Below are positions 1 to 38,275 of a stretch of 38,275 bases of DNA, one piece after another; positions within the stretch are counted from its first letter, which is position 1, and each line of letters starts with the position of its first letter. Source of the stretch: Allobosea sp. (GTDB lineage Bacteria; Pseudomonadota; Alphaproteobacteria; Rhizobiales; Beijerinckiaceae); assembly GCF_030694325.1 (NCBI RefSeq), contig NZ_JAUXYO010000095.1:1-38275 (forward strand). Reading direction: 5' to 3'. The notes beneath the pieces are model-generated. The model was not told the origin of the DNA and ran no database searches. It was given only the letters and a program-made list of their open reading frames with translations. A program made the translations under genes and the position numbers.

Positions 1-723
1 CATCGTCTCGACGACGATATAGGGGGCCGCCGCGATGAAGGCGAAGAAGGCGGCCGAGCTGGTCGAGACCGCGATCACGTTGAGCACGAAGACGCGGTTG
101 ACGATCAGCGTCGGGAAGGCCCGGAAGATGCCGAGCAGCGGCGTGCGCTGTCCCAGGTTGGGCGCCGTCTCGGGCAGTTTCACCAGGGTCAGCAGGAGCA
201 CGACCGCGCCGGTCACGGTCATGAACCAGAGAATCATGCGCCAGCCGAAGGCGGTTTCGATCTGCCCGCCGAGCCAGGGCGCGATCATCGGCGCGATGAC
301 CATGACCATCGTCACGGTGGCGATCTGGCTGGCGGCCTCGTCCCGGTTGGCCGTGTCGCGGATGATCGCGCGCGACAGCGCGAAGACGGAGCCCGAGCCG
401 GCCCCCTCCAGCACGCGGGCCAGCAGCAGCATTTCGATCGACGGCGCGAGCGCGCCCAGAGCCGAGCCGGCGATGAACAGCGCGATGCCGGCATTGACGC
501 AGGGCCGCCGCCCGAAGCGGTCGGAGAGCGGTCCGCTGACGAGCTGGGTCAGAGCGACGGCGACCAGGAACAGCGTCAGCGCGAGCTGGATCGTGGCATA
601 GCTCGAGCCGAAATGGCGCGACAGCGCCGGAGCGGCGGGGGCGAGCAGGTTGAGCGCGAGCGGCTGTAGCGCCGACATCGCGACCAGCACCGTCAGGGTC
701 GGCTTCAGGGCGCTGGCGCTCAT
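1..723 (-). CDS. Bcr/CflA-type MFS multidrug exporter (partial, C-terminus outside window)
   Basis: The first 241 residues are visible; the gene runs off the left edge. Translation shows successive hydrophobic segments and, near residue 70, the MFS motif A as GPLSDRFGRRP in the loop between helices 2 and 3. The stretch with RDTANRDEAAS followed by MIAPWLGG is typical of the Bcr/CflA drug-resistance branch (12-helix proton antiporters of the inner membrane). The start is the ATG at 723, which overlaps the TGA of the upstream DMT permease (ATGA), so the two genes are translationally coupled. Family knowledge gives drug or small-metabolite efflux; the substrate cannot be read. Together with the preceding oxidase and DMT permease it looks like the last visible gene of a catabolic/export operon. 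Confidence 0.85.
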   Translation of the reverse strand, partial: MSASALKPTLTVLVAMSALQPLALNLLAPAAPALSRHFGSSYATIQLALTLFLVAVALTQLVSGPLSDRFGRRPCVNAGIALFIAGSALGALAPSIEMLLLARVLEGAGSGSVFALSRAIIRDTANRDEAASQIATVTMVMVIAPMIAPWLGGQIETAFGWRMILWFMTVTGAVVLLLTLVKLPETAPNLGQRTPLLGIFRAFPTLIVNRVFVLNVIAVSTSSAAFFAFIAAAPYIVVETM

Positions 724-1622
724 GTCGGTGGCGTGCTCGGCAGCTTGAGCTGCGACTGCGGCACCACCTGCTGGCGATGCATGGTATAGAGCCCGCTCGC
801 CACGATCATCGCGATGCCGAGTCCGGCGATCGGGTCTGGCACCTGCCCCCAGACCAGATAGCCCATGATCACCGCGAGGATGACGACCGAATAGCGATAG
901 CCGGAGACCACGCCGACATCCGTGTTGCGATAGGCGCTGATGATGCAGATGCTGCCCGCAGCCATCAGCGCGGCCGCCGCGGCGACATAGGACGTCTCGC
1001 GCCGCCAGACCGGTTGCCAGACCTCCAGCAGCCCGTAGCCGCAGGCCACGATCCCGACGATGGCGGTGGTCATCAGCGCGATCACGGTGGAAGGGATCTC
1101 GTTGCCGATCTTGCGGGTCAGCAGGTCGCGGGCGGCGGCGAGGCAGGCGCTCGCCAGCGCCACCAGCGCCGCGGCGTTGAAGGAATCGGTCGCCGGCCGC
1201 AGCACGACCAGAACCCCGCAGAAGCCGACGAAGACCGCGGCGGTGCGGCGCCAGCCGACGCGCTCGATCCGCAGTATCACGGCCATCACGACGATGATGA
1301 TCGGCGAGGCCAGCAGGATGGCGGTGACGTCGGCCAGCGGCATTTCGGCGAGCGCCCAGATGAAGGTCAGCGTCACCCCGGCATCGATCAACCCGCGCAG
1401 CAGCACGATCGGCCGCAGCGCGAGGCGGAGTTTTGCGCCCTCCCGGAAGGCCAGGACGAGCCCGAGTGCGATGAGCAGGGCGAAGCCGGTTCGCAGCGTG
1501 ATCGCCTGGCCGGCCGGATAGACCTCTCGGGCGAGCTTCATCAGCGCGTCGTTGCAGACGAAGAGCGCCATGGCGGCCAGCATGGCGATGATGCCGCGTC
1601 GATTTTGCTCGGGGCTGGCCAC
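720..1622 (-). CDS. EamA/DMT-family permease
   Basis: This 300-residue protein of about ten hydrophobic helices has the internal two-fold layout of the drug/metabolite transporter superfamily. Each half begins with a helix of the EamA type, the first around residues 10-30 (MLAAMALFVCNDALMKL) and the second around 150-170. It should sit in the inner membrane and move a small metabolite, often an amino acid or amine; the substrate is unknown. The start ATG at 1622 lies 19 nt after the stop of the flavin oxidase, and its stop overlaps the start of the Bcr/CflA exporter. The three genes thus form one minus-strand transcription unit, which suggests handling of the amine oxidase's substrate or product. 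Confidence 0.85.
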   Translation of the reverse strand: MASPEQNRRGIIAMLAAMALFVCNDALMKLAREVYPAGQAITLRTGFALLIALGLVLAFREGAKLRLALRPIVLLRGLIDAGVTLTFIWALAEMPLADVTAILLASPIIIVVMAVILRIERVGWRRTAAVFVGFCGVLVVLRPATDSFNAAALVALASACLAAARDLLTRKIGNEIPSTVIALMTTAIVGIVACGYGLLEVWQPVWRRETSYVAAAAALMAAGSICIISAYRNTDVGVVSGYRYSVVILAVIMGYLVWGQVPDPIAGLGIAMIVASGLYTMHRQQVVPQSQLKLPSTPPT

Positions 1623-1641
1623 GCGGCGAGGTGCTTTCGTC

Positions 1642-2781
1642 TCAGGCCGAAAACCGCGCCAGCGAGAAGGGCGCGAGGTCGAAGCGCGACCGGCCGCTGT
1701 CGGAGAGATCGGCCAGGATCTCGCCGATCGCGCTGGCGAATTTGAAGCCGTGCCCCGAGCAGCAGGAGGCGAAGACCGCTTGCGGCACGCCCGGCACGCT
1801 GTCGATGATGAAGTCCTCGTCCGGTGTCACGCTGTAGAGGCAGCCTTTCAGCGTCAGCGGCTCGCCCGCCGCATCCGGCAGGTAGCGGGCGAGGCAGGCG
1901 CGGATCAGCTCGACCTGCCGGGAGCTGGGCGTGCGGTCGTCCTCGCGCGGATCCATCGGCTCGCGCCCGAAATGCGGCCCACCCAGCTTGAAGCCGGGAT
2001 GCTCGTAGAGCGGGAAGCCGTAGAAACTGCCTTCGTCCACCGTCAGGATGAAGACCGGGAAGACGCCTTCGCGATAGAGCTCCGGCCGGCGCGTGGTGAA
2101 CCAGCCGATCGCCTGGCGCACCGTCGTCACCGTCCGTGCCAGCGCCGGCACCGCGTCCGTGATCCATCCCCCCGAGGTGATGACGAGCCGGCCGGCACTG
2201 TAGGTGCCGCGCGCGGTCCTGACCGTCACCCCGCCATCGGCGGTCGGCGCCCAGTCGAGCATCGGTTCGTTGGTGCGGATCTCGGCGCCGCGCGACTGGG
2301 CGAGGCCGACATGAGCGAAGATCGCCTTCTCGGAGGCGACGAAGCCGCCGCCGGGCTGCCACAGCCCGATATGGCCCGATGGCAGCGTGAAGCCCGGAAA
2401 GCGCCGTGCGAGCTCGCCGGCATCGAGCTGTTCGTGGGTGAGGCCGTGATCGAGACAGGATTGGAGCGAGGATTCCACCGGCCCGGCCCCGGCTGGGGCG
2501 AGATCGAGCGAACCGGTGACGTGCAGCAGCTTCAGCCCGGCGGCATCGCCCGTCTCCTGCCAGAGCTCATGGGCGCGTTGCACGATCGGCACATATTGAG
2601 AGCCCTCGAAATAGGCCAGCCGGATGATCCGTGTCATCCCGTGCGAGGAGCCCATGCCGTGACCGAGATCGAAGCGCTCGAGCCCCAGCACGCGCAGGCC
2701 ACGCTGTGCCAGATGCCAGCAGGCCGCCGAGCCCATGGCGCCGACACCCGCGACGATCACGTCATAGCTGTTGCTGTTCAT
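1642..2781 (-). CDS. solA: FAD-dependent amine oxidase of the sarcosine oxidase / N-methyltryptophan oxidase (SolA/MSOX) family
   Basis: The protein is 379 residues long, near the family's 370-390. A Rossmann FAD-binding motif lies at the N-terminus (DVIVAGVGAMGSAACWHLA, residues 7-25). The SSHGMTRIIRLAY segment (residues 45-57) matches the flavin-binding loop of monomeric sarcosine oxidases. Cys314 in CLYSVTPDEDFIID corresponds to the cysteine that carries covalent 8-alpha-S-cysteinyl FAD in MSOX and MTOX, and SGHGFKFASAIGE follows as expected. The predicted reaction is oxidative demethylation or deamination of a secondary amino acid, giving imine or formaldehyde and hydrogen peroxide. The start at 2781 is chosen because the Rossmann strand begins seven residues later; the open frame continues upstream without homology. 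It is the first gene of an operon with two exporters. The exact substrate is not readable. Confidence 0.85.
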   Translation of the reverse strand: MNSNSYDVIVAGVGAMGSAACWHLAQRGLRVLGLERFDLGHGMGSSHGMTRIIRLAYFEGSQYVPIVQRAHELWQETGDAAGLKLLHVTGSLDLAPAGAGPVESSLQSCLDHGLTHEQLDAGELARRFPGFTLPSGHIGLWQPGGGFVASEKAIFAHVGLAQSRGAEIRTNEPMLDWAPTADGGVTVRTARGTYSAGRLVITSGGWITDAVPALARTVTTVRQAIGWFTTRRPELYREGVFPVFILTVDEGSFYGFPLYEHPGFKLGGPHFGREPMDPREDDRTPSSRQVELIRACLARYLPDAAGEPLTLKGCLYSVTPDEDFIIDSVPGVPQAVFASCCSGHGFKFASAIGEILADLSDSGRSRFDLAPFSLARFSA

Positions 2782-2960
2782 GGCGGCGCTCGCGCGAAGG
2801 CGGGAGGGGAACGAGAGAGGATCGGCGCGATGGTGAAGCGCCGCTTCCGGAGGCTTACAGGCCCAGGGCCGAGCGGTCCATGCTCGCCGGCGCCTGCGGC
2901 CACCGCCTCGAACACATGCACAGGCTTTGTTAACGATGTTGAACCATAACAGGGCGTGGC

Positions 2961-4748
2961 GTGAAGGGACTGGATGGGCCGATGCAGGGCAGGGTTCGAC
3001 GCTGGCTGAGCCGTCGAAGCCAGGCAAGCGCTGCCGAGCCTGCGCAGGCCGTGGACGCGTCGCCCGTGGCCACACCGGCTCCCGTCGACAACGTGACCAT
3101 GGCCGATCGCGAGGCCGTCTCCGTGCTCGAGCAGGATGTGGTCGCGGCGATGCGGCGGCTGGCCGCCGATCTCGGCCGCGCCGAGCAGTTCTCGACCCAG
3201 TCCGAGACGCGCGCGGGCGCAATCCATGACAGCGTCCTCGGCATTCGCGAGGCCACCACCACGGCGAGCACGAACTCCGCCGCGCTGGTCACCGCCTCGC
3301 AGCAGGTCTCCGACTCCGCCGAGGAGATCGGCTGCTCGATGAGCCATGCGCGCGCGCGGCTCGACGCGGCTGCGATCCGTGCCGGCGAGGCGACGGAGAT
3401 GATGACGGGCCTCGCCATGGCCACCACCGAGATCCGCGGCATCGTCGATTCCATCGCCGAGATTGCCCGCCAGACCAACCTGCTCGCCCTGAATGCGTCG
3501 ATCGAGGCTGCCCGTGCGGGGGAGGCCGGCCGCGGCTTCGGGGTGGTCGCGCAGGAGGTCAAGGTCCTCTCCGTCGAGGTGCGCGAGGCGGTCGAGCACA
3601 TTCGCAATCGGGTCGACCGGCTGACGCAGGCCGCGCATGGCTCCGCCGCAATCGTCACCGATGCGCTGCAGATGGTGCGCGAGGTCAATCCCGTCATCGC
3701 CGCGATCGGCCAGGCCTCGCAGGAGCAGGCGGCGGCGACGGCCGAATTGTCGCGCAATGCCGGCGAGACCGCCCGCTTTGTCGAGACGGTCGCCGAGCGC
3801 GTGGCGGAAATCGACCGCGTCGCCTTGTCGGCTGCGACCGAGAGCGCCAGCGCCCGCCGGGCAACGGCCCGCGGCGCCAGTCTGGCGGGCGGGATGCTGC
3901 GCCGCTTCATCCCGACCTTGCGGCACTCCTCCTTCGCCGACCGGCGCCAGCATGACCGCTTTCCCGCCGAGCATCCGGTCGACGTCCGGCTCGGTCCCCG
4001 TCAGTTCGGCACCCGGACGATCGACATCGGGCGTGGCGGAGCGTTGATCGCGCGGCCCGAGCAGGATGAACTCGCGCCCGGCATCGCCGGCAGTCTCGCC
4101 ATCGCGGATCTGCCGCCGATGCCCTGCCGGCTGGCGGCGATCAGCGAGCTTGGCCTGCACATGGCGTTCGACCGTCAGGCCTTCGACCATGCCCGTCTGC
4201 TCGACGGGCTGCTCGAGCGGATCGAGAGCGGCTACAGGCCCCTCATCGAACGGACCCATGCATTTGCTGCAGCGGTCGAGGCCCTGTTTTCGGAGGCCCT
4301 GGCGCGCGCCCGCCTGACCGAGGGCGATCTGTTCGATGTCGACTATGTCGCCATCGCCGAAACCGACCCGCAGCAATACGGCAACCGGGCCCTGCCGGTG
4401 CTGGAGGAGATCCTGCCGCCTCTGCTGGCACGCTCCGTGGCGTCGGACCCGCGGCTGCTCTTCACGGTTGCGATCGACCGAAACGGCTTCATCCCGGTCC
4501 ACAACGCCGCCTACGCCCTCCCGCAGCGGCCGGGCGATCCGGTCTGGAACGCGGCGCACTCCCGTAACCGGCGCATCTTCGACGACCGCGCCGGCATCGC
4601 CGCGGCACGCTCCGTCCGCCCGTTCCTCGTCCAGTCCTATCTGCGCGACATGGGCGGCGGGGTTCATGAGATGGTGCGCGAGGTCGATGCCCCCGTGCGC
4701 GTCAACGGGCGCCATTGGGGCGGCGTGCGCATGGCCTACAGGATGTAG
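2961..4748 (+). CDS. Cytoplasmic methyl-accepting chemotaxis protein with internal PilZ domain
   Basis: This 595-residue soluble chemoreceptor has no membrane helix. Residues 50-320 form a coiled coil; the signalling hairpin tip is at about 161-200 ([20 protein letters not shown], then [14 protein letters not shown]), which binds CheA/CheW. A PilZ domain follows at about 321-410, with the c-di-GMP motif RxxxR at 329-333 and the second motif as DIGRGG at 355-360, where Gly replaces the usual Ser. Residues 430-595 form a further domain seen in other alphaproteobacterial receptors ([34 protein letters not shown]), probably a ligand- or redox-sensing module. The GTG start at 2961 is used; an in-frame ATG at 2982 is possible. 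It is transcribed away from the flavin oxidase, with no che genes nearby. The inferred role is linking c-di-GMP level to chemotaxis. Confidence 0.85.
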
Positions 4749-4769
4749 AGCGGCCGAGCCGCCGCTGCG

Positions 4770-5534
4770 TCAGAGCCTCTCCCAGACGAAGGCGATGCCG
4801 GCGCCGCGCAGCGCCTGTTGCCAGAGCGAGCTCGCCTGTTCGAGCCGAGGCGGATCATAGACGCCCTGAACCTGGTGGATCTGGAGCTGCCAGTCGCGGG
4901 CCCCGGACTCCTGCCAGACCTTGCCGACGAGCCGCTTGAGGCGTTCGGGATCACGCGTCGCCGGGTTGCTGCCGAAAACCGAGAACTGCCCCGAATTCTG
5001 CATCATGTCCGAGACCAGGACGAGCGACTTGTCGCCCTCGCGCACCCGTGTCTCGGGGCGCGAGGCGACATCGCCGACCGCTTCCACGATCGGCGAGAGA
5101 TTGCCCTTGGCCGGTTGCGTCAGAACCGCCAGCGCCTCGTCGAGGGGGCGGCCGAACTTCTCCACCCAGCGGATATAGTCGCGCCGCGGATTGCCGATCA
5201 GCTCGCTCGCCGTGCGTCCGGGATTGCACAACGCCAGCAGCGGCGGGAATCCGGGCTCGAAGGCGTCGTTGAAGACGTAGATCGAGAGCATCCGGTCCGC
5301 CGGCAGGCCGTCGCCGATCTGCTTCACCAGTCGCTTCAGGCGCCCGGCCTGGACCTCGCTCCACGGATCGCTCTTGTCGACCAGAACCAGCGTATGGCCG
5401 ACGGCCCCGGATTTGAGGCACAGCGAGTCGGGGTCGCGCGGCGGCCCCTTCAGCAGCGAGGGCGCGGCGAAGAAGCCGACCAGCGCCACGCCCGCCAGGA
5501 CCGAGGCGACGATCGCCCAGCTTTCGCTCTTCAT
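4770..5534 (-). CDS. Membrane-anchored von Willebrand A-like protein, unknown function
   Basis: The protein has 254 residues with one N-terminal membrane segment (residues 6-27) and a soluble, probably periplasmic, remainder. The soluble part starts with a strand ending in a MIDAS-like loop, HTLVLVDKSDPWS (about 47-59), and has a second strand LVLVSDMMQNSG further on. This is the spacing of a vWA/Rossmann-type fold, but the canonical DxSxS is imperfect (DKSDP). I do not recognise a characterised family. It is the last gene of a three-gene minus-strand cluster and starts 38 nt after the membrane/coiled-coil gene. The convergent neighbour is the chemoreceptor, 21 nt away. A role as extracytoplasmic partner of the two membrane proteins is inferred from order and spacing only. 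Confidence 0.6.
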   Translation of the reverse strand: MKSESWAIVASVLAGVALVGFFAAPSLLKGPPRDPDSLCLKSGAVGHTLVLVDKSDPWSEVQAGRLKRLVKQIGDGLPADRMLSIYVFNDAFEPGFPPLLALCNPGRTASELIGNPRRDYIRWVEKFGRPLDEALAVLTQPAKGNLSPIVEAVGDVASRPETRVREGDKSLVLVSDMMQNSGQFSVFGSNPATRDPERLKRLVGKVWQESGARDWQLQIHQVQGVYDPPRLEQASSLWQQALRGAGIAFVWERL

Positions 5535-5572
5535 GTGTTGCTCTTCACGGTCTGCGTCGCCATGCGGCCGCT

Positions 5573-7030
5573 CTAGCGCGGCATTGCGGCGAATTCCGCA
5601 TTGATCTGGCGGCGCGTCGCCTCGTCCTGCTCGAAGGCGTCGCGCCCGGCCTCTGCGGCCCGCGCCTTCAGCCGCTCGATCTCTCCGGCGAGGTCGAGGC
5701 CCCGCACCAGGGCGAGCTGCTCGCGCAGTTTCGCCTCTACCAGCGCAGGCATGGTGGCCAGCTGACGCTCGAAATCATCGATCAGTCCCCGCAGGGCGGC
5801 ATATTCGGCGAGCGGCGCCGGCTGGTCGATCTCGGTCACGTTGAGGGTCTGCGAGAAATAGGCGGGCGGCATGTCGGTCCGCACCCGCAGATTGGCCTCG
5901 CGATACTGCATCAGGGCCGCATCCTTGGCCGCGCGCAGCTGTCCGAGCCGCGCGGCATAGAGGTCACGGGCCTCCTCGGCCGCCGCCTTGCTGGCCTGGA
6001 GGCGGGCGCTTTCGCGGGCGCAATCCTCCTTGAAGCCGTCGATCCGCGAGCGCACGGCTTCCAGCTCGGGCAGCAACTCGACATCGAGGCGCCGCCGCTC
6101 CTCCTCGACCGCGCTCCAGCGCTCGCGCCAGCGCTTGAACGCGGCGCCATGGCCGGGATAGGTGCCGAAGGCCGAGTAACCCTTCACGGCCGCCGCGAAG
6201 GCGACGATGCAGCCGATGATGACGAGCGCCGCCGATTTCAGCTCCGCGATGGCGAAGGGGCTCTCCAGCAGCCGGGGCAGCACCTGCAGCGAACGCGCAT
6301 CGGGCGCGGCGATCAGCATCTCCCGGTAATGTCCGACGGCGAGGTTGAACATCACGATCAGGATGATCAGGCCGACATAGACGGGAAGCGCCCAGAACAG
6401 GTGCGAGGCGCGCACATGCTGGCAGTAGCGTGCCGGCCACAGGCCCACCAGGAAGCCGAGTGCGATGTTGAGCGCCGAGATGATGACCGCCGTTGCCGCT
6501 CCGCCGACGAGGCCGAATTCGCTCGCTTCCGCGAAGAAATTGCCGTTGAGCAGGCTCTCCAGCGTCAGCGGAACGATCAGGAACAGCAGAATGAACTGCC
6601 ATTTCTCGATCTTGGGGTCGGCCGTGCGCTTGTGGATGTAGTTGAAGTATTCGTATTCGCGCTTGGCCTTGAGCGCATCGTAGACGCGCTGCTCCAGCTC
6701 CCCGCCATGGCGGTTGAGCAAGGCACGCATCGAGGCCTCGATCGAGCGGATGCGGCCCTCGTAACGCTCCTGCGTGAAGGTTTCGCGGCGGGCTGCGATC
6801 TCCGCCTGAAGACCGTTCAGTGTCGCCGAGGCCTCCTGGCGGATGGCGGTGAACAGCTCGATCACGCGCGCCAGCAGCGTCATCTCCGTCTGCGACGGGA
6901 CTGCCGAGTGAGGAGCGGGCTGATTGTCCAGTGCGTCGGCGGCGCCGTGGCGCCCGGCCTCGACCACCTCCGCCAGGTGATGGGCGGTAATCGGCGGCAG
7001 CGCCCCGCCCGGACTACGCTCAGACGCCAT
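5573..7030 (-). CDS. Integral membrane protein with flanking coiled coils, unknown function
   Basis: From the ATG at 7030 the protein has 485 residues. Residues 50-135 are charged and helical (coiled coil). Four membrane helices follow at about 144-166, 172-197, 210-233 and 264-284. Residues 296-485 are almost entirely charged helix rich in Glu, Arg and Ala, including a second long coiled coil. I recognise no named domain. The start at 7030 gives an 11-nt overlap with the upstream membrane gene, which fits translational coupling; a longer frame begins at 7075 but would overlap by 56 nt. The layout (helical stalks on both sides of a four-helix core) suggests a scaffold or mechanosensitive-like assembly, but this is inference. 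It probably works with the genes on either side. Confidence 0.65.
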   Translation of the reverse strand: MASERSPGGALPPITAHHLAEVVEAGRHGAADALDNQPAPHSAVPSQTEMTLLARVIELFTAIRQEASATLNGLQAEIAARRETFTQERYEGRIRSIEASMRALLNRHGGELEQRVYDALKAKREYEYFNYIHKRTADPKIEKWQFILLFLIVPLTLESLLNGNFFAEASEFGLVGGAATAVIISALNIALGFLVGLWPARYCQHVRASHLFWALPVYVGLIILIVMFNLAVGHYREMLIAAPDARSLQVLPRLLESPFAIAELKSAALVIIGCIVAFAAAVKGYSAFGTYPGHGAAFKRWRERWSAVEEERRRLDVELLPELEAVRSRIDGFKEDCARESARLQASKAAAEEARDLYAARLGQLRAAKDAALMQYREANLRVRTDMPPAYFSQTLNVTEIDQPAPLAEYAALRGLIDDFERQLATMPALVEAKLREQLALVRGLDLAGEIERLKARAAEAGRDAFEQDEATRRQINAEFAAMPR

Positions 7031-7607
7031 GGGCGTCCCGATCGATGAAGCGCCGCGCCTCGACGACGTCGACATGGAAATCGCGGAATCCTGGCCGGGC
7101 CGGATTGCGATAGCGGCGCTCGAACCAGATCGTCAGCGCCAGCAGCGGCGCCGTGACGCCGAAGACCGCCAGGCCGTCGGCCCTCAACGCGGCGTCGTCA
7201 CGCAGAAGGGCGAGCGCGGTCGCCACGGCCAGGATCGTGGCGAGCGACAGCAGCACCGCGCTGCGGTGGCGGCCGACCTCGCGGGCAAACTGCAGGAGCG
7301 CCGCGAGGGCGGCCGTGACCGCGAAGGCGGCGAGTTCGAGGACGAGCACACCCGCCAGTATGGCCCCGATCGCCGCGCCGATTCCGCTGGGAGAGGCCGG
7401 CGACAGGGCGAGATACACGCTGCGGGCGCTGAGGCCCGCCAGGACGAAGCAGAGCGCGCACAGCAGGCCGACCAGGACGGCGAGCAGCGTCAGGCGCGGC
7501 CACAGGCGCAGCGCCATGATCGCCAGACGCGCGATCTGCGAGTCGAGCACGAAGTGCCCGATGGACTGTCCGATCGCCCTCAGCCGGGACAGCAGTCTCC
7601 TGATCAT
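7020..7607 (-). CDS. Small multispanning membrane protein, unknown function
   Basis: This 195-residue protein has about four hydrophobic segments (roughly residues 38-62, 76-105, 110-128 and 138-160). It has a basic N-terminus (MIRRLLSRLRA) and a soluble C-terminal tail rich in Arg and Asp that ends RFIDRDAHGV. No family is recognised. The ATG at 7607 is preferred over the upstream TTG/GTG codons, which lack a clear ribosome site; a GGAGG lies 13 nt upstream of the ATG. It is the first gene of the three-gene cluster and overlaps the second by 11 nt. Its strongly hydrophobic core and conserved order with the coiled-coil and vWA-like genes point to a common membrane complex (inference). Confidence 0.6.
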   Translation of the reverse strand: MIRRLLSRLRAIGQSIGHFVLDSQIARLAIMALRLWPRLTLLAVLVGLLCALCFVLAGLSARSVYLALSPASPSGIGAAIGAILAGVLVLELAAFAVTAALAALLQFAREVGRHRSAVLLSLATILAVATALALLRDDAALRADGLAVFGVTAPLLALTIWFERRYRNPARPGFRDFHVDVVEARRFIDRDAHGV

Positions 7608-7712
7608 CGAACGCTCGCAACCTCCACGCACGCGCAACCGTCGGACCTTTGGCGAGGGGCGTCAAGGCACAGCTGCGCGCGAAATCCACGCCAAACCTGC
7701 CCTTGGGGAAGC

Positions 7713-7730
7713 AAAAACCGCCTGATGGCG
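7713..7730 (-). terminator. Weak intrinsic terminator after moaA
   Basis: Read on the minus strand just after the moaA stop, a short GC stem (CGCC, loop ATCA, GGCG) is followed by G and then a run of five T. The stem is only 4 bp, so it is a weak candidate. Confidence 0.35.
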
Positions 7731-8798
7731 TCAGCCGCCGGTGACGCTCATATGGCGCCCGACGGCGGGCTTCGCGCGCCTGCGGTCGATGACGAAGTCG
7801 TGGCCTTTCGGCTTGCGCGCGATCGCCTCTTCCATCGCCCTGTACAGCAGCGCGTCGTCGGCGGAGGCCCGCAGCGGCGCGCGCAGATCGGCGGCGTCCT
7901 CCTGGCCGAGGCACATATAGAGCGTGCCCGTGCAGGTCAGCCTCACGCGATTGCAGCTCTCGCAGAAGTTGTGCGTCATCGGCGTGATGAAGCCGATCAG
8001 CCCGCCGGTCTCCTGGACGCGGACATAGCGCGCCGGCCCGCCGGTGCGGTAGGGGTCCTCGACGAGGTTGTAGGTGTCCATCAGCCGGGCCCGTACCACC
8101 GAGAGCGGCAGGAACTGGTCGATGCGCCCGGGCTCGATCTCGCCCAGCGGCATCACCTCGATCAGGGTCAAATCCATGCCGAGGCCGTGAGCCCAGACCA
8201 TCAGGCTCTCGATCTCGTCCTCGTTCACGCCCTTGAGCGCAACCGCGTTGATCTTGACCCGCATTCCCGCCTTGCGAGCGGCCTCGATGCCGCCGAGCAC
8301 CTTGTCGAGATCGCCCCAGCGCGTGATCCGGCGGAACTTGTCGGGGTCGAGCGTGTCGAGCGAGACGTTGATCCGGCGCACGCCGTAATCGGCCATTTCC
8401 TGCGCGTAGCGGTCGAGCAGCGAGCCGTTCGTGGTCAGCGTCAGCTCCTCCAGCGCACCCGACGCGAGATGCCGCGAGAGCGAGCGGAACAGGCTCATCA
8501 CGTCGCGCCGCACCAGCGGCTCGCCGCCGGTCAGGCGCAGCTTGCGCGTGCCCCGCGCAATGAAGGCCGTGGCGAGGCGGTCGATCTCCTCCAACGTCAG
8601 CAGGTCGCGCTTGGGCAGGAAGGTCATGTCCTCGGACATGCAGTAGACGCAGCGGAAATCGCAGCGATCCGTCACCGAAATCCGCAGATAGGAGATGTCG
8701 CGGCCGAACGGATCGGTCAGCACCGGCCCCGCGAGAGGCGCGATCCCGGACCTGGTGGTGTCGTCTGGCAGAAGGCTGTCGAGGAGCACGATCGGCAT
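7731..8798 (-). CDS. moaA: GTP 3',8-cyclase MoaA (molybdenum cofactor biosynthesis)
   Basis: MoaA is a radical SAM enzyme that turns GTP into 3',8-cyclo-7,8-dihydro-GTP, the first step of molybdopterin synthesis. The 355-residue protein has the N-terminal 4Fe-4S motif CDFRCVYC (Cys46, 50, 53), the SAM-binding GGEP at the expected distance, and the C-terminal second cluster motif [13 protein letters not shown]. It ends in the functional double glycine (HMSVTGG) required in this family. The ATG at 8798 is chosen because family members begin 20-30 residues before DPFGR; in-frame ATGs at 8840, 8867 and 8873 are alternatives. No other moa gene is next to it, so it is a stand-alone gene, divergent from the DUF971 gene. 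Confidence 0.95.
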
Positions 8799-8930
8799 CT
8801 GTCCGTTCGGTGGCCGGGTTTGCGGCGGGCTGAAGCCCATCCCGGCATTGCGTTGAGCCGGAGACATTGGCATTGCAGCCGCCGAGGTCAAGCGGAGCGA
8901 ACGTCGCGGACCGCCAGCGGAGTGCCCATC

Positions 8931-9299
8931 ATGTCGTCCTGGCCGACCGAGATCCGTCTCTCGAAGGACCGCCGCACCCTGCACGTCAGCTTCGACGACG
9001 GGACGAGCCACGCGCTCGCCGCGGAACTCTTGCGGGTCGAGAGCCCCTCGGCCGAGGTTCAGGGCCACGGCCCGACCCAGAAGAAGACCATCCCCGGCAA
9101 GCGCGAGGTCGAGATCCTCAAGGTCGAGCCGGTCGGTCACTATGCCGTGAAGCTGACCTTCGACGACATGCACGACACCGGCATCTTCGGCTGGGACTAT
9201 CTGCGCGAACTCGGCGAGACGGCCGAGGTGAAGATGCAGGCCTATCGCGACGCGCTGGAGGCGCAGGGCCTGTCGCGCGAGCCGCTGCGCCGCCGCTGA
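8931..9299 (+). CDS. DUF971 domain protein (gamma-butyrobetaine hydroxylase N-terminal-like)
   Basis: This 122-residue protein consists of one DUF971 domain. It has the typical [19 protein letters not shown] opening, a middle segment [15 protein letters not shown], and the conserved ending with [13 protein letters not shown]. The domain is found alone, or attached to gamma-butyrobetaine hydroxylases or Mrp/ApbC iron-sulfur carriers. The stand-alone form has no settled function, though an iron-sulfur role has been suggested. The ATG at 8931 follows CGGAG at a good distance; the frame is open far upstream but not conserved. It is divergent from moaA across 132 nt, so the two may share a promoter region. 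A link to iron-sulfur supply for MoaA is speculation. Confidence 0.85.
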
Positions 9300-9324
9300 G
9301 GCGGCGCGCCCCGCTTGCTGACGC

Positions 9325-9729
9325 TCAGTAGAGCTTCAGCCCGTCCATGGTCGAGACATGGGCGGAGATCACCTTCCAGCCCAGCTCCGGAAAACGCACC
9401 CAGCTCTGGCTCTGCCGGCCGATCAGGTCGCGCCCGCGCACCTTGAACTCGAGGTTCACCGTGGCGATGTCGCGGCCGAGCGTCAGGATCTCCAGCCGGA
9501 TGCGCTTTTCCTTGATGCCAGGACCGGGCGGCCGCGCGACGCGGTGGGCGTGGATTGCGTCGAAGCCGTAGCCGTTCTCGTGCAGCGCGTAGCGGATCGT
9601 GTGCGGGCTGTTCCAGAAGGTCGCGTCGAGGACATCGACGTTCTTGTCGATCAGCGCCTGCTCATAGGCCTCGAACAGCGCCGAGACCTCGGCGACGACG
9701 TCCGGCAGGTTGGGGGTGAGATCGGTCAT
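9325..9729 (-). CDS. AtzH/HpxZ-like NTF2-fold protein (formerly DUF3225)
   Basis: The 134-residue protein matches the AtzH-like/HpxZ family: an N-terminal helix ([22 protein letters not shown]), then [23 protein letters not shown], then strands with [12 protein letters not shown] and a final [18 protein letters not shown]. These small cone-shaped proteins accompany amidases in s-triazine, oxalurate and related amide catabolism. Whether they are catalytic or accessory differs between systems. Its ATG at 9729 overlaps the TGA of the preceding amidase (ATGA), so the two are translated together. No other oxalurate or cyanuric acid gene is visible, so the substrate is open. Confidence 0.85.
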
Positions 9730-10898
9730 GCGGCGGCTCCCATGGCCTGAGCGACGGCAATCAGCGCGGCGTCCGTGCCGCGCCCGCCGATGATGGAAAG
9801 GCCGACAGGGGCCCCGTTGACGGTCGCGCCGGGCAGGCTGACCTGCGGCGAGCCCGTGAGTCCGCCCTGCGAGCACAGGCAGCTGATCCGGTCCTTCAGC
9901 GGCTGCAGCGCCGGCTGAGAGAGCCCGCGCAGCGGCGCCGGGAAGGCGGTCGTCGGCAGGCACAGGATCGTGCCGGGCGGCAGCAGCTGGCGCAGCCGCG
10001 CGCGCGCCTCGATTCGCATCATCTCGGCCCATTGCTGCTCGCCCGCCGGCATCCGCGCGCCGTTGAGCAGGCCGGCTGCGACGCTGAAGGCCATGCGCGG
10101 ATTGGCGGTCTCGACCCAGTGGCGGAAGGTGTTCCAGGCCTCGACCGGCTGCAGCGTGCGCTGCGCCCGTGCCCAGACCGACAGCCCCTGCGGAGCCATG
10201 ATCTCCTCGCGAACTTCGCCGACGATCCGCCCGAGCTTCGCGACCATCGGCTGCAGCGCCTCCGCCACCTCCGGATCCGCGAAGGCGAAGGCATCCGTCG
10301 CGATCAGCAGCCGCGTCGGCAGCGCTCCCGGCGCCTCGCCCAGCAGTACGGTGGAGACGCGGGCGAAGGTCTCGGCATCGCGCGCGAACCAGCCGGTGGT
10401 GTCGGAGCTCGGCGCCTGCGGCAGCATGCCGGTGAGATCGAGTCGGCCATGGGTCGGGCGGATTCCATAGAGCCCGCAGAAGCTTGCCGGCACGCGCACG
10501 GAGCCGCCGGTGTCGGTGCCCAGCGCGGTGTTGCAAAGCCCCGCGGCGACGGCCGCCGCCGAGCCCGAGGACGAGCCGCCCGGCACGCGCTCGGGCGCCG
10601 CGGTGTTGATCGGCGTACCGTCGAAGGCGTTTTCGCCGAGGATGCCGAGCGAGACCTCGTCGGTGATCGTCTTGCCGACGAAGCTGGCGCCGGCATCGAG
10701 CAGGGTCTGGACCGCCCAGGCATGGCGCTGGGGGGCGGGATTGGACAGCGCCCAGTCGTGATTGCCGCCGCCCGTCGGCAGGCCCGCCACGTCGAACAGG
10801 TCCTTGACCGCGAAGCTCAGGCCATCGAGCGGCCCTCCGGCCTTCCCCGCGAGCGGCACCATCGTGCCGGGTACGAAGGCGTTGACGACATCATCCAT
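9726..10898 (-). CDS. Amidase signature enzyme, AMI1-like
   Basis: This 390-residue serine hydrolase has the Ser-cisSer-Lys triad of the amidase signature family. Lys lies in FAVKDLFDVAG, the cis-Ser and nucleophile in PGGSSSGSAAAVAAG and GTDTGGSVRVPASFCG. The compact length and motifs such as GNHDWA, GENAFDGTP and DTTGWFARD resemble the short subgroup that includes plant indole-3-acetamide hydrolase AMI1. They do not resemble GatA, which is longer. The ATG at 10898 begins just before the conserved PLDGLSFAVKD. It is followed by the AtzH-like gene with a 4-nt overlap, pointing to hydrolysis of a small amide or ureide. The exact substrate cannot be read from sequence. Confidence 0.9.
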   Translation of the reverse strand: MDDVVNAFVPGTMVPLAGKAGGPLDGLSFAVKDLFDVAGLPTGGGNHDWALSNPAPQRHAWAVQTLLDAGASFVGKTITDEVSLGILGENAFDGTPINTAAPERVPGGSSSGSAAAVAAGLCNTALGTDTGGSVRVPASFCGLYGIRPTHGRLDLTGMLPQAPSSDTTGWFARDAETFARVSTVLLGEAPGALPTRLLIATDAFAFADPEVAEALQPMVAKLGRIVGEVREEIMAPQGLSVWARAQRTLQPVEAWNTFRHWVETANPRMAFSVAAGLLNGARMPAGEQQWAEMMRIEARARLRQLLPPGTILCLPTTAFPAPLRGLSQPALQPLKDRISCLCSQGGLTGSPQVSLPGATVNGAPVGLSIIGGRGTDAALIAVAQAMGAAA

Positions 10899-10959
10899 GA
10901 TCGATCCTGCAAAAAACCCGGCTCGCCCGTTCGCAAGCAGGATGCCAGCCGAGGGTGCC

Positions 10960-10992
10960 AAAACAAAAGGGCCGCCCCGGAGGACGGCCCTT
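10960..10992 (-). terminator. Intrinsic terminator after the L,D-transpeptidase gene
   Basis: Read on the minus strand, an 8-bp stem AAGGGCCG/CGGCCCTT encloses a 10-nt loop and is followed by TTTGTTTT. It lies 22 nt past the stop of the L,D-transpeptidase gene and before the amidase start. Confidence 0.8.
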
Positions 10993-11014
10993 GCAGAGGA
11001 CGCAGAGGTTCGGC

Positions 11015-11593
11015 TCAGCGCGCGACGACGACGCGGGTGCCGACCTTCACGCGCTCGTAGAGGTCGATCACGTCCTCGTTGAGCATGCGGATGCAGCCGG
11101 AGGAGACCGCCTGGCCGATCGTCTCCGGCTCGTTCGAGCCGTGGATGCGGTAGAGCGTCGAGCCGAGATAGAGCGCGCGGGCGCCCATCGGGTTCTCCGG
11201 GCCGCCCGGCATGAAGCGCGGCAGGTCGGGGCGGCGCTTCAGCATCTGGGCCGGGGGCGTCCAGGTCGGCCATTCCTGCTTGCGGGTGATGGTCTGCGAT
11301 CCGGCCCAGTCGAAGCCGGGGCGGCCGACGCCGACGCCGTAGCGCATCGCCTTGCCGTCGGGCATGACCAGATAGAGGCGCCGCTCGCTGGTGTTGATCA
11401 CGATGGTGCCGGGGCGCTGCTTGCCGTCATAGGAGACGATCTCGCGCGGGATCGCCGTGGCCTGGGCCTTGGCCGGGTCCTCGAAGACGAACAGCGGCTG
11501 GCGCGTCAGCGGGTCGATCTCGGCGCGGGCGGTGGTCGCCAGCGCGAGCAGGCCAAGACCACTCAGCGTGGCCATACGGAAGAAGCGGTTCAT
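11015..11593 (-). CDS. L,D-transpeptidase (ErfK/YbiS/YnhG family)
   Basis: The product is a 192-residue periplasmic enzyme with a signal peptide (residues 1-24, cleaved after TTARA). The YkuD catalytic domain covers about 60-192. It has the RPGTIVINTSERRLYLV entry strand, His151 in YRIHGSNEP and the nucleophile Cys167 in SSGCIRM. Such enzymes make 3-3 peptidoglycan cross-links or attach lipoproteins or outer-membrane proteins to peptidoglycan. The ATG at 11593 has a GAGG ribosome site six bases upstream. It is monocistronic: a terminator follows, and a 200-nt leader region with a tandem 15-mer and an inverted repeat precedes it. Confidence 0.92.
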   Translation of the reverse strand: MNRFFRMATLSGLGLLALATTARAEIDPLTRQPLFVFEDPAKAQATAIPREIVSYDGKQRPGTIVINTSERRLYLVMPDGKAMRYGVGVGRPGFDWAGSQTITRKQEWPTWTPPAQMLKRRPDLPRFMPGGPENPMGARALYLGSTLYRIHGSNEPETIGQAVSSGCIRMLNEDVIDLYERVKVGTRVVVAR

Positions 11594-11606
11594 CGGGACC
11601 TCGGGC

Positions 11607-11636
11607 GGCGGCAGGAAGGGGGGCGGCAAGAAGGGG
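11607..11636. repeat. Tandem duplication of a 15-mer upstream of the L,D-transpeptidase
   Basis: Two adjacent 15-base units, GGCGGCAGGAAGGGG and GGCGGCAAGAAGGGG, differ at one position. A degenerate third unit may follow to 11651. They lie in the probable 5' leader of the minus-strand transpeptidase gene, so its mRNA would carry a pyrimidine-rich tract just before the ribosome site. Confidence 0.6.
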
Positions 11637-11795
11637 GCGGACGGCAAAAAGCTGACGCGAAAACGTCAACATCTCCTCAATTTTCTGTCAGAGTCCGGCC
11701 ACAGGTGCAATCCGGCCGGCATCACATCGGTGCGATCCCGAAGGCCTTTGCGGGGCCTCGTTGCGCGTCTGCAACATGGCGCCGCGAGCGCGCCC

Positions 11796-12047
11796 TCAGG
11801 TATCGAGATCGGCGATCCCGAAGGTCTGCAGCAGCTGCTTCCGGTCCATGCAGCTGACGTCGTAGGTGACCTCGCGCCCCTTGAGTTCCGGCCGCTGGCC
11901 GAGCTTGCGCGTCATCTCCGTGGCGATCGCGTCGATCCGCGCCTCGCAGGCCTCGATGCTGGTGAACTGCGTCTCCGCGACGCGGGCGGAGGTGCATTTC
12001 GGCTCGCCGGCGACGCAGGCGAGGATGATCATGGTGAAGGCGTCCAC
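11796..12047 (-). CDS. Small conserved-looking protein with cysteines, unknown
   Basis: The protein is 83 residues with a hydrophobic start (MDAFTMIILACVAGEP) and cysteines at KCTS, EACEAR and VSCMDR. The spacing looks like that of small secreted or membrane-tethered proteins common in Hyphomicrobiales, but I cannot name a family. The GTG at 12047 is chosen because a GAGAGGA ribosome site lies seven bases upstream; an in-frame ATG at 12032 is the alternative. It is transcribed divergently from the ornithine-cyclodeaminase-family gene across 189 nt. No function is assigned. Confidence 0.6.
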   Translation of the reverse strand: MDAFTMIILACVAGEPKCTSARVAETQFTSIEACEARIDAIATEMTRKLGQRPELKGREVTYDVSCMDRKQLLQTFGIADLDT

Positions 12048-12236
12048 GCGATGTCCTCTCGGATCGTGATGTTCCCCCGCACACCCCGGCAGCAAGTTCC
12101 TTGCCACCGCGGCCGGCCCGGAGACCGCGATGCGCCGGCAGCGCATGCGCAGCCCTCGCGAAAGGCCGGGGCCGGCGCGCCAAGCCGTGTATTGTCTGGC
12201 CTCGTCCGCCCCCGAACCCCGTGCCGAGGTTGCCGC

Positions 12237-13247
12237 GTGTCCCACCCGCCGCTCTATATCGACTTCCTCAACGCGCTCGACGTCGAGGCGCTGAAGCTCA
12301 CCGATGCGGAAATCATTGCCGCGGTCGAGGCAGGTCTTGCCGCCCAGGGCCGCGGCGAGACCGAGATCGAGCCCCGGGTCCATCTCATGCCGAAGGCGGG
12401 CGCGAACGGGCATTTCAACGTGCTGCGTGGCGCCTTCCGCGCCCCGATCGCCCGGGCCGGCGTCAAGGTGATCGGCGACTATGTCGACAACTACAAGCAG
12501 GGCCTGCCCTCCGAGATGGGGCTGTTGCTGCTGATGGACCCGCTGACCGGGGTGCCCACCGCGATCGTCGACGGCAGCCATCTCACCGACATGCGCACCG
12601 GCGCGATCACCGCCATCGGCGCCAAGCACCTCGCCCGCAAGGGCTCCAAGGTGCTCGGTCATATTGGCGCCCGCGGCACGGCCTACTGGAACGTCCGCCT
12701 GCTCGATTCGCTGTTCGACTTCGACGAGATCCGGGTCCATTCCCGCCGCCCTGAAAGCCGCGAGGCCTTCGGGGCCCGCCTCTCGGCCGATCTCGGCAAG
12801 CGCGTGGTCGTGACGGAGGATTGGCAGAGCTGCGTCGAGGGCGCCGACATCGTCGTCGAGGCCTCCCGACTGAATGCGCCCGAGCCGATGCTCAAGACCG
12901 CCTGGATCAAGCCCGGCGCCTTCGTCGTGCCCTATGGCACGATGAGCGCGGTCGAGTTGTCGCTCACAGACATCATGGACAAGCTCGTCGTCGACGATTG
13001 GGGCCAGTGCAAGGGCGGTCCCTTCGGCAGCCTGCGCGCCCATGTCGAGGCCGGCAAGCTCTCGGAAGCCACGCTCCATGCCGAGATGGGCCAGATCGTC
13101 GCCGGGCTCAAACCCGGCCGCGAGCGTGAGGACGAGACCATCCTGTTCTGGCATCGCGGCCTCTCGCTCTCGGACATCGCGCTCGGCCATTTCATGCTGG
13201 AGAAGGCCAAGACGATGGGCCTCGGCCAGAGGCTGCGCTACGCGTGA
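12237..13247 (+). CDS. Ornithine cyclodeaminase / mu-crystallin family oxidoreductase
   Basis: This 336-residue NAD(P)-dependent enzyme belongs to the OCD/mu-crystallin family. It has the substrate-side segment GVKVIGDYVDNYKQGLPSEMG, the helix MRTGAITAIGAKHLARKG, and a Rossmann nucleotide site written as GHIGARGTA at about residue 141. The family includes ornithine cyclodeaminase, alanine dehydrogenase and cyclic ketimine reductases, so a reaction on an amino acid or imino acid is expected; the substrate is undefined. The GTG at 12237 has GAGG seven bases upstream. Its stop overlaps the GTG of the next gene (GTGA), so it is coupled to a PhnD-like protein, an unusual partner. Confidence 0.85.
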   Translation: MSHPPLYIDFLNALDVEALKLTDAEIIAAVEAGLAAQGRGETEIEPRVHLMPKAGANGHFNVLRGAFRAPIARAGVKVIGDYVDNYKQGLPSEMGLLLLMDPLTGVPTAIVDGSHLTDMRTGAITAIGAKHLARKGSKVLGHIGARGTAYWNVRLLDSLFDFDEIRVHSRRPESREAFGARLSADLGKRVVVTEDWQSCVEGADIVVEASRLNAPEPMLKTAWIKPGAFVVPYGTMSAVELSLTDIMDKLVVDDWGQCKGGPFGSLRAHVEAGKLSEATLHAEMGQIVAGLKPGREREDETILFWHRGLSLSDIALGHFMLEKAKTMGLGQRLRYA

Positions 13248-14047
13248 ACCTCGTTGCCAACGCCCGCATGTATGCCGTCGATGCCGCGACGGCGGCGAAC
13301 TGGAGCGCGTTCTTCACCCGGATCGCGGCGATGTCCGGCGTGGCGCTCACGGTCATCCCCCACGCCGCGCCGGCACCGCTGGAGGATCTCTGGCGACGCG
13401 ACGATCTCGGCCTCGCCTTCATCTGCGGCTACCCGGTCGCGCGGGGCGGCTTCCCCGTGCGGCCGGTGGCGGCACCGGTTCCGGCCTCGGGCGATGGCCG
13501 CCCGTTCTATGCGACGCATCTCGTCGTGCAGGCCGACAGCGACATCGGCACACTGGAAGAGAGCTTCGGCCGCCGCCTCGGCTGGACGGTCGCGCATTCG
13601 CAATCCGGCTTCAACGCGCTGCGCACGCATTTGCTGCCGCATTGGCAGGCGAGGGGGGCGCGCTATGTGCAGACCCTCGGCCCGCTGCTGACGCCGCGCC
13701 GGGTGATCGAGGCGCTACTCGCGGACGAGATCGACATCGGCCCGCTCGATTCCTATTTCCTCGATCTGCTGCTGGCGGCCGAGCCGCACACCGCCGCGCG
13801 GCTGCGCATCGTCGAATCGACGGCACCCCGGCCGATGCCGCTGCTGGTGGCCTCGGACGGGGTTGGCGAAGAGGTCGTCGCGCGGTTGCGGGCGGCGCTC
13901 TTGGGCGCGCACGGGGACGCGGAGGGCCGCGCGATCCTCGCTCGGCTGCGGCTGTCGGGCTTCGCCGCCGTCGAGCCGGAGGACTATCGCGTGCTGGTCG
14001 AAGAGGTGGATGCGGCCGATAGCGCGGGATACCTCCAGCCGGGTTGA
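13244..14047 (+). CDS. PhnD-like substrate-binding-fold protein without signal peptide
   Basis: This 267-residue protein has the two-lobed periplasmic-binding fold of the PhnD (phosphate/phosphite/phosphonate) family. Recognisable parts are FICGYPVARG, the hinge strand PFYATHLVVQADSDIGTLEE, GWTVAHSQSGFNALRTHL and DIGPLDSYFLDLLL. There is no signal peptide or lipobox; the protein begins MNLVANARMYAVDAAT directly at the first strand. It is therefore probably cytoplasmic, acting as a sensor, carrier or enzyme accessory. The start GTG overlaps the stop of the OCD-family gene by 4 nt, which fixes the start. No permease or ATPase of its own is nearby; the next transporter is on the opposite strand. 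Confidence 0.75.
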   Translation: MNLVANARMYAVDAATAANWSAFFTRIAAMSGVALTVIPHAAPAPLEDLWRRDDLGLAFICGYPVARGGFPVRPVAAPVPASGDGRPFYATHLVVQADSDIGTLEESFGRRLGWTVAHSQSGFNALRTHLLPHWQARGARYVQTLGPLLTPRRVIEALLADEIDIGPLDSYFLDLLLAAEPHTAARLRIVESTAPRPMPLLVASDGVGEEVVARLRAALLGAHGDAEGRAILARLRLSGFAAVEPEDYRVLVEEVDAADSAGYLQPG

Positions 14048-14074
14048 GGCGAAAACGATGGCTGCGGAACCTCT

Positions 14075-14119
14075 CCGTCATCCCGGATCTGCGCCGCTTC
14101 GCTTCGGCCGGGATGACGG
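14075..14119. repeat. Palindromic intergenic repeat between convergent genes (possible bidirectional terminator)
   Basis: A perfect 12-bp inverted repeat, CCGTCATCCCGG and CCGGGATGACGG, flanks a 21-nt loop that itself holds a smaller CCG/CGG palindrome. It sits in the 83-nt gap between the PhnD-like gene and the ABC ATPase gene, which converge. The form is that of the short REP-like elements common in Hyphomicrobiales genomes. There is no T-run, so termination is only inferred. Confidence 0.7.
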
Positions 14120-14130
14120 CGAGGGGGAAT

Positions 14131-15084
14131 TCAGGGCAGTGCCGTCCCCGCACTCCGCGCCCTTATGCCCGTGAGCGTGATCTGCCCCAGCGCCGCGCCG
14201 TTCTCAGCCCTGATCGTCGCCGCCTCGCGCCCTTCGGCCAGCAGCGCCGACAGCACCTCCCGGACCGAGAGCGAGCCCGGCAGCGCAAACCCGTCCGCGG
14301 CCTCGCCGGGCTCGACGGCTTCGGTCGCCCGCACCAGCGAGAGCCGGCGCAGCGCCCGGTCGGCGCCGACGAAATCGGCGACGAAGTCGTTCACTGGCGC
14401 GGCCAGCAGCCGGTCGGGCGTATCGTACTGCACCAGCCGCCCGTCCTTCAGGATCGCGACGACATCGCCCATGCGGATCGCCTCGTCGATGTCGTGGGTG
14501 ACGAGGATCACCGTCTTCTTCAGCCGCTTGAGGATGGCAAGGAACTCCTCCTGCAGCCGCCCGCGCACGATCGGGTCGACCGCGCCGAAGGGCTCGTCCA
14601 TCAGCATCACCGGCGGATCGGCGGCGAGCGCCCGCGCCACGCCGACGCGCTGGCGCTGCCCGCCCGAGAGATGGCGCGGATAGCGCGCGAGGAACTGGCC
14701 CGGATCGAGCCCGACGAGCTCCAGCATCTCCGCGACGCGCGCCTTGATGCGCGCCGGATCCCAGCCGAGGAGCTTGGGCACGGTCGCCACGTTCTGCGCG
14801 ATCGTCATATGCGGGAACAGGCCGATCTGCTGGATGACATAGCCGATATGGCGGCGCAGCTCGACCGGGTCGGCCTGGGTGACGTCCCGGCCGCCGACGA
14901 AGATGCGGCCCGATGTCGGCTCGATCAGCCGGTTGACCATCCGCATCGTCGTGGTCTTGCCGCAGCCCGAGGGGCCGATCAGGACGCAGACCTGTCCAGT
15001 CTCGATCGTCAGGTCGAGCGCGTCCACGGCGGGCCGCGCGACGCCGGGAAACAGCTTGGTGACCTTCTCCAGCCGGATCGTCAT
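14131..15084 (-). CDS. ABC transporter ATPase, quaternary-amine (OpuC/ProV/EgtV) type
   Basis: The 317-residue ATPase has Walker A GPSGCGKTTTMRMVNR (residues about 38-53), Q-loop YVIQQIGLFPHMT, signature LSGGQRQRVGVARAL and Walker B VMLMDEPFGAVD, followed by the H-loop THD. The TTTMRMVNRLIEPTSG wording is characteristic of the osmoprotectant/betaine uptake group. The C-terminal 75 residues replace the tandem CBS pair of OpuA-type ATPases. The ATG at 15084 overlaps the stop of the permease by 4 nt. It is the last gene of a five-gene operon with two permeases, a lyase homologue and a binding protein, and powers import of a trimethylammonium-type compound (inference). Confidence 0.92.
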   Translation of the reverse strand: MTIRLEKVTKLFPGVARPAVDALDLTIETGQVCVLIGPSGCGKTTTMRMVNRLIEPTSGRIFVGGRDVTQADPVELRRHIGYVIQQIGLFPHMTIAQNVATVPKLLGWDPARIKARVAEMLELVGLDPGQFLARYPRHLSGGQRQRVGVARALAADPPVMLMDEPFGAVDPIVRGRLQEEFLAILKRLKKTVILVTHDIDEAIRMGDVVAILKDGRLVQYDTPDRLLAAPVNDFVADFVGADRALRRLSLVRATEAVEPGEAADGFALPGSLSVREVLSALLAEGREAATIRAENGAALGQITLTGIRARSAGTALP

Positions 15085-15716
15085 GAGGCTCCCATCCGCA
15101 ACTGGCGTGTCATCAGCCGCTCGATCCCCGCAAATCCGATCTCGACCGCGAGCGCGAGCAGGGCGACCGCGACGGCGCCCGCGATCAGCTGCGGGAAGTT
15201 GAAATTCGCCATGCCCGCCGTGATCAACTCGCCCAGCCCCCCGCCGCCGATGAAGGCGGCCAGCGTCGCCGCCGAGACGATCTGCACCGCGGCCGTGCGG
15301 ATGCCGGCGAAGATCACCGGCAGCGCCAGCGGGATCTCGATCCGCGTCATCACCTGGCGGTCCGAGAAGCCCTGGCCGCGTGCGGCGTCGACGATGTCGG
15401 CATCGACCTCGGTCAGGCCAGTATAGGTGTTCAGCAGCAACGCCGGCAGCCCGTAGAGCGTCAGCGCCACCACGGATGGCAGGAAGCCGGTGCCCAGCAG
15501 TGGCAGCATGATCACCAGCAGCGCCAGCGAGGGCACCGTCCGCAGGATGTTGACGATGGCGATGGCGGCGTTCGCGAAACCCCGATGGCGGGTCAGCAGC
15601 AGGCCGAGCGGCAGCGCGATCAGCAGCACCGCGGCGAGCGCCACGCCCGTGAGCCAGAGATGGTTCTGCAGGGCGACGACGAAGATCTGCGGATTGGCGG
15701 TGATCCACTGCAACAT
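15081..15716 (-). CDS. ABC transporter permease, quaternary-amine type (second copy)
   Basis: This inner-membrane permease of 211 residues has five to six helices. The cytoplasmic coupling loop is DAARGQGFSDRQVMTRIEIPLALPVIFAGIRTAAVQIV, the EAA motif of OpuCB/OpuCD and EgtU-type permeases. SAATLAAFIGGGGLGELI is the usual following helix. The start ATG at 15716 shares one base with the stop of the other permease (TGATG). The two permeases are related to each other and probably form a heterodimer with the ATPase encoded downstream. Confidence 0.9.
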   Translation of the reverse strand: MLQWITANPQIFVVALQNHLWLTGVALAAVLLIALPLGLLLTRHRGFANAAIAIVNILRTVPSLALLVIMLPLLGTGFLPSVVALTLYGLPALLLNTYTGLTEVDADIVDAARGQGFSDRQVMTRIEIPLALPVIFAGIRTAAVQIVSAATLAAFIGGGGLGELITAGMANFNFPQLIAGAVAVALLALAVEIGFAGIERLMTRQLRMGAS

Positions 15717-16345
15717 CAGGCGCTCTCCGCCTGGTTGGCGCGGAGCTGCAGCTCGACCCGGCGCAGGCTCTCGTCGCAGAGGATCGCCAGCGCCGAGGTC
15801 GCGAGCGCACCGACCACGACCTTCTCGCCGAAATCCTGGGTGATACCCTGGAAGATGATGTCGCCGAGCCCGCCGGCATTGATGAAGGCGGCCACCGTCG
15901 CGACCGAGACCTGGGTGACGACGGTGATGCGGATGCCGGCGATGATGACGGGCAGGGCCAGCGGCAGCTCGATCGCGAAGAGCCGGCGCCAGCGCCCATA
16001 GCCCATGCCGTCGGCGGCATCGAGGATATCCGGCGAAATCTCCTGCAGGCCGGTCGCGACGTTGCGGATGATGATCAGCAGCGCATAGGCCACCAGCGCG
16101 ACGATCGCCGGCCAAAACCCCAAGCCCAGATAGGGGATCAGCAGCGCGAAGATCGCCAGCGCCGGCACCGTATAAAGCGCGCCCGAAACCAGCAGCACGA
16201 CGAGCGCGAAGCCCGGCCTGCGCGCCGAGAGCACGCCGAGCGGCAGGCCGATGGCAAGTGCGATGGCGAGTCCAACGCCGACGAGCTGGATGTGCTCCCA
16301 CAGCGCGGTCAGCAGCCGGTCCCAGTTCTCGATCGTCCAGTTCAT
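15716..16345 (-). CDS. ABC transporter permease, quaternary-amine type (first copy)
   Basis: The protein has 209 residues with about six hydrophobic segments. The conserved permease segment DAADGMGYGRWRRLFAIELPLALPVIIAGIRITVV (about residues 106-140) is followed by SVATVAAFINAGGLGDII, the signature of betaine/osmoprotectant permeases. Its ATG at 16345 overlaps the TGA of the lyase homologue (ATGA), and its stop is fused with the start of the second permease. The gene therefore sits in a tightly coupled operon order: binding protein, lyase, permease, permease, ATPase. It forms half of the translocation channel. Confidence 0.9.
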   Translation of the reverse strand: MNWTIENWDRLLTALWEHIQLVGVGLAIALAIGLPLGVLSARRPGFALVVLLVSGALYTVPALAIFALLIPYLGLGFWPAIVALVAYALLIIIRNVATGLQEISPDILDAADGMGYGRWRRLFAIELPLALPVIIAGIRITVVTQVSVATVAAFINAGGLGDIIFQGITQDFGEKVVVGALATSALAILCDESLRRVELQLRANQAESA

Positions 16346-17904
16346 GGGCCGATCCCGGTCGGCGCGGCGCTGTCGGCCAGCATCAGTCCGCCGGCCTCGA
16401 TCGCGACTGCCAGCGCCTCGTACTCCCGCCCCATCGGCCGGTCATCGTCGAGGCGGGCGACATGGCCGCGCACGAAAGCATGCGCAACGGCCGTGCCGCG
16501 TCCGAGCGTGATTGCTCCGCGCAGATCGACGGCTTCCGCCGCGACCACGAGTTCAATCGCTGCCAGACGAGTCAGGCGCCGCGCAATGGCATGCGTCTTC
16601 TCGACGATGGCCGGCGTCATCGGCGCATAATCCTCGACGCCGTCGGCGACGGGCAGCGTCATGGCGCCGAGCGGCAAGGCGAGATGGCGAATCTCGGCCT
16701 CCAGCGCCGCGGCGGTCTTCTGCGTCGTCGCGAAGCCGGAATGCGAGCCGCCATGCCGCGTCAGGAAGCGCGGCAGATCGCTCATGCCGGCGTTCATCAG
16801 CTTGACGATCCGCGCGGCCGAGGTCGCGGCCAGATGCGAGAGCGCCAGGCCGGCGGCCTCGAAGGTCAAGGCGAGTTCGGTCGTGTCGAAGTTGACGCTG
16901 GAGAGCAGGAGATCGCGCTCGACCAGCACGGCCGGGCTGTCGGGCGCGCTGGCGAGTTCGGCGTCCACTGTCTGCCGGGCGGCGGCGACGGCCCGCAGGG
17001 CACAGCCCGCGACCGGAGCGAGACAGCGGAACGAGATCGGGTCCTGCAGCCGCCGCGCCGCGCCGGGCGCCCAGAGATCGCTCCCGGCGAGCAACCGGCG
17101 CAGCCGATCGACCCCGGCGGCGTGGCCCGCCATGCCGCGCATCGCCGCGAGATCGGGGTCGAGCGGCGAGAGATTGGCGCGGAAGGCTTCGAGCGATAGC
17201 GCACCCGCTTGGAGTGCGGCTTCCAGCGCCGTGCTCATCGCCTCGACGGCCAGGGCGGCGAGGCCCACGCTCTGGGCATTGGCGTTGAGCAGCGCGAGCC
17301 CATCCTTGGGGCCGAGTGCGGGCAGGGCGATCCCGGCCGCCGCCATCGCTTCGCCTCCAGGCAGGACGGTGCCGCGTAATTCGGCCTCGCCTTCGCCGAT
17401 CAGCGGTAGGAAGGCCTGGGCGAGGGGGCTGAGATCGGCCTCGCCCAGCGAGCCGATGCGCCGCACGACCGGGTGAACGCCCGCGTTCAGCATCGCAGCG
17501 ATCGTCTCCGCCAGCACGGGCGAAAGCCCTGAGGCACCGTGGCATATGGCGACGAGCCGGGCCGCCAGCATGGCGCGGACTTCGATGGTCGAGAGCGGTT
17601 CGCCGACGCCGACGGCCCGCGCGCGGATGGCACGGGCCTGAAAGGCGGGGATGGCCTCGGCGTCGAGACGGGTATCGACCGCCGCGCCCAGCCCGGTCGT
17701 CAGCCCGTAGACGCTGTCGCCCCGGTCGAGCGCCCGCAGCACCACGGCACGCGCCGCCTCCAGCCGCGGAAGCAGGCCCGGATGCAGCCGCACCGCAACT
17801 CGGTCCCGCGCGATGGCGAGGATCGCGTCGGACCCGACCGGTTCGCCGCCGAGGATGATGGCGGCGGGCGACTCGTCGGCGCCGGCCGCAGGAACAGCGC
17901 TCAG
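16342..17904 (-). CDS. Histidine/aromatic ammonia-lyase homologue lacking the MIO triad (ergothionase-like)
   Basis: This member of the histidine/aromatic ammonia-lyase family would have 520 residues from a CTG at 17904, close to HutH length. From the first standard start (GTG 17793) it has 483 and loses conserved N-terminal sequence (IILGGEPVGSDAILAIARD). The fold motifs are present: VYGLTTGLG with the catalytic Tyr (about 66), LALLNANAQSVG and QDPISFRC. The MIO position, normally GSVGASGDLAPL, reads GSLGEADLSPL: one residue shorter and without Ala-Ser-Gly. The Tyr of QDPYS is Ile. Deamination by MIO is therefore unlikely. Ergothionase, which eliminates trimethylamine from ergothioneine without MIO, is the known precedent. 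Location inside a quaternary-amine importer operon supports this. The substrate remains an inference. Confidence 0.8.
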   Translation of the reverse strand: MSAVPAAGADESPAAIILGGEPVGSDAILAIARDRVAVRLHPGLLPRLEAARAVVLRALDRGDSVYGLTTGLGAAVDTRLDAEAIPAFQARAIRARAVGVGEPLSTIEVRAMLAARLVAICHGASGLSPVLAETIAAMLNAGVHPVVRRIGSLGEADLSPLAQAFLPLIGEGEAELRGTVLPGGEAMAAAGIALPALGPKDGLALLNANAQSVGLAALAVEAMSTALEAALQAGALSLEAFRANLSPLDPDLAAMRGMAGHAAGVDRLRRLLAGSDLWAPGAARRLQDPISFRCLAPVAGCALRAVAAARQTVDAELASAPDSPAVLVERDLLLSSVNFDTTELALTFEAAGLALSHLAATSAARIVKLMNAGMSDLPRFLTRHGGSHSGFATTQKTAAALEAEIRHLALPLGAMTLPVADGVEDYAPMTPAIVEKTHAIARRLTRLAAIELVVAAEAVDLRGAITLGRGTAVAHAFVRGHVARLDDDRPMGREYEALAVAIEAGGLMLADSAAPTGIGP

Positions 17905-18785
17905 TTCACCAGCCCCTTGGCCTTGAGGAAGGCGGCCGCGACGGTACGCGGCTCCTTCTTGTCGACCTCGACCTGACGGTTCAGCTCCTGCATCGTCGGG
18001 TTGTCGAGAGCGGCGCCGACCTTTTCGAGAATGGCGACGATCTTTTCGTTGGCGGCGATCTCGGGGCGCACGACGGGCGCGAGGAAATAGGGCGGGAACA
18101 GCGCCTTGTCGTCCTCGAGCGCGACGAATTTGTCGGCCGCGATCTGCCAGTCGGTCGAGAAGCCGTTGGCGACCTCGATCTGCTTCTGGTTCAGCGCCTC
18201 GTAACGCAGCCGCAGCGCCGCGAACTGCTTGAACTCGGCGAATTCGGCGCCATAGACCTCCTTCAGCCCCTTGATGCCGTCGCGCCGGTCGACGAATTCC
18301 GTGCCCGCGCCGAGCCGCAGCTTCGACGAGGCCTTGCCGAGGTCGCTCAGCGTCTTCAGGTTGAATTCCTTGGCCGTCTCGGGCCGGACCACGATCGCAT
18401 AGCCGTTGTTGATGCCCGACGGCTTCAGCCAGGTCAGGTTGAACTCCTTCTCGTAGAAGGCCTTGACCATGCCGCGCACCTTCTCAGGGTCGGTCTCGGT
18501 CACCCCTTGCGCCTTCATCACGGCGTTCAGCCCGGTGCCGGTATATTCGGGATAGAGGTCGATCGCGCCGCTCTTCAGCGCCTCATGCGCCACCAGCGTG
18601 CCGCCGAGATTGATCTTGCGCTCGACCTTGAAGCCGGCGGCTTCCAGCGCGGCTCCATAGAGTTCGGCGACGACGAACTGCTCGGTGAAGTTCTTCGAGC
18701 CGATCTTGACGGTCTGGGCCGAAGCGGCGGAGAGGCCGGTCGCAAGCAGGGCCGCGGCCCCGAGAAGGGTTCTGAAAAAGCGCAT
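17901..18785 (-). CDS. Periplasmic binding protein of the betaine/choline/ergothioneine (OpuCC/OsmF/EgtU-SBD) family
   Basis: This 294-residue exported protein has a signal peptide (residues 1-23, ending LSAASAQ). The OpuAC-type binding domain has the family signature TVKIGSKNFTEQFVVAELY, then INLGGTLVAHEALKSGAIDLYPEYTGTGL. These strands supply the aromatic cage that grips quaternary ammonium groups in the family. It also has NNGYAIVVRPETA and STDWQIAADKFVALEDD. It is the first gene of the operon, with an AAGGA ribosome site eight bases before the ATG. Its stop TGA overlaps the presumed CTG start of the lyase. In EgtU the same domain is fused to a permease; here it is separate. Confidence 0.92.
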   Translation of the reverse strand: MRFFRTLLGAAALLATGLSAASAQTVKIGSKNFTEQFVVAELYGAALEAAGFKVERKINLGGTLVAHEALKSGAIDLYPEYTGTGLNAVMKAQGVTETDPEKVRGMVKAFYEKEFNLTWLKPSGINNGYAIVVRPETAKEFNLKTLSDLGKASSKLRLGAGTEFVDRRDGIKGLKEVYGAEFAEFKQFAALRLRYEALNQKQIEVANGFSTDWQIAADKFVALEDDKALFPPYFLAPVVRPEIAANEKIVAILEKVGAALDNPTMQELNRQVEVDKKEPRTVAAAFLKAKGLVN

Positions 18786-18914
18786 GGCTGGATCCTTCGA
18801 AGGGCTCTTGAGGTCAGGCTAGCAAGCGGCGAGAGCGATGCAAGAAGCAGGCGAGACAAAGACGCGTGATGCTGTCGAAGGCCGCGCGACGAAAAAGATC
18901 TTCCCCGCCCCGGC

Positions 18915-19577
18915 TCAGTCGGCGGCGTTTCGTTCCCCGCCGCGGATCGCGACCGGCAGCCGGTTCTCAGGCGGCGAGAGCGGGCAGACCCAGGCTTCCG
19001 AATAGGCGCATGAGGGATAGTAGGCGAAGTTGAAATCGAGGATGAGCCGGCTCTTACCATCGCGGCCGAGATCGGCGCTCTTGATCGTGTCGAGCAGATA
19101 GCGACCGCCGGCAAAGCTCTCCCGGCCATTGCTGGCATCGCCGAAGGGCAGGAAGACACCGCCGCCATAGCTTTCGATCCAGTACAGCGTGAGTTCCCGG
19201 CCCAACGCTTGCGCGAGCCCGTCCGTCAGGGCGAAGGGCAGCAGCGTCATCGTGCCGTCCTTGCCGGCCTCGACGCGGATCACCTCGCGTTCGCGGGCCG
19301 GCACGGTCGCGACGGTGAACCGCAGCGCAGGATCGTAGGCGAAGCAATCGATACCGCGGAACTGGGCCCGGCGGGCGGCGGAGAGCGGCGATTGCGGATG
19401 CTCGCGGAAAAGCCGGTCGCGCACGCTGCGCCAGTGCCGCCAGCCCTCCTCGCCGGGCATGGCCCGCACGGCCGCGTAGAGATCGGCAACCTGCCGCCGC
19501 CAGTCGTGCAGCGTCTCGTAGCGCTCGTGCAGCGCCTCGGATGCGTCTCTCTCCCGTGTCCCTGCAAGGCCCCCCAT
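18915..19577 (-). CDS. DUF1684 family protein
   Basis: The 220-residue protein matches DUF1684. Features are the N-terminal helix with WRRQVADLYAAVRAMP, then REHPQSPLSAARRAQFRGIDCFAYDP, and the C-terminal hallmark DFNFAYYPSCAYSEAWVCPL followed by SPPENRLPVAIRGGE. Cys and Tyr residues in that hallmark are strongly conserved in the family, whose biochemical function is unknown. The ATG at 19577 is preferred because GGGGGAG lies eight bases upstream; another ATG is at 19595. It stands alone on the minus strand upstream of the transporter operon, separated by 129 nt. A shared function with that operon cannot be shown. Confidence 0.85.
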   Translation of the reverse strand: MGGLAGTRERDASEALHERYETLHDWRRQVADLYAAVRAMPGEEGWRHWRSVRDRLFREHPQSPLSAARRAQFRGIDCFAYDPALRFTVATVPAREREVIRVEAGKDGTMTLLPFALTDGLAQALGRELTLYWIESYGGGVFLPFGDASNGRESFAGGRYLLDTIKSADLGRDGKSRLILDFNFAYYPSCAYSEAWVCPLSPPENRLPVAIRGGERNAAD

Positions 19578-19723
19578 GCTGCTCTCCCCCGTCATGCCCG
19601 GTCGTGCCGCGTCCGCTGGCCCAGCAACGCGCGAGATCGCGTCTGGTTGCGAGCAGGATGGGAGGGCGGCGCGTCAGCTCCTGTCAGGGGCGGGCAGGAA
19701 GGCAGCCCCCGCCGGCGGCGGCC

Positions 19724-20836
19724 TCACAGGGCGATGTCGACCCACAAGGCCGCATGGTCCGAAGCCGCGTCTTCGGGGCGCTTCAGCTCGTCATAGGCCG
19801 CCCATTTCCTTGGCCGTACGCCCGGCCACATCCCCTTGCGGAAGACGCCGCCGCCGGTCACTCGCGAAAACAGCGCCGGCGACAGGAGAATGTAGTCGAT
19901 CTTGTTGCCGGCGGAGCTGGCGCCATAGGTTCCGGGAAAGCCGCCATCGTCGAAGCCGGGGTGGGCGGAGACATCCTTGAGGGAGGTGCCTTCGACCAGC
20001 GGCTGCAGCGGCGCGCTGCCGGGCGTGTCGTTGAGATCGCCCATCACCGCGACATGCTCCACCCCGCTCGCGACCAGCCCCTCATAGATCGCGGCGACGC
20101 GCTCGGCCTGGGCCCGGCGCCGCGCATTGGAACTGGCCTGGCTGCCGAAGCCCTTGCTCTTGAAGTGGTTGACCATCACCACGAGGCGCGCCCCACCGGG
20201 TGTCGTCACCTCGAACTCCGGGCAGTCGCGCGAGAACACTGGTACGCCCGCGGGCGTCAGGTCGTCGACATGGCTGCGCATCGGGCCGATCGGATAACCG
20301 TCCGTCGTCATCAGCCCGACATCGATGCCGCGCTCGTCATTTCCGTCGATCAGCATGACATGCCGGAAGGGCCGGCCGCCGACCGCCGGAAGGATATCGC
20401 GGTTGAAGGCGAAGAGCACGGGCCGGCTCTCGGCCTCGACCACGCCGAGCACGTCGGCCTCGAGGTCGGAAATCACGCGGGCCGTGTTGCGCATGGCATG
20501 TTCGTTGATCGGCTCGTCACGCAGTTCGAGCGAGCCGACCCAGTCGGCGCGGCCATCGGCGACGATCTCGACGCCGCCCGCCTGCGGGCGCTTCAGCAGC
20601 CCGCCACGGTTCCGGCGCAACAGCACGAAGGGGCCGGTGTCGGACTTCTCCATGCCGAGCTCGACGATCAGCGCCGCCATGCGCGCCTTGTCGGCCGCGC
20701 TGTAGGAAACCTGGCCGAGCAGCGCGTTCAGCGCCGCGAAGCGTTCCAGCACCGGGCGGCCTTCCTCCCAGCTTTCGAGGTTCATCGCCTTGGCGCGGTC
20801 GAACAGGTTTTCGACATTGTAGACGGCCAGCCGCAT
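19724..20836 (-). CDS. Endonuclease/exonuclease/phosphatase family protein
   Basis: The 370-residue protein has the fold of the EEP superfamily (Mg-dependent phosphodiesterases and nucleases). The motifs appear in order: YNVENLF (about residues 5-11), ADVLGVVEAES with the metal-binding Glu, VNHFKSKG, GDLNDTPGS with the catalytic Asp/Asn, and the final SDHAALW. No signal peptide is seen, so it is probably cytoplasmic; DNA, RNA or a phosphoester could be the substrate. The ATG at 20836 has GGGGGAGGA directly upstream. It is followed by the DUF1684 gene 146 nt later and preceded by the regA end at 140 nt, so it probably has its own promoter. Confidence 0.88.
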   Translation of the reverse strand: MRLAVYNVENLFDRAKAMNLESWEEGRPVLERFAALNALLGQVSYSAADKARMAALIVELGMEKSDTGPFVLLRRNRGGLLKRPQAGGVEIVADGRADWVGSLELRDEPINEHAMRNTARVISDLEADVLGVVEAESRPVLFAFNRDILPAVGGRPFRHVMLIDGNDERGIDVGLMTTDGYPIGPMRSHVDDLTPAGVPVFSRDCPEFEVTTPGGARLVVMVNHFKSKGFGSQASSNARRRAQAERVAAIYEGLVASGVEHVAVMGDLNDTPGSAPLQPLVEGTSLKDVSAHPGFDDGGFPGTYGASSAGNKIDYILLSPALFSRVTGGGVFRKGMWPGVRPRKWAAYDELKRPEDAASDHAALWVDIAL

Positions 20837-20975
20837 CGCATCCTCCCCCGGGGTCGAGACGTCGTCTTGGGCAGTGTCCGTGAGCGACGTGACAATCGAG
20901 GGAAGGCAAGAGCCGGACAAGGCCGGAAGCGGCCGATATCGCCGCTCCGCCGTCATATATTTGCGGATTGAGGCC

Positions 20976-21509
20976 TCAGGTCAGGCGGCGCTTCTCCAGC
21001 TTCCGCGCCAGCGTGCGGCGATGCATGCCCAGCCGCCGCGCCGTCTCGGAGATGTTGAAATCGCTGTCCACCAGCGTCTCGTGGATGCGCTCCCATTCGA
21101 GGTTCTTCAGCGAGGTCTGGCGCTGGGTCAGCGGCACCTCGGCATCGCCCTCGACGCGTTCGAACGCGGCCTCGATATCATCCGTATTGGCCGGCTTGGC
21201 GAGGTAGTGGCAGGCGCCGAGCTTAATCGCCTCCACCGCCGTGGCGATGCTGGCGAAACCGGTCAGCACGACGATCTTCGTGTCGGGGTCGCGCTGGTGC
21301 AGCAGCCGCACGCATTCCAGCCCCGAGCCGCCGACGACCTTGAGATCGACCACCGCATAGACAGGCGTCACTGTCTCCAGCAGCGCCCGCAGGCTCTCGA
21401 TGCCGTCGCAATGCTCCACCACATAGCCCCGGCGCTCGAAGGAGCGGCGCAGCACCGGCGCGAAGGCCGGATCGTCCTCTACGATCAGGAGCGTCTTCTC
21501 CTCGCTCAT
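20976..21509 (-). CDS. regA: Response regulator of the RegA/PrrA/ActR/RoxR family
   Basis: The 177-residue regulator has a receiver domain at residues 1-120. The acidic pair is in LIVEDDPAF, the phosphoacceptor Asp in AVVDLKVVGGSGLE, Thr in LTGFAS and Lys in AKPAN. A short C-terminal Fis-type helix-turn-helix follows, FNISETARRLGMHRRTLARKLEKR, nearly identical in key positions to RegA. The proline hinge of classical RegA is not obvious. It should bind DNA when phosphorylated by the kinase encoded upstream; the two genes overlap by 4 nt (ATGA). It is the last gene of the oxidase operon, so oxidase and regulator are probably co-expressed. Confidence 0.92.
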   Translation of the reverse strand: MSEEKTLLIVEDDPAFAPVLRRSFERRGYVVEHCDGIESLRALLETVTPVYAVVDLKVVGGSGLECVRLLHQRDPDTKIVVLTGFASIATAVEAIKLGACHYLAKPANTDDIEAAFERVEGDAEVPLTQRQTSLKNLEWERIHETLVDSDFNISETARRLGMHRRTLARKLEKRRLT

Positions 21510-22753
21510 CCTGCGTCCTCCCCTGCCATCAGTACGGGCGAGAGCGCGGCGAGGGGCAAGGTCACGGTGACGCAGGCGCCGCCCTGGTCTCGGTTGCGGG
21601 CGTTCAGCGTGCCGCCGAACTTGCGCATCACATTGCTGACCAGGAACAGGCCGAGCCCGCCGCCGGGCCGCCCTTTCGTCGAGCGATAGGGCTTGCCGAT
21701 CCCGGCCAGAATGTCGGGCGGGAAGCCGGGCCCCTCGTCGGCGACGATGATGACGAGGTCCTCGCCGCGCCGCTCGACCCGCACCGCCATCACATGGGGG
21801 GAGGCCTCCTGCGCGTTGTCGAGCAGATTGCCCAGCACCTGCCGAAGCGCCGGATCGGACACGATCTCGGCATCGGGCGCGAAGGCGTTCTCGTAGTCGA
21901 GCCGCATCGGCGCCCGGTGCGAGCGCCATTGCTCGATCAATTCGTCGACGAAGCCGCGCACGGTGGTCCAGCCCGGATTCTCCGCTCGGGCTTCGCCCGA
22001 TGACATCAGGATGCCGGAGACGATCGTCTTGCAGCGGTCGAGCTGCGCCTGCATCTCGCCGATCTCGGCGATCAGCTCCGGCTCGGCCCTGAACACCGGC
22101 ATCCGCCGCCAGTCGTTGAGAATGACGGAGAGCGTCGAGAGCGGCGTGCCGAGTTCATGGGCCGCGCCCGAGGCGAGCAGGCCCATCCGGACGATATGGT
22201 CCTCCTCGACCGCACGCTGGCGCAGATCGGCGAGCTTTTCGTCCCGGATGCGCAGATTCCGGCTGATCCGCTGCAGGAACAGCACGAGGAGCCCGGCCGC
22301 GATCAGAAAGCAGACGAAGACGCCCTGCAGATAGAGCCGCGGCACGCCGTCATCGAGCGCCACCGGCAGCGCCAGCGGCCGATGCACGCCCATCAGGAAG
22401 ACGAAGCCGAGACTCGCCAGTCCGACCAGAACCCAGGTCGACCAGCGCTCGAGCAGCACCGCCGCCAGCCCGATCTGGAGCAGATACAGCGAAATGAACG
22501 GGTTGCTGGCGCCGCCGCTGAGATAAAGCTGCGTCGTCAGGGCGCCGAGATCGAACAGCAGCGCGCCGAACAATTCGCCATTGCGGACGTCGGCCGCGAC
22601 GCGGCGATGGCGCAGGAGGCTCGCCAGATTGAGCAGGATCAGCAGCAGGAGAACGAGCATCATCTCGCCCAGCGGCAGGGCGATCCCGAGCAGCCGGTCG
22701 ACGAAGAGGATGGTGACGACCTGTCCGCCGACGGCGAGCCAGCGCAGTTGCAC
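21506..22753 (-). CDS. regB: Redox-sensing histidine kinase of the RegB/PrrB/ActS/RoxS family
   Basis: This 415-residue membrane kinase has about six N-terminal helices. The quinone-binding motif GGASNPF is in the third/fourth helix region. The H-box is AAHELGTPLSTL and the redox cysteine is in LDRCKTIVSGIL. The ATPase has N-box NLLDNAQEAS, G1 DEGPGFP and G2 GGLGLFL. It senses quinone redox state and controls RegA. The GTG at 22753 leaves almost no cytoplasmic N-terminus. The frame continues upstream through NQKNLLLLVQLRWLAV to an ATT that overlaps the SURF1 stop at 22798, so the real start may be nonstandard. Upstream are cyoABCD and SURF1, downstream is regA. Confidence 0.92.
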   Translation of the reverse strand: MQLRWLAVGGQVVTILFVDRLLGIALPLGEMMLVLLLLILLNLASLLRHRRVAADVRNGELFGALLFDLGALTTQLYLSGGASNPFISLYLLQIGLAAVLLERWSTWVLVGLASLGFVFLMGVHRPLALPVALDDGVPRLYLQGVFVCFLIAAGLLVLFLQRISRNLRIRDEKLADLRQRAVEEDHIVRMGLLASGAAHELGTPLSTLSVILNDWRRMPVFRAEPELIAEIGEMQAQLDRCKTIVSGILMSSGEARAENPGWTTVRGFVDELIEQWRSHRAPMRLDYENAFAPDAEIVSDPALRQVLGNLLDNAQEASPHVMAVRVERRGEDLVIIVADEGPGFPPDILAGIGKPYRSTKGRPGGGLGLFLVSNVMRKFGGTLNARNRDQGGACVTVTLPLAALSPVLMAGEDAG

Positions 22754-22793
22754 CAGAAGCAGCAGGTTCTTCTGGTTGGTGGTGTCCTGGAAC

Positions 22794-23552
22794 CTAATCG
22801 GCCTGCTCCCGCGCGCGCCTCAGCCTCGCCTCGTGGCGTAGCACGAAGGCGAGAGCGGCCGCGAGCATGGCCGCGAGGGCGAACCAGGTCGCGGCGTAAA
22901 CGAGATGGTTGTCCGAAAACCGCACCACGGTGAGCCCGCCGACGGGAAAGCCGCCGGGATTGGGCGTGGCGTCGGCATCGACGAAATAGGGTGCGACCGG
23001 CGACAGCCCGCGCGCGGCGCCGATCGCCGCGACATCGCGGGAATGCCAGCGGTCCTCGGCGGATGCGTTCGCCCGCAGGAAACCACCGCCCGGCTCTGTG
23101 AGCCGCAGCAGGCCGGTGACGGTGACAGTGCCTTCCGGCAGCGCCTGCGCGCGGCTGGCGCGATCGCGCCGCTCCGGCGGCACGAAGCCGCGATTGATCA
23201 GGACCGTGAATCCCGCTTGGGTGACAAGCGGCGTCAGCACCCAGGACCCCGCGCCGCGCTCTGTCACGGCCTGGACCAGCGCCTCGCCCTCATGCAGGAA
23301 GCGCCCCGTCAGCGCGACGCGGACGTATTCGGCCTCCTTGATGTCGGGCCAGGCCGCCGGACCCGGTGCGGCGACGGGGGCGGCATGGATGCGGGCCTCG
23401 ACCCGCTCGATCAGCGCTCGCTTCCAGAACAGCCGCTCGACCTGCCAGACGCCGAGTCGCGCGAAGCCGACGATCCCCGCGAGCGCCAGCAGCGCGACGA
23501 GGACGAGCGTCGCGCGAGACCGCGGCGCGCGGGCCGCGGCGGCGGAGGTCAC
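22794..23552 (-). CDS. SURF1 family oxidase assembly protein
   Basis: The 252-residue membrane protein has two helices (about 15-35 and 223-243) around a periplasmic domain, as in SURF1/Shy1. The N-terminal family motif appears as FARLGVWQVERLFWKRALI. The middle has EYVRVALTGRFLHEGE and FTVLINRGFVPPERR; the end has PNPGGFPVGGLTVVRFSDNHLVYAATWF. It helps insert heme into heme-copper oxidases. The GTG at 23552 overlaps the cyoD stop (GTGA), so it belongs to the cyo operon. Its specific client here is the CyoABCD oxidase (inference from position). Confidence 0.9.
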   Translation of the reverse strand: MTSAAAARAPRSRATLVLVALLALAGIVGFARLGVWQVERLFWKRALIERVEARIHAAPVAAPGPAAWPDIKEAEYVRVALTGRFLHEGEALVQAVTERGAGSWVLTPLVTQAGFTVLINRGFVPPERRDRASRAQALPEGTVTVTGLLRLTEPGGGFLRANASAEDRWHSRDVAAIGAARGLSPVAPYFVDADATPNPGGFPVGGLTVVRFSDNHLVYAATWFALAAMLAAALAFVLRHEARLRRAREQAD

Positions 23553-23932
23553 GGCATCTGCCTCATGTCGTGCACCGGCATCATGTTGGTGTTGAGGTGG
23601 TACATCACCCACAGCGACCCGGCGAGCGTGATCACCACGACGATCACGGTGAAGACCAGCGCCAGCAGCGTCCAGCCGCCTTCGACGCGGCCGTTCATGT
23701 GCAGGAAGTAGATCATGTGCACGACGATCTGGACGACGGCGAAGCCCATCACCACGAAGCCGGTGAGCTGGTTGTTGCCGAGCGCACCAGACATCACCAG
23801 CCAGAATGGGATGGCGGTGAGGACGACCGAGAGACCGAAGCCGGTCATGTAGCCGCGGAAGGAACCGTGGGCCTCGTCCTCGGGATGGGGCTCGTAGCCC
23901 GGCTGATGCTGGGCGTTCGTCTCGGAGCTCAT
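23549..23932 (-). CDS. cyoD: Cytochrome o ubiquinol oxidase subunit IV
   Basis: CyoD is the small subunit of the bo3-type quinol oxidase. The 127-residue protein has three membrane helices (about 30-50, 56-76 and 88-110) and the family motif QIVVHMIYFLHMNGRVEGGW. It aids assembly of the complex. The ATG at 23932 overlaps the cyoC stop (ATGA). The C-terminal end (MMPVHDMRQMP) is short and Met-rich. Confidence 0.93.
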   Translation of the reverse strand: MSSETNAQHQPGYEPHPEDEAHGSFRGYMTGFGLSVVLTAIPFWLVMSGALGNNQLTGFVVMGFAVVQIVVHMIYFLHMNGRVEGGWTLLALVFTVIVVVITLAGSLWVMYHLNTNMMPVHDMRQMP

Positions 23933-24561
23933 CGCAGCATCCCCATGAGGTAGACGAAGGTGAAGACGCCGATCCAGATGACGTCGAGGAAGTGCCAGAA
24001 CATGCTCAGGCACAACAGACGCCGGCGGTTGGCGGCGATCAGCCCGTGCCGCGCGACCTGCACCATCAGCACCGTCAGCCAGACCAGGCCGAAGGCGACG
24101 TGCAGCCCATGCGTGCCCACCAGCACGAAGAAGGAGGAGAGGAAGGCGCTGCGCTGCGGCGTCGCGCCGAGCGAGATCAGGTGGTGGAACTCGTAGAGCT
24201 CGATGGCGAGGAAGGCGAGGCCGAACAGCCCCGTCACCGCCAGCCAGCCTTGTGTCGCCGCGACCTTGCCCTTCGCCATCTCCAGCATCGCGAAGCCGAA
24301 GGTGATCGAGGAGAAGAGCAGCATCGCGGTGTTGATCGCGACGAGGTTGAGGTCGAACAGATCCTTCGGCGCAGGACCCGCCGCATAGTTCGCCCCGAGC
24401 ACGCCGTAGATCGCGAACAGGATCGCGAAGATCAGGCAGTCGCTCATCAGATAGAGCCAGAAGCCCAGCGGCGTGCTGTGGCCCTCCGGATGCGGGTGCT
24501 CGTCCTTGAGGTAGAAGACGGGCGCCTCGCCGCCCTGCGGAACGGTCATCGTCGATGCCAT
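23929..24561 (-). CDS. cyoC: Cytochrome o ubiquinol oxidase subunit III
   Basis: CyoC is a five-helix subunit of the heme-copper quinol oxidase. The 210-residue protein begins with STPLGFWLYLMSDCLIFAILFA, contains AIELYEFHHL with the conserved Glu, and GTHGLHVAFGLVW, and closes with FWHFLDVIWIGVFTFVYLMG, all typical of CyoC/CoxC. The ATG at 24561 starts four bases after the cyoB stop; an ATG four codons downstream (MTVPQ) is an alternative. It is fully within the operon cyoA-cyoB-cyoC-cyoD. Confidence 0.95.
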   Translation of the reverse strand: MASTMTVPQGGEAPVFYLKDEHPHPEGHSTPLGFWLYLMSDCLIFAILFAIYGVLGANYAAGPAPKDLFDLNLVAINTAMLLFSSITFGFAMLEMAKGKVAATQGWLAVTGLFGLAFLAIELYEFHHLISLGATPQRSAFLSSFFVLVGTHGLHVAFGLVWLTVLMVQVARHGLIAANRRRLLCLSMFWHFLDVIWIGVFTFVYLMGMLR

Positions 24562-24565
24562 GATG

Positions 24566-26572
24566 TCAGGCCCCCGATCCCGCGAGCAGGCGGGTGCGCG
24601 CATTCTCCGCGGCGACGACCTCCTCTACGGGAATGTGGAAATCGCGGTGATAGTTGAAGCTGTGAGCGATCGCGGCCACCAGGATCGCCGCGAAGGACAC
24701 CGCCGCCAGCCACCAGATGTGCCAGATCAGCGCAAAGCCGAGCGCCACCGAAATGCCCGCCAGCACCAGGCCGGTCGGCGTGTTCTTCGGCATGTGGATC
24801 GGCTTGAAGCCCTCGACCGGGCGGACATAGCCGCGGCGCTTCATGTCGGTCCAGGCGTCGTTGTCGTGCACCACGGGGGTGAAGGCGAAGTTGTAGGCCG
24901 GCGGCGGCGAGGAGGTCGCCCATTCTAGCGTGCGCCCGTCCCAGGGGTCGCCGGTCAGGTCGCGCAGCTCGTCGCGCTTCCAGATGCTGTAGGCGATCTG
25001 GGCGATGAAGCTGACGATGCCGAGCAGGATCAGGAAGGCGCCGAAGCCGGCGATGACGAACCAGATCTGCAGCGAGGGATCGTCGAAGACGCGCATCCGC
25101 CGCGTCACCCCCATCAGCCCGAGCACATAGAGCGGCATGAAGGCGAACAGAAAGCCGAGCGTCCAGAACCAGAAGGAAAACTTGCCGAGCAGCGGGTGCA
25201 GGCGGAACCCGAACGCCTTCGGCCACCAGTAGATCATGCCGGCGAAGAGCCCGTAGAGCACGCCGCCGATGATGACGTTGTGGAAATGCGCCACCAGGAA
25301 CAGGCTGTTGTGCAGCACGAAGTCGGCTGGCGGCACGGCGAGCAGCACGCCGGTCATGCCGCCGACGACGAAGGTCAGCATGAAGGCGATGGTCCACATC
25401 ATCGGCAATTCGAAGCGGATGCGGCCGCGATACATCGTGAACAGCCAGTTGAAGATCTTCGCGCCCGTCGGGATCGAGATGATCATCGTCGTGATTCCGA
25501 AGAAGGAATTCACGCTCGCGCCCGAGCCCATCGTGAAGAAATGGTGCAGCCAGACCAGGTAGGACAGGATGGTGATCACCACCGTCGCATAGACCATCGA
25601 GGTGTAGCCGAAGAGGCGCTTGCCCGAGAAGGTCGAGACGACTTCGGAGAAGATGCCGAAGGCCGGCAGGATCAGGATGTAGACCTCCGGATGGCCCCAG
25701 ATCCAGATCAGGTTCACGTACATCATCGGGTTGCCGCCGAAGTCGTTCGTGAAGAAGTTGGTGCCGACATAGCGGTCGAGCGTCAGCAGGGCGAGCACCG
25801 CCGTGAGCACCGGGAAGGTCGCCACGATTAGCACGTTGGTGCACAGCGAGGTCCAGGTGAAGACGGGCATCTTCATCAGCGACATGCCCGGGCAGCGCAT
25901 CTTCACGATCGTGCAGATCAGGTTGATGCCGGATAGCGTCGTGCCCACGCCTGCGATCTGCAGCGCCCAGATGTAATAGTCGACGCCGACCTCCGGACTG
26001 TAGGAGATCCCCGACAGCGGCGGATAGGCCAGCCAGCCCGTGCGCGCGAACTCGCCGACGAAGAGCGAGATCATCACCAGCACCGCGCCGGCCGTCGTCA
26101 TCCAGAAGCTGAAATTGTTCAGGAAGGGGAAGGAGACGTCGCGCGCGCCGATCTGCAGCGGCACGACATAGTTCATCAGCCCCGTCACCAGCGGCATGGC
26201 GACGAAGAAGATCATGATCACGCCATGGACGGTGAAGAGCTGGTCGTAGTGATGGGCGTTGAGATAGCCCTCGGAGCCGTTGAAGGCGATCGCCTGCTGG
26301 ATGCGCATCATCACCGCATCGGCGAAGCCGCGCAGCAGCATCACCAGCCCGAGGATCATGTACATGATCCCGATCTTCTTGTGGTCGACGCTGGTCAGCC
26401 AGTCGCGCCAGAGCCAGCCCCAGAGCCGGTAATAGGTCAGTGCGCCGACCACCGCCGCCCCGCCCAGCACCACGACGGCGAAGGTCGCGACGAGGATCGG
26501 CTCGTGGATCGGGAAGGCGGCGAGCGAAAGCTTGCCGAAGATCGGGGAGGCGGCAACGGAAGCGTCGGTCAC
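24566..26572 (-). CDS. cyoB: Cytochrome o ubiquinol oxidase subunit I
   Basis: CyoB is the catalytic subunit that carries low-spin heme and the heme-CuB centre, reduces oxygen to water and pumps protons. The 668-residue length equals that of E. coli CyoB. Visible signature segments are [12 protein letters not shown] at the start, [15 protein letters not shown] with the CuB His and the cross-linked Tyr, [10 protein letters not shown] with the two further CuB ligands, and [10 protein letters not shown] with the heme ligands. The GTG at 26572 is used. It follows cyoA by 13 nt. The organism can therefore respire quinol with a high-capacity oxidase. Confidence 0.97.
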
Positions 26573-26585
26573 GGGGATTCTCGCT

Positions 26586-27791
26586 TCAGGACTGGGACGA
26601 ACGGGCGAGGCCGAGCAGTTCGGTGAAGGTCTGCGGCCGGCGCGGCATCATCGGGGCGAACGTCATGGGAGGAACCGCCAGGCCCAGGCCCCGGATCGGA
26701 GTCAGGTCGCGCGGGGCGGTGTCGGGCGGCGCCATCGCCATCATGGCCTTCGCCTCCTCGACCGTGCAGATCGAGGCGATGAAGCGCGGCTCCTCGCCGA
26801 AGGGCGCCTGGTTGCCGCCGCGGCGCGAATACTTGTCATAGGCCAGCGGCAGCGTCGTATGCAGGCCGGCGAGGCCCAGGCCCCCCTTGGCGTCGAGCGC
26901 CATCATCTCGCTCATGCACATCTTGCCGGGCTGGACGCAGAGATTGCGGATCGCGTCGAACAGCCGCGGCTCGGTCGCGCCGAAGCGCTGCACCGCGACG
27001 TTCTCGCTCGGCCGCTCCAGCTGGAGATAGGCCGCGCGGTCGAGCCGGGCCTCGCTCTCCTTGGTCTTGGCGACCCAGCCCTCGAAATCGCCCTCGCTCA
27101 TGCCGAGGAAGGAAAAGCGCATGCCGGAAAAGCCCGCGCCGCTGTAATTGGCCGAGAAGCCCTGATAGCGGCCGGGGCGGTTGATCACGGCATGCAGCCG
27201 CGTCTGCATCGCCGGCATCGTGTAGATCTGGCCAGCCAGCGCCGGGATGTAGAAGGAGTTCATCACCGAAGACGAGGTGAGCTTGAAATGGATCGGCCGG
27301 TCGACCGGCGCGGCGAGCTCGTTGACGGTGGCAATGCCCTGTTCGGGGTAGATGAACAGCCATTTCCAGTCGAGCGCGACGACCTCGACCTCGAGCGGCT
27401 TCGTCGCCGCCGGCACCGGCTTGCCGGCGGCGATCCGGTCGAGCTTGCGGTAGGGGTCGAGCAGATGCGTGCCCATCCAGGTGATCGCACCGAGCGCGAT
27501 GATGATCAGCAGCGGCGCCGCCCAGATCACCAGCTCGAGGCCGGTCGAATGGTTCCAGTCCGGCTTGTAGGTCGCCTCCTTGTTCGAGGCGCGGTAGCGC
27601 CAGGCGAAGAACACCGTCAGCGCCATCACCGGCACGATGATCAGCAGCATCAGCACCGTCGAGATCACGATCAGGTCGCGCTGCTGCGCGGCGATGTCGC
27701 CCGAGGGCGCCATGACCACGAGGTTGCAGCCGCCGAGCGCGGCGAGCAGGGGCAGCAGGGCAAGGACACGCAGGAGGCTCAAGGCAGACAC
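26586..27791 (-). CDS. cyoA: Cytochrome o ubiquinol oxidase subunit II (lipoprotein)
   Basis: CyoA is the periplasmic cupredoxin-fold subunit. The 401-residue protein starts with a lipoprotein signal ([13 protein letters not shown], Cys22), then two membrane helices (about 43-66 and 85-105). The soluble domain has [22 protein letters not shown] and [25 protein letters not shown] segments (here [20 protein letters not shown]). The CuA-ligand set of cytochrome c oxidase is missing, as expected for quinol oxidases. The C-terminal 100 residues carry a family extension with [13 protein letters not shown]. The GTG at 27791 is used; a TTG three codons later is possible. It is the first operon gene and diverges from the MHS transporter. 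Confidence 0.95.
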
Positions 27792-27842
27792 CTTTCGCTG
27801 ATCGTCTTGGCGGGAGAGCTAGCTGCGGTGCAGCAAAGGGAA

Positions 27843-27863
27843 CATTGGACAATTTGCCCAATG
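27843..27863. promoter_or_regulatory. 21-bp near-perfect dyad in the cyoA / MHS-transporter intergenic region
   Basis: The half sites are CATTGGACAA and TTGCCCAATG around a central T, with a single mismatched pair. It lies 52 bases upstream of the cyoA start and 94 bases upstream of the MHS transporter start, in the 165-nt divergent region. The geometry is that of a homodimeric repressor or activator site. The regulator is unknown; it is not a canonical FNR box. Confidence 0.55.
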
Positions 27864-27956
27864 CCGCCCGCCGGCCCGATGGGGCACTAGGGCCGGTGCC
27901 GCGGCAGGGTGCGATGCACCATGCCCTTATGAGACCGATGCGCGACGGGACAGATC

Positions 27957-29288
27957 ATGGCTCAGATGCCGACCACGGCGGAACGCGACGCCAGCCATCT
28001 CAGCGAGAGCCATGGCGAGGTGAATCCGGGCGAGATGGCGATCGGCGTCATCATCGGCCGGTCCTCGGAGTTCTTCGACTTCTTCGTCTATGCCATCGCC
28101 TCGGTCATCGTCTTCCCGAAGCTGGTCTTCTCCTTCACCGACCCGCTCACGGGCACGCTGTATTCCTTCGCGATCTTCGCTCTGGCCTTCATCGCGCGCC
28201 CCTTCGGCACTGTCCTCTTCACCGCGATCGACCGCAAGGCCGGCAAGAGCGCCAAGCTGACGCTCGCCTTGTTCCTGCTGGGCACTTCGACCTGCGCCAT
28301 CGGCTTCCTGCCGAGCTATGACAGCATCGGCGCGGCCTCGATCTGGCTGCTCGCGCTCGCCCGCATCGGCCAGGGCATCGCGCTCGGCGGCACCTGGGAC
28401 GGGCTCGCCTCGCTGCTCGCGCTGAATGCGCCCCAGCGCCATCGCGGCTGGTATGCGATGATCCCGCAGCTCGGCGCGCCCTTCGGCCTGATCGTCGCCA
28501 GCGGGCTCTTCGCCTTCTTCGTCGGCAATCTCTCGGCGGAGGACTTCTACAGCTGGGGCTGGCGCTACCCCTTCTTCGTCGCCTTCGCGATCAATGTCGT
28601 CGCGCTCTTCGCGCGGCTGCGCATGGTGGTGACGCCGGACTACCAGAACCTGTTCGAGACGCGCGAACTGCAGCCGACGAAGATCGCCGACACGCTGCGG
28701 GCCGAGGGGCGCCATGTCGTGATCGGCGCCTTCGCGCCGCTGGCGAGCTTCGCCATGTTCCACATGGTCACGGTGTTCCCGCTCTCCTGGGTCTTCCTGT
28801 TCACCAAGGAAGGGCCGGCGCGCTTCCTCGTCATCGAGGCGGTGGGCGCGGTCTTCGGCGCGCTCGCCATCGTTGCCTCGGGCCTGATCGCCGACAGGAT
28901 CGGCCGGCGCGCGCTGCTCGGCGGCTGCGCCATCGCGATCGCGGTCTTCAGCGGCTTCGCGCCGCAGCTCCTCGACGGCGGCTTTGCGGGTGAGCTCGTC
29001 TTCATGATCGGCGGGTTCATCCTGCTCGGCCTGTCCTTCGGCCAGTCCTCCGGCTCGGTCGCCTCGGCCTTCTCGCCGACCTATCGCTATACCGGCTCAG
29101 CCTTGACCTCGGACCTCGCCTGGCTCTTCGGCGCCGGCTTCGCGCCGCTGGCGGCGCTCCTGCTCTCGACCCAGTTCGGCTTGATCTCGGCCGGCGCCTA
29201 TCTGCTCTCGGGTGCCGTCGTCACGCTGCTAGCGCTGCGCCTCAACCGCCGCTGGGAGCTGCGCCGGGCCGATGAGGGGCGGGGGTGA
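27957..29288 (+). CDS. MFS transporter, metabolite:H+ symporter (MHS) type
   Basis: The 443-residue protein has 12 hydrophobic helices. It opens with the MHS-type GVIIGRSSEFFDFFVYAIAS (here IGVIIGRSSEFFDFFVYAIA), then IARPFGTVLFTAIDRKAGK, the family version of motif A, and ARIGQGIALGG. The second half repeats ASGLIADRIGRRALLGG. Such carriers import organic acids or betaines with protons (shikimate, proline/betaine, citrate relatives); the substrate is unknown. The ATG at 27957 is preceded by GGGA at a workable distance. It diverges from cyoA and its 3' end overlaps the convergent DUF1810 gene by 47 nt. Confidence 0.9.
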   Translation: MAQMPTTAERDASHLSESHGEVNPGEMAIGVIIGRSSEFFDFFVYAIASVIVFPKLVFSFTDPLTGTLYSFAIFALAFIARPFGTVLFTAIDRKAGKSAKLTLALFLLGTSTCAIGFLPSYDSIGAASIWLLALARIGQGIALGGTWDGLASLLALNAPQRHRGWYAMIPQLGAPFGLIVASGLFAFFVGNLSAEDFYSWGWRYPFFVAFAINVVALFARLRMVVTPDYQNLFETRELQPTKIADTLRAEGRHVVIGAFAPLASFAMFHMVTVFPLSWVFLFTKEGPARFLVIEAVGAVFGALAIVASGLIADRIGRRALLGGCAIAIAVFSGFAPQLLDGGFAGELVFMIGGFILLGLSFGQSSGSVASAFSPTYRYTGSALTSDLAWLFGAGFAPLAALLLSTQFGLISAGAYLLSGAVVTLLALRLNRRWELRRADEGRG

Positions 29289-29724
29289 GATCGCCCCGCT
29301 CGCGCAGCAAAGCGAGCGTGCGCTGATCGGCTGATCCCCCGCAGAGCCGGTCGATCGCCTCTGCGAACGGGTTCGACCCGTTCCCGGACGCGAGCGAGAA
29401 CAGCGTCATGCTGGAGATGAATTTCAGATCGTCCGGCGAGCCGAAGATCGCGTGCAGGGTACGCCCCTCGACCGCCAGCACGGCATCCGTGCAGGCGGCG
29501 AGGCGCGCGCCGAGCACGGGATGCGCCAGATAGGCGCGTGCCTCCGCGAGCCCCGATAGCCCGTAATGTCGCGCCATCTCGGACGACCCAAGCCCGCGCA
29601 GTTGCGGGAAGACGAACCACATCCAGTGGCTGCGCTTGCGGCCCTCGTGCAGTTCGACCAGGGCCTGCTCGTGGACCGGCGCCTGCGCCGCGAGAAAACG
29701 CTGCAGATCGAATGGGTCGCTCAT
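29242..29724 (-). CDS. DUF1810 family protein
   Basis: The 160-residue protein is a clear DUF1810 member: DPFDLQRFLAAQAPVHEQAL, then ELHEGRKRSHWMWFVFPQLRGLG, YLAHPVLGARLAACTDAVL and GSPDDLKFISSMTLF. It is a soluble helical protein; no activity is established for the family. The C-terminal part (after DRLCGG) is variable and the last 15 codons overlap the end of the MHS transporter gene on the other strand. It is divergent from the small plus-strand gene at 29805. Confidence 0.85.
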   Translation of the reverse strand: MSDPFDLQRFLAAQAPVHEQALVELHEGRKRSHWMWFVFPQLRGLGSSEMARHYGLSGLAEARAYLAHPVLGARLAACTDAVLAVEGRTLHAIFGSPDDLKFISSMTLFSLASGNGSNPFAEAIDRLCGGSADQRTLALLRERGDLTPAPHRPGAAPSGG

Positions 29725-29804
29725 CGCTTCGAGGTGGTGCAGGATCGGACGGATGCAACCCGCCGGGGCCTTGGTAACGCCCTCGGCGGCCCGGAGAGGG
29801 CAAT

Positions 29805-30071
29805 ATGGCTGAAGACCCGCTCGCCCGGCGCCGCCGTCAGTTCCCGAAGCTGAAGGGCTGGCACCTCAACCGCAGCGGCAACTGGCAGATCGAGATCCGG
29901 CAGTTCCGCGTGACGATGTTCGAAAACGCGCTCGGCTGGGGCGCCGTGATCAGCCATCCAAGCCGGCCGGAGGGAACCTTCACCCCGGGTCGATGCGGCA
30001 GTTTTACTGAGGCGCAGGATGCCGCGTTCGATCTGCTGGTGGTGCTGGAGAGGCAGCTCGCGGATGCGTGA
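29805..30071 (+). CDS. Small hypothetical protein (88 aa)
   Basis: The protein is 88 residues with a basic N-terminus (LARRRRQFPKLKGW), a central beta-rich part (LNRSGNWQIEIRQFRVTMFE, GWGAVISHPS) and a C-terminal helix (TEAQDAAFDLLVVLERQLA). The ATG is preceded by GGAGAGGG at good spacing and the codon use matches the genome, so it is probably real. No family is recognised and no operon partner is seen; it stands between DUF1810 (divergent) and tRNA-Val. Confidence 0.6.
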   Translation: MAEDPLARRRRQFPKLKGWHLNRSGNWQIEIRQFRVTMFENALGWGAVISHPSRPEGTFTPGRCGSFTEAQDAAFDLLVVLERQLADA

Positions 30072-30127
30072 TCAACGACCGTGCGGAAAGCGCGGCGCAT
30101 CAGGGCAAGGCGGTCATCGGGAGAAAA

Positions 30128-30202
30128 TGGTGGGCGACACAGGGATCGAACCTGTGACCACTCCCGTGTGAAGGGAGTGCTCTACCGCTGAGCTAGTCGC
30201 CC
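30128..30202 (-). tRNA. tRNA-Val (anticodon CAC)
   Basis: Read on the minus strand, the cloverleaf is complete: acceptor GGGCGAC/GTCGCCC, D-arm GCTC/GAGC, anticodon stem CTCCC/GGGAG around loop TTCACAC (anticodon CAC, reads GUG), T-arm ACAGG/CCTGT around TTCGATC, and an encoded 3' CCA. It is 75 nt long. It lies 37 nt downstream of gph on the same strand. No integrase or repeated 3' end is seen nearby. Confidence 0.97.
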
Positions 30203-30239
30203 GCACCGGCGCCTCTCCTAGTCGGCGCGCGCCGCGTCG

Positions 30240-30953
30240 TCAAGAATGGGCGGCGAGCTTCGCGGTCGTCTCGGCCTGTGCCCCACCCAGCACCTGCCGC
30301 ACGGCCGCGGGCAGCGCGTCGAAATGCTGGATGACGACATCGGGCTCCAGCGTCTCGATCGGCACATCGGTATAGCCGAAGGGCACGCAGATCGTCGGTA
30401 TGCCGGCCGCCTTGGCGGTGGCGATGTCGGTGCGCGAATCGCCGATCATCACGGCCCGCGCCGGATCGCCCCCGCCGGCCTCGATCGTCAGCGTCAGGTG
30501 CCGCGGGTCGGGCTTGTGATAGGGGAAGCTGTCGCGCCCGGCGACGGAAGCGAAGCGCTGGGCGATGCCGAAATGGTCGAGGATTAGCCGCGTATGCAGG
30601 ATCGGCTTGTTGGTGCAGACGGCGAGCAGATAGCCCTCCGCCGCGAGCTGATCGAGCGCGCCGAGCACGCCGTCGAAGAGATGGCTGTGGGAGGCGACGT
30701 CTTCCGCATAGATCAGCAGGAAATCCTCGAACAGCCGCTCCAGCGTCTCCTCGTCGAGCGGCCGGCCCGAGACCTTGAAGCCGCGGGAAATCAGCGCGCG
30801 TGCTCCCGCACCGACCAGTTCGCGCGCCCGCTCCAGCGGCAGCGCCGGCAGCCCCTCGCGCACCAGGATGACGTTGAGCACGCGCATGATGTCGGGCGCG
30901 GTCTCGGCGAGCGTGCCGTCGAGATCGAAGACGACGATCGGGGACAGGGTCAT
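30240..30953 (-). CDS. gph: HAD-family phosphatase, phosphoglycolate phosphatase-like
   Basis: This 237-residue HAD hydrolase has motif I VVFDLDGTLAET with nucleophile Asp and the acid/base Asp two residues on, motif II in VCTNKP, motif III Lys in PYHKPDPRHL, and motif IV in MIGDSRTDIATAKAAG. Residues 15-85 form the helical cap of the Gph/PGP subgroup. It would remove phosphate from 2-phosphoglycolate made during DNA repair or oxygenation reactions; other small sugar phosphates are possible. The ATG at 30953 is chosen because motif I follows at residue 7. It is a stand-alone minus-strand gene, divergent from the small secreted protein. Confidence 0.88.
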   Translation of the reverse strand: MTLSPIVVFDLDGTLAETAPDIMRVLNVILVREGLPALPLERARELVGAGARALISRGFKVSGRPLDEETLERLFEDFLLIYAEDVASHSHLFDGVLGALDQLAAEGYLLAVCTNKPILHTRLILDHFGIAQRFASVAGRDSFPYHKPDPRHLTLTIEAGGGDPARAVMIGDSRTDIATAKAAGIPTICVPFGYTDVPIETLEPDVVIQHFDALPAAVRQVLGGAQAETTAKLAAHS

Positions 30954-31108
30954 GGGCGGGCCGCTCCTGGCGCGTGGGTCGCAGCGCATAAACGGGCTGA
31001 ACGGCGTTTTGGCAAGCGCGCCCGGCGCGGCAGGGCAGCGTCGGGGAGGACATCGTCGGCTCCGGCATTGATGCTATCGTGCCGGCGATTCGTGGAAGGA
31101 ACAGTACC

Positions 31109-31480
31109 GTGTCTCGATCCCTCCGACCCCTGGTCGCCCTGGCCCTCCTCGGCGGGCTGGCCCTGGCCGGCGCCGCGCAGGCCGCCCCCTTTGATTTCGC
31201 GCCCGCCCCGCAGACGGACCTGAACCGCGTCTATCGCGTTGACAAGGCCACCGGCGAGGTCGCCGCCTGCCAGTTCCAGCTCAAGGAGGGTGGCGTCGGC
31301 GTCACCGTCTGCTTCCCGCCGGGCGAGGGCGCCGGCGCGCAGGCGCCGAGCGACTACACGCTGATGCCGTCGCGGCACGAGCGCGAGGGCGGCATCTTCC
31401 GGGTCAACATCCGCACCGGCGAGATGAGCATCTGCTACGTCTTCGACGACAAGACGGTCTGCACGCCCCAGGCAAAGTAG
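31109..31480 (+). CDS. Small secreted/periplasmic protein, unknown
   Basis: From the GTG at 31109 the protein is 123 residues. It has a signal peptide (about 1-25, hydrophobic LVALALLGGLALAGAAQA) and a mature part with two similar segments: LNRVYRVDKATGEVAACQFQ and GGIFRVNIRTGEMSICYVFDD. Each holds a Thr-Gly-Glu turn followed by Cys, suggesting an internal repeat of a small beta unit. Four cysteines could form disulfides. AAGGA lies nine bases upstream of the GTG. I do not recognise a family. Its neighbours are gph (divergent) and gabD, with 142 nt before the latter. Confidence 0.7.
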   Translation: MSRSLRPLVALALLGGLALAGAAQAAPFDFAPAPQTDLNRVYRVDKATGEVAACQFQLKEGGVGVTVCFPPGEGAGAQAPSDYTLMPSRHEREGGIFRVNIRTGEMSICYVFDDKTVCTPQAK

Positions 31481-31622
31481 GTCGGTTGCAACATTAGGCC
31501 ATGGCGGGCCGGCAAAACCGCAGGACCTATGGCGGGCATGCGTCCGCCTGCGGTCGTCAGCCGTGCGGGCCGCATGCTAGACCACGTGGACGCCATTTCC
31601 TTTCGCGTCCCGGAAGCCCGCC

Positions 31623-33074
31623 ATGCTGAAGCTGAACGATCCCTCCCTTCTGAAGTCGCAGTGCCATGTCGACGGCGCCTGGATCGGCGAGGGCGTCGAT
31701 GCGGTCGACAATCCGGCCACCGGCGAACTGCTGGCGAAGGTGCCGCGCTTCGGTGCCGACGAGACCACCGCCGCCGTCGAGGCCGCCTCGCGCGCCTTCA
31801 AGCCCTGGGCGAAGAAGAGCGCCAAGGAGCGCTCGCAGATCCTGCGCAAATGGTTCGACCTGATCATGGCCAATCAAGAGGATCTGGCGCAGATCATGAC
31901 CGCCGAGCAGGGCAAGCCCCTGACCGAATCGCGCGGCGAGGTCGCCTATGCCGCGTCCTTCGTCGAGTTCTATGCGGAAGAGGCCAAGCGCATCTATGGC
32001 GAGACGATTCCCTCGCCCTTCCCGAACTCGCGCATCATCGTGGCCAAGCAGCCCGTCGGCGTCTGTGCCGCGATCACGCCCTGGAATTTCCCGGCCGCGA
32101 TGATCACGCGCAAATGTTCGCCGGGGCTGGCCGCCGGCTGCACCTTCGTGGTCAAGCCCGCGCCCGACACCCCGCTGACGGCCTTCGCGCTGATCGAACT
32201 CGCCATCCGCGCCGGCTTCCCCAAGGGCGTGCTCAACATCGTCACCGGCGATGCGGTCGCCATCGGCAAGGTCATGACGACGCATCCCGCCGTGCGCTTC
32301 ATCGGCTTCACCGGCTCGACGCCGGTCGGCAAGCTCCTGATGCAGCAGGCGGCGTCCACCGTGAAGAAGGTCGGGCTGGAACTGGGCGGCAACGCGCCCT
32401 TCATCGTCTTCGACGACGCGGACGTGGATGCGGCCGTGCAGGGCGCCATCGCCGCCAAGTTCCGCAACATGGGCCAGACCTGCGTCTGCACCAACCGCCT
32501 CTTCGTGCAGGAGGGCATCCATGACGAGTTCGTCGCCAAGTTCGCCGGCGAGGTCGCCAAGATGAAGGTCGGCAACGGCACCGAAATCGGCGTCGTGCAG
32601 GGGCCGCTGATCAACGAGCGCGCCATCGAGAAGGTCGAGCGCCACGTTGCGGATGCCGTCGCCAACGGCGCCAAGGTCGTGGTCGGCGGTAAGCGCCATG
32701 CGCTCGGCCGCACCTTCTACGAGCCGACCGTGATCGCCGGCGCCACCACCACCATGCTGATGACGCGCGAGGAGACCTTCGGTCCCGTCGCCCCGGTCTA
32801 CCGCTTCAGCACGGAGGACGAGGTCGTCGCGCTCGCCAACGACACGCCCTTCGGTCTCGCCGCCTATTTCTACACGAAGGATCTCGGCCGCGCCTTCCGG
32901 GTCGCCGAGGAGCTCGAATACGGCATGGTCGGCATCAACTCGGCCATGCTCGGCACCGAGGTCGCGCCCTTCGGCGGCGTCAAGGAGTCGGGTCTCGGCC
33001 GCGAGGGCTCGCTCCACGGCATCGAGGAGTTCGTCGAGATCAAATACATGCTGATGGGCGGCCTCGGGGCTTGA
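31623..33074 (+). CDS. gabD: NAD(P)-dependent succinate-semialdehyde dehydrogenase
   Basis: The enzyme oxidises succinate semialdehyde to succinate, the last step of GABA breakdown. The 483-residue protein matches GabD in length and motifs: AAITPWNFPAAMITRK (cofactor loop), GFTGSTPVGK, catalytic Glu253 in LELGG and catalytic Cys287 in GQTCVCTNR. A second Cys (289) matches the redox-sensitive pair of E. coli GabD. The ATG at 31623 precedes the usual N-terminus, with GGAAG ten bases upstream. No gabT or gab permease is adjacent. It is followed on the same strand by rpiA, separated by a palindromic repeat, so they may not share a transcript. Confidence 0.92.
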   Translation: MLKLNDPSLLKSQCHVDGAWIGEGVDAVDNPATGELLAKVPRFGADETTAAVEAASRAFKPWAKKSAKERSQILRKWFDLIMANQEDLAQIMTAEQGKPLTESRGEVAYAASFVEFYAEEAKRIYGETIPSPFPNSRIIVAKQPVGVCAAITPWNFPAAMITRKCSPGLAAGCTFVVKPAPDTPLTAFALIELAIRAGFPKGVLNIVTGDAVAIGKVMTTHPAVRFIGFTGSTPVGKLLMQQAASTVKKVGLELGGNAPFIVFDDADVDAAVQGAIAAKFRNMGQTCVCTNRLFVQEGIHDEFVAKFAGEVAKMKVGNGTEIGVVQGPLINERAIEKVERHVADAVANGAKVVVGGKRHALGRTFYEPTVIAGATTTMLMTREETFGPVAPVYRFSTEDEVVALANDTPFGLAAYFYTKDLGRAFRVAEELEYGMVGINSAMLGTEVAPFGGVKESGLGREGSLHGIEEFVEIKYMLMGGLGA

Positions 33075-33090
33075 ACCCGGCCGCGACCGC

Positions 33091-33175
33091 CGTCATTGCG
33101 GGGAGCGTCGCGACCAAGCGATCCGGGGGCGGCAAAACGCTCGACCCGGATCGCGCCGCTGCGCAGGCAATGACG
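33091..33175. repeat. Palindromic intergenic repeat (REP-like) between gabD and rpiA
   Basis: An 85-base imperfect palindrome begins CGTCATTGC and ends GCAATGACG, with an inner pair GCGATCCGGG and CCCGGATCGC. It fills most of the 120-nt gap. The sequence type is that of the large palindromic repeat spread in Bradyrhizobium/Bosea-like genomes. It may act as a hairpin that limits read-through from gabD. Confidence 0.75.
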
Positions 33176-33194
33176 TCGAGTTGAGGACAGGACC

Positions 33195-33896
33195 ATGAGC
33201 CCCGACGATCTGAAGAAGCTCGCCGCCGCGCGCGCACTCGAACTCGTGACGCCCGGCATGCGGCTCGGCCTCGGCACCGGCTCGACGGCGAAGCACTTCG
33301 TCGATCTGCTCGGCGCGCGCGTCGCGGAGGGGCTGGAGGTCGTCTGCGTCTCGACCTCGGAGGCCACCGAGGCGCAGGCGAGGGCCCTGGCGATTCCGAT
33401 GTCGACGCTGGACGAGACGCCCGAACTCGACCTCACCATCGACGGCGCCGACGAGGTCGATCGCGAATTACGCCTCATCAAGGGCGGCGGGGCGGCGCTG
33501 CTGCGCGAGAAGATCGTCGCCGCCGCCTCGGCCCGCATGGTCGTGATCGCCGACGACACCAAGCTGGTCGAGCGTCTCGGCCGCTTCCCGCTGCCGATCG
33601 AGGTCGTGCCCTTCGGGCTCGAAGCGACCCGTCGCGCCGTTCTGGCGGCGATGGAGAAGGCCGCCGCGCCGGGCGAGCTCGTGCTGCGCCGCAAGGCGGA
33701 TGGCAGCATCCTGCTCACCGATGGCGGCCATTACATCCTCGACGCCCACCCTGGCGTGATCGCCGATCCGGAGGGCCTCGCCGCGGCCTTGTCCACCATT
33801 CCGGGCGTGGTCGAGCACGGGCTGTTCCTCGGCCTCGCCAGCGCCGCGATCCTCGCCGGCAGGGATGGGCTGATCGTCCTGGGCAGCCTCGACTGA
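33195..33896 (+). CDS. rpiA: Ribose-5-phosphate isomerase A
   Basis: The enzyme interconverts ribose 5-phosphate and ribulose 5-phosphate in the non-oxidative pentose phosphate path. The 233-residue length is usual. The phosphate loop is [15 protein letters not shown] (about 26-40), the catalytic base is in [13 protein letters not shown], and [12 protein letters not shown] carries the conserved Lys. The ATG at 33195 is preceded by GAGGACAGGA. A GC-rich hairpin without a T-run follows the stop. It is transcribed with or just after gabD. Confidence 0.97.
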
Positions 33897-34153
33897 AGCC
33901 CGCCCGCTCTGCTCGCCGGGCGGCTGGCTCGGCTTGCCAGGGGCGCACGCGACATCGCATCGCCGTAATATGGCTTTCCACTCGGCGCCGTCATGCTCTA
34001 TGGAAACCCGCGATGCGCGTCTGCGGCATCGGCTCCTCCCGCGAGTCGGGCAGCGCCGGGCATGACCGGACCGTCAGGGATGGCTTGCCCCGCACGGCGC
34101 GGCCTTCCATTCACGAACACAGCGCGATGCTGCGCATGACGAAGGGGCTTTGC

Positions 34154-34672
34154 ATGATCCGTCACCACCTTGCCGGCGCGGCCGTCAGCCTGGCGCTCTT
34201 GCTCGCCATGCCGGCTCAGGCGCAGACGGCAGCGCAGCCGGCGCAGCCCGACATTCCGCAGTCCTATCTCGAGGCGGGCCGCGACGTCGTGATCCTGTCG
34301 GGTCTCGCCGAGTCCTTCGAGGCGATCTATCTCGAGTTCCGCGAGCGCGTCACCCAGACGGTCGGCACCACGCGTCCGGAAGTCCGCAAGGATATGGAGC
34401 AGGTGATCGAGGCGCTCCGGCCGGAAGCCGAGAAGAAGCGCCAGGAGATCATCGCCTCGGCCGCCTACATCTTCGCCAAGCGCATGAGCGAGGCCGATCT
34501 GAGGGAGGTCGCCGCCTTTTTCCGCTCGCCGGTGGGCCAGCGCTACAACGCCATGCGGCCGCGCGCCATCGACGAGATCTTCGCGCTGCTGCAGCCCTGG
34601 AGCCTCCAGACGAGCAATTTCCTGTTCGATCGCTTCAGCGAGGAAATGCGCAAGCGCGGCCACCAGCTCTGA
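34154..34672 (+). CDS. Secreted DUF2059 domain protein
   Basis: The 172-residue exported protein has a signal peptide (1-24, ALLLAMPAQAQ) and a helical DUF2059 domain: DIPQSYLEAGRDVVILSG at the start, then YIFAKRMSEADLREVAAFFRSPVGQRYNAM and the terminal helices. The segment SEADLREVAAFFRSPVGQ is the family hallmark. DUF2059 proteins are periplasmic and of unknown function. The ATG at 34154 is chosen for its AAGGGG ribosome site and because the signal peptide begins there; the frame is open 47 codons further upstream. A strong terminator follows, so it is a single-gene unit or the end of a short one. Confidence 0.88.
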   Translation: MIRHHLAGAAVSLALLLAMPAQAQTAAQPAQPDIPQSYLEAGRDVVILSGLAESFEAIYLEFRERVTQTVGTTRPEVRKDMEQVIEALRPEAEKKRQEIIASAAYIFAKRMSEADLREVAAFFRSPVGQRYNAMRPRAIDEIFALLQPWSLQTSNFLFDRFSEEMRKRGHQL

Positions 34673-34700
34673 GGCCGGCGCCCGCGCCCCATCCGTCGGA

Positions 34701-34728
34701 AGCCGCCGGTCCACGCCGGCGGCTTTTT
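34701..34728 (+). terminator. Strong intrinsic terminator after the DUF2059 gene
   Basis: A perfect 9-bp stem AGCCGCCGG/CCGGCGGCT with a 6-nt loop is followed directly by TTTT. It lies 28 nt after the stop codon on the plus strand. Confidence 0.9.
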
Positions 34729-34795
34729 CGTTGGTGATTCAGTCGCTTCGAGGGCGGACGGCGCGTCTGGGACAGCGGCAGCAGGGAGCCCGCCC

Positions 34796-35863
34796 ATGAA
34801 AAGCACGACCGTTCTCGTCACCGGCGGCTCCGGTTTCCTTGCCGGCCACTGCATCCTCGCTTTGCTGCAGGCGGGTCACCGGGTGCGCACCACGCTGCGC
34901 TCGCCCGGGCGGGAGGCCGGCCTGCGCGCCGCGCTTGCGGAAGCCGGCTGCGATCCGCTGGACCGGCTCGAGGTGATGCAGGCCGATCTCCTGGCCGATG
35001 CCGGCTGGGACCGCGCCGCGTCGGGCTGTTCCCATGTGCTCCACGTCGCCTCGCCGCTTTCGGCTGCGGCTCCCAAACATGAAGACGAACTGATCCGTCC
35101 CGCCCGGGAGGGGACGCGTCGGGTGCTGCGGGCAGCCCATGCCGCAGGCGTCGGCCGCGTCGTTCTGACCTCGTCCTTCGCCGCGATCGGCTATGGCCGC
35201 GTGCTCTCCCGGCCCTTCTCGGAAAGCGACTGGACCGATGCCGCGGCGGCCGATCTCGCCGCCTATCCCAAGTCGAAGACCCTCGCGGAGCGGGCCGCCT
35301 GGGACTATGTCGACGGCGAGGGCAGGGGGCTCGAACTCGCCGTGATCAACCCCGTCGGCATCTTCGGGCCGCTGCTCGGGCCCGATCTGTCGGCCTCGAT
35401 CCTACTGGTGAAGAGCATGCTGGAAGGCCGCCTGCCGGCTGTCCCGCGGCTGATGTTCGGCGTCGTCGACGTCCGCGACGTGGCCGACCTGCACCTGCGT
35501 GCCATGACGCACCCGGCCGCCGCCAATGAACGCTTCATCGCCACGGCGGGCGACTTCATGACCATGCAGGAGATCGCGCTGGCCCTGCGCGAGCGGCTCG
35601 GCCCGGCGGCGGCCCGCGTCTCGACGCGCGTGCTGCCGGACTGGCTGGTGCGCTTTGTCGCGTTGTTCAGCGCTGCCGCACGGCAGGCTGCCACGCCGGA
35701 ACTCGGCCGCCGCAAAACCGCCTCCAGCGCCAAGGCGCAGGCCATGCTGGGCTGGCAGCCTCGACCCACCGCCGATGCGCTGGCCGCGACGGGCGAGAGC
35801 CTGATCCGGTTGGGTCTCGTCGACGCTGGCAGCCGGGCGGCTCTCAGTCCTCCGCGGCCTTGA
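34796..35863 (+). CDS. NAD(P)-dependent epimerase/reductase (extended SDR, dihydroflavonol-reductase-like)
   Basis: The 355-residue protein is an extended short-chain dehydrogenase. The N-terminal Rossmann motif is [14 protein letters not shown], with Arg residues (TTLRSPGR) that suit NADPH. The catalytic Ser lies in [13 protein letters not shown], and Tyr and Lys in [14 protein letters not shown] (YxxxK). INPVGIFGP and the later [17 protein letters not shown] are typical of the dihydroflavonol/cinnamoyl-CoA/aldehyde reductase branch. It probably reduces an aldehyde or ketone; the substrate is unknown. The ATG at 34796 follows GGGAG. Its 3' end overlaps tctA on the other strand by 20 nt. Confidence 0.87.
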
Positions 35864-37343
35864 AGCGGTTCAGCCCCTTCATCACGAAGGGAGCGACCAG
35901 AGCGATGAACGCCAATGTCAGCAGCGTCGCCGAGATCGGGTTCTCGAGCAGGATCATCGGGTCGCCGAGGCTGATCTGCAGCGCGCGGCGCAACTGTGCC
36001 TCCGCCATCGGCCCGAGGATCAGCCCGACGACCATCGGCGCGACGGGGTAGTCATAGCGTCGCATCAGATAGCCGAGATAGCCGAACAGGAAGAGCAGCC
36101 CGAGTTCGACCGGCGAGGGGTTGACCGCGAGCGTCCCCATCGTCGCGAAGACCAGGATGCCGGCATAGAGCCAGGGCTGCGGCACCGCGAGCAGCTTCAC
36201 CCACAGCCCGATCAGCGGCAGGTTCAGGATCACCAGCATGACGTTGGCGATGAACAACGAGGCGATCAGGCCCCAGACGAGATCGGGTTTCTCGGCAAAC
36301 AGCAGGGGGCCGGGGTTCAGCCCGTATTGCTGGAAGCCCGCCAGCATGATCGCGGCGGTCGCAGAGGTCGGCAGGCCGAGCGTCAGCAGCGGCACCAGCA
36401 CGCCGGCGGCCGCGGCGTTGTTGGCGGCCTCTGGCCCGGCGACGCCTTCGATCGCGCCCTTGCCGAACTCTTCCGGGTATTTGCAGAGCTTCTTCTCGGT
36501 CGAATAGGAGAGGAAGGTCGGGACTTCCGCGCCACCCGCTGGCAGCGCGCCGATCGGGAAGCCGAAGGCGGTACCGCGCAGCCACGGTGCCCAGGAACGC
36601 TTCCAGTCCTGCTTGCTCATCCACAGAGAGCCCTTGATCGGAACGATCTCCTCCGGGTCGCGGAAGCGCTTGGAGGCGACGAAGAGCGCCTCGCCGACCG
36701 CGAACAGGCCGACCGCCAGCGTCGTCACCTCGATGCCGTTGAGCAGTTCCGGCACACCGAAGGTCAGGCGCGCCTGGCCTGTCAGCTTGTCGATCCCCAC
36801 GAGCCCGAGCGTGATGCCGATGAACAGGCTGGTGAGGCCGCGCAAGGGAGAATCGCCGAAGGTCGCCGAGACCGTGACGAAGGCGACGATCATCAGCGCG
36901 AAATAGTCCCAGGGGCCGAACTTGATGGCGACCTCGACCAGCCAGGGCGCGAGAAAGGTGAGACCGATCGTGGCGATCAGCCCCGCCACGAAGGAGCCGA
37001 TCGCGGCGGTGGCGAGCGCGGGGCCGCCACGGCCGGCCTTGGCCATCTTCGAGCCCTCGAGGGCCGTGGCCATCGATGCGCTCTCGCCGGGCGCATTGAG
37101 CAGGATCGCGGTCGTCGAGCCGCCATACATGCCGCCATAATAGATGCCTGCGAACATGATCAGCGAGCCGGCAGGATCGAGCTTGAAGGTCACCGGCAGC
37201 AGCAGGGCCACGGTCAGCGCCGGGCCGATGCCCGGCAGCACGCCGACCGCGGTGCCCAGGAAGACGCCGACGAGGCAGAACAGCAGCTTGGACGGCTCCA
37301 GCGCGACGCTGAAGCCGTTGAGGAGCGCGATCGTGGTATCCAT
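35844..37343 (-). CDS. tctA: Tripartite tricarboxylate transporter, large membrane subunit TctA
   Basis: TctA is the 12-helix channel-forming subunit of a binding-protein-dependent, ion-driven carboxylate importer. The 499-residue protein has the family motif [19 protein letters not shown] near residue 35, then [20 protein letters not shown] (about 67-86). The second copy of the fold has [21 protein letters not shown]. The ATG at 37343 follows the tctB stop by 13 nt, with GAGGGA as ribosome site. It pairs with TctB and TctC encoded upstream. The carboxylate (citrate, tartrate, aromatic acid and so on) cannot be read. Confidence 0.95.
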
Positions 37344-37356
37344 GGCCGGCGATCCC

Positions 37357-37836
37357 TCAGAGGAACAGGCGTTCGAGAGGCCCGGCCGGCAGCAGCAGGG
37401 TCAGGAGCTTGGCGAAGACGAGGAAGATCGCAAGGCCGAGGACGAAGCCGATCGCCCCATCCACCGCCAGGGCGCGCCGTCCGAAGCCGCGCGCCGTGCA
37501 GGCGAACAGGATGGTCGTGGCGATGGTGAACCCGGCGCCCAGGGCGATGCAGGCGATCAGCCCGACGAGGCCGCCGACGATCCAGAGCAGAGCCCCGCCA
37601 TCCGCAGCCTCGGGCTTGGGCAGCCCGTCGCGGAATGCGACGACGAGATGCGCCAGCCCGAGGATCACCAGCCCGACGCAGGCGACATAGGGCATCGCCG
37701 TCGGGCCGACGCCGTAATTGGAGGTGATCGTCTGCTGGGAGGCGTCGTAATAGACCACCCCCGCGACAGCCAGTAGCAGCAGGCCGACGACGAGGGCGGG
37801 CCGGTCGGCGCCGCGTGCCGGAGTGTCGTTCGTCAT
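37357..37836 (-). CDS. tctB: Tripartite tricarboxylate transporter, small membrane subunit TctB
   Basis: TctB is the poorly conserved four-helix partner of TctA. The 159-residue protein has helices at about 14-30, 48-65, 80-115 (two) and 125-150, with [19 protein letters not shown] matching the usual G(P)xxxP entry to helix 2. The ATG at 37836 is chosen; an open frame extends upstream without homology. It lies between tctC and tctA, separated from tctC by a terminator hairpin that probably attenuates membrane-subunit expression relative to the binding protein. Confidence 0.88.
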
Positions 37837-37882
37837 GGCGGGTCCATCGCAGGCTGATCGGGCAGCGCGGGGCTGCAGAGGC

Positions 37883-37909
37883 AAAAAAGGGGGCCGATCG
37901 CCGGCCCCC
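37883..37909 (-). terminator. Intrinsic terminator between tctC and tctB
   Basis: On the minus strand, an 8-bp GC stem GGGGGCCG/CGGCCCCC with a 5-nt loop is followed by six T. It lies 28 nt past the tctC stop and 47 nt before the tctB start, so it is well placed for partial termination within the tct operon. Confidence 0.88.
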
Positions 37910-37936
37910 CTCGTCAGGGTTGGCGCGAAGCCGGCC

Positions 37937-38275
37937 TCACTTCACCAGGCCGACATCCGTCATCACCTTGGCGACGCGCACCTGCTCCGCCTTCAGGAAG
38001 GCGTCGAACTCGGCGCCGCCCAGATAGGCGTCGTCCCAGCCGCGGGCCTTCAGGATCTCGGCCCATTCCTTCGACTTCACCAGCTTGCCGATCGCCTCCG
38101 AGAGGACCTTGGTCTGGTCGGCGGAGAGGCCGGGAGGGGCCACGACCGAGCGCCAGTTCATCAGCTCGAGATTGACGCCGCCCTCCTTCAGGGTCGGAGC
38201 ATCGGGCGCATTGGCCAGGCGCGCCGAAGAGGAGACGCCGACGACGCGCAGCTTGCCGGCCTTGATCTGGCCCTC
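37937..38275 (-). CDS. tctC: Bug/TctC-type tripartite tricarboxylate binding protein (partial, N-terminus outside window)
   Basis: Only the C-terminal 112 residues are present; the gene runs off the right edge. The visible part shows the Bug family's IKAGKLRVVGVSSSARLANAP-like strand (residues KLRVVGVSSSARLANAPDAP), TLKEGGVNLELMNWRSVVAPPG and the closing helices AIGKLVKSKEWAEILKARG and FDAFLKAEQVRVAKVMTDVG. It should be an exported periplasmic protein that captures a carboxylate and hands it to TctAB. It is upstream of tctB and followed by a strong hairpin. Confidence 0.9.
   Translation of the reverse strand, partial: EGQIKAGKLRVVGVSSSARLANAPDAPTLKEGGVNLELMNWRSVVAPPGLSADQTKVLSEAIGKLVKSKEWAEILKARGWDDAYLGGAEFDAFLKAEQVRVAKVMTDVGLVK

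Follow-up and report, generated by a model that had tools for sequence, protein, structure and literature searches.

A MIO-less ammonia-lyase homologue in a betaine-transporter operon of Allobosea sp.: a candidate unit for the breakdown of histidine-type betaines

We analysed a 38,275-nucleotide stretch of Allobosea sp. DNA (contig NZ_JAUXYO010000095.1; hereafter, the window) and found a gene set that we are inclined, on balance, to read as a unit that imports and cleaves an amino-acid betaine, most likely of the histidine type. On our best reading, the substrate would be hercynine or an oxidised, anionic derivative of ergothioneine. The core is a minus-strand run of five overlapping genes, encoding a substrate-binding protein (SBP), a lyase, two permeases, and an ATPase, with overlaps of 4, 4, 1, and 4 nt. 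An earlier note on this DNA had described such a five-gene operon with 4-nt or 1-nt overlaps and a lyase encoded within it; both points were borne out, and relatives keep the arrangement. The limits it gave, 14131..18785, missed two convergent neighbours, a gene for an ornithine cyclodeaminase/mu-crystallin-family (OCD) enzyme and one for a probably cytoplasmic PhnD-like protein, which overlap by 4 nt and very likely belong to the functional unit. The features are as follows.

12237..13247, plus: OCD enzyme of the WHRG subfamily, GTG start (Pfam 185.5 bits, frame from 12279)
13244..14047, plus: PhnD-like protein (PF12974, Pfam 105.6 bits)
14131..15084, minus: ABC ATPase (Pfam ABC_tran; nearest NCBIfam model proV, 314.7 bits against a cut-off of 326.6)
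15081..15716, minus: ABC permease 2 (Pfam BPD_transp_1; nearest NCBIfam model ProW, below cut-off)
15716..16345, minus: ABC permease 1 (Pfam BPD_transp_1; nearest NCBIfam model ProW, below cut-off)
16342..17904, minus: MIO-less HAL/PAL-family lyase, ergothionase-related, Arg96 subtype (Pfam Lyase_aromatic 404.5 bits; probable CTG start at 17904)
16633..16635, minus: lyase Glu424 codon, equivalent to HutH Glu414 and ergothionase chain position 411
16717..16719, minus: lyase Lys396 codon; ergothionase also has Lys here, HutH has Val
17037-17035, minus: lyase QDPIS Ile codon, at the QDPYS Tyr
17422..17454, minus: GSLGEADLSPL, in place of the absent Ala-Ser-Gly (MIO) triad
17617..17619, minus: lyase Arg96 codon, at the P. 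putida HutH His83 position
17901..18785, minus: OpuAC-family SBP, AfProX-like (Pfam OpuAC 216 bits)
18915..19595, minus: DUF1684 protein, upstream on the operon strand (Pfam 120.1 bits); a possible extra member of the unit, its gene being present in 14 of 80 loci with the window excluded

An ergothionase-related lyase without the MIO triad

The lyase belongs to PF00221 (HAL/PAL) and lacks both HutH hallmarks, the MIO-forming Ala-Ser-Gly and the QDPYS Tyr: it reads GSLGEADLSPL (17454-17422) where the HutH of the same genome reads GSVGASGDLAPL, and it carries QDPIS. The earlier note had recognised both changes, the first over a stretch (17419-17454) that was one codon too long. A complete Ala-Ser-Gly is likewise absent from the aligned lyase rows of the window type. 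The first ATG/GTG/TTG of the frame is GTG 17793, yet N-terminal conservation extends upstream of this codon, so translation probably starts at CTG 17904, giving a CTGA overlap. An origin by chance or as a pseudogene is ruled out by the open frame and the conserved relatives, and a canonical HutH by the motifs and by the genome's separate HutH.

The best PDB match of the window lyase is the Treponema denticola ergothionase (6s7j), with which it shares 31% identity. In our tree, a 100/100 split separates the MIO-less rows from five HALs, and the window lyase falls with ergothionase in a 47-row clade at 100/99, with a second paralogue (L092) branching before this clade; this is the grouping with ergothionase, apart from HutH, that the earlier note had anticipated. 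Structure comparison gave no separation, with 6s7j, HAL, and aminomutase rows tied. Many named relatives of the lyase are labelled histidine ammonia-lyase despite the loss of the cofactor.

By alignment, Tyr66, Arg293, Lys396, and Glu424 are common to the window lyase and the T. denticola enzyme. The two differ at the HutH-83 position, a ring-selectivity position of the HAL/PAL family: it is Arg in all 118 readable rows of the window type (Arg96 in the window itself) and His in all 120 T. denticola-type proteins listed.

The transporter and the convergent partners

The SBP carries a near-complete quaternary-amine cage (Y81, Y129, F209, Y233, and N127) and carboxylate contacts (K31, T84, and R167) like those of EgtUV, one cage Tyr being Phe. 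In EgtU, the binding domain is fused to the permease; here, the genes are separate (17901-18785, 15716-16345, and 15081-15716). Among the PDB relatives of the SBP are AfProX (1sw2), which scores 183.5 bits, and chains of EgtUC, which score about 148-156 bits. The EgtU study describes an invariant Gly244 and a Phe293/Tyr337 switch (PMC9732360). At these three positions, the SBP has F33, Y81, and I125, and none of them agrees, a mapping that rules out orthology to EgtU. Of the earlier description as an EgtUV/OpuC-type importer, a cage-type betaine transporter with OpuC-like parts is thus what stands; the EgtUV type falls with the three positions and the separate genes. Another OpuAC-family SBP recurs beside the lyase and OCD genes in Pseudomonas loci, and it is this recurrence, together with the near-complete cage, that points to a betaine.

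In an alignment of 23 OCD rows, the mean column identity is 77%; the OCD has His306-Arg307 in place of the Ser-Val and Ser-Thr of the two PDB relatives compared. The closest PDB chains of the PhnD-like protein are AioX and ArrX, and its Cys61 is invariant in all 24 aligned rows. Since no signal peptide was seen by eye, this protein is probably cytoplasmic. Its similarity to AioX offers arsenite binding as a lead, on which we make no claim. The extra Arg of the lyase (Arg96) and the His306-Arg307 pair of the OCD would fit an additional negative charge on the substrate.

Among full-length loci, OCD is present in 37 of 43 with an Arg-type lyase and in 0 of 18 with a His-type lyase; this linkage goes back to one change, as the His-type rows from rhizobia form one nested clade, and a Fisher value of 1e-10 therefore overstates independence. 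Across 60 genomes of the family, six encode both lyase and OCD (in one of them 1.3 Mb apart), one the lyase only, two OCD only, and 51 neither, in a sample that partly overlaps the homologue set (loci L013, L016, and L029 come from G530, G529, and G523, respectively).

Several neighbourhoods connect the set to histidine breakdown. A Rhizobium operon contains a HutC equivalog (279.1 bits, cut-off 220), and the relatives from Rhizobium, Martelella, and Hoeflea carry palindromes resembling the HutC operator consensus directly upstream. OCD and PhnD-like genes reside inside a hut operon on a Comamonadaceae plasmid, the gene order in Paraburkholderia is OCD-HutU-MIO-less lyase, and in one family member an Arg-type lyase adjoins hutF/I/H/U. 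It is on these HutC matches, hut neighbours, and OCD genes near HutU that the histidine reading is based. Desaturase-type oxygenases accompany the set in some relatives. Mandelate-racemase-family genes, 67% identical to each other, adjoin one lyase and one OCD locus; we considered them as possible betaine epimerases, but the PDB chains that they match best are isomerases still uncharacterised, and we claim no function.

HutU has one match in the Allobosea genome, on the hut contig. It occurs in 24 of the 25 lyase genomes tested (once in two copies), an enrichment that becomes weak when genome size is taken into account: among the non-own class genomes of at least 4 Mb, 16 of 22 have HutU. EgtD has no match in the genome; therefore, ergothioneine would need an outside source.

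Candidate substrates and competing readings

We propose that the cage-type SBP, the OpuC-like permeases, and the ATPase bring the betaine in, and that the MIO-less lyase would eliminate its quaternary amine, probably a trimethyl one, by acid/base chemistry, keeping a Lys and a Glu as in ergothionase. The resulting acrylate would most likely be urocanate or a ring-substituted urocanate. The OCD and PhnD-like proteins may form a conserved second step; our guess is that OCD transfers a hydride and strips an anionic ring substituent, such as the sulfonate of a 2-sulfourocanate derived from ergothioneine sulfonate. The single HutU/HutI/HutG route of the genome could then finish the breakdown, and hercynine would skip the ring-substituent step. 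Several observations sit poorly with this reading. At the window operon, there is no hut gene, and no HutC-type operator was found in the window within three mismatches of the consensus, which the hut contig of this genome lacks as well. The partnership of OCD is not restricted to Arg-type lyases, as it also adjoins MIO-containing HutH (L095 and L098) and a His-type lyase (L100), and two family genomes have OCD but no lyase. CoA-transferase/SDR/MaoC, homoprotocatechuate-type, and desaturase-type oxygenase genes are poorly fitting neighbours, and the extra-charge argument is built on alignment rather than on a ligand-bound structure.

The earlier note favoured ergothioneine, or another trimethylhistidine compound. 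A true ergothioneine importer with an ergothionase releasing trimethylamine and thiourocanate seems to us unlikely. In its favour, no relative of known function is nearer than ergothionase, Lys396 and Glu424 match the T. denticola enzyme, and the missing EgtD would call for an outside supply. The Arg/His division at the HutH-83 position, the absent EgtU determinants, and the OCD and PhnD-like partners, left unexplained, speak against it, as does the single HutU: the Burkholderia-type ergothioneine route includes a thiourocanate hydratase, and the check proposed earlier turned up no second urocanase-like gene in this genome that could serve as one. The proposal of ergothioneine uptake and breakdown is thus upheld for a MIO-less, ergothionase-clade lyase in a betaine-transporter operon and loses ergothioneine itself, and the name ergothionase in the strict sense; the other trimethylhistidine compound fits better.

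We give slightly less credence still to a betaine derived from a different aromatic amino acid (e.g., hypaphorine or tyrosine betaine), whose acrylate would pass to CoA activation or ring oxidation. Such a substrate would suit Rhizobium johnstonii, where hutC and the lyase gene stand in a head-to-tail, overlapping series with those for CoA-transferase, SDR, and MaoC, one family member whose OCD adjoins homoprotocatechuate-type genes (named by eye), and the ring-selectivity role of the HutH-83 position; the window unit has no CoA or ring-cleavage genes, and the hut associations of several lineages argue for histidine. Breakdown of an N-substituted histidine, an opine or a histidine-based metallophore, with OCD cleaving the opine link and the lyase acting as a C-N lyase, is improbable. 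It would account for the OCD match to the SbnB model (129.9 bits, far under the cut-off), for the TonB receptor and FecIR-like genes of Pseudomonas loci, and for the Dpp-type ABC genes of Azospirillum loci (both named by eye), but aromatic-cage SBPs point to quaternary amines, and loss of MIO would suit a substrate whose amine leaves readily, as trimethylamine does. A decayed or MIO-containing HutH paralogue without separate function, as the common database label might imply, is strongly disfavoured by the open frame, the relatives in Alpha-, Beta-, and Gammaproteobacteria, the missing full triad in window-type rows, and the canonical HutH of the same genome.

Returning to the histidine-type betaine, a wider proposal, which we put forward only tentatively, is a new route in soil and root bacteria in which a MIO-less amine-lyase of the Arg type works with an OCD of the WHRG type, which would reductively strip a ring substituent (desulfonation/desulfuration) to yield urocanate, and with a PhnD-like protein that would bind oxyanions in the cytoplasm. 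Betaine transporters would be interchangeable in this route, and some lineages would add a desaturase-type oxygenase. Because the lyase is so closely paired with a single OCD subfamily, there is a concrete candidate for the second enzyme of the pathway, and the unit could show how soil bacteria draw nitrogen and methylamines from betaines of fungal or plant origin. Recognising MIO-less lyases alters the annotation of histidine and methylamine metabolism in rhizobia, Bosea, Azospirillum, and Pseudomonas.

Comparison with known systems

Our search of mostly openly accessible journals found no literature naming the lyase-OCD unit. A 2022 paper by Yan, cited in PMC13405746, reportedly deals, by its title, with how Agrobacterium radiobacter catabolises ergothioneine sulfonate, and the unit may already be described there. 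Rhizobium rhizogenes proteins are Arg-type lyases, and strain K84 of this species was once called A. radiobacter; that pathway possibly uses the same lyase subtype.

Compared with ergothionase (T. denticola 6s7j/6s7q; Burkholderia sp. HME13 also has the enzyme, and our comparison used the T. denticola sequence only), the window lyase shares a HAL/PAL fold that lacks the MIO triad, a Leu/Ile where HutH has Tyr280, SFRC, the QKT Lys, and Glu424, and differs in having Arg96 for His, Asn207 for Ser, and Tyr426 for His. The accessible portions of the ergothionase literature make no mention of OCD or PhnD-like partners. From HutH, the window lyase retains the fold, Tyr66, Gln287, Arg293, Phe339, and Glu424, whereas it has lost Ala-Ser-Gly and Tyr280, has Arg for His83, and has gained Lys396. 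The transporter resembles EgtUV in its cage-type OpuAC SBP, the carboxylate-binding Lys/Thr/Arg, and a Glu at the E375 position, and departs from it at Gly244, Phe293, and Tyr337 and in the separate genes for the SBP and two permeases. With OpuC/AfProX-type betaine transporters, it has in common the SBP family, the gene set (SBP, two permeases, and ATPase), and AfProX Phe15 and Tyr63; unlike them, it carries Phe for AfProX Tyr190 and Asn for Asp109, and it houses a lyase inside the operon.

The lyase operon and its binding protein

Reading-frame and domain analysis confirmed the observation of the earlier note that an importer and a MIO-less lyase (one without the Ala-Ser-Gly triad of HutH) are combined in an overlapping five-gene operon. 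The five genes lie on the minus strand as a head-to-tail series with overlapping ends, and two further genes, which overlap each other by 4 nt, are convergent to them:

18785-17901 (-): OpuAC-type substrate-binding protein (SBP)
17904-16342 (-): PF00221 lyase
16345-15716 (-): permease 1
15716-15081 (-): permease 2
15084-14131 (-): ProV-like ATPase
12237-13247 (convergent to the operon): ornithine-cyclodeaminase-family enzyme (OCD)
13244-14047 (convergent to the operon): PhnD-like (PF12974) protein
18915-19595 (-): DUF1684 protein; its gene lies just upstream of the operon

The first ATG, GTG or TTG in the lyase frame is GTG 17793; since conserved residues extend up to 37 codons upstream of it, the likely start is CTG 17904, within a CTGA overlap. 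The DUF1684 gene has the same position in 14 of 80 related loci (Bosea, Alsobacter and other Hyphomicrobiales). A frame at 1642-2781 (-), some 10 kb away from OCD, resembles, by eye, monomeric sarcosine/N-methyl-amino-acid oxidases.

We mapped the SBP residues, via A. fulgidus ProX, onto the EgtU determinants described in PMC9732360. The window SBP retains K31, T84, R167, E163, N127, Y129, Y233 and Y81, with F209 in place of one cage Tyr. However, EgtU Gly244, Phe293 and Tyr337 correspond to F33, Y81 and I125, and all 24 cluster-3 SBP relatives in the mapping table have Phe, Tyr and then Ile or Val there. Given these retained contacts and the three non-EgtU residues, the SBP looks by sequence like a betaine binder rather than EgtU, which speaks against the EgtUV-type importer proposed earlier.

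Conserved partners and residues in relatives

A single scan of genome contigs yielded 131 confirmed lyase relatives, and we analyzed the neighborhoods of the best 80 (L numbers denote loci). The recurrent partners were the OCD, the PhnD-like protein and the OpuAC SBP. Sorted by the residue at the HutH His83 position, 59 of the 80 loci were Arg-type, like the window lyase (Arg96), and 21 were His-type; 43 and 18 of these, respectively, spanned at least 18.5 kb and 16 and 3 were shorter. At a threshold of at least 60% identity, OCD was present in 37/43 full-length and 9/16 shorter Arg-type loci, and in 0/18 and 0/3 His-type loci. The six full Arg-type loci without it are L009, L032, L034, L044, L080 and L083. 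Full Arg-type loci also contained the PhnD-like protein (27/43), the SBP (28/43) and a desaturase (16/43). Some Arg-type loci form a single same-strand run, as in Hoeflea L036 and Ancylobacter L040, the latter comprising OCD, SBP, lyase, two permeases, ATPase and PhnD-like protein; R. tropici L093 has lyase-OCD-PhnD-like, with no transporter within the stretch read.

Among 60 genomes of the window's family, 8 carried OCD (E ≤1e-60) and 7 a window-type lyase (E ≤1e-80); 6 had both and 51 neither (hypergeometric p = 3.8e-6, or 2.4e-5 excluding the own genome; both values are optimistic, as the genomes are related and three overlap loci from the relatives scan). The two genes are 1.3 Mb apart in one genome (G517, where the lyase frame contains one TAA) and on separate contigs in a draft genome (G523). 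Among the seven non-own OCD loci, three have an adjoining lyase, two a desaturase instead and one neither; one locus is cut.

At the HutH His83 position, which we take from the HAL/PAL literature to face the substrate ring, the matches listed were Arg in 118/120 window-type proteins (a gap in two), His in 120/120 proteins of the T. denticola ergothionase type, and Arg in 80 and His in 40 of 120 relatives of a Mesorhizobium lyase. In the tree, the rhizobial His-type lyases form one clade nested inside the Arg group and thus represent one reversion. At position 396, where HutH has Val, Lys was found in 120/120 window-type and 115/120 T. denticola-type rows among the matches listed. In OCD, a WHRG motif was found in 52/56 extracted frames and 23/23 aligned rows, whereas two PDB relatives have KSVG and DSTG; one of the four frames without it is a broken gene region (L098).

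Several further genes were observed in these neighborhoods. A PF00487 desaturase-type membrane protein recurs near the lyase and/or OCD (L031:639-1580, L078, L081, L086, L120, L123 and L127) in Azospirillum, Pseudomonas, Acetobacter and members of the window's family. At L021 and L029 (L125 being the L029 contig again), an Arg-type lyase is flanked by FAD enzymes resembling dimethylglycine dehydrogenase (by eye) and sarcosine oxidase, a setting that would suit the metabolism of methylated amines. Sinorhizobium sp. B11 (L094:6600-8995) has two NtaA/DmoA-type FMN monooxygenases in a run shared with the transporter, OCD, lyase and PhnD-like genes. Two mandelate-racemase-superfamily proteins from different genomes (L123:6340-7524 and L126:8975-10156; 67% mutual identity) adjoin, one an OCD, the other an Arg-type lyase. 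An R. lusitanum plasmid (L092:2560-4110, -) encodes an additional MIO-less HAL paralogue, more distantly related, with KGSVGYLIATSH at the MIO site and its own OpuAC-type ABC transporter, adjoining frames that by eye resemble CaiB CoA-transferase, hydroxyacyl-CoA dehydrogenase and enoyl-CoA hydratase.

Links to histidine utilization

The window genome (4.63 Mb, 357 contigs) carries a separate canonical HutH (motif GSVGASGDLAPL), adjoined by frames resembling hutI and hutG by eye, and, on the same contig, its one HutC above the curated cut-off; EgtD had no match in this genome. On R. johnstonii pRL12, a run comprises CoA-transferase, SDR, MaoC, HutC (279.1 bits, cut-off 220), lyase, SBP, OCD, PhnD-like protein, two permeases and ATPase; identities to the window are 63% for SBP, 68% for OCD, 48% for lyase and 39% for PhnD-like. 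On a Comamonadaceae plasmid that also has a MIO-containing HutH, the OCD and PhnD-like genes have hutU on one side and hutD/I/F/G on the other, and on a Rhodococcus plasmid, a PhnD-like gene and a MIO-containing HutH adjoin an OCD region. In Paraburkholderia, the genes after OCD encode a HutU, 71% identical to that of the Comamonadaceae plasmid, and a His-type MIO-less lyase. This lyase (L100:13067-14710, +, on a plasmid of Paraburkholderia sp. PGU19) has, by eye, an N-terminal signal-peptide-like stretch and is possibly periplasmic. In family member G496, whose genome gave no OCD match, an Arg-type lyase adjoins hutF/I/H/U, a desaturase and a PhnD-like gene.

Of 25 lyase genomes searched for HutU, drawn from the best 80 of 131 loci (20 Arg-type with OCD, 2 Arg-type lacking it and 3 His-type), 24 had it (two copies in one); the background was 26/76 class genomes including the own, but as much as 16/22 for non-own genomes of at least 4 Mb. 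A 2.7-Mb genome of the class sample (G482) gave seven urocanase matches, five at 635-700 bits, possibly a divergent urocanase family.

We searched 15 loci for HutC-like palindromes, matching a HutC consensus with up to 3 mismatches. Sites lay just upstream of the run or lyase in L091, L092, L096 and L036 and ahead of the divergent transporter operon in L092 (a second site); in L095 a site lies just before hut-linked genes. The sites in L050 and L040, with 3 mismatches, look like chance matches. Under this consensus, none was found in 8/15 loci, including the own hut contig, or anywhere in the window.

Candidate substrate and relation to known systems

Our results support the reading that the transporter imports a betaine and that the MIO-less lyase eliminates its amine; this betaine is likely histidine-derived, mostly on the basis of relatives. 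This much of the earlier reading of ergothioneine import and breakdown stands; three findings disfavor ergothioneine itself: the binding-protein residues, Arg96 in the lyase, and the absence of any further urocanase, as the search for a thiourocanate hydratase candidate yielded only the single HutU match in the genome. An extra anionic group on the substrate, such as a sulfonate, would explain the Arg in both the lyase and OCD, which in these families presumably occupies a substrate-side position; speculatively, OCD might remove this group reductively, giving urocanate for HutU. The closest solved relatives of the PhnD-like protein are named AioX (phosphite-binding-like) and ArrX, which presumably bind arsenic oxyanions, at most a hint to its ligand.

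R. rhizogenes, whose strain K84 was formerly named A. radiobacter, carries an Arg-type lyase. According to PMC5343134, HutC regulons of Rhizobiales include multiple HutH paralogues. PMC13405746 restricts the definitive identification of ergothionase to Burkholderia, two Cupriavidus species, A. radiobacter and T. denticola; for A. radiobacter it refers to a pathway for ergothioneine sulfonate (Yan 2022). Given the R. rhizogenes lyase, that pathway may therefore cover part of the window-type system, and we judge the novelty of the system with that caveat.
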